Translations under genes and position numbers: made by a program
Origin: an uncultured Ruminococcus sp.
Lineage (GTDB): Bacteria > Bacillota > Clostridia > Oscillospirales > Acutalibacteraceae
Length of the DNA: 43,865 nucleotides
NCBI GenBank assembly: GCA_902776975.1
Contig: CACYSI010000006.1
Location: 1-43,865 of the forward strand
Direction: 5' to 3'
Shown: piece after piece, positions 1 through 43,865 of the stretch
Layout of the letters: each line of letters starts with the position of its first letter
How positions within the stretch are numbered: position 1 is the stretch's first letter
Notes under the pieces: generated by a model
Seen by the model: the letters and a program-made list of their open reading frames with translations, nothing else
Database searches by the model: none
Told to the model about the DNA's origin: nothing

Positions 1-153
1 TATCACGCCCCGCGTGATGGGGAGAGGAGGAGCCGCCACACGAGGTCAAGGCATACCTACCGGATATGCCTACCGAGTACGGTGTGTGACGACGACAACG
101 CAGCTATGCGGAATTTAACGCAATAGATGTTAAAGGGTTTTATTTGAAATTAG
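1..153 (+). repeat. Right part of a MITE-like element (copy 1)
   Basis: The last 60 bases (94-153) are identical to 28671-28730, the right end of a complete 152-bp element with terminal inverted repeats upstream of mnmE. The interior here (roughly 20-93) differs from the other copy and contains its own short inverted repeats, such as GGCATACCTACC with GGATATGCC. The left end lies outside the window. It is most likely non-coding and non-autonomous; no transposase is visible. Confidence 0.6.
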
Positions 154-232
154 TATAAGGTTCTTTGCCCGGACTCGCGTGTCCTCTCAGGATGACACAC
201 TTAGCAAATCACAAAACGGGTGCAGCCCGCCA

Positions 233-268
233 TCAATTCCTAATTTCTCATTCCTATTTCCTAATTCT
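233..268. repeat. Degenerate heptamer tract (ATTCCTA-like)
   Basis: A run of imperfect ATTCCTA/ATTTCCTA units. A similar tract lies at 1911-1947. The rest of 154-464 is AT-rich and holds no gene I can support; the open frames there have no ribosome binding site and overlap repeat sequence. Confidence 0.45.
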
Positions 269-464
269 CCAAACCCAACTACCCTCCATTCTACTCTTAA
301 AACTCACTTTGTCAATATTACCTATCAGTTCGGTAGGCTTTTTTGTTTGGCTTATTCGATCCTTTTTTCGTCGATTCTGTTATAATTCTGTCACGGAATT
401 TATGCAAAATTACAGAAATTTAATTTTTTTATCAAATTTTAACGAATTTATCTTCAAAAAAGGC

Positions 465-494
465 TTGTATTCTGTAATAGTCTTATGCTATAAT
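465..494 (+). promoter_or_regulatory. Sigma-A type promoter of the dockerin gene
   Basis: -35 TTGTAT (465-470), 18-bp spacer, -10 TATAAT (489-494) preceded by TG at 486-487, so an extended -10. It is followed by the ribosome binding site AGGAGG at 513-518 and the ATG at 526. Confidence 0.75.
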
Positions 495-525
495 ATATGC
501 ACCAATATTATTAGGAGGATTTCTC

Positions 526-1530
526 ATGAAAAAAATTATTAGCATTGTGCTTGCTGTAATGCTGGTAGTATCAGTCGCGGCAGTTTCCGCCGGCGCTTAT
601 AACTCCGACGGCGACTACTCCAAGCTGTCTCCCGACGGCTATAATCCCGCGGATTCTTACACAGTAGACGCTAATACCCCTTACTCCGAAGAGGCGATCG
701 TAGCCTGCGGCGGCGATCTCTCCGAGACACAGACTATGTATTTCCAGGCTCCCGCAGACTGGGCTAACGAGTTCAACACCTTTGAGGGTCCCGACGACAG
801 CGAGCCTTACATGCATGTATGCGCTTACTGGTGGAGCGGTATCGCCGGCGCTGCCGACAAGGGCTGGCCGAGCGGTAAGGGCTGTACATGGGTAGGCTAT
901 CAGGCTCACCTCGTAGACAAGGCTAACCGCATCTACTCCATCAAGATGCCCAACGACGGCGGTTCACCCACAGTTGTATGGAACAACGGCGTTAACGGCG
1001 GTATGGACGATACTAAACCCATCTTCCAATACGGTCGTCAGATCCTCGACGCTAACACCGAGGGCGCTGTAGAAGGCGACTACGACACTCTGCCCGAGGG
1101 TTCTCCCACACAGGATGACTTCGACGGCTGTATCCAGATCATAGATTACAACGTAAAGCGCCCCAACCCCCTCACCGGCTTTGACAGCTACGGCTTTAAC
1201 TGGTATGTATACTACGGCAAGGGCTGCTACGGTTCATATTCTACAGACAGTGATAACTTCACCAGCAGATATGACAACTGCCTCAACCCCGAGCATCTGG
1301 CTGATCCCGACAAGTATCATCCCGCGCCCGGCGATGTAAACCAGGATAAGATCACAGACGTTCTCGACGCTGAGCTGATCCAGAAGTATCTGGTCAAGTT
1401 AGAGGATCTCACCGATACCCAGAAGGATATCGCTGACGTAGACGAGGATGGCTACATCTCCGTTATCGACGCTACCCGCATCCAGAGATATGTTGCAGGT
1501 ATTTGCGAGATCGACGGCACTAAGAAATAA
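526..1530 (+). CDS. Secreted protein with C-terminal type I dockerin, possible starch-binding module
   Basis: This 334-residue protein has a clear signal peptide (MKKIISIV..., hydrophobic core, cleavage near SAGA at about residue 24). The C-terminus, about residues 268-326, is a type I dockerin with two calcium-binding repeats, GDVNQDKITDVLDA and ADVDEDGYISVIDA, each followed by a helix. Dockerins bind cohesins on scaffoldins, so the protein is probably part of an extracellular cellulosome- or amylosome-like complex. The middle (about residues 75-165) contains W-rich segments, KGWPSGKG and VVWNNGVNGG, that recall CBM26-type starch-binding modules; this is inference. No catalytic motif was recognised. 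A strong promoter, a good AGGAGG site and a terminator indicate a monocistronic, possibly highly expressed gene. It is oriented toward the origin, against the expected fork direction. Confidence 0.85.
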   Translation: MKKIISIVLAVMLVVSVAAVSAGAYNSDGDYSKLSPDGYNPADSYTVDANTPYSEEAIVACGGDLSETQTMYFQAPADWANEFNTFEGPDDSEPYMHVCAYWWSGIAGAADKGWPSGKGCTWVGYQAHLVDKANRIYSIKMPNDGGSPTVVWNNGVNGGMDDTKPIFQYGRQILDANTEGAVEGDYDTLPEGSPTQDDFDGCIQIIDYNVKRPNPLTGFDSYGFNWYVYYGKGCYGSYSTDSDNFTSRYDNCLNPEHLADPDKYHPAPGDVNQDKITDVLDAELIQKYLVKLEDLTDTQKDIADVDEDGYISVIDATRIQRYVAGICEIDGTKK

Positions 1531-1566
1531 TCTGCTCCACAAGCACATTTTATATTGATCTTTCAC

Positions 1567-1596
1567 GGCGCTCTCTTTTGAGGGCGCCGCTTTTGT
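1567..1596 (+). terminator. Rho-independent terminator after the dockerin gene
   Basis: Nine-pair GC-rich stem (GGCGCTCTC with GAGGGCGCC, one G-T pair), TTTT loop, then CGCTTTTGTTTT. Confidence 0.85.
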
Positions 1597-1635
1597 TTTC
1601 AAAATATAAGCCCCGCTCCGCGAAGCATATCTGCC

Positions 1636-1745
1636 CATTGTAGGGGAGGGTCTTGTTCCTCGCCGGAGACGGCTCCCCCCTTGTCCTTCGGACATTCCCC
1701 CAACGGGGGTACCTCCCGATTGAAAATCAAATGATTTTCAACATC
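1636..1745. repeat. Composite intergenic repeat fragment
   Basis: Begins with CATTGTAGGGGAGGGTCTTG, shared with 9061-9089, 14892-14919 and (reverse complement) 34408-34437. It continues through short inverted repeats (CCCCCAACGGGGG, TGAAAATCAAATGATTTTCA). Non-coding. Confidence 0.5.
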
Positions 1746-1881
1746 TATCAAACTGATAAGTAAACTAACGTTTAAACAAACAATCAACTTTAATTTATGT
1801 TAATCAAGGCACACTCCCTGCAAAAACCGGGCGCGGGCAACAGCAGAACTTGCGTTCTTACTCTCCCGAAATATAAATCCA

Positions 1882-1907
1882 AAACGCTGACACGCGTGTC
1901 AGCGTTT
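1882..1907. repeat. 26-bp perfect palindrome containing GACACGCGTGTC
   Basis: AAACGCTGACACG followed directly by its reverse complement. The core 12-mer GACACGCGTGTC recurs at 5956, 10031, 19843 and 42569, always between genes. No T-run follows, so it is not an obvious terminator. Confidence 0.6.
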
Positions 1908-1953
1908 CCCTCAATTCCTAATTCCTATTTCCTCATTCCTCACTGAAAACCCC

Positions 1954-1982
1954 TTGCCTCTCCCCCGTTCCTGCTGTATAAT
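1954..1982 (+). promoter_or_regulatory. Promoter of the two-component operon
   Basis: -35 TTGCCT (1954-1959), 17-bp spacer, -10 TATAAT (1977-1982). The leader to the ATG at 2065 is about 75 nt. Confidence 0.7.
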
Positions 1983-2064
1983 AAACCTGTAACCCTTTCA
2001 TCATACAACCGTCACATTGACGCTGTATCATAAAATTGATAAATCCCGAACGGAGCGTGACAGC

Positions 2065-2739
2065 ATGAGCAAATTACTGATAGTAGACGACGAATTTCGC
2101 ATTCGCGAGCTGATCAAAAAATACGCCCTCTACGAGGGTCACGAGGTAGACGAGGCAGAGGACGGACAGCAGGCTGTGCTCAAATGCCGCAACAACACCT
2201 ACGACCTCATCATCATGGACATCATGATGCCCGTGCTCGACGGCTTCGGAGCCACCGAGCAGATCCGCCGCTTCAGCAACACCCCTATCATCATGCTCTC
2301 GGCGCGCGGCGAAGAGTACGACCGTCTCTCCGGCTTTGAGTCGGGCATAGACGACTATGTGGTCAAGCCCTTCTCCCCCAAGGAGCTCATGATGCGCGTC
2401 AGCGCCGTACTGCGCCGCTCAGGCTCAGATAAAAAAGACGATTCCAAGAGCAAGTTCGTATACAAGGGTCTCACCGTTGACTTCGCGGCGCGCGTAGTCA
2501 CCGTCAACGGCGAGCGCGTACAGCTCACCCCCCGCGAGTACGAGCTTCTCTTCTATATGGTCAACAACAAGGGTATCGCCCTCACCCGCGAGCAGCTTAT
2601 CTCCAAGGTCTGGGGATATGATTTCTTCGGCGATGACCGCACCCTCGACACCCACATCAAGCTGCTTCGCAAGAGTCTCGGCGAGTACGCCTCTCTCATC
2701 GTCACCCTGAGAGGAGTTGGTTATCGCTTTGAAACCTGA
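2065..2739 (+). CDS. OmpR/PhoB-family response regulator
   Basis: The 224-residue protein has an N-terminal receiver domain (LLIVDDEFRIRELI; phosphoacceptor Asp52 in LIIMDIMMP; switch Thr/Ser region IIMLSAR; conserved Lys in YVVKPF) and a C-terminal winged helix (VQLTPREYELLFYM ... LDTHIKLLRKSL ... LRGVGYRFET). It would be phosphorylated by the kinase encoded next, with which it overlaps by 23 bp, and act as a DNA-binding transcription factor. I chose the ATG at 2065, which begins MSKLLIVDDE; a TTG at 2017 would add 16 residues outside the receiver fold. The target genes cannot be read from the sequence. Confidence 0.9.
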   Translation: MSKLLIVDDEFRIRELIKKYALYEGHEVDEAEDGQQAVLKCRNNTYDLIIMDIMMPVLDGFGATEQIRRFSNTPIIMLSARGEEYDRLSGFESGIDDYVVKPFSPKELMMRVSAVLRRSGSDKKDDSKSKFVYKGLTVDFAARVVTVNGERVQLTPREYELLFYMVNNKGIALTREQLISKVWGYDFFGDDRTLDTHIKLLRKSLGEYASLIVTLRGVGYRFET

Positions 2740-4381
2740 TAAAAAAACCGTTAATACCCCCGACGACTCCATCTCTGCCGCCGAGCGTCCCGATACCGCG
2801 CCCCCTAAGCGCAAGCTGCCGCTGATGGTGCATCTATCCATCGGCTTTCTCGGCTTTTCGGCTATGCTCCTCGTCGTGCTCTGGCTGTTTCAGACGGTTT
2901 TTCTCGAGCAGTTCTACAAGAGCGTCAAGACAGGCCAGGTCAAGTCCTGCGCCTACTCCATAGCCGACAACATCGACTCCGACGAGCTTACCGATCTCAT
3001 TACTGAGATCGAAGAGCAGAACACCATGTTCGTCACCATATACAACACCGACGATACGCGCTTCGGCTGCGTCTATTCATCCACCTCACAGCCGGGCTTT
3101 CAGTCGGATATCGCTCAGGATACCGTAGCCGCAATCTATCATCAGGCTCAGTCCAACGGCGGCGAGCACTCCTCTATCACGCATATAAAGCGCTCCGAGC
3201 GCTTCTTTAAGCCCGATTGGGGCAAGACTCAAAATTCTGCTGTGAATAACGGCGATATGCAGGCTGATCCGGGTAATAACGGTTCTGCTTTCGACCCGAA
3301 CGGCGCAACCCTCGATCAGCAGCAAAAAAACACGACCAAGCACGAGCCTGCCTTTGAGAAGATGACGTCCGAAAACCTCGCCTACGCCAAGATCGTATCG
3401 TCATCCTCAGGCGAGCGTCTTGTCATAGTCGAGAGCGCCATCACCCCCGTAGCCAGCGTAGTCGATACCCTGCGCTACCAGCTCATCATCATGACGGTCG
3501 TCATAGTTATCCTGAGCATAATCATGGCTATCGCCGTAGCCCGCTTGATCTCAAAGCCCATTACCGACGCCACCGAAAACGCTAAGTCGCTCGCGCGTCA
3601 GGATTACGACGTCAACTTCTCCGGCGGCAGATATAAAGAGATCACCGAGCTCAACTCCACCCTCAACTTTGCCGCCTCCGAGCTTAAAAAGGTCGATTCG
3701 CTCCAAAAGGAGCTCATAGCCAACATCTCGCACGATCTGCGCACGCCGCTGACTATGATCACAGGCTACAGCGAGGTCATGCGCGACCTGCCCGGCGAGA
3801 TGACCCCCGAGAACATCCAGATCATCATCGACGAGGCTACCCGCCTCAACTCACTCGTCACCGACCTGCTCGACCTCTCGCGTCTGCAGAGCGGCACGGC
3901 TGATATCAAGTCCGCTCCCTTCTCTCTTACCGAGTGCATAGAGGGCATCTTCGGCAGATATACCAAGCTCAAAGAGAGCGACGGGCTCAACATTGTTTTT
4001 GAACACACCGAAGAGGTTTTCATCATGGGCGACGAGCTCAGGATGACTCAGGTGCTGTACAATCTGATAAACAACGCGATAAACTACATCGGCAGCGACA
4101 ACACCGTCATCGTCCGTCAGACCGTAGAGGGCGAAAAGGTGCGAGTAGAGGTCATCGACCACGGCGAGGGCATCCCCGCCGACAAGCTCGATTATATCTG
4201 GGACAGATACTATAGAGTAGACAAAGAGCATCGCCGCGCCAAGATCGGCACGGGTTTAGGACTGAGCATAGTCAAGGGCGTGCTACTCGCCCACAACGCC
4301 GAGTTCGGCGTCGAGTCCACCCCGGGTGAAGGCTCCGATTTCTGGTTCATCCTCCCCATCATCCCCACCGACAGCGACTGA
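2717..4381 (+). CDS. Membrane sensor histidine kinase
   Basis: Sensor kinase of up to 554 residues: cytoplasmic N-tail, TM1 at about 39-63, an extracellular sensor region of about 190 residues that includes a low-complexity N/Q/D-rich part, TM2 at about 253-277, HAMP domain, HisKA with phosphoacceptor His339 in IANISHDLRTPLT, and HATPase with NLINNAINY (N box), DHGEGIP (G1) and GTGLGLSIVKG (G2). It is translationally coupled to the upstream regulator. The start is uncertain: TTG at 2717 directly abuts the GAGGAG at 2711-2716, whereas TTG at 2729 (MKPDKK) has a more reasonable spacing of 12. The ligand is unknown. Its HAMP/HisKA layout matches the PhoR/WalK-like class, but no PAS domain is seen. 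Confidence 0.9.
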   Translation: MVIALKPDKKTVNTPDDSISAAERPDTAPPKRKLPLMVHLSIGFLGFSAMLLVVLWLFQTVFLEQFYKSVKTGQVKSCAYSIADNIDSDELTDLITEIEEQNTMFVTIYNTDDTRFGCVYSSTSQPGFQSDIAQDTVAAIYHQAQSNGGEHSSITHIKRSERFFKPDWGKTQNSAVNNGDMQADPGNNGSAFDPNGATLDQQQKNTTKHEPAFEKMTSENLAYAKIVSSSSGERLVIVESAITPVASVVDTLRYQLIIMTVVIVILSIIMAIAVARLISKPITDATENAKSLARQDYDVNFSGGRYKEITELNSTLNFAASELKKVDSLQKELIANISHDLRTPLTMITGYSEVMRDLPGEMTPENIQIIIDEATRLNSLVTDLLDLSRLQSGTADIKSAPFSLTECIEGIFGRYTKLKESDGLNIVFEHTEEVFIMGDELRMTQVLYNLINNAINYIGSDNTVIVRQTVEGEKVRVEVIDHGEGIPADKLDYIWDRYYRVDKEHRRAKIGTGLGLSIVKGVLLAHNAEFGVESTPGEGSDFWFILPIIPTDSD

Positions 4382-4455
4382 CCCGACAAATGTATAATCA
4401 ACTATCTGATTATTCCATAGTTTAGCGGCAGATATGCGTGTCTGCCGCTCCCTTC

Positions 4456-4525
4456 AAGCCTCCCTTTCCTAAGGGAGGTGGGTTCGCCAAAGGCGAACTC
4501 GGAGGGTTCTGCCGCGACAGCGAAC
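4456..4525. repeat. Imperfect-palindrome intergenic repeat (CCTCCCTTTCCTAAGGGAGG family)
   Basis: GCCTCCCTTTCCTAAGGGAGG followed by GGTTCGCC AAA GGCGAAC and GGAGGGTTCTGCC. Related copies lie at 30171, 37824 and 42650, with more divergent ones at 8889, 11137, 14765, 17604 and 20991. Confidence 0.6.
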
Positions 4526-4539
4526 AATAACTAATCACA

Positions 4540-4566
4540 AAGCCCGACACATAGGTCGGGCTTTTC
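4540..4566 (+). terminator. Terminator after the kinase gene
   Basis: AAGCCCGAC, 6-nt loop, GTCGGGCTTTT. Confidence 0.8.
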
Positions 4567-4581
4567 CTTACGATCCATATC

Positions 4582-4615
4582 CAAAAAACAAAGGGCTGTC
4601 ATCATGACAACCCTT
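4582..4615 (-). terminator. Terminator after mgsA
   Basis: Stem AAGGG-TGTCA / TGACA-CCCTT with one internal mismatch and a TCA loop. On the minus strand it is followed by TTTGTTTTTT. Confidence 0.75.
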
Positions 4616-4627
4616 TTCTTATCCTTA

Positions 4628-5023
4628 TCATCTGACGATATTACGCCAGTCGAGGTCTCCGCGCTCCAGTCCGTGGATCAGCACCTCAGCGGTAGCGATG
4701 TTAGTCGCCACGGGGATGTTGTGCATATCACACAGCCTTAGCAGATTCATATCATTAGGCTCATGCGGCTTCGGAGCCAGCGGATCGCGGAAGAATATGA
4801 GCATATCGATCTCGTTGCACGCTATGCGGGCCGCTATCTGCTGATCGCCGCCCTGAGAGCCTCCGAGAAAGGTCTGTATCTCCAAGCCCGTAGCCTCAGA
4901 TACCATCTTGCCCGTAGTGCCTGTAGCGCACATCTTGTTTCTGCTCAGTATACCGCAGTACGCTATACAGAACTGTACCATCAGCTCTTTCTTTTCGTCA
5001 TGTGCAATTATCGCTATGTTCAT
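4628..5023 (-). CDS. mgsA: Methylglyoxal synthase
   Basis: The 131-residue enzyme converts dihydroxyacetone phosphate to methylglyoxal and phosphate, a cytoplasmic glycolytic bypass. Family features are visible: [15 protein letters not shown], the ATGTTG phosphate-binding segment, [13 protein letters not shown], and the catalytic-Asp region [17 protein letters not shown] start at the ATG at 5023 because GGAGG lies just upstream (ATGGAGGTTAACATG); an ATG at 5062 would add 13 residues not typical of the family. It lies 42 bp after minD and is followed by a terminator, so it is the last gene of this transcription unit. MgsA next to min/mre genes is a recurring Firmicutes arrangement. Confidence 0.93.
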
Positions 5024-5065
5024 GTTAACCTCCATTTCTTTTGCCAAGGTTTCAGACAACATCTG

Positions 5066-5803
5066 TCATTTGATCAACACAGGTACGTCTACTCCCTGAA
5101 GTCTTTTTACTATACTGTCAAAGATCACAGCTGTCTGCGACCAGTTAGTAGTCAGCGCTCCGCGCTGAGACAGCGCTATGACTCTGATATCCTCGGGTAT
5201 CAGCCCTATCAGCCTCATGCCCGCCTCGTCGATGACCTCGTCCAGATCACCGTACAAACCCATCTTAAAGAACCTGTCACGCTCAAAGCGGTTGATGATC
5301 AGCCTGCGGTCTTTTATATCAAGCTCGTCCAGCAGACGGCTGATATTTCTGCATCCGCGTATGCTGATAGGCTCCGTGTTCACCACCACCAGCGCTCTGT
5401 CAGCGCCCTTTGCGGCGGCGATAAAGCCTGAGCCCGTGCCTGCGGGCGAGTCGATCAGGATATAGTCAAACCTGTCTCTTACCTCATCTATAAAGTTGCG
5501 TATCAGCGAGGGGCTTACCTCATCGTCCGCATGCAGCGGAGCCGCTATACAGTAGAGCTGCGGCACTCCGTCTACCTGATACATGGCGTCGGCGCGTTCA
5601 CACTCGCCGCTTACCGCGTCGGCGATATCATACACCAGCCTGTCAGATATCCCCAGCACCATGTCGATGCCTCTCATACCGCTGTCGCAGTCTATGATGA
5701 GCACTCTTTTATTCTCTTTTGCGAGAGCCACCCCCAGACCGGCGCATACGGTGGTTTTACCGGTACCGCCCTTTCCGGAGGCTACTACTATGACTTCACA
5801 CAT
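5066..5803 (-). CDS. minD: MinD-like septum-site ParA/MinD ATPase
   Basis: About 245 residues. Deviant Walker A (ASGKGGTGKTT), the switch segment DCDSGMRGIDMVLG and the IDSPAGTGSGF motif place it in the MinD branch of the MinD/ParA family. MinD normally binds the membrane through a C-terminal amphipathic helix and recruits MinC, with MinE or DivIVA/MinJ setting its position. Here the C-terminus (SIVKRLQGVDVPVLIK) is at best a weak amphipathic helix. Neither minC nor minE is next to it. I chose the ATG at 5803 (MCEVIVVASGKGG), which has an AGG about 9 nt upstream; ATGs at 5818 and 5851 are alternatives, but 5851 falls inside a hairpin. Operon with mgsA. Confidence 0.85.
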   Translation of the reverse strand: MCEVIVVASGKGGTGKTTVCAGLGVALAKENKRVLIIDCDSGMRGIDMVLGISDRLVYDIADAVSGECERADAMYQVDGVPQLYCIAAPLHADDEVSPSLIRNFIDEVRDRFDYILIDSPAGTGSGFIAAAKGADRALVVVNTEPISIRGCRNISRLLDELDIKDRRLIINRFERDRFFKMGLYGDLDEVIDEAGMRLIGLIPEDIRVIALSQRGALTTNWSQTAVIFDSIVKRLQGVDVPVLIK

Positions 5804-5842
5804 AAAGCTATACCTCATGTCAATTTTATCACAAAAACGCCA

Positions 5843-5873
5843 AAAGAGCAACTCTATTGAGCTGCTCTTTTTG
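5843..5873. terminator. Hairpin terminator between the PBP2 gene and minD
   Basis: GAGCAACTC TATT GAGCTGCTC (8 of 9 pairs) with T-rich sequence on both sides. On the minus strand it could end or attenuate mre/PBP2 transcription before minD. Confidence 0.55.
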
Positions 5874-5940
5874 TAGAATTGTTATTAAGAAATTTAGTTA
5901 TTTTAAACAAATAACGCTCTCTGTTTTCTTATAAAAATAG

Positions 5941-6075
5941 TCATTGCGAGGGCTCGACACGCGTGTCAGCCCGTGGCAATCTCAACCAAATAATAAGAGT
6001 CTGTTACCCTCTCGCTCCTTAAGCGAACCCATGTGTCCCTGAGCGAACCCATGTGTCCCTGAGCGAAGTCGAAGG
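5941..6075. repeat. CATTGCGA...GGCAATCTCAACC repeat plus tandem 20-mer
   Basis: 5941-5987 is a repeat with complementary ends (TTGC...GGCAA) and the palindrome GACACGCGTGTC in its centre. At 6021-6060 a 20-bp unit, (A/G)AGCGAACCCATGTGTCCCT, occurs twice in tandem, followed by a partial unit GAGCGAAGTCGAAGG. The 275-bp gap between minD and the PBP2 gene holds no gene I can support. Confidence 0.6.
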
Positions 6076-6148
6076 ATCTTACGCGCCGACTTTCATGTCA
6101 GACTGCAACTGTCAGTTATATCGCGCGAGCTATCGGTATAACAATAAA

Positions 6149-8290
6149 TCAAAATTCCCACGGGTCTTTCTCGACCTCTTTAACGGTTTTATCATAGAAG
6201 TACGCGTCCATCATGTCACACGCCGTCTGCTGAGGCAGATAGCTGTGAGCGCCGTGCTCAAATACCACCGCCACCGCTATCTCGGGCTTATCATAGGGCG
6301 CGAAGGCGATGAAGACATTGTGGTCAGATCCCGCGTTCTCGGCGGTACCTGTCTTAGCCGCCATCTCCACGGGATATTTGCCCGCCATGCTCCGTCCTGT
6401 CGGGGTCTGCAGTACCGCGTACATAGCTTCCTTCACATAATCGATGTTCTTCTGCGAAACACCCGTCTCAGCCATGATCTCGGGCTTTTCGGGATCATTA
6501 TACAGCACAGTCTCATTACGCTCATAGTTCACTATCTTGCGCACGAGATGAGTGCGGTATCTTACGCCGTTGTTGGCGATAGTCGATACATAGGTCGCGA
6601 GCTGTACAGGTGTGAAGGTATTGTCGCTCTGACCGATAGCCGCCTGCACGGTATTGCCCTCAAACCAGGTCGTCGAGTCTCTTCCCGCGAGAAATCCCGT
6701 GTTCTCATATACCTCCAAGCCCGTCTTAGCGCCTAAGCCCAGCTTTTCGGCGTACATATACATCGTGGTGATGCCCGTGCGCCTGCCTACCTCCGCAAAG
6801 TAGCAGTTGCACGAGTGCGCCATAGCACTCTCCAGCTCCTGATCGCCGTGACTGCCCAAGCAGTGCACCACATCGTCCTTGTAGTAGTCATACACGCCCG
6901 AGCAGTTGATCGAAGTCTCGGGAGTGATTATCTTCTCCTGCAGAGCCGCCGTAGCCACACAGGGCTTGAAGGTCGAGCCGGGGGCGAAAGCGCCGTCAAA
7001 GGCGCGGTCATACATCGGCAGATCATCGTTGTTGAACAGATAGTCCGAGTAATCCGCGTCATAGTATTTTGATATATCGTAGCTCGGATAAGACGCCGCC
7101 GCTATGACCGAGTTATCCCTGACGTCGAGCATAACAGCCGCTCCGGCGATACAGTCCTCGCCGAACTTCGACTGCTGCTTCGCCCTAGCCGCCTTAGCCT
7201 TTTTCTGCTCCTCGATACCTAATTTCCTTGCCTCTTTGATGTTTTTCGCAAGAGAGAAGTTCGCGACCTCCTGCACATTAGAGTCGATGGTCAGATATAC
7301 TGTATCTCCGGGCTTTGCCTCCACGGTCTCTTTTTCGCCGACTATCTTACCGTCCGAGTCGGTGACTATGGTCTTGACTCCCGCTTCACCTCTGAGGTAG
7401 CTCTCCATAGCCGCTTCTATGCCGAACTTACCTATGGTATCGTTGAGCTGATATCCGTCGCCCTTATGCGCCTCGTATTCTTCTTCATTCAGATTGCCTA
7501 CGACGCCTAAGATATGCGGTACCAGAGTACCGTTTCTGATGACCCTGTCATTTACCGTTCGTATCTCTACAGTCGGAACGGACTGAAAACGCTCGGACAC
7601 TATCGCCGCGGCGTCAGCCCCAACATCCGAGGCGAACACATATACCTGCTCGTATGAAAAACCGAGCTTCTCCATATTATACCGTATAGATACTACCGAT
7701 CTCCTCGTGAACGGATCGGTGATATTATCCGCTTTATATCTCTTCGCCAGTCCGTCTACTATCTCGCCTGCCGACAGCCCCTCTTTGTTCAGCATAGCGG
7801 GCGACTCGATATACTCCACATCGCCGGCGCTGCCTTCGTCAAACACAAAGCTGCCGTCCTGTATGGAAACAGGCAGAGCGTCATAGTATTTTTTATCACA
7901 TTCATTAAGTATATTTATCAGGTTGATGATGATTCCGTTGAGCTCATCCTCACGCAGGTAGACCTTGTTGAGTACAACATTATACGCAGTTTCATTAACA
8001 GCCAGCGCCTTGCCGTTGACGTCAAGTATCTCGCCTCGCGTCGCGTCCGATACCACCGTATAAGAGGTCGAGGCGGCGGAAAGCTCCTTATACTCCTCTC
8101 CGTGTACGAGCTGCCAGTCAAAGAGCCTTACCGCGAATACTCCGAAGATCACCGCCAGCAAAACAGCGCAGATTATTATCCTTTTTTTGCCGTTGTCCTT
8201 TTTCTCTTTTTTCGCGGAGCCGTTCGTTGAACTGCGCTTATTCGCGCTCAGTATCTTATCATAGCTCTCGTTGATATCGGGCTTTTTCAC
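6149..8290 (-). CDS. mrdA: Penicillin-binding protein 2 (class B transpeptidase)
   Basis: This 713-residue class B PBP has a short cytoplasmic tail, one TM segment (about 36-57), a dimerisation/pedestal domain (RGEILDVNGKALAVN is the typical start) and a transpeptidase domain with SxxK at Ser439 (PGSTFKP), SCN in AHSCNCYFAEVG and KTG at Lys646 (AAKTGTAEN). It cross-links peptidoglycan during elongation with MreBCD and RodA. The start is GTG with AAAGGAGG 6 nt upstream. It follows mreD by 48 bp in the mre cluster. No rodA is in this window. Confidence 0.92.
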   Translation of the reverse strand: MKKPDINESYDKILSANKRSSTNGSAKKEKKDNGKKRIIICAVLLAVIFGVFAVRLFDWQLVHGEEYKELSAASTSYTVVSDATRGEILDVNGKALAVNETAYNVVLNKVYLREDELNGIIINLINILNECDKKYYDALPVSIQDGSFVFDEGSAGDVEYIESPAMLNKEGLSAGEIVDGLAKRYKADNITDPFTRRSVVSIRYNMEKLGFSYEQVYVFASDVGADAAAIVSERFQSVPTVEIRTVNDRVIRNGTLVPHILGVVGNLNEEEYEAHKGDGYQLNDTIGKFGIEAAMESYLRGEAGVKTIVTDSDGKIVGEKETVEAKPGDTVYLTIDSNVQEVANFSLAKNIKEARKLGIEEQKKAKAARAKQQSKFGEDCIAGAAVMLDVRDNSVIAAASYPSYDISKYYDADYSDYLFNNDDLPMYDRAFDGAFAPGSTFKPCVATAALQEKIITPETSINCSGVYDYYKDDVVHCLGSHGDQELESAMAHSCNCYFAEVGRRTGITTMYMYAEKLGLGAKTGLEVYENTGFLAGRDSTTWFEGNTVQAAIGQSDNTFTPVQLATYVSTIANNGVRYRTHLVRKIVNYERNETVLYNDPEKPEIMAETGVSQKNIDYVKEAMYAVLQTPTGRSMAGKYPVEMAAKTGTAENAGSDHNVFIAFAPYDKPEIAVAVVFEHGAHSYLPQQTACDMMDAYFYDKTVKEVEKDPWEF

Positions 8291-8338
8291 GGTGATCCTC
8301 CTTTCATCACATAGTCAAACCGAATACAAAATGACCGC

Positions 8339-8854
8339 TCAAACCTCCGGGCTGAACGATTTATGTATGAATTTATTTATCAGATACAGCGGTATCGAGA
8401 ACAGATACGTCTGAACCATACGGGATATGATGTGCGCTCTGAAGTACAGCCACGGCTCGTCAACTCCCGCGAGGATGAATCTGATCAAAAAGTACAGCAT
8501 GAACAGTCCGCCCACGGCGACAGCCGAGTACAGCAGATAGTTCAAAAAAGTAGCTACTATCAGATTGTTGGCGGCATAGCCCACGATGAAGCAGATCACC
8601 GTCAGCGATATCGTGAAGATACCTATGCTGTTGGTATATCCGATGTCCGTGAGTATACCTGCCGCCGCGCCGAAGATCATCGCGGGTATCTCACGCTCAT
8701 GCACGGCTATAGTCAGCGCCGCGCCGACCAGCAGCGCGGGCTTAGCGCCCAGGATATCGGGCAGCAGTCCGTGCACTGTCGTCAGCGCGAACATCAGTAT
8801 CAGCTCAATTGTATATGCTAAGTATCTGAAAAAAGAATTAGCTCTGTCCGACAC
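8339..8854 (-). CDS. mreD: Rod shape-determining protein MreD
   Basis: 171 residues, almost wholly hydrophobic with about five predicted TM segments (for example ELILMFALTTVHGLLPDIL and LTVICFIVGYAANNLIVA). Family weight rests on length, topology and position between mreC and the PBP2 gene. The start is GTG at 8854 with AAAGGAG upstream. MreD is a membrane part of the elongasome. It is separated from mreC by about 300 bp of repeat sequence, unusual for an mreCD pair. Confidence 0.85.
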   Translation of the reverse strand: MSDRANSFFRYLAYTIELILMFALTTVHGLLPDILGAKPALLVGAALTIAVHEREIPAMIFGAAAGILTDIGYTNSIGIFTISLTVICFIVGYAANNLIVATFLNYLLYSAVAVGGLFMLYFLIRFILAGVDEPWLYFRAHIISRMVQTYLFSIPLYLINKFIHKSFSPEV

Positions 8855-8888
8855 AGCCTTTCTCCTTTATTTTATAATATCACAGCAG

Positions 8889-9088
8889 AGCCTTCCCATT
8901 GAGGCGATCTTCCCTAAGGGGAGGTATCACCGTAGGTGACAGAGGGGAGCCGTCTCCGGCTGAGGAAAAGGTGGCTCGGCTCTGCCGAGTCGGATGAGGT
9001 GTCAATCTTTCTGTCATATCAATATCTCAGTGAGGCAGACACATTACCGTAAATCCCGCTTATTGTAGGGGAGGGTCTTGACCCTCCC
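8889..9088. repeat. Composite intergenic repeat between mreC and mreD
   Basis: A mosaic of short inverted repeats. 8991-9088 is closely repeated at 14821-14919, including GTCAATCTTTCTGTCATATC and ATTGTAGGGGAGGGTCTTGA. The whole 8855-9160 gap is non-coding. Confidence 0.65.
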
Positions 9089-9160
9089 GAGCCGCGTCAG
9101 CGGCATTCGCAAAGCGACCAGTATCAAGCATTAAAGTCGATCTGCCACACCTCGAACACC

Positions 9161-9997
9161 CTATTCTTTTACGAGTATCTCTCCCTGACCTTCATAGTCA
9201 GAGATCACCGCTACGTCTACGATCTTACCGATGTCGTCATACGGCTCTATCACGGCATAGTGCGAGGTATCGTATGTATCGTAGCCTATCTCCTTGACCT
9301 CTCCCAGCACCAGTCCCTTGGGATAAATTCCCGCCGAGCCGGAGGAGCTTATGATATCTCCCTCCTCGACCTTGTTGTCAGAGTCGAGCTTAGAGAACAT
9401 GGTTCGGTTATCGTCGGCGTATTTCGACGAGCCCGTGATGATGCCGGTATCTCCCGTAGCCTTATCCACGGCGCCGATGCTCGTCTGGGGAGACAGCACG
9501 GTCACCACCTTGGCGGTATACACATCCGCCTCGGATATCCATCCCACCAGACCGTTCTCGCCTATCACGGGATCGCCCGTGCTGATATCAGACGATGTTC
9601 CCTTATCTATGGTAAACGAGCCGAACTCATCGTTGCTGTCGCGGCGCAGTACCGTGGCGGGTATCAGCGAGAAGTCCTCGTTCTGCTTTTTCAGTCCGTA
9701 AAACTTCCACAGTCTCGTATTCTCTTCCTTTACGCTGTGATAGTCTATCAGCTTGGCTCTCAGCTCGCGGTTCGCCTGCGAGAGCAGCTCGTTCTCTTCC
9801 TTCAGCTCGTCGTAGCTTTTTACGCTCTTGTCCTCCACCGCCGCGGCTGTCACCTTGGACAGCCCGTAGGTAACTGCGTTCACGGTGGTCGATACCACAT
9901 TGTTCTGCACATTACGGGTGAACACCGAGAGCATTATCAGCACCAGCAGCACCGATAGAAATATTTTGATTTTAGTCGATTTAAAAAATTCCTTCAT
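9161..9997 (-). CDS. mreC: Rod shape-determining protein MreC
   Basis: 278 residues: short cytoplasmic tail, one TM helix (about 10-27), a coiled coil (about 58-100, KSYDELKEENELLSQANREL) and the extracytoplasmic beta-barrel domain (ATVLRRDSNDEFGSFTIDKG, GDPVIGENGLVGWI, TGIITGSS). MreC links MreB to the cell-wall synthases. ATG at 9997 with GGTGA upstream. It lies downstream of mreB with a CATTGCGA-type repeat between them. Confidence 0.93.
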   Translation of the reverse strand: MKEFFKSTKIKIFLSVLLVLIMLSVFTRNVQNNVVSTTVNAVTYGLSKVTAAAVEDKSVKSYDELKEENELLSQANRELRAKLIDYHSVKEENTRLWKFYGLKKQNEDFSLIPATVLRRDSNDEFGSFTIDKGTSSDISTGDPVIGENGLVGWISEADVYTAKVVTVLSPQTSIGAVDKATGDTGIITGSSKYADDNRTMFSKLDSDNKVEEGDIISSSGSAGIYPKGLVLGEVKEIGYDTYDTSHYAVIEPYDDIGKIVDVAVISDYEGQGEILVKE

Positions 9998-10015
9998 CTG
10001 TCACCAAATAAACAG

Positions 10016-10062
10016 TCATTGCGAAGGCTCGACACGCGTGTCAGCCCATGGCAATCTCAACC
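10016..10062. repeat. CATTGCGA...GGCAATCTCAACC repeat
   Basis: Nearly identical to 5941-5987 and 19828-19874, ending 2 bp from the mreB stop. It carries GACACGCGTGTC at 10031-10042. Confidence 0.7.
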
Positions 10063-10064
10063 GA

Positions 10065-11069
10065 TTATTCCTGTCTCGTTCTTCTCTGCGCTCTGAAGTT
10101 CGGATCGAGCCTCATACCCGCTCCGTCGACCACGCAGTCGAGCGGCCTTTCGGCTATCTTTACGGGCATGCCGGTCTCTTCCTCCACCAGCTTGTCCATA
10201 CCTCTGAGCAGAGCGCCTCCGCCGGTGAGCATGATGCCGTTATCTATGATATCCGCGCTCAGCTCGGGCGGAGATTTCTCCAGAGTGTTGAGTATTGCGT
10301 CGATTATCGTCATCAGCGGGTCTTTCAGCGCCTCTCTTACCTCAGCCGCGGTGATGCGCACATTCTTAGGCAGACCGTCCACCAGATTACGACCCTTTAT
10401 CATCATAGCGCCCTCGCCCTCATAGGGATACGCCGAGCCTATGGTGATCTTTATGTCCTCAGCGGTCCTTTCGCCTATGAGCAGGTTATACTTCTTCTTG
10501 ATATATGTCACGATAGCTTCGTCAAATTTATCTCCGGCAACTCTCACTGAGCATGAAGCCACGATGTCTCCGAGCGATACTATGCCTACCTCGCTCGTTC
10601 CGCCGCCGATATCCACTACCATATTGCCTACCGGTGAGTCAACGGGCAGTCCCGCGCCGATAGCCGCCGCCATAGGCTCCTCTATCAGCTCCACATATTT
10701 GCCGCCCGCCTGACGCGCGGCGTCCTCTACGGCGTTGCGCTCTACCTCGGTGACTCCAGAGGGTATACAGATGATGATCCGAGGCTTACTGAACAGACCT
10801 CCGCGAACTACGCTCTTGATAAAGTACTTGAGCATGGTCGCGGTGATCTCAAAGTCGGCTATGACGCCGTCCTTCAAGGGTCTTATAGCTACTATCGAGC
10901 CGGGGGTACGGCCGATCATCTCTTTAGCCTCATGTCCTACGGCGAGCACCATATCGCGCTTTACATCCACCGCCACTACCGACGGCTCGCGCATGACCAC
11001 ACCCTTGCCCTTCATATATACAAGAGTGTTGGCTGTGCCTAAGTCGATACCTATATCCTTACTAAACAT
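10065..11069 (-). CDS. mreB: Rod shape-determining protein MreB
   Basis: The 334-residue actin-like ATPase polymerises under the membrane and guides lateral wall synthesis. Actin-fold motifs are clear: phosphate 1 [19 protein letters not shown], connect 1/phosphate 2 [18 protein letters not shown], adenosine motif [17 protein letters not shown], and the [14 protein letters not shown] region. Length matches the family. ATG at 11069 with AAAGGGG upstream. First gene of mreB-mreC-mreD-PBP2. Confidence 0.96.
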
Positions 11070-11136
11070 ACCTGTCCCCTTTCAGCATTGTTTCTGTTTT
11101 ATTGAATCGTTTAATAAATCGGTCATAGCGAAACCT

Positions 11137-11236
11137 AAAGCCTCCCTTTTCTAAGGTGAGATTCTGTCCAAATCTTAGATTTGGTTTACAGAATCCATAC
11201 AGAGGAGAGGTGGCACGAAGTGCCGGAGGGTTGAAA
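11137..11236. repeat. Composite repeat including a 59-bp unit shared with 42586-42644
   Basis: 11154-11212 is the reverse complement of 42586-42644 with no mismatch that I could find. It contains CCAAATCTTAGATTTGG, a near-perfect palindrome. The rest belongs to the CCTCCCTTTTCTAAGG family and ends in CGGAGGGTTG. A CCAACTA-type tract follows at about 11265-11290. Confidence 0.65.
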
Positions 11237-11329
11237 TACGTTGCAGCGGTCTTAACCGATCATTTACCAACTACTAACTACCAACTATTGTCGGTAATAT
11301 TCAAACTTTTATGCAGCCGACCTGCGCAG

Positions 11330-11770
11330 TCACCTTCCGGTCGACCCGAAGCCGCCCGCGTCTCTCTGCGTGCCGCCCAACTCCTCGACCACCTCTATAT
11401 CGGGCAGGATGACCGGCGATATCACCATCTGAGCTATCCTCTCGTCGGGCTGTATCGTATACTCGCTCCCGGTCTGATTTATCAGACCCACACAGACCTC
11501 GCCTCGGTAGTCGCTGTCTATCACACCCACGCAATTAGCGGGAGCTATACCGCGCTTTATCGCCAGACCCGAACGCGCGAAGATGTACGCTACATACCCG
11601 GCGCTCTCGAGCTCTACGGCGATACCCGTGGGTATCAGTCTGATCTCATGCGGCGGTACGGTCACAGCCTCGTCGATACAGGCATACAGATCCATACCCG
11701 CCGAGCCTTCGGTCGCTCTCAGCGGTATCTTCGCGTTATCTCTCAGTTTTTTTATCTTCAATACGCTCAT
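11330..11770 (-). CDS. dut: Deoxyuridine 5'-triphosphate nucleotidohydrolase
   Basis: The 146-residue trimeric dUTPase hydrolyses dUTP to dUMP and pyrophosphate, keeping uracil out of DNA. The conserved motifs appear in order: motif 1 AGMDLYA, motif 2 ARSGLA, motif 3 GVIDSDYRGEV, motif 4 DERIAQMVI and C-terminal motif 5 RDAGGFGSTGR. ATG at 11770 with AGGAAG about 8 nt upstream. It lies upstream of mreB on the same strand with a 260-bp repeat-filled gap, so co-transcription is uncertain. Confidence 0.95.
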   Translation of the reverse strand: MSVLKIKKLRDNAKIPLRATEGSAGMDLYACIDEAVTVPPHEIRLIPTGIAVELESAGYVAYIFARSGLAIKRGIAPANCVGVIDSDYRGEVCVGLINQTGSEYTIQPDERIAQMVISPVILPDIEVVEELGGTQRDAGGFGSTGR

Positions 11771-11911
11771 AAACGCACTTCCTGCAAATTAACTCTTTTT
11801 CATGCAAAATTTGATTTACCGTCATACCCCAAAAAATAGGTCTGGAACGGCTATTTTATTATAAAGAAAAATATTAAATTTCGTTTAAATAATTCTTTAA
11901 AAGATTGTGAA

Positions 11912-14044
11912 TTATTTAACACCCCTGATATACAAACCGTGGGTCATCCGTTCAAAATCAAGGTTTTCTCGCAGTTTTCGCATCGTTTTTTTCATCTTTT
12001 CCACAGAGTTTTCCACAGTGAAGTTGAAAATCGTGAAAACCTCTCCCCCGAGCTTATAATCCTTCTGCGGCATTAAAACAGGCACGCAGTTGTATATCTC
12101 ACAGTACCCTTCACGGCGTCGGATGATGAATTTTTCATCCTTCCTATCCTGCAAATATCCGTCATTTTTGCAGGATAACTCCGCTCCGGCAGGAGTATTC
12201 CTCGTTATCATCAAGGGCATGTTCCCGTATCTCATTATGCCCACGGGTATGCTCTTGTACAGTCTTTCTATCCTCTTGATATCCAGCTCACAGCTCAGCT
12301 CGGCGCTCTCTATGCCGTAGTTCTTTGCCCACATCAGCGTATAAGAATTGGCGATATTCATGCCGAAGCCCGCATGTACTCTGTACCCGAGCAGCTTGCC
12401 CATATAGACAGACGCGATATTGTTAGCGCGCAGCTCTGTCACACCGAGCGTTCTTAGAGCTTTCAGCCTCTCAAATACCTCTTTTTCGGTACCGAAGGTC
12501 ACTCTCGGAGCTTCAACGCCGATGTTATGACCGCTCCCGATCAGCGATCTGAGTCTGTCGCTGTCCTCAAGACCGTATATATCGACAAAGACCGTGTCCA
12601 TATCGCCGAGTCCCGATACAAGCTCCAAGCTCTGTACGACGGCGATCTTTTTATCCGATATCTTCTCTCCCCCGCTCAGCGCGTCGGAGATATCTATATC
12701 GTTTATCGTGTAATTATGACAGATTTCGCGCTCCGCGCCGAGCTGTTCCAGCGCCTCGCGCCTCAAAGCGTTAATTGCTGAGGCGGGAGCCGACGCGTCG
12801 GACGATATGTCATATCGTATATTTTTGATCTTAAAAGGCGTGTTGCCTGTTTTGCCGAGGTTCGCGGCGGCTCTCTCCTCAGTCAAGGGTACGTTGACCG
12901 CCTTCTCGACAATGTTTTCGGACTCGACCTCTGCGGTATGTATGCCGTCAGTGGCTTTGAGCCTCATTTTTTCACCTGTATGAGCGACAAAGTCAAAGCT
13001 GACCTCTACGCTCTTATACTCATCCTTATAGCCGGCGCGGATATCTTTGAGCAGCTTGCTGTCTGCCGACACCACGTCGCTCTTTTGTCTGTAGCCGAAC
13101 ATATCCCTGCCGAGCTTTCCTCTGAGATACCCGTCGGTAAAGCCTGTTCGTGAAAAGACCGATCTCAGCCTCTCCCCGGATCTCTCGGTCACAAAGCCGA
13201 GATCTCTCGCCTCTTTTGCGGCGCTCACAGCGGCGGCTACATACTCGGGACGCTTCATCCGCCCCTCTATCTTCGCGCTTTCTATGCCTATCTCCTCAAG
13301 CTCTCTGAGATAGTTCAGCGAGCCGTTGTCCTTAAGACTGAGCGCGTGATCGTTACCCTTATATCTCATAGGCAGTCTGCACGTCTGAGCGCACATACCG
13401 CGGTTTGCGGAACGTCCTCCGAGCATTGCCGAAAAGTAGCATTGTCCCGACACGCACATACACAGCGCGCCGTGTACAAAGACCTCCAGCTCCGCTTCGG
13501 GACAGGCTTCTCGGATCTCTCTGATCTCGTCCAACGAAAGCTCTCTCGACAGCACGACTCTCTCAAAGCCCATTTCATACAGAGCCTTAGCTCCGTAAGG
13601 CGTGTGCACCGAGAGCTGAGTAGACGCGTGCAGCGGCAGCTCAGGGACGGTCTTCTTTATAAGCGACACCAGACCTAAGTCCTGTATAATCAGAGCGTCT
13701 ATATCCGCTCTCGCCGCGGTCTTTACCAGCTCCAAAGCCTGCCGCATCTCGTCGTCAAAGATAAGGGTGTTCAGCGCCAGATGCACCTTTATACCTCTGC
13801 GGTGACAGTATCTGACGCACTCTTTCAGCTCTTCTTCGTCAAAGTTATGAGCCGACGCCCTCGCCGAAAAGCTCTTAGCCCCTATATATACCGCGTCTGC
13901 TCCGCTGTGAGCGGCGGCGATAACGCTGTCAAAGCCGCCCGCGGGCGCGAGTATCTCTATAGGCTGTCTTTTGATAGAGTCGTTTTTCTCAGTCTGAGTG
14001 ATCGTATTTTTTGATCGACCTTGTAGAAAAACCTTATTCTTCAT
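11912..14044 (-). CDS. U32 family protein (RlhA/TrhP-like) with C-terminal extension
   Basis: 710 residues. The N-terminal half is the U32 fold: EILAPAGGFDSVIAAAHSGADAVYIG, HASTQLSVH, and the cysteine cluster HGALCMCVSGQCYFSAMLG ... RGMCAQTCR, then AKIEGRMKRPEYVA. In E. coli, members with a similar DUF3656-type extension (RlhA) hydroxylate C2501 of 23S rRNA, and others (TrhP) hydroxylate tRNA uridine; the cysteines are thought to hold an iron-sulfur centre. Which reaction applies here is inference; the length favours the RlhA-like group. The start overlaps the end of the ZapA-like gene by 11 bp, a frequent pairing in Firmicutes, with no obvious ribosome binding site, suggesting translational coupling. 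Confidence 0.85.
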   Translation of the reverse strand: MKNKVFLQGRSKNTITQTEKNDSIKRQPIEILAPAGGFDSVIAAAHSGADAVYIGAKSFSARASAHNFDEEELKECVRYCHRRGIKVHLALNTLIFDDEMRQALELVKTAARADIDALIIQDLGLVSLIKKTVPELPLHASTQLSVHTPYGAKALYEMGFERVVLSRELSLDEIREIREACPEAELEVFVHGALCMCVSGQCYFSAMLGGRSANRGMCAQTCRLPMRYKGNDHALSLKDNGSLNYLRELEEIGIESAKIEGRMKRPEYVAAAVSAAKEARDLGFVTERSGERLRSVFSRTGFTDGYLRGKLGRDMFGYRQKSDVVSADSKLLKDIRAGYKDEYKSVEVSFDFVAHTGEKMRLKATDGIHTAEVESENIVEKAVNVPLTEERAAANLGKTGNTPFKIKNIRYDISSDASAPASAINALRREALEQLGAEREICHNYTINDIDISDALSGGEKISDKKIAVVQSLELVSGLGDMDTVFVDIYGLEDSDRLRSLIGSGHNIGVEAPRVTFGTEKEVFERLKALRTLGVTELRANNIASVYMGKLLGYRVHAGFGMNIANSYTLMWAKNYGIESAELSCELDIKRIERLYKSIPVGIMRYGNMPLMITRNTPAGAELSCKNDGYLQDRKDEKFIIRRREGYCEIYNCVPVLMPQKDYKLGGEVFTIFNFTVENSVEKMKKTMRKLRENLDFERMTHGLYIRGVK

Positions 14045-14723
14045 CTATATCAAAGAAAGTATATTGTCTTTGCTGGGTATAACCCTTCTGTTCTTTCTTT
14101 TTCTCCGCGTTCTGCTTATACGGATTCACATAGCTGTGATCGTGCTTCTTTTTCTTCTTCTGCGGCTGAGGCAGGGGCTTGACCGGCTCCTCCTCGTCAA
14201 AGAACAGATCGTCCTCGGCGGTGATCTCAGGCTCTTTCTCGGGCGGAGCTTCTCTGTCCTCGATATCCTCGGGCTCAACGCTCTGCGCGGCATGCTGTTT
14301 TAAGGCTTCATTCTCTTTTTTCAGAGCTTTTACCTCTTCCTGCAGGTCGGCTATCTTCTTTTTATCTGCCTCTGAGGACTTTTCCATATCCGCCACGGTA
14401 CGGTTATCGGCTATCAGCCTCTCATACTCAGCCTTTAAGTTGCCGTAATCACTCTTGAGCCTTTCGATCTCGGCGAGATAATCCTTGATCTGCTCCTTTA
14501 CCGCGGCTATATTCTCCTTATCGAGCTGACTGTCGTCCGCGTAGTCGAGCGCTGTCAGCACGGCAGCGCGCTCACGGGTCATCTCTCCCGAGATGCACAT
14601 CGAGTTTATGCGCGCGTCTATCTCGGACGCTATATCCAAGACGTACTTTTCGCTCTTTTCGGTGATTATGGTGAAGCGCTGCCCCGCAACGAGCACACTC
14701 ACCTTTATTTTGTTATTTTCCAT
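14034..14723 (-). CDS. zapA: ZapA-like cell division protein with long coiled-coil tail
   Basis: 229 residues. The first ~65 resemble ZapA (KVSVLVAGQRFTIITEKSEKYVLDIASEIDARIN), which bundles FtsZ filaments. A coiled coil follows at about 75-145 (IKDYLAEIERLKSDYGNLKAEYERLI, LQEEVKALKKENEALKQ). The tail is acidic then basic and disordered (PPEKEPEITAEDDLFFDEEEP, QKKKKKHDHS), ending FFDIDEE. Usual ZapA is about 80-110 residues, so the extension is notable. ATG at 14723 with GGAGG upstream; overlaps the U32 gene. Confidence 0.75.
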   Translation of the reverse strand: MENNKIKVSVLVAGQRFTIITEKSEKYVLDIASEIDARINSMCISGEMTRERAAVLTALDYADDSQLDKENIAAVKEQIKDYLAEIERLKSDYGNLKAEYERLIADNRTVADMEKSSEADKKKIADLQEEVKALKKENEALKQHAAQSVEPEDIEDREAPPEKEPEITAEDDLFFDEEEPVKPLPQPQKKKKKHDHSYVNPYKQNAEKKKEQKGYTQQRQYTFFDIDEE

Positions 14724-14764
14724 ATTATCCTCCGTTAAGGATCACTTGATAAAAGAGTAAGCTT

Positions 14765-14919
14765 TCAGCCTCCGCAATTCTCAGGAAGGTGGGCTTTTCG
14801 GCTTTTCAGAGCCGAAAAGGTCGGATGATGTGTCAATCTTTCTGTCATATCAATATCTCAGTGAGGTTAACACATTATCGTAAATCCCGCTCATTGTAGG
14901 GGAGGGTCTTGACCCTCCC
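14765..14919. repeat. Composite intergenic repeat
   Basis: Begins with a CCTCCGCAATTCTCAGGAAGG-type arm, includes the hairpin CTTTTCGGC...GCCGAAAAG, and shares 14821-14919 with 8991-9088. Fills the spacer between gyrA and the ZapA-like gene. Confidence 0.65.
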
Positions 14920-14977
14920 TCATATGATTTTTCCTCACAGTAATACCCGTACAGCGACATAATACCAAACCAACAGC

Positions 14978-17581
14978 TTACTCTTCCGCGCTTTCCTCTG
15001 CCGTTTCCTCTGCAGTCTCGTCGGTTACGATATCCTCGGGATCCTCGGCGTTCTCGTCATTCTCTGCCGCCTGAGCGTCGTCCTCATGCGGAGCGCCCGA
15101 TACAGATACTACCCTGTTGTCGCCCTTGATCTTCATTATCGTGACGCCCTTGCTCGGACGCGAACAAACTCTGATCGTAGACGCGAGTATACGGATGATG
15201 ACTCCGTTCTCGGATATGATGATGACGTCGTCGCCCAGCGGTACCGCTGTCAGCGCGGCAACCTCGCCGTATTTCTCGACATGATAGTTGATCAGACCCT
15301 TACCGCCTCTCGACTGCAGTCTGTAGTCCTCGGGCTTGCTCAGTCTGCCGTAGCCTGTCTCCGATACGGTGAGTATGAGCTTATCCTCTTCTATGATACT
15401 CATACCTACTATGCTGTCGCCCTCTTTGAGCTTCATAGCCTTCACGCCGCGGGCGAGTCTGCCCATAGCGCGCACATCAGTCTCTCTGAAGCGTATCGCC
15501 ATACCCTTCTTGGTGGCTATCAGCACCTCGTTATTACCGTCTGTCATGCGTACCCAAGCCAGCTCGTCTCCCTCGTTGAGGTCGAGAGCTATCAGGCCGC
15601 CTTTGCGCGCGGTGTTGTAGGCGTTGAGCGCTATCCTCTTTATGATACCCTGTCTTGTCACCATTATCAGATACTTATCGTCCTCAAACGACGGTATCCT
15701 TATCATCGAGGTGACCTTCTCGTCAGCGGCGAGAGGCAGGATGTTAGCGATGTTTATACCCTTGCTCTGTCTTGTGCTCTCGGGTATCTCATAGCATTTT
15801 ATTCTGTATACTCTGCCCTTATTGGTAAAGAACAGGTTGAAGTCATGCGAGTTCGACAGGAACATCTCTGTAGCGACGTCTTCATCACGCCTTGTCATGC
15901 CCGATATACCTCTGCCGCCTCTGCGCTGAGTCTTGTAGGTATCGTGAGGCAGACGCTTGATGTAACCGAACTTGGTCATGGTCACTACGCAGTCCTCCTG
16001 CGGTATCAGGTCTTCTATATCCACCTCGCCCGTTACGGCGCAGATCTCCGTTCTGCGGGCGTCGGCGTATTTGTTGCGGATCTCGAGAGCCTCTTCTTTT
16101 ACGATCTCGAGTCTCTTAGCCTCGCTCTCTATGATCTCGTTATACTCCTTGATCTTAGCCGCGAGAGAAGCTATCTCGTCCTCGATCTTAGCGCGCTCCA
16201 TATTGGTCAGCTGTCCTAAACGCATAGATACTATGGCCTGAGCCTGAGCGTCGTCCAGACCGAAGCGCTCACACAGCGCGAGCTTAGCCTGAGCCTGATC
16301 CTTGCTCTTGCGGATGATGGCTATGACCTCGTCGATGAAGTCTATCGCTATCTTCAAGCCCTCTAAGATGTGCATACGCTCCTTGGCTTTTTTCAGATCA
16401 AAGATCGTCCTGCGCTCTATTACCTGCTCCTGATGATCTATGTAGCATCTGAGCATCTCCTTGAGGGTCAGCACCTTAGGCTCGCCGTTGACTATCGACA
16501 GCATGATCGCGCCGAAGGTGGTCTGCATCTGAGTCATCATGAACAGATGATTCAGCACCACCTGAGCCGAAGCCTCACGCTTGACGTCTATCTCGATGTG
16601 CATACCGTTGCGGTCAGAGTGATCCTCGATGTTCGATATACCCTCGAGTCTTTTATCTCTTACGAGATTAGCGATATTCTCGATAAGTCTCGCCTTGTTT
16701 ACGCCGTAGGGCAGCTCGGACACGATTATCTTGAATCTGCCGTTCTTAGCCTCGACTATCTCGGTCTTGGCGCGAACTACTATCTTACCTCTGCCGGTAG
16801 CGTACGCCGCCCTTATGCCGGAGCGGCCCATTATCATACCGCCGGTGGGGAAGTCCGGACCGGGCATACACTCCATGATATCCGGCAGCTCAGCGTCGGG
16901 ATTGTCTATCAGCAGACACATAGCGTCTATGGTCTCGCCGAGGTTATGAGGCGGGATATTGGTAGCCATACCTACCGCGATACCGTTACTGCCGTTTACC
17001 AGCAGATTAGGAAAGCGCGAGGGCAGTACCGTAGGCTCCTCCAGCACATCGTCGAAGGTCGGCATGAAGTCTACCGTCTCTTTGTCTATATCGGCGAGCA
17101 TCTCGGACGCTATCTTGCTCATGCGGCTCTCAGTATATCTGTAAGCCGCGGGCGGATCGCCGTCGATAGAGCCGAAGTTACCGTGACCGTCTACCAGCAT
17201 ATATCTCATAGAAAAGTCCTGAGCCAGTCTTACCATGGCGTCATATACCGAGGCGTCGCCGTGGGGATGATATTTACCCAGTACTTCACCGACGGTATAA
17301 GCGCACTTACGGTGGGGCTTTGAGGAGGTTATGCCGTTCTCATACATATTGTAGAGTATACGTCTGTGTACGGGCTTCAGACCGTCGCGCACATCCGGCA
17401 GAGCGCGTGATACGATAACGCTCATCGAGTAGTCGAGAAACGACTTTCTCATCTCACGGTTGATATCTACGTCTATGACCTTGCCCGAGCTGTACTCCGT
17501 CGAGTTCATCATTTCGGCGTATTCAGCCTCAAAGTCCTCATTATTCTCACTGTTATTCAAATTCTTGTTCTCGTTATCCAA
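14978..17581 (-). CDS. gyrA: DNA gyrase subunit A
   Basis: The 867-residue subunit of the A2B2 gyrase breaks and rejoins DNA to introduce negative supercoils. N-terminal winged helix with [24 protein letters not shown], catalytic Tyr in [10 protein letters not shown], and a C-terminal beta-pinwheel with the GyrA box QRRGGRG, which distinguishes gyrase from topoisomerase IV. An acidic tail ([17 protein letters not shown]...) ends the protein. The start appears to be TTG at 17581 with GAGGTG 7 nt upstream. It follows gyrB with a 178-bp repeat-bearing gap. Confidence 0.97.
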
Positions 17582-17603
17582 AAGGGTTCACCTCATTTAT
17601 TTT

Positions 17604-17758
17604 GCCTTCCCCTTGAGGGGAAGGTGGGCGATTTGCCGGACATGCGTGTACGGCAAATCGGTCGGATGAGGTGGAACATATCCACCCTATCCTCTTTTAT
17701 GATGAAAGATTTTTAACTGCCAACTACTAACTATTAACTACTAACTAACAACTACCAA
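17604..17758. repeat. Inverted-repeat element and CCAACTA heptamer tract
   Basis: 17604-17674: CCTTCCCCTTGAGGGGAAGG, then CGATTTGCCG...CGGCAAATCG, then GGATGAGGTGG. 17716-17758: a run of AACTACTAACTA/CCAACTA units directly beside the gyrB stop. Confidence 0.55.
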
Positions 17759-17759
17759 C

Positions 17760-19817
<2,058 letters not shown>

Positions 19818-19827
19818 TCAGATAAAG

Positions 19828-20017
19828 TCATTGCGAGGGCTCGACACGCGTGTCAGCCCGTGGCAATCTCAACCTTATAATTAATCGTCATTGCGAAGCA
19901 TTTATGCCGTGGCAATCTCAACCTATATTAATAGTCATTGCGAAGCATTTATGCTGTGGCAATCTCAACCTATATTAATAGTCATTGCGAAGCATTTATG
20001 CTGCGGCAATCTCAACC
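19828..20017. repeat. CATTGCGA repeat followed by three tandem 47-bp units
   Basis: 19828-19874 is a full CATTGCGAGGG...GGCAATCTCAACC copy with GACACGCGTGTC. At 19888-20017 three shorter copies (TCATTGCGAAGCATTTATGC...GGCAATCTCAACC) repeat with an exact 47-bp period, joined by TATATTAATAG. Each can form a hairpin with AGCAT/ATGCT at its tip. They occupy the region between gyrB and the zinc-ribbon genes. Confidence 0.85.
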
Positions 20018-20019
20018 GA

Positions 20020-20334
20020 TCATTTTTTATCGTCTTCTGTTTTCCTGAATTTTGTGAAAAACGGAATTATCAAATATATTATCAGTAAAAAAACCAGCGT
20101 CACCGCGAACAGCGGTATGATCTGAGCTTCTTTCATACTCGACAGCAAAATTATATTTATCACGATACACAATATGAGCGGGATCACAGCCCCGATCAGG
20201 ATACCCGGAAATATCTTTGCTCTGAATTTTTTATTACAGTGATAGCAGATATTGTCCTTATCCCTGATAGCCTTTTTAGTATCCTTATATCTGTATATCG
20301 TCCCGCAGTGCGGACAAACCGGCAGCCTGAACAT
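20020..20334 (-). CDS. Small zinc-ribbon membrane protein
   Basis: 104 residues, unrecognised. An N-terminal four-cysteine zinc ribbon (CPHCG ... CYHC, about residues 7-34) is followed by two TM helices (FPGILIGAVIPLILCIVINIILL and IIPLFAVTLVFLLIIYLIIPFF) and a short charged tail. It starts 1 bp after the preceding gene, whose first 90 residues have the same layout, so the two look like tandem paralogues. The function is unknown; location in the gyrB-recF interval suggests nothing specific. Confidence 0.75.
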   Translation of the reverse strand: MFRLPVCPHCGTIYRYKDTKKAIRDKDNICYHCNKKFRAKIFPGILIGAVIPLILCIVINIILLSSMKEAQIIPLFAVTLVFLLIIYLIIPFFTKFRKTEDDKK

Positions 20335-20335
20335 A

Positions 20336-20965
20336 TCAGCTGAATCTCGAGAAGTCGCGTCTGCCGTCGGACGCCGAGGATATATCCTTCAGATTACCTA
20401 CAGGCCTCGTCGCGCCCTTATCGCCCGAGCTCGATATATTTTCAAAGCGGTCAAAGCTCTTTGTGCCGCCGTCCGTGTCCTCAGCTACCTTGCGCTCGCC
20501 CTTGATAGCGTTGAAGACATCCGCGTTTATCACGGGCTTTGAGTCATTATCACCCAAAACTACATCATCCACAAAGGCGGGAGCCACCTTAGCCGACGAC
20601 GCCATGGTAGGATCGGGATCAGCCATGGGATTATTGACCATCTCCGTATCATACAGAGAATCCTGAAATTTTTTCTTAGGTCTTAGCCTGATGAATAAGG
20701 GCGATAACAAATAAAACAGCAAAAACGGTATGACTGCAAACAGCATAAACCACAGATTCTCTCTGTTTGTCATTATGAGATAATAGCCCAGGATTATCAG
20801 AGAGAATACCAACGCTCCGAAGAACAATACCCATATGCTTTTATTGATGTATATATTGGATTCTTTCTTACACTTATTACAGTAGTACTCTCCCCTTCTG
20901 CGGATCGTCAGACCCTTAAAGTAAGATATCTCTTTTCCGCAGTACGGACATCTGCAATTGATCAT
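20336..20965 (-). CDS. Zinc-ribbon membrane protein with disordered tail
   Basis: 209 residues, unrecognised. Zinc ribbon (CPYCG ... CNKC, about 6-33), two TM helices (about 44-66 and 71-91), then about 110 residues rich in S, D, G and N that appear disordered and cytoplasmic. The tail carries two related aromatic motifs, SFDRFENISS and DFSRFS at the very C-terminus, which could be partner-binding sites (inference). ATG at 20965 with AAAGGAA upstream. Operon with the smaller paralogue. Confidence 0.75.
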   Translation of the reverse strand: MINCRCPYCGKEISYFKGLTIRRRGEYYCNKCKKESNIYINKSIWVLFFGALVFSLIILGYYLIMTNRENLWFMLFAVIPFLLFYLLSPLFIRLRPKKKFQDSLYDTEMVNNPMADPDPTMASSAKVAPAFVDDVVLGDNDSKPVINADVFNAIKGERKVAEDTDGGTKSFDRFENISSSGDKGATRPVGNLKDISSASDGRRDFSRFS

Positions 20966-20990
20966 TTTTTATATTCCTTTCCTTATGTTA

Positions 20991-21090
20991 GCCTTCACCT
21001 CGGGGGGAAGGTGTCGCCGCCGATCAAGGCGGTGACGGATGAGGGGTCAACCTCTATGCAAAATCAATAACTCAGTGAGGCAGTCACTCA
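20991..21090. repeat. Divergent composite intergenic repeat
   Basis: CCTTCACCTCGGGGGGAAGG, CACCGCC-type inverted arms, GGATGAGG, and an ATAACTCAGTGAGGCAG segment related to 9022-9040 and 14848-14866. Non-coding spacer. Confidence 0.5.
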
Positions 21091-21125
21091 AATCGAATTA
21101 TCCCACCTCAACTATCCTCTCATCC

Positions 21126-21377
21126 TCACTCCGACATTCTCTTTATAAGCGTCGCTGTATTCAGCGGCGACAGATATACCGAGTACTCTCCGCCGAAGTC
21201 ATACAGGATATATGATTTAGGCAGTTCATAGCTTACATTCACTATCCTGTTCTCTTTTTCGCATATGCTCAAAAAGCTCCTCGTGTGCTTGCTGACGGTC
21301 GAGGTATCGAGATCGAATATCCCCACGATATTAGCTATCTCTATAGAGGTATCTTTACCGAGATGCAGATATTTCAT
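21126..21377 (-). CDS. remB: DUF370 / RemB-like regulator (YaaB)
   Basis: 83 residues, matching the size and position of B. subtilis RemB (YaaB) between recF and gyrB. Recognisable features: MKYLHLGKDTSIEIANIVGIFDLD, SYILYDFGGEYSVYLSPLNTATL. In B. subtilis RemB acts with RemA in biofilm matrix expression; its role here is inferred only from family. The start codon overlaps the recF stop (ATGA), indicating translational coupling. Confidence 0.85.
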   Translation of the reverse strand: MKYLHLGKDTSIEIANIVGIFDLDTSTVSKHTRSFLSICEKENRIVNVSYELPKSYILYDFGGEYSVYLSPLNTATLIKRMSE

Positions 21378-22474
21378 TCTCCGACCACCCCGTTTTCTAT
21401 GTAAAAAACCTTGCCCCTTTTCAGCTGCTCCTTGTTGCTCTCTTCACAGCAGGTCACAAAGACCTGATAGTCCTCTACCCTGTTGAGCAAAAAGTCCTGT
21501 CTGCTGTTATCAAGCTCCGACAGTACGTCGTCGAGCAGTATCACGGGTCTTTCTTCATTCTTTTTATACAGCAGCTCGGCTTCGGACAGCTTGAGCGACA
21601 GCACAGCCGATCTCTGCTGACCCTGAGAGCCGAAGCGTCTCGCCGATATGCCGTTGATCTTGAAGTCGAGATCATCGCGGTGAGGACCGACGGAAGTATT
21701 GCCCGTATGATAGTCCTCGCGGCGTGATCTTTTCAGCGCCTCGCTCAGCTTATCTCTCAGTGTGCCCTCATCGTCGTTTTCATCCGCTCCGCATGAGCAG
21801 ATACAGCATATCTCCAGCTCTTCTTTATCGCACGATATGCCCCTGTGATATTTCAAGGCGGGCTCTCTGAGCATCTTCAGATATTCAAATCTCTCTTTGA
21901 GTATCCGCGCGCCCACCACCGTCAGCGAATCATCCCAAATTGACAGGGTATCTTTAAGCTCGCTGTGCTTGTATATATCCTTCAAAAGCGCGTTTCGCTG
22001 ATTTATTATCTGATTGTATTTTGACAGAATCGAGGCGTATCTTATCCTTTGCTGACATATAGCCGCGTCCAGAAATCTGCGTCTGATATTAGGGCCTCTC
22101 TTGATAAGGCTCAGATGCTCGGGCGAGAACACAACAGCCGAGAAGACCTCGGTCAGATAAGACGACGAGCTTTTATCAACTCCGTTTATCCTTATCAGCT
22201 TTCGCCCTTTATCAAAGATTATCTCGGCTTCCTGCTCTCTTTCCTGTGAAAAGAACTTCATCCCGAGCTTAAAAAAGCTCTCGCCGAAGCGGATCATCTC
22301 ATTCTCTTTTGAGCCTCTGAAAGAGTGCCCTCCGCAGAACAGCCAGATCGCCTCCAGCAGATTTGTCTTGCCGTTGGCGTTCTCGCCGTAGATGACGTTT
22401 ACCTTGTCCGAGGGCGCTATCGAGCTGTCTTTCAGATTACGATACTTTTCAAAGCTAAGCTCACTTACCTTCAA
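21374..22474 (-). CDS. recF: DNA replication and repair protein RecF
   Basis: The 366-residue SMC-like ATPase loads RecA at single-strand gaps with RecO and RecR. N-terminal FEKYRNLKD, Walker A YGENANGKTNLLEAI, signature region FGSQGQQRSAVLSLKLSEA, Walker B VILLDDVLSELD. The start is TTG at 22474 with GAGG 6 nt upstream; it overlaps the S4-domain gene by 14 bp. Part of the dnaA-dnaN-yaaA-recF-remB block. Confidence 0.95.
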   Translation of the reverse strand: MKVSELSFEKYRNLKDSSIAPSDKVNVIYGENANGKTNLLEAIWLFCGGHSFRGSKENEMIRFGESFFKLGMKFFSQEREQEAEIIFDKGRKLIRINGVDKSSSSYLTEVFSAVVFSPEHLSLIKRGPNIRRRFLDAAICQQRIRYASILSKYNQIINQRNALLKDIYKHSELKDTLSIWDDSLTVVGARILKERFEYLKMLREPALKYHRGISCDKEELEICCICSCGADENDDEGTLRDKLSEALKRSRREDYHTGNTSVGPHRDDLDFKINGISARRFGSQGQQRSAVLSLKLSEAELLYKKNEERPVILLDDVLSELDNSRQDFLLNRVEDYQVFVTCCEESNKEQLKRGKVFYIENGVVGE

Positions 22475-22679
22475 TAGCGACCTCTACAGTTCTGCCGTCA
22501 TACTCGACCTTATCCCCCGGGCGGATCTTTTTACCTCTCATGGTACAGATCTCACCGTTGAGCTTTACCTCGCCCCCCTGGATCAGAAACTTAGCTCTGC
22601 CTCCCGAGTTGCACATACCGGCAAACTTCATCAGATTGTCGAGTCTTATATATTCTTCATCTATCTTGATTATTTCCAT
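22461..22679 (-). CDS. yaaA: S4-domain protein YaaA
   Basis: The 72-residue single S4 RNA-binding domain has RLDNLMKFAGMCNSGGRAKFLIQGGEVKLNGE and RGKKIRPGDKV. It occupies the conserved slot between dnaN and recF. In the family it is linked to ribosome assembly; exact role unsettled. ATG at 22679; I see no good ribosome binding site, so coupling with dnaN or a weak site is likely. A CCAACTA-like tract fills part of the 47-bp gap to dnaN. Confidence 0.9.
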   Translation of the reverse strand: MEIIKIDEEYIRLDNLMKFAGMCNSGGRAKFLIQGGEVKLNGEICTMRGKKIRPGDKVEYDGRTVEVAIEGK

Positions 22680-22726
22680 ATATACTAAATAACTACCAAC
22701 TAAAAACTACTAACTACTAACTATTA

Positions 22727-23824
22727 TCACTCCGCCGCTAATCTCATCGGAACAACGAGGAAGGTAAAGCTGTCGCCCGTCACGGGTCTTATTATCATAG
22801 GCTGCAAACTGCCGTTGAGCATCACCCTTACCTCATCCGTCTCGGCGTTCTTCAGAGCGTCGAGCAGATAACGGTTATTGAAGCCTATCTCAACATCGTT
22901 GCCGACTACCGAAGCGGGTATCATATCATTCGCCCTGCCGACAGTCGTCGAGCAAGAGAGCTTTATCTCATCGGCGGTGATGGAGCAGCGCACCGGAGAC
23001 TGTATCTTCTCGTTTGTAAGCAGCGCCATTCTCTCTACGGACGAAGCGAGTATCCTCGTGTTGATGACAAACTCGGTAGACGCCGACTCGGGCATCTTAT
23101 AGTCGAGGAAGTTTCCTTCCAGCAGCCTTGATATGATGCTGTAGTTCTCGACCTTGAATACTATATGACGCTGACCTACCGTCAGAGTGACGTCCTTCTT
23201 GGGATCGGTAATCAGCTTCAATATCTCATTCTGAGTTTTAGCCGGCACTACAAACTTAGCCTCTATATCACTGTCGACATTTTCCATCCTTATAGCCATT
23301 CTGAAGCCGTCAACAGCCACTACTCTGAAAATGCCGCCCTTTATCTCAAACAGCGAGCCTGTATAAATAGGCTTAGCCATATTATCCGAGGTAGCGAATA
23401 CCGTCTGTCTGATCATGTTCTTGAGTATCTCGGCGTTCACTGTCATGCCGTTGATCTCATCGACATTAGGCAGATCGGGATACTCTGTCGAGTTTATGCC
23501 TACTATCTGATAGTCCGCGGCTCCCGAATTTATATATGTTATCAGTCTTTCGTCAGTCTCGATATTGACTATCTCCTCGGGCAGCTTGCGGATGATATCG
23601 TTGAACAGCCTTGCCGATACTACGATCTCTCCCTCTTCTATGACAGTCGCCTCGATCTGTGTGACTATACCTATCTCGAGATCATAGCCCGATATCTCGA
23701 GATTACCGTTATACGCTTTTATGAGCACACCTTCAAGAGCCGGTATGGTAGCCTTAGCCGATACCGCTCTCGATACGTTAGACACCGCGTTTGACATATC
23801 TGTTCTCATGCATCTGAATCTCAT
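22727..23824 (-). CDS. dnaN: DNA polymerase III sliding clamp (beta)
   Basis: The 365-residue clamp encircles DNA and tethers polymerase and other partners. Three clamp domains are visible: MSNAVSNVSRAVSAKATIPALEGVLI, LEISGYDLEIGI, the central FPAK-like region FVVPAKTQNEILKL, and the C-terminal QPMIIRPVTG ... FLVVPMRL. ATG at 23824 with AGAGG upstream. It lies 298 bp from dnaA with an AT-rich spacer that may hold the unwinding site. Confidence 0.97.
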   Translation of the reverse strand: MRFRCMRTDMSNAVSNVSRAVSAKATIPALEGVLIKAYNGNLEISGYDLEIGIVTQIEATVIEEGEIVVSARLFNDIIRKLPEEIVNIETDERLITYINSGAADYQIVGINSTEYPDLPNVDEINGMTVNAEILKNMIRQTVFATSDNMAKPIYTGSLFEIKGGIFRVVAVDGFRMAIRMENVDSDIEAKFVVPAKTQNEILKLITDPKKDVTLTVGQRHIVFKVENYSIISRLLEGNFLDYKMPESASTEFVINTRILASSVERMALLTNEKIQSPVRCSITADEIKLSCSTTVGRANDMIPASVVGNDVEIGFNNRYLLDALKNAETDEVRVMLNGSLQPMIIRPVTGDSFTFLVVPMRLAAE

Positions 23825-24122
23825 ATTATTTACCTCTTTTGATTTAGTTAATAGTTGTTAGTCGGTGGTTGGTAGTTATTTTGATCACAGAAAGAAACAT
23901 CAGTCCACCTAACTGAAATGATATGATATTATTTATATTATAGTAATAGTAGTAGGGGGCGTTGAAATGAGGAAATCATCAATTCATCGCGTCATTACTG
24001 GATTTTTTTCCCATACTTCTCTCTAAACATTATGGAAATCTCGTCCTGTGATTTTCAACATATCAACTATTAAACATGACGTTGAAACCTCACATGTTTA
24101 TATCCATGGAAAACTACTAAAA
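23825..24122. other. dnaA-dnaN spacer: candidate oriC unwinding region
   Basis: No gene. Read on the + strand, an AT-rich stretch (about 23918-23940, ATGATATGATATTATTTATA) is followed by TAG-TAA-TAG-TAG-TAG (23941-23955), GGGGC (23956-23960) and GTTGAAAT (23961-23968), i.e. TTTCAAC on the minus strand. Further TTTCAAC copies lie at 24053-24059 (inside TTTTCAACAT, 24052-24061) and, inverted, at 24081-24087, with a weaker ATATCAAC at 24060-24067. The order box, GC cluster, trinucleotides, AT-rich matches the DnaA-trio unwinding element of B. subtilis. No TTATCCACA was seen. Confidence 0.6.
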
Positions 24123-25451
24123 CTATCTCTCTCTGATATTCTTTATGATATCCTCTACCGTAGCTCTGAGCGAAGGGTCTTTTCTGATCTCCTTCTCTAC
24201 CTGCTGTACGGTATAAACGATAGTCGAGTAGTGTCTGTTGCCGAACTCGTTGCCGATGCTCTCCATCGACAGAGTGGTCAGCTCTCTGACTATGTATATA
24301 GCTATCTGTCTTGGTTTGTTGATATTAGCTCTGCGCGATTTCTGAGATCTCAGGTCGTCGCTGTCTACCCCAAAGGTGCGGCAGACCTCGTCCACTATTT
24401 TCTCTACAGTCAGCTCCGGCGGAGTATCGTCGTTGAGTATTTCCGAGATGCTCTCGTTGACTATCGAGAGTGTCGGCTTTTCTTTTGTCAGATTATATCT
24501 CGCCATCAGCTTTTTGACCACGCCCTCGAGCTGTCTTATATTTGTTTTGAGCTTGTTGGCTATATAAGCGCACAGATCGTCGCTCAGATCGAGACCTATT
24601 ATCTCAGCTTTGCGCTTGATGATAGCCATGCGGGTCTCAAAGTCCGGCGCCTGGATATCGGCGAGCAGACCCATCTCAAATCTGCTCCTCAGTCTGTCTG
24701 TCAGCACCTTGATCTCTTTGGGAGGTCTGTCCGATGACAGCACTATCTGCTTTTTAGCGTCATACAAGGCGTCGAAGGTGTGAAAGAACTCCTCCTGTGT
24801 GCTCTCCTTGCCGCCGATGAACTGGATATCGTCTACCAGCAGTACGTCGGTCTGACGGTACTTTTGTCTGAACTGAGCGGTGGTCTTGTTGAGTATCGAC
24901 TGTATGATCTCGTTTGAAAAGTCCTCGCCCTTTATGTAGATCACTTTATAGTCCGGATGAGTCTTTCTGATCTCGTTGCCTATGGCGTACAGCAGGTGGG
25001 TCTTGCCCAGTCCCGAGTTGCCGTACAAAAACAGAGGATTGTAAGCGCTGGCGGGATTTTGAGCTACCGCGAGCGACGCCGCGTGAGCGAATTTGTTAGA
25101 CGAGCCTACTATGAAGGTATCAAAGGTGAATTCATATCCCGCGTCAGCGGAGGTCTCGTCGCCGAGCAGCCTTTCTTTTTGTTTTTCTCCTTCTTCCGGC
25201 AGGATGAAGATGGTCTCAAAGCTCGTCCCGAGCACCGCCTCATAAGCCTCTTCAAATCTCGACAGATATCCGCGTATCAAAGTCTGACGGTGAAACTCGT
25301 TAGGCACCATCAGAGTGATGAGTCCCTTTTCAAAGTCTATACCTACCGGAGTTATGCGTGATATCCAGGTATTATAAGCGACTTCGGCTATTTTCTTTTC
25401 CTGTCTGAGATAGTCGCAGATTATGCTCCATCCCTCGTTGAAATTTTCCAT
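24123..25451 (-). CDS. dnaA: Chromosomal replication initiator protein DnaA
   Basis: The 442-residue initiator. Domain I (about 1-80, WSIICDYLRQEKKIAEVAYNTWI), short linker, AAA+ domain III with Walker A GNSGLGKTHLL, Walker B LLVDDIQFI and the box VII-like arginine region LRSRFEMGL, and C-terminal domain IV. In domain IV the usual signature GGRDHTTV is GNRHYSTI (Arg406, His407, Tyr408, Ser409, Thr410), changing residues equivalent to E. coli Asp433, His434 and Thr435 that contact the DnaA box. ATG at 25451 with AAGGGG about 6 nt upstream. A DnaA homologue such as Hda is ruled out by full domain set and location. Confidence 0.96.
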   Translation of the reverse strand: MENFNEGWSIICDYLRQEKKIAEVAYNTWISRITPVGIDFEKGLITLMVPNEFHRQTLIRGYLSRFEEAYEAVLGTSFETIFILPEEGEKQKERLLGDETSADAGYEFTFDTFIVGSSNKFAHAASLAVAQNPASAYNPLFLYGNSGLGKTHLLYAIGNEIRKTHPDYKVIYIKGEDFSNEIIQSILNKTTAQFRQKYRQTDVLLVDDIQFIGGKESTQEEFFHTFDALYDAKKQIVLSSDRPPKEIKVLTDRLRSRFEMGLLADIQAPDFETRMAIIKRKAEIIGLDLSDDLCAYIANKLKTNIRQLEGVVKKLMARYNLTKEKPTLSIVNESISEILNDDTPPELTVEKIVDEVCRTFGVDSDDLRSQKSRRANINKPRQIAIYIVRELTTLSMESIGNEFGNRHYSTIVYTVQQVEKEIRKDPSLRATVEDIIKNIRER

Positions 25452-25747
25452 ATATTACCCCTTAAACTTTATTAAGAATACTATTTCAGTGTTATATATA
25501 ACAGTCAAATTATAATAAGCCCATAATCGTAAATTATTATATCAAATTTTCAACATAAAAGCAACCGATAATGTTGAAAAATAATATACATATATAAGTA
25601 TTATATATATACATATAAATGTGCATTATGACAGACCGATGATCTGTCTGATTGTGGTGCCGAAAAATCTTGATACAATATCTTGTGGTCACGTTTTTTT
25701 GCACATCTATCTTGTAAAAAAACATTATAAATAAGCGAAAATTTATA
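25452..25747. other. dnaA-rpmH spacer: AT-rich origin region
   Basis: Very AT-rich. It holds a perfect inverted pair TTTTCAACAT (25547-25556) and ATGTTGAAAA (25571-25580), spaced 14 bp, followed by a TA-rich stretch (25580-25620). One-mismatch relatives of TTATNCACA are TAATGCACA (minus, 25620-25628) and TTTTGCACA (25697-25705); TTATGCACC is at 25791-25799. A perfect TTATCCACA is absent. The dnaA promoter should be here, but I could not assign it firmly (TTGACT on the minus strand near 25500 is a candidate -35). Confidence 0.6.
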
Positions 25748-25776
25748 TTGACTAATAAGAAAAATTAAGCTATAAT
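25748..25776 (+). promoter_or_regulatory. Promoter of rpmH
   Basis: -35 TTGACT (25748-25753), 17-bp spacer, -10 TATAAT (25771-25776). Confidence 0.85.
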
Positions 25777-25816
25777 GCTAATTTGTAAGGTTATGCACCC
25801 GAAAGGAGGAGTTTAA

Positions 25817-25951
25817 ATGCTCAGAACATATCAGCCTAAGAAGATCCACCGCAAAAAGGAGCACGGCTTCAGAAAGAGAATGTCTACAAGCAACGGCCGC
25901 AAGGTTCTCTCCAGAAGAAGAGCTAAGGGCAGAAAGCAGCTGTCATACTAA
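25817..25951 (+). CDS. rpmH: Ribosomal protein L34
   Basis: The 44-residue basic protein reads [18 protein letters not shown] at the N-terminus and ends [12 protein letters not shown], matching L34 over its whole length. It is a large-subunit protein next to rnpA at bacterial origins. AAAGGAGG lies at 25802-25809, 7 nt before the ATG. Confidence 0.97.
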
Positions 25952-25958
25952 GATGATA

Positions 25959-25986
25959 AGGCCACTGTGGGCAGTGGTCTTTCTTT
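25959..25986 (+). terminator. Terminator or attenuator between rpmH and rnpA
   Basis: Nine-pair stem around CCACTG TGGG CAGTGG followed by CTTTCTTTT. It would limit read-through from the rpmH promoter into rnpA. Confidence 0.8.
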
Positions 25987-26123
25987 TCATTTACAGATAA
26001 ACACAAAAGTACGTGAAAACAGCGTCATATAGTGTATCATCCGCTTGTATCAGAGGCGGAGACTGTAGATATCCCACTCAGCCCTTACGGGCGTCGGCAG
26101 CTTATTACATTACCGGTGGTTAG

Positions 26124-26456
26124 ATGAAGTATACTACGATTACCAGCAACAGGGATTATCAGCGTATCTACCGCAGAGGCAGATCACTCGTGTCGCCTGT
26201 TCTCGTTACCTATGCGCTCAAAAACAAAAACAATAACCTTAGGATAGGGATAACCACCTCAAAAAAGGTCGGCAAGGCAGTCAGACGTAACCGCAGCCGC
26301 AGAGTCATCAGAGCGGCTTTCACAAATATCTCAGCTGATCTCGGCGCGCCGTATGATATCATTTTTGTGGCGCGTACCCGTACCTCGTACGTCAAGAGTA
26401 CCGAAGTTGAGAGATATATGCGCGAGCACCTGAACGCGCTCGGCATAGTTAAGTAA
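26124..26456 (+). CDS. rnpA: Ribonuclease P protein component
   Basis: The 110-residue protein partner of RNase P RNA, which matures tRNA 5' ends. The signature is present as [19 protein letters not shown], with the N-terminal [12 protein letters not shown] and the PYDIIFVAR strand. ATG at 26124 with GGTGG upstream. It is 1 bp from yidD. The 172-bp gap from rpmH is longer than usual and holds a terminator-like hairpin, so rnpA may have its own promoter. Confidence 0.95.
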
Positions 26457-26457
26457 G

Positions 26458-26688
26458 ATGAAATATCTACTGTTAAAGCTTATTCGTTTTTATCAGACTG
26501 CCATATCACCACATACCGGACCCAAGTGTAAGTACTATCCCACCTGCTCTCAATATACCTACGAGGCGATAGAGCGCTTCGGAGCGTTCAAGGGCGGCTT
26601 TATGGGATTATGGAGGATACTCAGATGCAATCCGTGGTCCAAGGGCGGCTACGACCCCGTCCCCGAAAAAAAGCATAAGCTCAGATAA
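26458..26688 (+). CDS. yidD: Membrane protein insertion efficiency factor YidD
   Basis: 76 residues with the family core [39 protein letters not shown] and [16 protein letters not shown], including the two conserved cysteines. It assists YidC-dependent membrane insertion. Its start follows the rnpA stop by 1 bp. Confidence 0.95.
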
Positions 26689-26743
26689 AGTATATTTACG
26701 GCTTTAAGAGAGCTTATGAAAGCTTTAAGAAAGGCTTTTTAGT

Positions 26744-27718
26744 ATGTTTACAGTTTTTAATTTTATCGGCAGCATATTCGGCTACATACTGTGGGCGGTA
26801 TTCTGGGTATTCCAGAACTTCGGTATCGCCATCATCGTTTTTACCCTGATATTCAGGGCTATACTGTTCCCCTCTTCTATAAAACAGCAAAAGAGCATGG
26901 CCGCCAACGCCTCTCTGCAGGCTAAGCAGAGAGAGCTCAAAGAAAAGTACGGCAACAATAAGGCTAAGTATAATGAAGAGATACAGAAGCTGTACGCAAA
27001 AGAGGGCGTGTCCCCTATGTCGGGCTGCGCTACCTCTCTCTTCCCCATGATCATAATGCTGGGCATCTACTACGCGGTAGTTCGTCCGCTGTCTAACGTT
27101 ATCCACCTCAGTTCTCAGGTCATAAACCAGCTCAACATGATCCCCGGCGTATATATGACTCAAAATAATATCTACTCTGAGATGAACGCGTTAAAGCTGT
27201 TCACTAACCCCGATAACATAGCCATGCTTACTCAGCAGGGTCTACCGGCAAAGGAGCTCTCCGAGATACACAATCTCGCCGGCGGCTTTAACTTTTTAGG
27301 TCTGGATCTTCTCTCTATCCCCCAGACAGAAGGCTTTAAATCCGCTATCATCATCATCCCGATCCTCTGTCTTGTTACCTCTTTAGGTTCGCAGATACTC
27401 ACCACAAGACTCAACGGCAGCCCCATGCAGAATCAGCAGGGATGCATGAAGTATATGCTCTATCTCCTGCCTCTGATCACGGTATACATCTCTTATATCG
27501 TACCGGGCGCTGTAGGATTTTACTGGATATGGTCGACCATATTCGGCTTTGTACAGACGGTGCTGATCAGTAAGTTCTATTCGGCGGCGCATATGAACGC
27601 CAAAGCCGAGGCGGAGCACATAGCTTTGATGGAGCTGAAGGAGGCTAAGGTACCGTATGACTATCAGCCGGTATCACAGCCGCAGCTCAACACTACAAAT
27701 AACAGTAAGAAGAAATAA
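26744..27718 (+). CDS. yidC: Membrane protein insertase YidC/OxaA
   Basis: 324 residues with about five TM segments. Features include the first core helix FGIAIIVFTLIFRAILFP, the cytoplasmic coiled-coil loop KQRELKEKYGNNKAKYNEEIQKLY, FPMIIMLGIYYAVVRPL, and the C-terminal helices YMLYLLPLITVYISYIVPGAVGFYW. The N-terminus starts directly with a membrane segment and has no lipobox, unlike B. subtilis SpoIIIJ. It inserts membrane proteins alone or with Sec. The gap to yidD is 55 bp. Confidence 0.95.
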   Translation: MFTVFNFIGSIFGYILWAVFWVFQNFGIAIIVFTLIFRAILFPSSIKQQKSMAANASLQAKQRELKEKYGNNKAKYNEEIQKLYAKEGVSPMSGCATSLFPMIIMLGIYYAVVRPLSNVIHLSSQVINQLNMIPGVYMTQNNIYSEMNALKLFTNPDNIAMLTQQGLPAKELSEIHNLAGGFNFLGLDLLSIPQTEGFKSAIIIIPILCLVTSLGSQILTTRLNGSPMQNQQGCMKYMLYLLPLITVYISYIVPGAVGFYWIWSTIFGFVQTVLISKFYSAAHMNAKAEAEHIALMELKEAKVPYDYQPVSQPQLNTTNNSKKK

Positions 27719-27735
27719 CTATAGAAGGTGTCAAA

Positions 27736-28524
27736 ATGTTAAGAGAAGCAATCGGTACAGGCGCTACGGTCGAAGAGGCTAAAGAGGCCGCCTTCAAGGA
27801 GCTCGGCGTCGATACTTATGACGAAAACCTTGAGATCGAAGTGCTCGACAGAGGAGCTAAAAAGGTGCTCGGTCTGTTCGGCGGCAGCCCCGCTAAGGTA
27901 AAGGTCAGCATCAAGGTCTCGGCTACACAGTCGGCTGAGGATTATATAAAGAACATCATCGACAATATGGGTCTGAGCGGTATCACCGTGACTTCATCGG
28001 TAGATGACAACGTCATCACCATAGATATCGAAGGTGACGACGTAGGCTTCATCATCGGCAGACGAGGCGAGACCCTCGACGCTCTGCAGTATCTCGCCTG
28101 CCTCGCGGCTAACCGTATCGACAACTCATATAAGAGAGTAGTCATCAACACAGGCGACTATCGCGAGAAGCGTGAAAAGACCCTCGAGTCTCTCGGTAAA
28201 AGGAGAGCTATCAAGGCAGCCAAGACAGGCAGAAAGGTAGTTCTCGAGCCGATGAATCCCTATGAACGCCGTATCATCCATACGGCTGTGCAGCAGGTAA
28301 ACGGAGCTACCTCCTGGAGCGAGGGCGAGAACATGAACCGTCATGTCGTCATCGGTCCCGACGGCAAGAACAGAGAGTATAACAACAGAGGCAGAGGCGG
28401 CAGACGCGGCGGCAATTACGGCAGACGCAATTCCAAGCCGAAGCAGTCACCCGCTCCCAATCCCGACCGTAAACCGCTCAACGAGGGCGGAGAGTTCGGT
28501 CTGTACGGCAGAATAGATAAGTAA
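27736..28524 (+). CDS. jag: RNA-binding protein Jag (KhpB)
   Basis: 262 residues: Jag-N domain (GTGATVEEAKEAAFKELGV, then DRGAKKVLGLFGGSPAKV), a linker, KH domain with GRRGETLDALQYL, R3H domain (PMNPYERRIIHTAVQ), and a Gly/Arg-rich tail (NRGRGGRRGGNYGRR). The partner of KhpA in RNA binding and cell elongation in other Firmicutes. ATG at 27736 with AAGGTG upstream; 17 bp from yidC. Confidence 0.93.
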   Translation: MLREAIGTGATVEEAKEAAFKELGVDTYDENLEIEVLDRGAKKVLGLFGGSPAKVKVSIKVSATQSAEDYIKNIIDNMGLSGITVTSSVDDNVITIDIEGDDVGFIIGRRGETLDALQYLACLAANRIDNSYKRVVINTGDYREKREKTLESLGKRRAIKAAKTGRKVVLEPMNPYERRIIHTAVQQVNGATSWSEGENMNRHVVIGPDGKNREYNNRGRGGRRGGNYGRRNSKPKQSPAPNPDRKPLNEGGEFGLYGRIDK

Positions 28525-28530
28525 GAATTA

Positions 28531-28555
28531 ACGGGCGGTCATCCGCCCGTTTTTG
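28531..28555 (+). terminator. Terminator after jag
   Basis: ACGGGCGG TCAT CCGCCCGT followed by TTTTG. Confidence 0.9.
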
Positions 28556-28578
28556 ATACCATCCTTTTTTGATTTATA

Positions 28579-28730
28579 CTAATTTCAATTAAAACGCTTA
28601 AACAAGATATTTGCGGAAAATTTCGCAGAGCAAGGCGGAGATCGCAGGCAGGCTGGCGCCTGTCAAGATTGACAACGCAGCTATGCGGAATTTAACGCAA
28701 TAGATGTTAAAGGGTTTTATTTGAAATTAG
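28579..28730. mobile_element. Complete 152-bp MITE-like element (copy 2)
   Basis: Bounded by imperfect inverted repeats: CTAATTTCAATTAAAACGCT at the left and, read from the right end inward, CTAATTTCAAATAAAACCCT. The last 60 bp equal 94-153. Flanks show TA on the left and AT on the right, so a TA target duplication is not proven. It carries no reading frame and ends 17 bp before the mnmE ATG, where an ATG inside the repeat end (28721) could be mistaken for the start. Confidence 0.65.
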
Positions 28731-28747
28731 ATTACAGGTATATTAAT

Positions 28748-30115
28748 ATGAACAACAAAACTATAGCGGCTGTATCTACCGCTAAGGCGAGCGCCGGTAT
28801 CTCGGTCATCCGTGTATCGGGCGACGGGGCGATAGATATATCAGATAAGATATTCAAGTCTAAGTCCGGTACTAAGCTGAGTGATATGAAGGGCTATACC
28901 TGCGCTCTCGGCGATGTATACACAGGCGGCGAGAGGATAGACGAGTGTATCGCGACGGTGTTCAGAGAGCCTCACAGCTATACGGGTGAGAATGTAGTGG
29001 AGCTGTCCTGTCACGGCGGAGTATATGTCACAGCGGCGGTACTTAGAGCGGTGCTTGACGCGGGCGCTCAGCCCGCGCAGGCGGGAGAGTTCACAAAGAG
29101 GGCTTTTCTGAACGGCAAGCTCGATCTGATAGAGGCTGAGGCTGTCATGGATATCATCAGCTCACGCTCAAAAGCGTCGGCAAGAGCCGCCCTTGAGATC
29201 AAGGACGGAGCTCTCTCCGAGAGGATAGACGGTATAAAAGCAGTTCTGCTCGATAAGGCGGCTCATCTTAACGCATGGGCGGATTATCCCGAGGAGGATA
29301 TACCCGAGATAAGCTCGGAGGAGCTGATATCCGCTCTCACTAAAGCCGGGAAAGAGCTTGACGATATCATTAAAAGCTACGATAACGGTCGTATACTGAA
29401 AGACGGTATAGATACCGTGTTAGCGGGCAAGCCCAATGTAGGCAAAAGTACGCTGATGAATCTTCTCGCAGGCTTTGATAAGAGCATAGTCACATCTGTC
29501 GCGGGTACTACCAGAGATATAGTCGAAGAGTCAGTGGCTCTCGATGATATCGTGCTTAATCTGAGCGATACCGCGGGCATAAGGACAACAGGCGACGAGA
29601 TAGAGAGCATAGGCGTAGAGAAGGCTCGCGCTAAGCTCGAGACAGCGGCGCTGATCCTGTGTGTATTCGACTCATCAAAGGAGCTCAGCGACGATGACAT
29701 GGAGATCATCGACTCAGCCGCGGACGCTCCGTCGATAGCGATAATCAACAAGACCGATCTGCCGTCAAAGTTAGATGAAGAAAAGCTGAAGGACAAGTTC
29801 AAAGAGATCGTGCGTATGTCGGCTAAGAACTCCGACGGCGTCAGGGAGCTTATCGAGGCGATAAAGCGTGTGTACGCGGTATCGGATCTGGATTCAAACC
29901 TGACTCTTATATATAATGAGCGACAGCGCAGTCTGACCATAAACGCAAGGAATTGTGTACATGAAGCTATCGAAGCACTAAATATAGGGATGACCTTTGA
30001 CGCGATAACCGTCAGCATCGAAGAGGCTATAGCTTATCTCTGCGAGCTGACAGGCGAGAGAGTCACCGACGAGGTAGTGGACAGAGTGTTCCACAACTTC
30101 TGTGTAGGTAAATAA
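28748..30115 (+). CDS. mnmE: tRNA modification GTPase MnmE
   Basis: 455 residues. N-terminal tetrahydrofolate-binding domain (TIAAVSTAKASAGISVIRVSG, YTGENVVELSCHGG, RAFLNGKLDLIEAEAV), helical domain, inserted G domain (GKPNVGKST, VAGTTRDIVEE, DTAGIR, NKTDL) and the C-terminal FCVGK with the conserved Cys. With MnmG it makes the 5-carboxymethylaminomethyl group on U34 of tRNAs. I start at the ATG at 28748 because the upstream in-frame ATG at 28721 lies in the MITE-like end and adds residues foreign to the family. Confidence 0.96.
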   Translation: MNNKTIAAVSTAKASAGISVIRVSGDGAIDISDKIFKSKSGTKLSDMKGYTCALGDVYTGGERIDECIATVFREPHSYTGENVVELSCHGGVYVTAAVLRAVLDAGAQPAQAGEFTKRAFLNGKLDLIEAEAVMDIISSRSKASARAALEIKDGALSERIDGIKAVLLDKAAHLNAWADYPEEDIPEISSEELISALTKAGKELDDIIKSYDNGRILKDGIDTVLAGKPNVGKSTLMNLLAGFDKSIVTSVAGTTRDIVEESVALDDIVLNLSDTAGIRTTGDEIESIGVEKARAKLETAALILCVFDSSKELSDDDMEIIDSAADAPSIAIINKTDLPSKLDEEKLKDKFKEIVRMSAKNSDGVRELIEAIKRVYAVSDLDSNLTLIYNERQRSLTINARNCVHEAIEALNIGMTFDAITVSIEEAIAYLCELTGERVTDEVVDRVFHNFCVGK

Positions 30116-30131
30116 TGTTTCACGTGAAACA
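30116..30131. promoter_or_regulatory. parS site 1
   Basis: TGTTTCACGTGAAACA, a perfect 16-bp ParB-binding palindrome, starting directly after the mnmE stop codon. Confidence 0.95.
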
Positions 30132-30135
30132 TTTT

Positions 30136-30215
30136 TGTTGTAAGTTGTTGGTTGGTAGTTGGTAGTACTTGAGCCTCCCTTTTCTAAGGGAGGTGCCCGA
30201 CAGGGCGGAGGGTTG
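30136..30215. repeat. Heptamer tract and CCTCCCTTTTCTAAGGGAGG repeat
   Basis: 30136-30168 is a run of TTGGTAG/TTGTTGG-type units, the reverse complement of the CCAACTA tracts. 30171-30215 is a member of the palindromic family ending in CGGAGGGTTG. The 226-bp mnmE-mnmG spacer holds no gene. Confidence 0.55.
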
Positions 30216-30341
30216 CCGCAAGAAAAGCTCACATATCTGTACAGTCTCCGCTCGCTTGGACATGTGTGTTCTCTCTCAGAATGACAGCAGAAATATAAAG
30301 ACAATATTCGATTATAACTTATATATATTTAAGGTGAAGTT

Positions 30342-32225
30342 ATGTCAACATACAAAGCAGGACATTATGATATAGCGGTGATAGGCGCCGGTCACGCAGG
30401 TATCGAAGCCGCGCTCGCCGCGGCACGGCTCGGATGTAAGACCGCCGTCTTTACAATCAATATGGACGCGGTGGGCAACTGCCCGTGCAATCCGTCTATC
30501 GGCGGTACCGCCAAGGGTCATCTCGTGCGCGAGATAGACGCTCTCGGCGGCGAGATGGGCAGGACTGCCGACGAGTGTACTCTCCAGAGCCGTATGCTCA
30601 ACCGCGGCAAGGGCCCGGCTGTACACTCTCTGCGAGCTCAGATAGACCGCCGCAGGTATTCGACCGTGATGAAGCATAAGCTCGAGCTGCAGGAGGGTCT
30701 CGACCTCAGACAGGCGGAGATCACAGATATAGAGAGAGACGAGAGCGGTATGTGGCTGCTGACTACCCGTATGTTAGGTGTGTTCAGCGCCAAAGCGGTC
30801 ATCATCGCTACAGGCACATATTTGGGCGGCCGTATATTTGTCGGCGAGGTCAGCTACGAGAGCGGTCCCGACGGGATATTCCCCTCTGCGTTCCTCGGTG
30901 ACAGCCTGCGTAAGCTCGGAGTCAAGACACGCCGATTCAAGACGGGTACTCCCGCGAGAGTCAAGCGCTCATCCATAGATTTCAGCGAGCTTGAGGTGCA
31001 GGAGGGCGATGAGCCTACGGTACCCTTCTCTTACGATACTCTGACGCCTGTCGAGAATAAGATAGTCTGCCATGTAAGCTGGACTAATGAAGATACCAAG
31101 CAGATCATCCTCGACAACATCCACCGCAGTCCGCTCTACTCAGGCATGATAGAAGGAGTAGGGCCGCGTTACTGCCCGAGCCTCGAGGATAAGATAGTGC
31201 GTTTCGCAGATAAAAAGCGTCATCAGCTCTTTATCGAGCCTTGCGGCGAGGACACCGAGGAGATGTATCTGCAGGGTATGTCCTCATCTCTGCCCGAAGA
31301 GGTGCAGACGGAGTTTTACCATACGATAAAGGGTCTGGAGCACGCGATGATAATGCGACCCGCCTACGCTATAGAGTATGACTGTATCGACCCTACATCC
31401 ATGCTCGCTACCTTGGAGTTCAAGGATTTCCCCGGACTGTACGGAGCGGGGCAGTTCAACGGCTCTTCGGGATATGAGGAGGCAGCCGCCCAGGGACTGG
31501 TAGCGGGCATAAACGCCGCTTTGAAGATCCGGGGCAGGGAGCCGCTGATACTCGACAGAGCGTCGTCATATATAGGTACTCTCATAGATGACCTCATAAC
31601 TAAAGGAGCTAACGAGCCGTACAGGATGATGACGGGGCGCAGCGAGTATCGTCTGATACTCAGACAGGACAACGCCGACGAGAGACTGACACCCATAGGA
31701 TATAAGCTCGGACTGATAAGCGACGAGAGATACAGCCGTTTTACGCTCAAACAGGAGCAGATAAAAGCTGAGCGAAAGCGCGTAGCCGAGACTGTGATAG
31801 CCCCGTCAAAGGAGCTCAGCGAGATACTTGTTTCACGTGAAACATCCGACGTGACTACAGGCATACGGCTGATAGACCTGCTCAAGCGACCCGAGTTGAG
31901 CTATGAGGCTCTCGCGCCCGTAGATAAAAGCAGACCCGATCTTGACAGAGCGGTATTTGAACAGGTTGAGATATCAGTCAAGTATGAGGGCTATATCAAA
32001 AAGCAGCTTGCCGCTGTAGAAAATATGCGAAAGCTCGAGACCAAGCGCCTGCCGGACGATATAGACTATATGAATGTCACGGGACTCAGACTTGAGGCTC
32101 AGGAAAAGCTCAACAAGATAAAACCGCTTAATATAGGTCAGGCGAGCCGTATCAGCGGAGTATCTCCTGCCGATATCAGCGTGCTGATGATATATCTGAT
32201 GAAGCAAAACAAAAGAGGCGAATGA
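30342..32225 (+). CDS. mnmG: tRNA uridine 5-carboxymethylaminomethyl modification enzyme MnmG
   Basis: The 627-residue FAD enzyme works with MnmE on U34. Visible: dinucleotide-binding IGAGHAGIEAALAAARLG, CNPSIGGTAKGHLVREIDALGGEMG, FKTGTPARVKRSSIDFSELE, ARPAYAIEYDCIDPT-like segment (MRPAYAIEYDC), and the C-terminal helical MnmE-binding domain ending GVSPADISVLMIYL. ATG at 30342 with AAGGTGA upstream. Codons for VSRET (about 31830-31844) are at the same time a perfect parS site. Confidence 0.97.
   Translation: MSTYKAGHYDIAVIGAGHAGIEAALAAARLGCKTAVFTINMDAVGNCPCNPSIGGTAKGHLVREIDALGGEMGRTADECTLQSRMLNRGKGPAVHSLRAQIDRRRYSTVMKHKLELQEGLDLRQAEITDIERDESGMWLLTTRMLGVFSAKAVIIATGTYLGGRIFVGEVSYESGPDGIFPSAFLGDSLRKLGVKTRRFKTGTPARVKRSSIDFSELEVQEGDEPTVPFSYDTLTPVENKIVCHVSWTNEDTKQIILDNIHRSPLYSGMIEGVGPRYCPSLEDKIVRFADKKRHQLFIEPCGEDTEEMYLQGMSSSLPEEVQTEFYHTIKGLEHAMIMRPAYAIEYDCIDPTSMLATLEFKDFPGLYGAGQFNGSSGYEEAAAQGLVAGINAALKIRGREPLILDRASSYIGTLIDDLITKGANEPYRMMTGRSEYRLILRQDNADERLTPIGYKLGLISDERYSRFTLKQEQIKAERKRVAETVIAPSKELSEILVSRETSDVTTGIRLIDLLKRPELSYEALAPVDKSRPDLDRAVFEQVEISVKYEGYIKKQLAAVENMRKLETKRLPDDIDYMNVTGLRLEAQEKLNKIKPLNIGQASRISGVSPADISVLMIYLMKQNKRGE
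31829..31844. promoter_or_regulatory. parS site 2, inside mnmG
   Basis: TGTTTCACGTGAAACA, perfect, within the mnmG coding sequence where it encodes part of LVSRETS. Confidence 0.95.
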
Positions 32226-32938
32226 TGAGTAGTTTTGAAACGATTTTAAAAGATGTTCTGTCTCGATTTGATATATCAGTATCGGATGAAGCGAGCGCTA
32301 AGCTCAGCCGATACTATGAACTGCTTATAGAGTGGAACGAAAAGATGAATCTGACGGCGATAACCGAGCCTGAGGACGTAGCGCTCAAGCACTTTGCCGA
32401 CAGTCTGAGCCTGCTCAGCTATGTAGATATACAGCAGGGAGCGAGCGTGATAGATGTGGGCACCGGAGCGGGATTTCCCGGTATGGCGCTCAAGATAGCG
32501 CGTCCGGATATACGGCTGACTCTGCTCGACAGCCTTAATAAACGGCTTGTTTTCTTAGATGAAGTCTGCGCTGAGCTGGGCATAGATGATGTTACTATGA
32601 TACACAGCAGAGCTGAGGACGGCTCTCGGACAGAGCTCAGAGACAGCTTTGACTATGCTGTTTCGAGGGCGGTAGCCTCGCTCAATACCCTGTGCGAGTA
32701 CGATATGCCGTATGTCAGGACAGGCGGAATCTTCATAGCCATGAAGAGCAAGGACGCTCAGACAGAGATAGATGAGGCAAAGAACGCGTTAAACGAGCTT
32801 TGCGGCGAGATAAAGGCTGTACATAGCTTTGGGTTAGGTATTGCCGGAGAGAGATGCATCATAGAGATAGAAAAGACAGCGCCTACTCCCGACAGATATC
32901 CCCGCAAGAGCAAGGCTATCAAAAACAAACCGTTGTGA
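32225..32938 (+). CDS. rsmG: 16S rRNA (guanine527-N7)-methyltransferase RsmG
   Basis: 237 residues. The Rossmann methyltransferase core has VIDVGTGAGFPGMALKIARP, DSLNKRLVFLDEVCAELG and AVSRAVASLNTLCEY; the N-terminus LLIEWNEKMNLTAITEPEDVALKHFADSL is typical. It methylates G527 of 16S rRNA. Two ATGs stand in tandem at 32222 and 32225; the second has better spacing (6 nt) to AGAGG and overlaps the mnmG stop by one base. Confidence 0.95.
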   Translation: MSSFETILKDVLSRFDISVSDEASAKLSRYYELLIEWNEKMNLTAITEPEDVALKHFADSLSLLSYVDIQQGASVIDVGTGAGFPGMALKIARPDIRLTLLDSLNKRLVFLDEVCAELGIDDVTMIHSRAEDGSRTELRDSFDYAVSRAVASLNTLCEYDMPYVRTGGIFIAMKSKDAQTEIDEAKNALNELCGEIKAVHSFGLGIAGERCIIEIEKTAPTPDRYPRKSKAIKNKPL

Positions 32939-33025
32939 TTATGACAGAGGGACTTCGACAGGAGTCTCTCTTATCTTTTGTTAAATGACATAAAATTTGA
33001 AAAAAGTTGCTCAGGATACGACAAC

Positions 33026-33059
33026 TTTCAAGCCGTACAGGTGCTATTATAATACCTGT
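33026..33059 (+). promoter_or_regulatory. Probable noc promoter with operator-like inverted repeat
   Basis: The -10 region TATTATAAT (33045-33053) has an upstream TG and lies between ACAGGT (33037-33042) and ACCTGT (33054-33059), a 6-bp perfect inverted repeat centred on the -10. A weak -35 (TTTCAA, 33026-33031) precedes it. A repressor bound there would block transcription; the protein is unknown. Confidence 0.5.
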
Positions 33060-33149
33060 CGGGACAAGCTGTGAGGCGCAAGACAGTACAACATATCTGT
33101 ATGGTGATGTTTGACTCAAAGCGGACCCGGCGAAAGCTGCGCGGACGGG

Positions 33150-33971
33150 GTGAGAAAGGTGGGCGGCGTACTCTTCAGAGATAACAAGGTACTTAATATA
33201 GCTACCATCCAGATACGACCCAACCGTACCCAGCCACGCAGGAATTTTGACGAAGATGAGCTCAGAAGCCTCTCGCGCTCGATAGTCGAGAACGGCATCC
33301 TCCAGCCGCTGGTCGTAAGACGCATAAATAATACCGAGTTTGAGCTGATAGCGGGTGAGCGCAGACTGCGCGCCGCGGTGATGGCGGGACTCAGCAAGGT
33401 GCCGTGCGTGGTACATAGATGCGGCGACAAGGACAGCGCCCTGCTGGCACTGATCGAGAACCTGCAGCGGACCGATCTCAATATGTTTGAGGAGGCGCGG
33501 GGGATAGCCCGACTGATACGCAAGTACGGGCTGACTCAGGAGCAGGCTGCGATAAAGCTCGGCAAAAAGCAGAGCACGATAGCCAACAAGCTCAGACTGC
33601 TCAGGCTGACCTTTGACGAGCAGGAGTGGATACTGACAGCTAACCTCAGCGAGAGACACGCCAGAGCGCTGCTGAGGATAAACGACGAGGCTCTCAGGCG
33701 CGAGGTACTAAGCAGGATAATATCCGACGGGCTGAGCGTCAGCGCGGCTGAGGAGCTGGTGACCGACGCTCTTATAAAGAAGCCCGAGCCTGAGCCACAG
33801 AGAAGACCCGAGCGAAAGATCGCCGTAAAGGATGTGCGTATCTTCGTCAATACCATCAACAAGGCGGTAGACACCATGCGCCTGTCTGGCATCAACGCGA
33901 TTTCGCGCCGCTCTGAGACAGACGACTATATAGAGTATACCGTCAAGATACCTAAGTCCGCCCGTGTGTGA
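33150..33971 (+). CDS. noc: Noc-like ParB-family nucleoid occlusion protein
   Basis: About 273 residues from the GTG at 33150. ParB/Noc N-domain with IQIRPNRTQPRRNF and the CTP-binding GERRLRAA, then a helix-turn-helix reading KLGKKQSTIANKLRLLRL. The QSTIANK form matches Noc rather than ParB, whose copy in this window reads KSRSAVANI; Gln and Lys at these places are among residues known to shift binding from parS to the Noc site. Noc prevents division over the nucleoid. The start is unsure: TTG 33111, GTG 33150 and GTG 33159 are all possible, and the membrane-binding amphipathic N-terminus of B. subtilis Noc is not obvious. No Noc site (ATTTCCCGGGAAAT) was seen in the window. Confidence 0.82.
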   Translation: MRKVGGVLFRDNKVLNIATIQIRPNRTQPRRNFDEDELRSLSRSIVENGILQPLVVRRINNTEFELIAGERRLRAAVMAGLSKVPCVVHRCGDKDSALLALIENLQRTDLNMFEEARGIARLIRKYGLTQEQAAIKLGKKQSTIANKLRLLRLTFDEQEWILTANLSERHARALLRINDEALRREVLSRIISDGLSVSAAEELVTDALIKKPEPEPQRRPERKIAVKDVRIFVNTINKAVDTMRLSGINAISRRSETDDYIEYTVKIPKSARV

Positions 33972-34039
33972 CCTTTACATATCTGAACGGATGACAGACC
34001 GATATCAAAGCTCTGTGAGCTTTAGATATATTCTTTCCC

Positions 34040-34223
34040 GGTAGGCAAAAGTGTGATGACAGATCGTAGGATGATACGGACTCGTTATCGGGTTCAAATA
34101 ACTTCATCCTGTGGTTTGGAAGAACAGTATTACCTATCCACTCATACCCATTTCCTTATCTGAACCCCTTGCCGACAGCCGTGCGCGAAAGCGTGCGGTT
34201 GTCGGCGTTTAGGGGGTTGTTTT
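34040..34223 (+). ncRNA. Candidate structured RNA with pseudoknot and terminator
   Basis: No gene fits 33972-34810. Within it, AGGATGA (34068-34074) pairs with TCATCCT (34104-34110), enclosing GTTAT (34084-34088) with ATAAC (34098-34102). The loop of that hairpin, GGGTTCA (34090-34096), is complementary to TGAACCC (34161-34167), whose AACCCC also forms the foot of a large terminator hairpin ending at 34223. This mutual exclusion resembles a riboswitch or a pseudoknotted small RNA, but no known class was recognised and no promoter was assigned. Confidence 0.4.
34163..34223 (+). terminator. Large terminator hairpin
   Basis: AACCCC...GCCGACAGCCGTGCGC GAAA GCGTGCGGTTGTCGGC...GGGGTT followed by GTTTT. 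A smaller hairpin AAAGCTC TGT GAGCTTT with flanking GATATC/GATAT lies upstream at 34001-34029, just after noc. Confidence 0.8.
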
Positions 34224-34229
34224 GGTGAA

Positions 34230-34506
34230 TGACGAATAGTGAATGGTGAATGGTTGCGGGAAACGCTGACGTGTTTCGAATATATAGTATCGACGTTTAA
34301 CAGTATCACTTCTGTCAGTTACAACTGAAAGAAAAACAGTCGTTAAAATATCACTCCACAAGATCGGGATGACAGAAGAAAAGCGGATCATCTTTATTAA
34401 ACTTATCGCGGGAGGGTCAAGACCCTCCCCTGCAATAAGTTAGATTTTCGGCTGAACAGCAAGAATCTCTATTACAAGTATATTAAACTATCAACTACCA
34501 ACTAAC
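34230..34506. repeat. Repeat-filled spacer upstream of parA
   Basis: Contains TGAATGG-type heptamer units (34225-34253), an inverted GGGAGGGTCAAGACCCTCCC copy at 34408-34437 (same family as 9061 and 14892), and a CCAACTA tract at 34485-34518. No gene. Confidence 0.5.
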
Positions 34507-34522
34507 AACTACCAACTGAAAA

Positions 34523-34538
34523 TGTTTCACGTGAAACA
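34523..34538. promoter_or_regulatory. parS site 3
   Basis: TGTTTCACGTGAAACA, extended to a 22-24 bp palindrome by flanking AAAA and TTTT; 272 bp before parA. Confidence 0.95.
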
Positions 34539-34638
34539 TTTTGGGACAAACTGACGGAATAATACGCATGAAAAACGTATGTCGCGAATTGCGCGGCATT
34601 GTCATAAAAATTAGAGGACTAAAAAATCAGCAAAAGGT

Positions 34639-34667
34639 CTTTTCATAGACAGGGATTTGTGATACAA
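34639..34667 (+). promoter_or_regulatory. Probable parA promoter
   Basis: -35-like TTTTCA (34639-34644), 17-bp spacer, extended -10 TGATACAAT (34659-34667). The leader downstream has a hairpin GTACCG...TTGAA / TTCAA...CGGTAC at 34743-34778. Confidence 0.55.
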
Positions 34668-34810
34668 TAATTAGCGTATATGAGAAAACGGCTCCGGTCT
34701 TAAACTAAGCTCAGAAAACACCGCGGTGATCATAGCAGCTTAGTACCGTTACTTGAATAGTTTTTCAAGGATCGGTACAGATGAGCCGGAACTGAGAAGA
34801 AGGTGAAACA

Positions 34811-35584
34811 ATGACTAAGATAATAACCGTAGCTAATCAGAAGGGCGGAGTGGGCAAGACCACCTCGGCTGTCAACATAGCGGCGGGGCTTGGATACTAT
34901 GACAAGCGCGTCCTGCTGGTGGATATCGACCCTCAGGGCAACGCTACGAGCGGCGTTGGCTTTGACAAGCGCAGCATCGAAAAAAGCACCTATGAGATAC
35001 TGCTGGGCGAAGCTAAGGCAGAAGAGGTCATCCAACATACAAAGTACAAAAATTTGGACTTAATGCCCGCGGGAATTGATCTCGCCGCGGTAGAGTTTGA
35101 GATACTTGACGCGTCGGACAGGCTGCAAAGACTCAAAAAAGCTCTGCTGCCGGTAAAGAACAACTACGACTACATAATCATCGACTGTCCGCCGTCGCTG
35201 GGTATCATCACCACCAACGCTCTGACTGCCTGCGACAGTGTGCTGGTACCCATACAGTGCGAGTACTACGCGCTTGAGGGTCTGTCACAGCTGATGAACT
35301 CCGTCAGATATGTCAAGCGCAAATTAAACGAGCATATCAGGATAGAGGGCGTACTGCTGACGATGTATGACGGCAGACTCAACCTGACTCAGCAGGTAGT
35401 GAGCGAGGTAAAACAGTATTTTCCGAAAAAGGTCTTCGGTACCGTCATACCAAGAGGCGTAAGGCTGAGCGAGGCGCCGTCCTTCGGTATGCCGATCATG
35501 TACTATGACAAGAGCTGTAAGGGCTCGGAGGCATATCTGGGACTCGCCCAGGAGATCATACGTAAGGAGATAAAGAATGGCTAA
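34811..35584 (+). CDS. parA: Chromosome partitioning ATPase ParA (Soj)
   Basis: 257 residues. Deviant Walker A NQKGGVGKTTSAVNIAAGLG, switch I DIDPQGNATSGVG, Walker B YIIIDCPPSLG, and the conserved PIQCEYYALEGLSQL. It is a nucleoid-binding ATPase that works with ParB-parS in origin segregation and, in Bacillus, regulates DnaA. GAAGGTGA precedes the ATG. It overlaps parB by 8 bp. Confidence 0.96.
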   Translation: MTKIITVANQKGGVGKTTSAVNIAAGLGYYDKRVLLVDIDPQGNATSGVGFDKRSIEKSTYEILLGEAKAEEVIQHTKYKNLDLMPAGIDLAAVEFEILDASDRLQRLKKALLPVKNNYDYIIIDCPPSLGIITTNALTACDSVLVPIQCEYYALEGLSQLMNSVRYVKRKLNEHIRIEGVLLTMYDGRLNLTQQVVSEVKQYFPKKVFGTVIPRGVRLSEAPSFGMPIMYYDKSCKGSEAYLGLAQEIIRKEIKNG

Positions 35585-36530
35585 AAAAATAGGCGGCCTC
35601 GGCAAAGGTCTCTCGGCGATATTCAGCGAGAACGATACCGAGGACAACAGCGAGATAGTCACCATAAAGATATCGCAGATCGAGCCTAACCGCAGTCAGC
35701 CGCGCCGCAGCTTTGACGAAGAAGCTCTGCAGGAGCTTTCCGAAAGCATCAGGGCGCACGGAGTGCTGCAGCCGATACTTGTACGTCCGCAGATATACGG
35801 CGGATATCAGATAGTAGCCGGCGAGCGCCGATACCGCGCCTCGCGCATGGCGGGACTCACTGAGATACCCGCTATCGTCAGAGAGCTCAGCGACAGCGAG
35901 ACCATGCAGATAGCTCTGATAGAGAATCTGCAGAGGCAGGATCTGAGCGTGCTTGAGGAGGCTAAGGGCTATCGCTCGCTGATGGACGATTACGGCTTCT
36001 CGCAGGAGGATGTGGCCCGCACCGTAGGCAAATCGCGCTCGGCGGTAGCGAACATCTTAAGACTGCTCGGACTGCCCGAGGATGTGGCGCCGATGCTCGA
36101 CAGCGGCAGACTCAGCCCCGGACACGCGAGAGCGCTGCTCGCTTTAGAGGACGGGGGCGCGGTAAAGCAGACGGCTGATAAAATAGTCAAAGAAGGGCTG
36201 TCCGTACGCGAGACCGAGGCTCTGGTCAAAAAGCTGAACAGCGCGGCGTTAAGCGGCGATAGACCCGCAAAGGCAAAAAAATCGGCGGCGTCAAAGCCCG
36301 CTCTGTATACCGAGGTGGAGCTGTCGCTCAGCGAGCACTTAGGCACCAAGGTATCTGTCAGCGACAACAAGGCTAAAGGAGTAGGGGAGCTGACGATAGA
36401 ATTTTATAACCCCGCCGAGCTGTTTATGCTGGCGAATAAAATAGAAAAGCTCTGGAACACGACTTTGGTCGATCCGGAGAATGTAAAAGAATCGGAAAAA
36501 TTTTTGGAGGGAATGAAAGAAAATGATTGA
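35577..36530 (+). CDS. parB: Chromosome partitioning protein ParB (Spo0J)
   Basis: 317 residues. The N-terminal tail KKIGGLGKGLSAIFSEND is the ParA-stimulating arm, followed by ISQIEPNRSQPRRSFDEEALQEL, the CTP-binding GERRYRASRMAG, ENLQRQDLSVLEEAKGY and the helix-turn-helix TVGKSRSAVANILRLLGLP. The C-terminus (LSEHLGTKVSVSDN...GELTIEFYNPAEL) is the dimerisation domain. It loads at the three perfect parS sites nearby. Confidence 0.96.
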   Translation: MAKKIGGLGKGLSAIFSENDTEDNSEIVTIKISQIEPNRSQPRRSFDEEALQELSESIRAHGVLQPILVRPQIYGGYQIVAGERRYRASRMAGLTEIPAIVRELSDSETMQIALIENLQRQDLSVLEEAKGYRSLMDDYGFSQEDVARTVGKSRSAVANILRLLGLPEDVAPMLDSGRLSPGHARALLALEDGGAVKQTADKIVKEGLSVRETEALVKKLNSAALSGDRPAKAKKSAASKPALYTEVELSLSEHLGTKVSVSDNKAKGVGELTIEFYNPAELFMLANKIEKLWNTTLVDPENVKESEKFLEGMKEND

Positions 36531-37806
36531 CATCAAATTTTTAAGAGAGAATCCTGAGATCGTAAAGCAGAACATCAAAAACAAATTTCAGGACAAAAAG
36601 CTGCCGCTCGTAGACGAGGTCATCGAGCTGGACAAGCAGGCTCGCGCCGCTAAGGGTGAGGCTGACGCTCTGCGCGCCAACCGCAACAAGATCTCTAAGG
36701 AGATCGGCGGATGCTTCGCCCGCGGTGAAAAAGAAAAGGCAGAGCAGCTCAAGGCTGAGGTAGCCGCTCAGGGCGCTCAGCTCGAAGAGCTCGAGAAGAA
36801 AGAGGCTGAGCTGAACGAAAAGGTCACCGAGATAATGATGATCATACCCAACATCATTGACCCCGACGTGCCGATAGGCAAGGACGACAGCGAGAATGTT
36901 GAGATAGAGCGCTTCGGCGAGCCTGTAGTACCCGACTTTGAGGTGCCTTATCATACCGAGATCATGGAGAGACTGAACGGTATCGATCTTGACGCCGCCC
37001 GCAAGGTAGCCGGCAACGGCTTCTATTATCTCATGGGAGATATCGCCAGACTGCACTCTGCCGTTATCTCTTACGCTCGCGATTTCATGATCAACAAGGG
37101 CTTTACATACTGCATACCGCCCTACATGATCCGCTCAAACGTTGTATCGGGCGTTATGTCCTTTGCCGAGATGGACGCTATGATGTACAAGATCGAGGGA
37201 GAGGATCTCTTCCTGATCGGTACCTCCGAGCACAGCATGATCGGTAAGTTCATTGATACTATACTTAAAGAAGAGGACCTGCCTTACACGCTGACATCTT
37301 ACAGCCCCTGCTTCAGAAAGGAGAAGGGCGCTCACGGTATAGAGGAGCGCGGCGTATACCGCATCCACCAGTTTGAGAAGCAGGAGATGATAGTAGTCTG
37401 CAAGCCCGACGAGAGCCGTATGTGGTTTGAAAAGCTGTGGCAGAATACCGTTGAGTTTTTCCGTACACTCGACATCCCCGTACGCACCCTCGAGTGCTGC
37501 TCCGGCGACCTCGCCGACCTCAAGGTCAAGTCTATCGACGTCGAGGCGTGGAGCCCCAGACAGAAGAAATACTTTGAGGTAGGCTCCTGCTCTAATCTGA
37601 CTGACGCTCAGGCGCGCAGACTCAAGATCAGAGTAACGGGCAAGGACGGCAAGTACTACGCGCATACTCTCAACAACACCTGCGTGGCTCCGCCCCGTAT
37701 GCTGATCGCCTTCCTCGAGAACAACCTCAACGCCGACGGCAGCGTGAGCATACCCGAGGCTCTGAGACCCTATATGGGCGGTATGGAGAAGATAGAAGCG
37801 AAGTAA
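36523..37806 (+). CDS. serS: Seryl-tRNA synthetase
   Basis: The 427-residue class II synthetase charges tRNA-Ser. N-terminal coiled-coil arm (about 30-100), GTSEHSMIG, motif 2 region CFRKEKGAHGIEERGVYRIHQF and motif 3 NNTCVAPPRMLIAFLEN. The motif 3 segment differs from the SGLAVGRTL form of B. subtilis but keeps the Arg. ATG at 36523 overlaps parB by 8 bp; GGAGGG lies about 12 nt upstream. Confidence 0.95.
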   Translation: MIDIKFLRENPEIVKQNIKNKFQDKKLPLVDEVIELDKQARAAKGEADALRANRNKISKEIGGCFARGEKEKAEQLKAEVAAQGAQLEELEKKEAELNEKVTEIMMIIPNIIDPDVPIGKDDSENVEIERFGEPVVPDFEVPYHTEIMERLNGIDLDAARKVAGNGFYYLMGDIARLHSAVISYARDFMINKGFTYCIPPYMIRSNVVSGVMSFAEMDAMMYKIEGEDLFLIGTSEHSMIGKFIDTILKEEDLPYTLTSYSPCFRKEKGAHGIEERGVYRIHQFEKQEMIVVCKPDESRMWFEKLWQNTVEFFRTLDIPVRTLECCSGDLADLKVKSIDVEAWSPRQKKYFEVGSCSNLTDAQARRLKIRVTGKDGKYYAHTLNNTCVAPPRMLIAFLENNLNADGSVSIPEALRPYMGGMEKIEAK

Positions 37807-37823
37807 GGGACGAGTTGACTGTT

Positions 37824-38001
37824 AAATGTCCCTGCGGGACAGGAACCCTCCGCCCCTTCGGGGCACCTCCCTTAGGAAAGGGAGGCTTGTCGCTTCGCAA
37901 ATGTCCCTGCGGGACAGGAACCCTCCGGTCTACGGATGCCGTAGGCTTGGTGTGCTGCTCCTCTTTGTGGGATTGCCACGTCGCTTCGCTCCTCGCAATG
38001 A
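37824..38001. repeat. Mosaic repeat block
   Basis: The unit AATGTCCCTGCGGGACAGGA plus ACCCTCCG occurs at 37825 and again at 37900. 37854-37886 is a CCTCCCTTAGGAAAGGGAGG member, and 37971-38001 is an inverted CATTGCGA...GGCAATC copy. The 280 bp between serS and the acyltransferase gene holds no gene. Confidence 0.65.
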
Positions 38002-38086
38002 CACGCAGAGGAAAGGGAGGCTTATCGCTGCGCGAATGTCTTTAGATTCAGAAGCCTTTAAATATTGTTGAACGGGAGAAGATCCT

Positions 38087-39223
38087 ATGAAATTGAGTTT
38101 GTTAAGTAAATACCGCACATATATCATGGGAGCGGCGATGATCTGGGTCATGTGGTTCCACTCGCTGTTCACGGGTAAGACCGACGTCTTTCACTTTATC
38201 CATGACATCGGCTTTTACGGTGTGGATATGTTCCTCATGGTGTCGGGTCTGGGCTTGTACTTCTCGATGCGCAAGTCTAAGAACGCGCTCGACTTCTATA
38301 AAAAGCGCGCTATCCGTATCTTGCCCGCGTACCTTATCGTAGTTTTGGCGTGGTATCTGTTCTTTAAGACGGACGTCAGCACAGGCGATAAGATACTCTC
38401 GATACTGGGTATAAACTATTTCAGAGGTACGGTATATTCGATACCCGAGAGGTTTGACTGGTTCATACCTACTCTGCTGCTGTTTTATCTGCTGGTGCCG
38501 CTGTATGACAAGCTGTTTCAGAAAGCAACGGTAAAGTGGAAGTTCACCTGCCTTGCGTGTCTGATATCTCCGATACTGTGCATAGTGACTTATCACACGC
38601 ATATGCAGCCTCTGTACGGCAGCATAGTGCGCATACCTATCTTCCTCATTGGCTATAACATCGGCTGGTTCCTGTATGAGAAAAAGGAAGAGCAAAAGGG
38701 CAGCTGGATGGTTTATATACCGCTGATGACTGTCGGTTTGATTGCGGGCTACTATTTTCAGAATGTCATCTGCGGAGCTGTTCCGAACACCGTATGGGGC
38801 ATAAACGCGTACCCCGCGACATTTGTGGCGCCCGGTATATCCATACTCATAGCGTTGTTTGTGATGTTCGCGCATAAGTATCTGAAGATAGTCGGCAAGA
38901 TCATAACCCTGCCGTTTTATATCTGCGGCAGATATAGCCTTGAGATATATCTTATACATCAGAGGCTGATGACTGTAGTCAACGGTGACTCGGCGGTACA
39001 GCTCAGGAACGCCGTTATATCTAAGGTCGGGCTCGGCGGATATTACTTCGCTATCGCTCTGGCGACGGTGGCTGTCGCCGCGGCTCTGCATGAGCTGGTA
39101 GCGCTGGTCACAAGGCTGATACAGGGCAAGGGCAGGAAGAAGCCCGAAAATACTGAAGAGAAAAAAGAAGCCGAAACAACGGATACGGAAGCAACCGTAA
39201 ACGCAGGATCGGCGGCTGTATAA
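38087..39223 (+). CDS. Acyltransferase 3 family membrane protein
   Basis: 378 residues with about ten TM helices. The acyltransferase-3 landmarks are WFHSLFTG (conserved His), GVDMFLMVSGLGLYFSMRK and YKKRAIRILPAYLI. Relatives move acetyl or other acyl groups to extracytoplasmic sugars, for example in peptidoglycan or exopolysaccharide; the substrate here is unknown. The last about 40 residues are charged and disordered (KPENTEEKKEAETTDTEA). GGGAG lies upstream of the ATG. It may be linked to surface polysaccharide with the CpsB-like gene nearby. Confidence 0.85.
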   Translation: MKLSLLSKYRTYIMGAAMIWVMWFHSLFTGKTDVFHFIHDIGFYGVDMFLMVSGLGLYFSMRKSKNALDFYKKRAIRILPAYLIVVLAWYLFFKTDVSTGDKILSILGINYFRGTVYSIPERFDWFIPTLLLFYLLVPLYDKLFQKATVKWKFTCLACLISPILCIVTYHTHMQPLYGSIVRIPIFLIGYNIGWFLYEKKEEQKGSWMVYIPLMTVGLIAGYYFQNVICGAVPNTVWGINAYPATFVAPGISILIALFVMFAHKYLKIVGKIITLPFYICGRYSLEIYLIHQRLMTVVNGDSAVQLRNAVISKVGLGGYYFAIALATVAVAAALHELVALVTRLIQGKGRKKPENTEEKKEAETTDTEATVNAGSAAV

Positions 39224-39244
39224 ATAATAACTAACAGAAAAAAT

Positions 39245-39271
39245 GGGCTGCCGTACCGAGTACGACAGCCC
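39245..39271. repeat. Hairpin copy 1 flanking the fic gene
   Basis: GGGCTGCCGTAC CGA GTACGACAGCCC, with one mismatch in a 12-bp stem, identical over 27 bp to 39917-39943. It has an A-run before it and no T-run after, so on the minus strand it looks like a terminator. Confidence 0.8.
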
Positions 39272-39296
39272 TGATGATAATATGACGGGTGATGAT

Positions 39297-39908
39297 ATGA
39301 CTTTACAAAACAAATTGAATATCACTGATCCTGCCGAGCTTATGAGAGAAGAAGAGAGACTCAGTAAGCTGAGAGCCAAAGAGCTGTATGACAGCGGAAG
39401 ATTGACTGAGATGAAAGCCGGAACTGTCAGCTCGCTGCTGGATATACACAGAATACTGTTTTCGGATATATATGACTTTGCCGGTGAGATAAGGACAGTT
39501 AATCTCGCTAAAGGGAGCTTCAGGTTCGCTCCTGTGATGTATCTTGCCGCGGCGCTTGAAAACGTTGAGAAAATGCCTCAGAGTACCTTTGAGCAGATCA
39601 TAGAAAAGTACGTTGAGATGAATATCGCGCATCCGTTCAGAGAGGGAAACGGCAGGGCTACCCGAATATGGCTCGATCTGATACTGAGAAAAGAGCTGTC
39701 TAAGGTAGTAGACTGGAGCAAGGTGGACAAAACGGATTATCTGCTCGCTATGGAGAGAAGCCCCGTAAAGGATGTTGAGATAAAGTATCTGCTCAGAGAA
39801 GCGCTGACCGATAAGATCAACGACAGAGAGATATATATGAAGGGTATAGATAACAGCTATATGTACGAGGGCTATCATGCCTTTGAAACAGATAAAATAG
39901 AGCGATAA
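39297..39908 (+). CDS. Fic-domain protein, probable class III adenylyltransferase
   Basis: 203 residues from the ATG at 39297 (MTLQNKLNITDPAELMREEER). The Fic motif is complete: HPFREGNGRATR with catalytic His112, preceded by FAGEIRTVNLAKGSFRFAP (target-binding flap). Near the C-terminus SYMYEG (Ser187, Glu191, Gly192) fits the inhibitory motif (S/T)xxxE(G/N) found at the C-terminus of class III Fic proteins, so activity should be self-restrained without a separate antitoxin. Fic enzymes usually transfer AMP to Tyr, Ser or Thr of partners. An ATG at 39243 lies inside a hairpin repeat and is unlikely. No antitoxin gene is adjacent. Confidence 0.9.
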   Translation: MTLQNKLNITDPAELMREEERLSKLRAKELYDSGRLTEMKAGTVSSLLDIHRILFSDIYDFAGEIRTVNLAKGSFRFAPVMYLAAALENVEKMPQSTFEQIIEKYVEMNIAHPFREGNGRATRIWLDLILRKELSKVVDWSKVDKTDYLLAMERSPVKDVEIKYLLREALTDKINDREIYMKGIDNSYMYEGYHAFETDKIER

Positions 39909-39916
39909 TGAATAAC

Positions 39917-39950
39917 GGGCTGCCGTACCGAGTACGACAGCCCTGAGCTT
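39917..39950 (+). terminator. Terminator after fic (hairpin copy 2)
   Basis: Same hairpin as at 39245-39271, here followed by TGAGCTTTTATTATT, between convergent genes. Confidence 0.65.
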
Positions 39951-39953
39951 TTA

Positions 39954-40661
39954 TTATTCCTTGATCCTGTGGCGGTTGAAGCGATGCTCAAAATCGGCGT
40001 TGAGCTGACGCCAAGCGCCGGGGGAGAGCTTCTTCTCTATTACGCGCTTAGCCTCGTTCATGTTAGGTTGGCGTGAAGAGGTATTGTGGCAGTCTGTACC
40101 GAGAAAGTGCAGACGGTCGTTGTCTATCATCTTGAGAGCTAACTTACGAGATTTTGAAGAAGTGAAAGCCTCGGCGTTGCACTGAAAATAGAAGGGTTGA
40201 TCAAAGAGGTTCTCAAAAACCCGCTTGCTCTGGATGCTCTGATAGCGCTCTACATGAGCCAGTATGATGCGCAGACTGCTGTAATACTGCAGGGTGATCA
40301 GCTCCTCAAAAATGCGGTCAGACCACTTGACGAAGGGCATCTCGATGAGGATGAGGTCGGTGCCCTCGATCTTGAGCTTCTGGATGACCTCGCTCTGGGA
40401 TATGCCGGGATAATAGAGTATCTCGGAGCCGAAAAGTATCTCGGGACAGTCGTCGGTGAGATGAGGCTCAAGAGCAGCGAACGATTTTGCGCGCCTCTTA
40501 AGAAAGGTATCGGGATCCTCCTGACTGCCGTAAAAATGCGATGTGGAGACCATGGTGGTGACGCCCTGAGCCTTGGATGATCGAAGCATCTCAAGGGACA
40601 TCTCTACAGACTTGCTGCCGTCGTCCATCTTGGGTAAAAAGTGGCTGTGTATATCGAGCAT
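39954..40661 (-). CDS. CpsB/YwqE-like PHP-domain tyrosine phosphatase
   Basis: 235 residues. N-terminal metal-binding DIHSHFLPKMDDGS, further metal ligands STSHFY, GSEILYYP, ILAHVERYQSI and GTDCHNTSSRQPN fit the PHP-type phosphatase family of CpsB and YwqE, which dephosphorylate tyrosine kinases that control capsule and exopolysaccharide. No cognate kinase gene is in the window. AAGGAGGG lies 5 nt before the ATG. It is transcribed against the fork. Confidence 0.88.
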   Translation of the reverse strand: MLDIHSHFLPKMDDGSKSVEMSLEMLRSSKAQGVTTMVSTSHFYGSQEDPDTFLKRRAKSFAALEPHLTDDCPEILFGSEILYYPGISQSEVIQKLKIEGTDLILIEMPFVKWSDRIFEELITLQYYSSLRIILAHVERYQSIQSKRVFENLFDQPFYFQCNAEAFTSSKSRKLALKMIDNDRLHFLGTDCHNTSSRQPNMNEAKRVIEKKLSPGAWRQLNADFEHRFNRHRIKE

Positions 40662-40690
40662 GGAATCCCTCCTTGGATAATTATGGATTA

Positions 40691-40719
40691 ATTATAACAT
40701 AAGGCGGGAGCATATTCAA
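40691..40719 (-). promoter_or_regulatory. Promoter of the CpsB-like gene
   Basis: Minus strand: -35 TTGAAT (40714-40719), 17-bp spacer, -10 TATAAT (40691-40696). Confidence 0.75.
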
Positions 40720-40720
40720 C

Positions 40721-40749
40721 TTGAAAATTGTAAATAATTATGTTATATT
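40721..40749 (+). promoter_or_regulatory. Promoter of the DUF6198-like gene
   Basis: -35 TTGAAA (40721-40726), 17-bp spacer, -10 TATATT (40744-40749). Its -35 lies 1 bp from that of the divergent promoter. Confidence 0.65.
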
Positions 40750-40856
40750 TTCATCATTGCTTTCTGTGTTTTTGTATCAAACGCAGGGACTTTTAAGAAC
40801 GCGCTGAGTACCGCGCTCAGACAGAGAGATGAGGCTGAAAACTGAAGGTGAAAAAA

Positions 40857-41549
40857 ATGAAAAAGCGAGTCTTCTATACCGAGCTTGCATATTTATTCGG
40901 AATAATATCGTTGGCGTTCGGCGTGACCTTTATGGAGAGAGCGAACTTCGGCATGAGCATGGTTGTGGCGCCCGCCTATGTACTGCACAGATATATCTCG
41001 CTGCTGCCGGGGATGGGGTGGTTCACCTTCGGCGTGGCTGAATATACGCTGCAGCTGGCGCTGGTCATCGCGCTGATGCTGATCATGCGTAAGTTCAGAG
41101 TATCGTATCTCTTCTCGTTTGTGACGGCTGTGTGGTACGGATATCTGCTCGACCTCATCATGTGGCTGATACCGCCGCTCTCGGAGGACGCTTGGGGGCT
41201 GAGGATAGTATTTTTCATCGCGGGAGAGCTGTTCTGCACACTGGGCGTATCGCTTGTGTTCCACACATACATCCCGCCCGAGGCGTACGAGCTGTTTGTG
41301 TCGGAGCTCGCCAAGAAAACCGGCAAGCCTACCGGCACGGTAAAATGGATATATGATATATGCAGCTGTATTGTCGCGGTGGCGCTGTCGTTCATCTTCT
41401 TCGGCTTCGGCACCTTTGTGGGCGTGAACTGGGGCACGGCGCTGTGCGCGGTGATCAACGGCTTCATCATAGGATGGATGTGCAAGGTCGAGGACAGGTA
41501 CTTTGACTTTAAGGACGGACTAAAGCTGAGAAAGTTCTTTGAAAAGTAA
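40857..41549 (+). CDS. Multi-pass membrane protein, YczE/DUF6198-like
   Basis: 230 residues with about five TM helices (LFGIISLAFGVTFMERANFGMSM, FGVAEYTLQLALVIALMLIM, YLFSFVTAVWYGYLLDLIMWLI, LRIVFFIAGELFCTLGVSLVF, ALCAVINGFIIGWMC). It resembles the YczE/YitT-type families in size and topology; the assignment is tentative and the function unknown. ATG at 40857 with AAGGTG 6 nt upstream; a GTG at 40848 would add three residues. Confidence 0.75.
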   Translation: MKKRVFYTELAYLFGIISLAFGVTFMERANFGMSMVVAPAYVLHRYISLLPGMGWFTFGVAEYTLQLALVIALMLIMRKFRVSYLFSFVTAVWYGYLLDLIMWLIPPLSEDAWGLRIVFFIAGELFCTLGVSLVFHTYIPPEAYELFVSELAKKTGKPTGTVKWIYDICSCIVAVALSFIFFGFGTFVGVNWGTALCAVINGFIIGWMCKVEDRYFDFKDGLKLRKFFEK

Positions 41550-41601
41550 AACTCGCGGAGGACATATAGCTGAAATAATCAGTGAAAATCCGCAAAAACA
41601 C

Positions 41602-41630
41602 TTGACAAACAGACGATGTTATAATATAAT
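41602..41630 (+). promoter_or_regulatory. Promoter of the tRNA cluster
   Basis: -35 TTGACA (41602-41607), 17-bp spacer, -10 TATAAT (41625-41630): consensus, as expected for stable RNA. Confidence 0.9.
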
Positions 41631-41678
41631 AATTTTTGCTTTAAGTCGAGTTTGCCGGATCCCGACTGAAGTGTATAT

Positions 41679-41755
41679 GGCGGAATAGCTCAGCTGGCTA
41701 GAGCATTCGGTTCATACCCGAAGTGTCGTAGGTTCAAGTCCTATTTCCGCTACCA
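41679..41755 (+). tRNA. tRNA-Met (CAT)
   Basis: 77 nt with encoded CCA. Acceptor GGCGGAA/TTCCGCT (one G-T), D-arm AGCTCAGCTGGCTAGAGC, anticodon loop TTCATAC on a TTCGG/CCGAA stem, T-arm GTAGG TTCAAGT CCTAT. The anticodon stem lacks the three G-C pairs of initiator tRNA, so elongator Met is most likely; Ile2 with a modified C34 cannot be excluded from sequence alone. Confidence 0.95.
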
Positions 41756-41796
41756 AATCAAGCAGAGATCGCCGCAGAGCGGTTTCTGCTTGCTAT

Positions 41797-41871
41797 GGCC
41801 CGGTGGTCAAGCGGTCAAGACACCGCCCTTTCACGGCGGTAACACGAGTTCGATTCTCGTCCGGGTCACCA
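41797..41871 (+). tRNA. tRNA-Glu (TTC)
   Basis: 75 nt with CCA. Acceptor GGCCCGG/CCGGGTC, anticodon loop CTTTCAC on CCGCC/GGCGG, T-arm ACGAG TTCGATT CTCGT. Confidence 0.96.
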
Positions 41872-41872
41872 C

Positions 41873-41903
41873 ACCCCTGTCGCTTGACAGGGGCTTTGTT
41901 TTT
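41873..41903 (+). terminator. Terminator-like hairpin between tRNA-Glu and tRNA-Leu
   Basis: CCCCTGTC GCTT GACAGGGG then CTTTGTTTTT. It may partially separate tRNA-Leu from the upstream promoter. Confidence 0.8.
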
Positions 41904-41932
41904 ACCGATATCCGAGGATATCGAGTCTGCTC

Positions 41933-42019
41933 GCCGGTGTGGTGGAATAGGCAGACACAAGGGACTTAAAATCCCTCGGAGTAACATCCGTACCGGTTCA
42001 AGTCCGGTCACCGGCACCA
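41933..42019 (+). tRNA. tRNA-Leu (TAA)
   Basis: 87 nt with CCA. Acceptor GCCGGTG/CACCGGC, anticodon loop CTTAAAA on AGGGA/TCCCT, long variable arm CGGAGTAACATCCG, T-arm ACCGG TTCAAGT CCGGT. Confidence 0.97.
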
Positions 42020-42024
42020 AAAAA

Positions 42025-42050
42025 GGCAGTTTTTTAACTGTCTTTTTTTG
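42025..42050 (+). terminator. Terminator after tRNA-Leu
   Basis: GGCAGTT TTTT AACTGTC followed by TTTTTTT. Confidence 0.9.
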
Positions 42051-42310
42051 TTGCCTAAGTCGCGCAAACCCGCTTAAAATCTACCTTTTTTGATTTTCAA
42101 AATTTTGGTAAAGTTTGGTTAAATTCTTTAAAAACAATTTCTATTGCACTACTACTGCACTACTCGCCTTTTTGCATACGAGTGAATAAAGTGCATATTC
42201 ATCATTTTTGGGTATTTATTATGGTCATTTTTTGCCTTTTTTTGATACGTTTTTCATGGGTTTTCAGCAACAAAAATAGATTGCTTTTTCAGGAACAACA
42301 GAAACAAGAT

Positions 42311-42490
42311 AGAGCATATTTGTTCCTCCGTTCATGGTTTCTCGTCAATTCCATTTTAACGGATTTGGTGCAAATATGCTCTACTTTTTTACTTTGTTCT
42401 TTGTAGGCTCTATTTGTTACCCCAACTTTTATTATAGAGCCATAACAACAAGCATCGGGGCAGACGCTATAGCTGTCCCGATGTTTTTTT
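42311..42490 (+). ncRNA. Candidate structured RNA downstream of the tRNAs
   Basis: Three hairpins in a row in a gene-free stretch (42051-42851). First, AGAGCATATTTG (42311-42322) pairs perfectly with CAAATATGCTCT (42371-42382), enclosing TCCGTT/AACGGA and ATGG/CCAT. Second, GGCTCTAT (42406-42413) pairs with ATAGAGCC (42434-42441). Third, a terminator CATCGGG...CCCGATG with TTTTTTT ends near 42488. The AGAGC/GCTCT arms of the first two could swap partners. It could also be a mobile-element remnant; 42051-42310 is AT-rich with no supported gene, and a 74-codon frame at 42182 looks spurious. Confidence 0.4.
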
Positions 42491-42550
42491 GATGTGTTGA
42501 TGACATGATGATATGACGCGCGGTGGGGGAAGGCTTTGTTGCGTGAATGT

Positions 42551-42745
42551 CGGAACCCTCCGGCACTTGACACGCGTGTCCGGGGCACCTCTCCTCTGTA
42601 TGGATTCTGTAAACCAAATCTAAGATTTGGACAGAATCTCACCTGAGGATTGCGGAGGCTTTGTCGTTGCGCGAATGCCGCTGACGCGGCAGAACCCTCC
42701 GAGTTCGCCTTTGGCGAACCCACCTCCCTTAGGAAAGGGAGGCTG
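42551..42745. repeat. Mosaic repeat block including the inverted 59-bp copy
   Basis: 42586-42644 is the reverse complement of 11154-11212. GACACGCGTGTC lies at 42569-42580, and 42691-42743 is an inverted copy of the 4456-4525 family. Confidence 0.65.
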
Positions 42746-42851
42746 ATCGCTGTAATGGGTCATGTGCTTTTTTGACTGTGATAGGTGTAAGAGTGGTTGC
42801 TTTTTGCTGTGGGAGTTTGAAAAAAATGAGGATAAAATATGCAAAAAAATG

Positions 42852-42880
42852 TAGACAAAAATTAAGAATTGTAGGATAAT
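42852..42880 (+). promoter_or_regulatory. Possible promoter of the macrodomain gene
   Basis: TAGACA (42852-42857), 17-bp spacer, GATAAT (42875-42880). Confidence 0.5.
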
Positions 42881-42899
42881 AAAAAGGAAGGTGATAAAT

Positions 42900-43307
42900 A
42901 TGACCCAAACTGAAAAAAGACTTTGGCTGATAAGCAGCCTGCTGTCTGAGCGCGGCGAAAACTTTGGCATACCCTCCGATGAATATGGTCAGAAGCGGCT
43001 GCTCAGATCGCTGTTCAATATCCGTATGCCGAGAGTCGCGGATGAGGAGTTTTTGCGTATTCAGGACGAGTATCTGAGTGAGGAGACGCGCCGAAAAGGG
43101 ATAACGGATATAGCCGATCTCGATCCTGTGCGCGAAGATCTTTATCTGTGGCAGGGAGATATCACTACCCTGAGATGCGGAGCGATAGTAAACGCCGCCA
43201 ACTCGCAGATGTTAGGGTGCTTCTCGCCGTGTCACGGCTGTATAGATAACGCGATACCTTACTTAATCACACACAGACCTATCACATCATTCAAGGCAAG
43301 TGCCTGA
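42900..43307 (+). pseudogene. Truncated macrodomain (ADP-ribosyl hydrolase-like) gene
   Basis: From the ATG at 42900 (AGGAAGGTG upstream) the protein reads MTQTEKRLWLISSLL..., then LYLWQGDITTLRCGAIVNAANSQMLGCFSPCHGCIDNAI, the start of a macrodomain of the stand-alone protein-ADP-ribose hydrolase type. Such proteins run to about 260 residues; here the match stops after CIDNAI at about 43255 and continues as unrelated residues (PYLITHRPITSFKASA) to a stop at 43307. More than half of the catalytic domain is missing, so it is most likely non-functional. The break coincides with the start of the open frame of the helix-turn-helix gene. Confidence 0.8.
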
Positions 43308-43865
43308 TACATTTAATATATACTTTCAATCCGTTACAACTGCAAAAGGATTATTGCCATATTCTTCGGGATTACCGTGAGGCGCACGGTATGACGAGAG
43401 AGCAACTGAGCGCGGCGACAGGGATCCCGGTTGGGAAAATCCAAGATTATGAATGTAACAATATGGCGCTGCATTATGAATCCGCAAGTATAATCGCCGA
43501 CGCTTTAAACATCAAAAGCGCATTACTCTTGGATGAATATACTGAGTTTTGCAAGCCCGGATATGGTAAGCGTATCCGAACTATCCGAATTCAAAGCGGC
43601 TTAACGCAGGAGCAGTTTTCGGAGAGGTTAGGCTTTACCCGCTCCAATGAAAGCACATGGGAGGATGAATTAAATAACCGTCGCCCAAGCCGTGAGAGCT
43701 ATCGGCAAATCAAACGAATGGCGATCGAAGCCGGTTTCGATGTCAGAAAGCTGATAGATGACCCTGATACCTATACGGATGAATATGCTGTCTTTATCGA
43801 GCACGATTGCGGAAAGAAGATACGGCAGATCCGATTAGCGCATGGCGTTGTGACAAAGGTGTTCG
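43250..43865 (+). CDS. Partial XRE-type helix-turn-helix protein, 5' end lost, runs off window
   Basis: A frame open from 43250 (after TAA at 43247) to the window end. It encodes LQKDYCHILRDYREAHGMTREQLSAATGIPVGKIQDYE, a complete XRE helix-turn-helix, then GKRIRTIRIQSGLTQEQFSERLGF, a second such motif, and KKIRQIRLAHG at the end, perhaps a third. There is no ATG, GTG or TTG before 43391, which lies inside the first motif, so the gene seems to have lost its start at the junction with the macrodomain gene. Codon use differs from neighbours (more CAA, ATC, TTA). Target unknown. Confidence 0.65.

Follow-up and report, generated by a model that had tools for sequence, protein, structure and literature searches.

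The window (the whole stretch of DNA that was analysed, 43,865 nucleotides) carries dnaA (24123-25451, minus strand; 442 aa; Pfam PF00308, PF08299, PF11638) and dnaN, the sliding clamp gene (22727-23824, minus strand; Pfam PF00712, PF02767, PF02768), separated by a spacer at 23825-24122 whose minus strand is the dnaA-to-dnaN reading direction. By reading, gyrB- and recF-like frames lie to the left (minus strand) and rpmH-, rnpA- and yidC-like frames to the right (plus strand), which we take to be the classic neighbourhood of a replication origin. GC skew, which a sequence-only reading of this DNA had put forward as a check, is negative leftward and positive from near 28 kb, and its cumulative curve within the window is lowest at 27504. 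That reading had placed an unwinding element of the DnaA-trio kind between dnaA and dnaN, and the Pfam assignments confirm both genes.

Elements of the dnaA-dnaN spacer

On the minus strand the spacer presents, in order, ATTTCCTCA and ATTTCAACG, CCCC, CTACTACTATTACTA and AT-rich DNA. The first two are degenerate candidate DnaA boxes in tandem, co-oriented and with one base in common: the upstream one, box #6-like (23968-23976, minus strand), has 3 mismatches to TTATCCACA and the trio-proximal one, box #7-like (23960-23968, minus strand), has 4. They form a tandem co-oriented pair, each member of which is of poor quality. The GC spacer separating box from trio (23956-23959, minus strand) is 4 bases long. 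The DnaA-trio array beyond it (23941-23955, minus strand) has its trio bases on the plus strand, where GAT GAT GAT AAT GAT, read from the 3' side, makes five consecutive 3'-NAN-5' units beside a box, with GAT favoured; an array is taken to have at least three. The plus-strand letters, TAGTAATAGTAGTAG at 23941-23955, GGGG at 23956-23959 and CGTTGAAAT at 23960-23968, are as originally described. What had been overlooked is the tandem partner ATTTCCTCA: the trio-proximal box is indeed non-canonical, but it does not stand alone.

The AT-rich stretch beside the trios, at 23916-23940, is a candidate duplex-unwinding element. The 27-mer at 23922-23948 and the 40-mer at 23916-23955 are each the second least stable of their length in the window, so that by these two measures easily melted DNA does lie on the far side of the trios, where an AT-rich flank had been pointed out; at a length of 60 bases the proposed opening site falls outside the eight least stable segments. 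The least stable 27-mer, at 25585-25611, is upstream of dnaA and is weaker than the proposed opening site.

Further boxes are found up the spacer (TTTTCAACA, 24052-24060, plus strand; GTTTCAACG, 24080-24088, minus strand) and upstream of dnaA, on the oriC1-like side (TTTTCAACA at 25547-25555, plus strand, and again at 25572-25580, minus strand); one TTTTGCACA occurs among the dnaA-flanking regions of the window, at 25697. CAAC-type boxes occupy most of the clear sites of the origin, and the departure from the canonical form, correctly noticed on the trio side, is not peculiar to it. An extra ATTTCAACG at 25436-25444 falls within the first dnaA codons and may be a by-product of the conserved peptide MENFNEGW. 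Between the distal and proximal boxes, at 24011-24035, lies an imperfect dyad CCATA...TATGG (CCATAATG...GAGAAGTATGG) that can be aligned between the window and 25 relatives (L001-L026 minus L011) and could be a regulator site.

A pattern for the trio run that allows Y at two sites, CTACTAYTAYTACTA, has one match in the 2,140,305-base genome, which is the one described here, and its reversed control has none. (A looser combined pattern, YMACNNNNNCTACTAYTA, likewise has this site as its sole match, yet its reversed control gives 3+3 matches, and that search yields nothing beyond chance.) TTTCAACR occurs 7 times in the window against 2.00 expected, a number reached by none of 100 shuffles; five of these sites lie in the two intergenic regions flanking dnaA, one in the first dnaA codons and one at 1736. 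The longer TTTTCAACR has 74 copies in the genome (reversed control 32), and the 663 bases of the two dnaA-flanking intergenic regions hold 3 where genome density predicts about 0.02. TTWTCCACA has 35 genome copies (reversed control 21), with window copies at 11997 and 12009 and none in the two dnaA-flanking intergenic regions.

Conservation among relatives

A search with DnaA gave 80 named relatives, the nearest 31 of which (L001-L031) are Ruminococcus-like or Clostridia, many from rumen or gut. With the window they make a closest clade of 32 loci, 31 of whose spacers are readable; L011 ends at a contig edge and, with L077, is too short for spacer comparison. Conservation of the arrangement in close relatives had been named in advance as a test that could refute the proposal, and the arrangement is conserved: box, gap and trio follow one another on the minus strand, in the order likened to that of B. 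subtilis and with a 4-base gap, in all 31 readable spacers, window included. The distance from the module to the dnaA stop ranges over 167-531 bases across the clade while the box-trio gap is fixed at 4, and the first trio lies 45-191 bases from the dnaN start (a measure restricted to the window and L001-L031; the dnaN start is misplaced in some distant loci, L051, L059, L060 and L068 among them). In the 31 clade spacers the mean information per base peaks in the trio (1.85 bits) and the proximal box (1.53 bits); it is 1.15 for the GC gap, 1.06 for columns -24 to -14, which hold the upstream box, and 0.82 for the 16 bases past the trio, and it drops to 0.40-0.55 in the outer flanks.

The proximal slot is filled by ATTTTAACA in 7 of 31 spacers, by ATTTTCACA in 6, by ATTTCAACA in 5, by ATTTCAACG, ATTTCCACA and TTTTCCACA in 2 each and by single variants in 7. 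TTTTCCACA (L017, L019) and ATTTCCACA (L016, L020) are near-canonical. The tandem slots occupy positions -21..-13 and -13..-5 from the first trio, and in each of them positions 4 (T) and 8 (C) are invariant (31/31); the A at position 7 of the proximal box is kept in 30/31, the exception being L024, where the slot holds AATTTCTCG, a sequence 6 mismatches away from TTATCCACA that hardly qualifies as a box. In L037, a more remote relative, the slots, gap and trio read TTTTCCACC-GTTTCCACC-GCCC-CTACTA, close to canonical. The near-canonical forms in relatives and in L037, together with the invariant positions, favour reading the slots as homologous to ordinary DnaA boxes. The heptamer of the window is best read, on this comparison of sequences, as a drifted DnaA box, an assignment that had begun as a guess from one sequence and now has the clade behind it.

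Under a published rule (PMC8287927), a box may depart from TTATCCACA, or from a species-specific motif, at no more than 2 positions and must lie within 16 bases of the trios. Measured against TTATCCACA, the best box of the window has 3 mismatches and so falls outside the rule, which 16 of the 31 clade members satisfy. Measured against TTTTCAACA, the proximal box shows 2 mismatches (a hand count), a comparison that is partly circular because the motif comes from the same origin. (In practice, box-first searches with TTATCCACA undercount unwinding modules, since 15 of the 31 members of one clade fail with the module plainly there.) The boxes of the lineage can be written roughly as NTTT(C/T)(A/C)ACR, those of the window's own origin being mostly of the TTTTCAACA type.

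In-phase CATNN pentamers follow the trios in the window (23913-23925, minus-strand CATATCATTTCAG) and stand at the same place in many of L001-L028. At least three in-phase units are present in 22/31 clade spacers (0.35% in shuffles) and only 2 in the window (p 0.06); arrays of at least three units were found in none of 164 other loci, on either strand. The array was rejected as an origin-specific element: the four-unit pattern occurs in 10 of 60 genus genomes, and 5 of 28 loci lie beside a trio run. Several four-unit loci away from trios adjoin hairpins, as judged by eye.

Of 150 genomes from the genus at large, 53 contain a strict module pattern and 97 do not (among the 75 good genomes, 26 contain it), and the reversed control occurs in 16 of 150 by row count; the trio run holds in the closest clade, but the exact run is not universal in the genus. 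Strict-pattern loci sit 158-439 bases after the dnaA frame in 29 of 30 cases (the other, L316, is a short locus), and the same distance check applied to L001-L031 as positive control finds 29 of 31, missing L011 and L024. Thirty of the 97 genomes without the pattern were sampled by DnaA search, which gave 29 dnaA loci (G862 gave no DnaA). On a lenient reading, 26 of these 29 have a box-like slot, 4 bases and then CTACTA, CTAATA or CTATTA, with later units or the box altered; L328, L342 and L350 have no such arrangement. (One relatives search had matches in 139 of 147 genomes, from which 120 stretches were taken.) In nine loci (L327, L329, L330, L332, L335, L336, L339, L341, L347) the third trio unit is CGA for CTA, placing a central cytosine on the trio strand, which fits the reported tolerance of B. 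subtilis, in which cytosine can stand in for the central adenine (PMC10721633). In L183, L184, L185 and L190 the DNA past dnaA is, by reading, not dnaN-like, and the vicinity lacks TTWTNNACA boxes; dnaA seems to have moved out of the origin neighbourhood in these four, and absence of the module there, given that the DNA past dnaA is not dnaN-like, says little.

Trio-reading and box-reading residues of DnaA

Aligned with 8btg, the DnaA of the window keeps Asn187, Ile190 and Arg264 (B. subtilis numbering). Asn187 is the residue in contact with the trio's central adenine, and strand separation depends on Ile190 and Arg264 (PMC10721633; roles drawn also from PMC8287927). In domain IV the signature GNRHYSTIV replaces GGRDHTTV, and its RHYST is common to the window and L001-L031. 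The base contacts R399, P423, D433, H434, T435 and H439 (E. coli numbering) are conserved in Firmicutes and E. coli (PMC7561715). The corresponding residues of the window DnaA are R, E, H, Y, S and Y: one of six is kept (R399), the rest being changed as P423E, D433H, H434Y, T435S and H439Y, and the canonical residue set for reading TTWTNCACA is not present. Drift of this kind is not unique to the window. An order-wide set of 201 loci yielded 196 usable DnaAs (L053, L130, L140, L161 and L191 lack a DnaA frame), of which only 12 have P423, R432, D433, H434, T435 and H439 all together; position 433 is occupied by D (122 loci), H (61) or N (13).

Around dnaA in the 33 nearest His/Tyr loci (window, L001-L031, L089), TTWTCCACA occurs 32 times against 0.5 expected and TTWTCAACA 31 times against 1.3 expected; with both so strongly enriched, this clade is relaxed or mixed at box position 6. 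Across 225 loci sorted by DnaA residues 433/434, an anchored pattern is found in 51/61 His/Tyr, 43/126 Asp/His, 3/23 His/His and 1/13 Asn/His loci. Among the 51 His433/Tyr434 cases, position 6 of the trio-anchored box is occupied by A (32), C (17) or G (2); among the 43 Asp433/His434 cases, by A (9) or C (34) (Fisher p 2e-5, relatedness ignored). Five Asp/His loci of the same genus (L333, L334, L349, L350, L352) also use CAACA around dnaA (CA 10, CC 0), which implies that the swap at 433/434 is not the sole cause, if it is a cause at all.

DnaAs with Asn433 occur at L099, L108, L109, L133, L137, L141, L143, L145, L149, L156, L164, L201 and L202. At these 13 loci box position 6 is A 48 times against 5.3 expected and C 6 times against 1.3 expected, with A over C in 13/13 and a single TTWTCCACA among their origin boxes, at L145. 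On a FastTree tree about 6 changes are counted; an independent-pairs test of the Asn433 loci has one supported pair (6 on all branches), which puts significance out of reach. Outside the order, 9 loci have such a DnaA, and three of them, L236, L237 and L240, combine Asn433 with TTWTCCACA. A one-residue code linking 433/434 to a base was rejected, given CAACA in the five Asp/His loci and TTWTCCACA in L236, L237 and L240. A column scan finds weak association in numerous columns, contact positions 423, 435 and 433 included, as relatedness would give. Residue drift and box drift are accordingly treated as an association. We put forward only tentatively, at somewhat less than even odds, that the DnaA of this lineage prefers TTTTCAACA over TTATCCACA, with A at position 6, and that initiator and origin may have drifted together through P423E, D433H, H434Y, T435S and H439Y with the trio side fixed.

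The probable opening module, its precedents and its alternatives

Basal unwinding systems (BUS) have been predicted in 1755 of 2070 origins, a tandem co-oriented box pair being their commonest arrangement (57%) and the GC-rich region between box and trio averaging 4 bases (PMC8287927). With the BUS of B. subtilis oriC (PMC8287927, PMC10721633, PMC6669920) the window shares tandem co-oriented boxes, a short gap, 3'-GAT-5' trios and AT-rich DNA, as well as the location in the dnaA-dnaN spacer and Asn187, Ile190 and Arg264 of DnaA. What sets it apart is a pair of boxes with one base in common, 3 and 4 mismatches away from TTATCCACA, and a DnaA whose box-contact residues are replaced. C. difficile oriC2 has the same first 15 trio bases, CTACTACTATTACTA (the run is quoted as CACCTACTACTATTACTACTATGA), a C-containing gap, a dnaA-dnaN spacer location and a bipartite-looking origin, and its spacer with that run shows DnaA-dependent melting (PMC7561715). 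On the other hand, the C. difficile DnaA has canonical contacts and its boxes were searched as TTWTNCACA, whereas five of six contacts differ in the window and the boxes are mostly CAAC-type. A start of the domain IV recognition helix that is changed along with a shifted DnaA box has been described in Epsilonproteobacteria (PMC5043019); both the box there (in H. pylori, T at position 5 matters) and the residues are other ones, the shift in the window being mainly at positions 6 and 3. Literature searches returned nothing on a drifted box pair or replaced DnaA contact residues in this lineage, no match for Ruminococcus with DnaA box and oriC or for TTTTCAACA as a DnaA box and, on residue-level DnaA box contacts, nothing beyond work already known. 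The kind of system is a known one, and we take the drifted boxes and replaced contact residues to be what is new.

The DNA between dnaA and dnaN is very probably where the chromosome first opens for copying, laid out as in B. subtilis but with drifted docking sites and drifted residues for reading them; we put the probability that the site is a BUS of the B. subtilis type at roughly 0.86. What has been observed is the order and spacing of the elements, their strand and conservation, a trio run unique in the genome, a weak duplex and conserved trio-reading residues. Against the reading count the poor boxes (3 and 4 mismatches), the absence of the strict pattern from 97 of 150 genomes and its reversed control in 16, the three of 29 sampled loci that have no such arrangement, the lower frequency of the anchored pattern with DnaAs of types other than His/Tyr, and the less stable DNA elsewhere. 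By analogy with B. subtilis, DnaA would dock on the two tandem co-oriented boxes (23960-23976, minus strand), and a filament of ATP-DnaA would grow over CCCC onto the plus-strand trios (3'-GAT-5' three times, then AAT and GAT), whose central adenines would be captured by the conserved Asn187/Ile190 surface. The AT-rich DNA at 23916-23940 would then open toward dnaN, with the distal boxes of the spacer and those preceding dnaA helping to gather DnaA, and helicase loading would follow. A 355-aa protein with two DnaD-type stretches is encoded directly upstream of a 330-aa ATPase (G000:C9; L265 1955-4029) that scores above the cut-off of NF005304 (ATP-binding protein), with the DnaI model below its own cut-off. 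The two are likely to be the helicase-loading pair of this genome, making the Firmicutes loading route plausibly available. The DnaD recognition element consists of 5'-TnnT-3' pairs on the strand opposite the trios (PMC10201434); by reading, minus-strand CTACTACTATTACTA, which lies opposite the trios, contains TACT repeats.

Runs resembling the trio array occur nearby (about 22680-22722 and 23850-23880), and the reversed control of the looser combined pattern matches at least as often as the pattern itself, so that the TAG/TAA run might be thought one more TAC/TAG-rich intergenic simple sequence with a box-like heptamer beside it by chance. That CTACTAYTAYTACTA has a single genomic match speaks against coincidence, and the retention of trio register, 4-base gap and box in 31/31 clade spacers, with the outer flanks not retained, argues strongly against it; recent common descent alone is an unlikely source of this retention, given how poorly the flanks are conserved, and we regard chance as scarcely credible. 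A dnaN promoter or other regulatory site, in place of an unwinding element, is very improbable. In its favour, the conserved DNA is AT-rich and lies upstream of dnaN, and the region has weak promoter-like matches (8 against 5.2 expected), one of them, at 24058-24029 on the minus strand, just upstream of the module; however, the distance from first trio to dnaN is variable within the clade, no minus-strand sigma-70-like match lies over the trio, no Rfam family reaches gathering score within 20000-28800, and box, gap and trio are in the known BUS order.

Two further possibilities accept unwinding and reassign part of it. The main opening might occur upstream of dnaA, at 25460-25620, a region that holds both the weakest 27-mer of the window and the two TTTTCAACA boxes at 25547 and 25572, and the dnaA-dnaN module might be secondary; the unique trio run is in the other spacer, however, and C. 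difficile melts on the dnaA-dnaN side (PMC7561715), which leaves this arrangement improbable. Alternatively, the module may be real but its proximal ATTTCAACG decayed and non-binding, the work being done by ATTTCCTCA or the distal TTTTCAACA boxes. Strand separation in B. subtilis needs the upstream box only, the downstream one lowering the amount of DnaA needed (PMC8287927), and L024 holds the scarcely box-like AATTTCTCG in this slot. Against decay, the proximal slot is better conserved (1.53 bits) than the columns with the upstream slot (1.06), and we consider a dead proximal box unlikely, if less so than the preceding possibilities. The preferred reading is still that of a BUS with both boxes of the pair in use.

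This origin shows that the trio half of the bacterial opening module can be kept nearly unchanged even as the DnaA boxes drift, along with the protein surface by which they are read. With D, H and N all found at position 433, the order offers a natural set of variants in which to study how DnaA recognises its box. If initiator and origin have indeed drifted together, the two would form a naturally occurring pair, in part isolated from canonical DnaA, and a search by the published BUS rule with TTATCCACA would overlook it.
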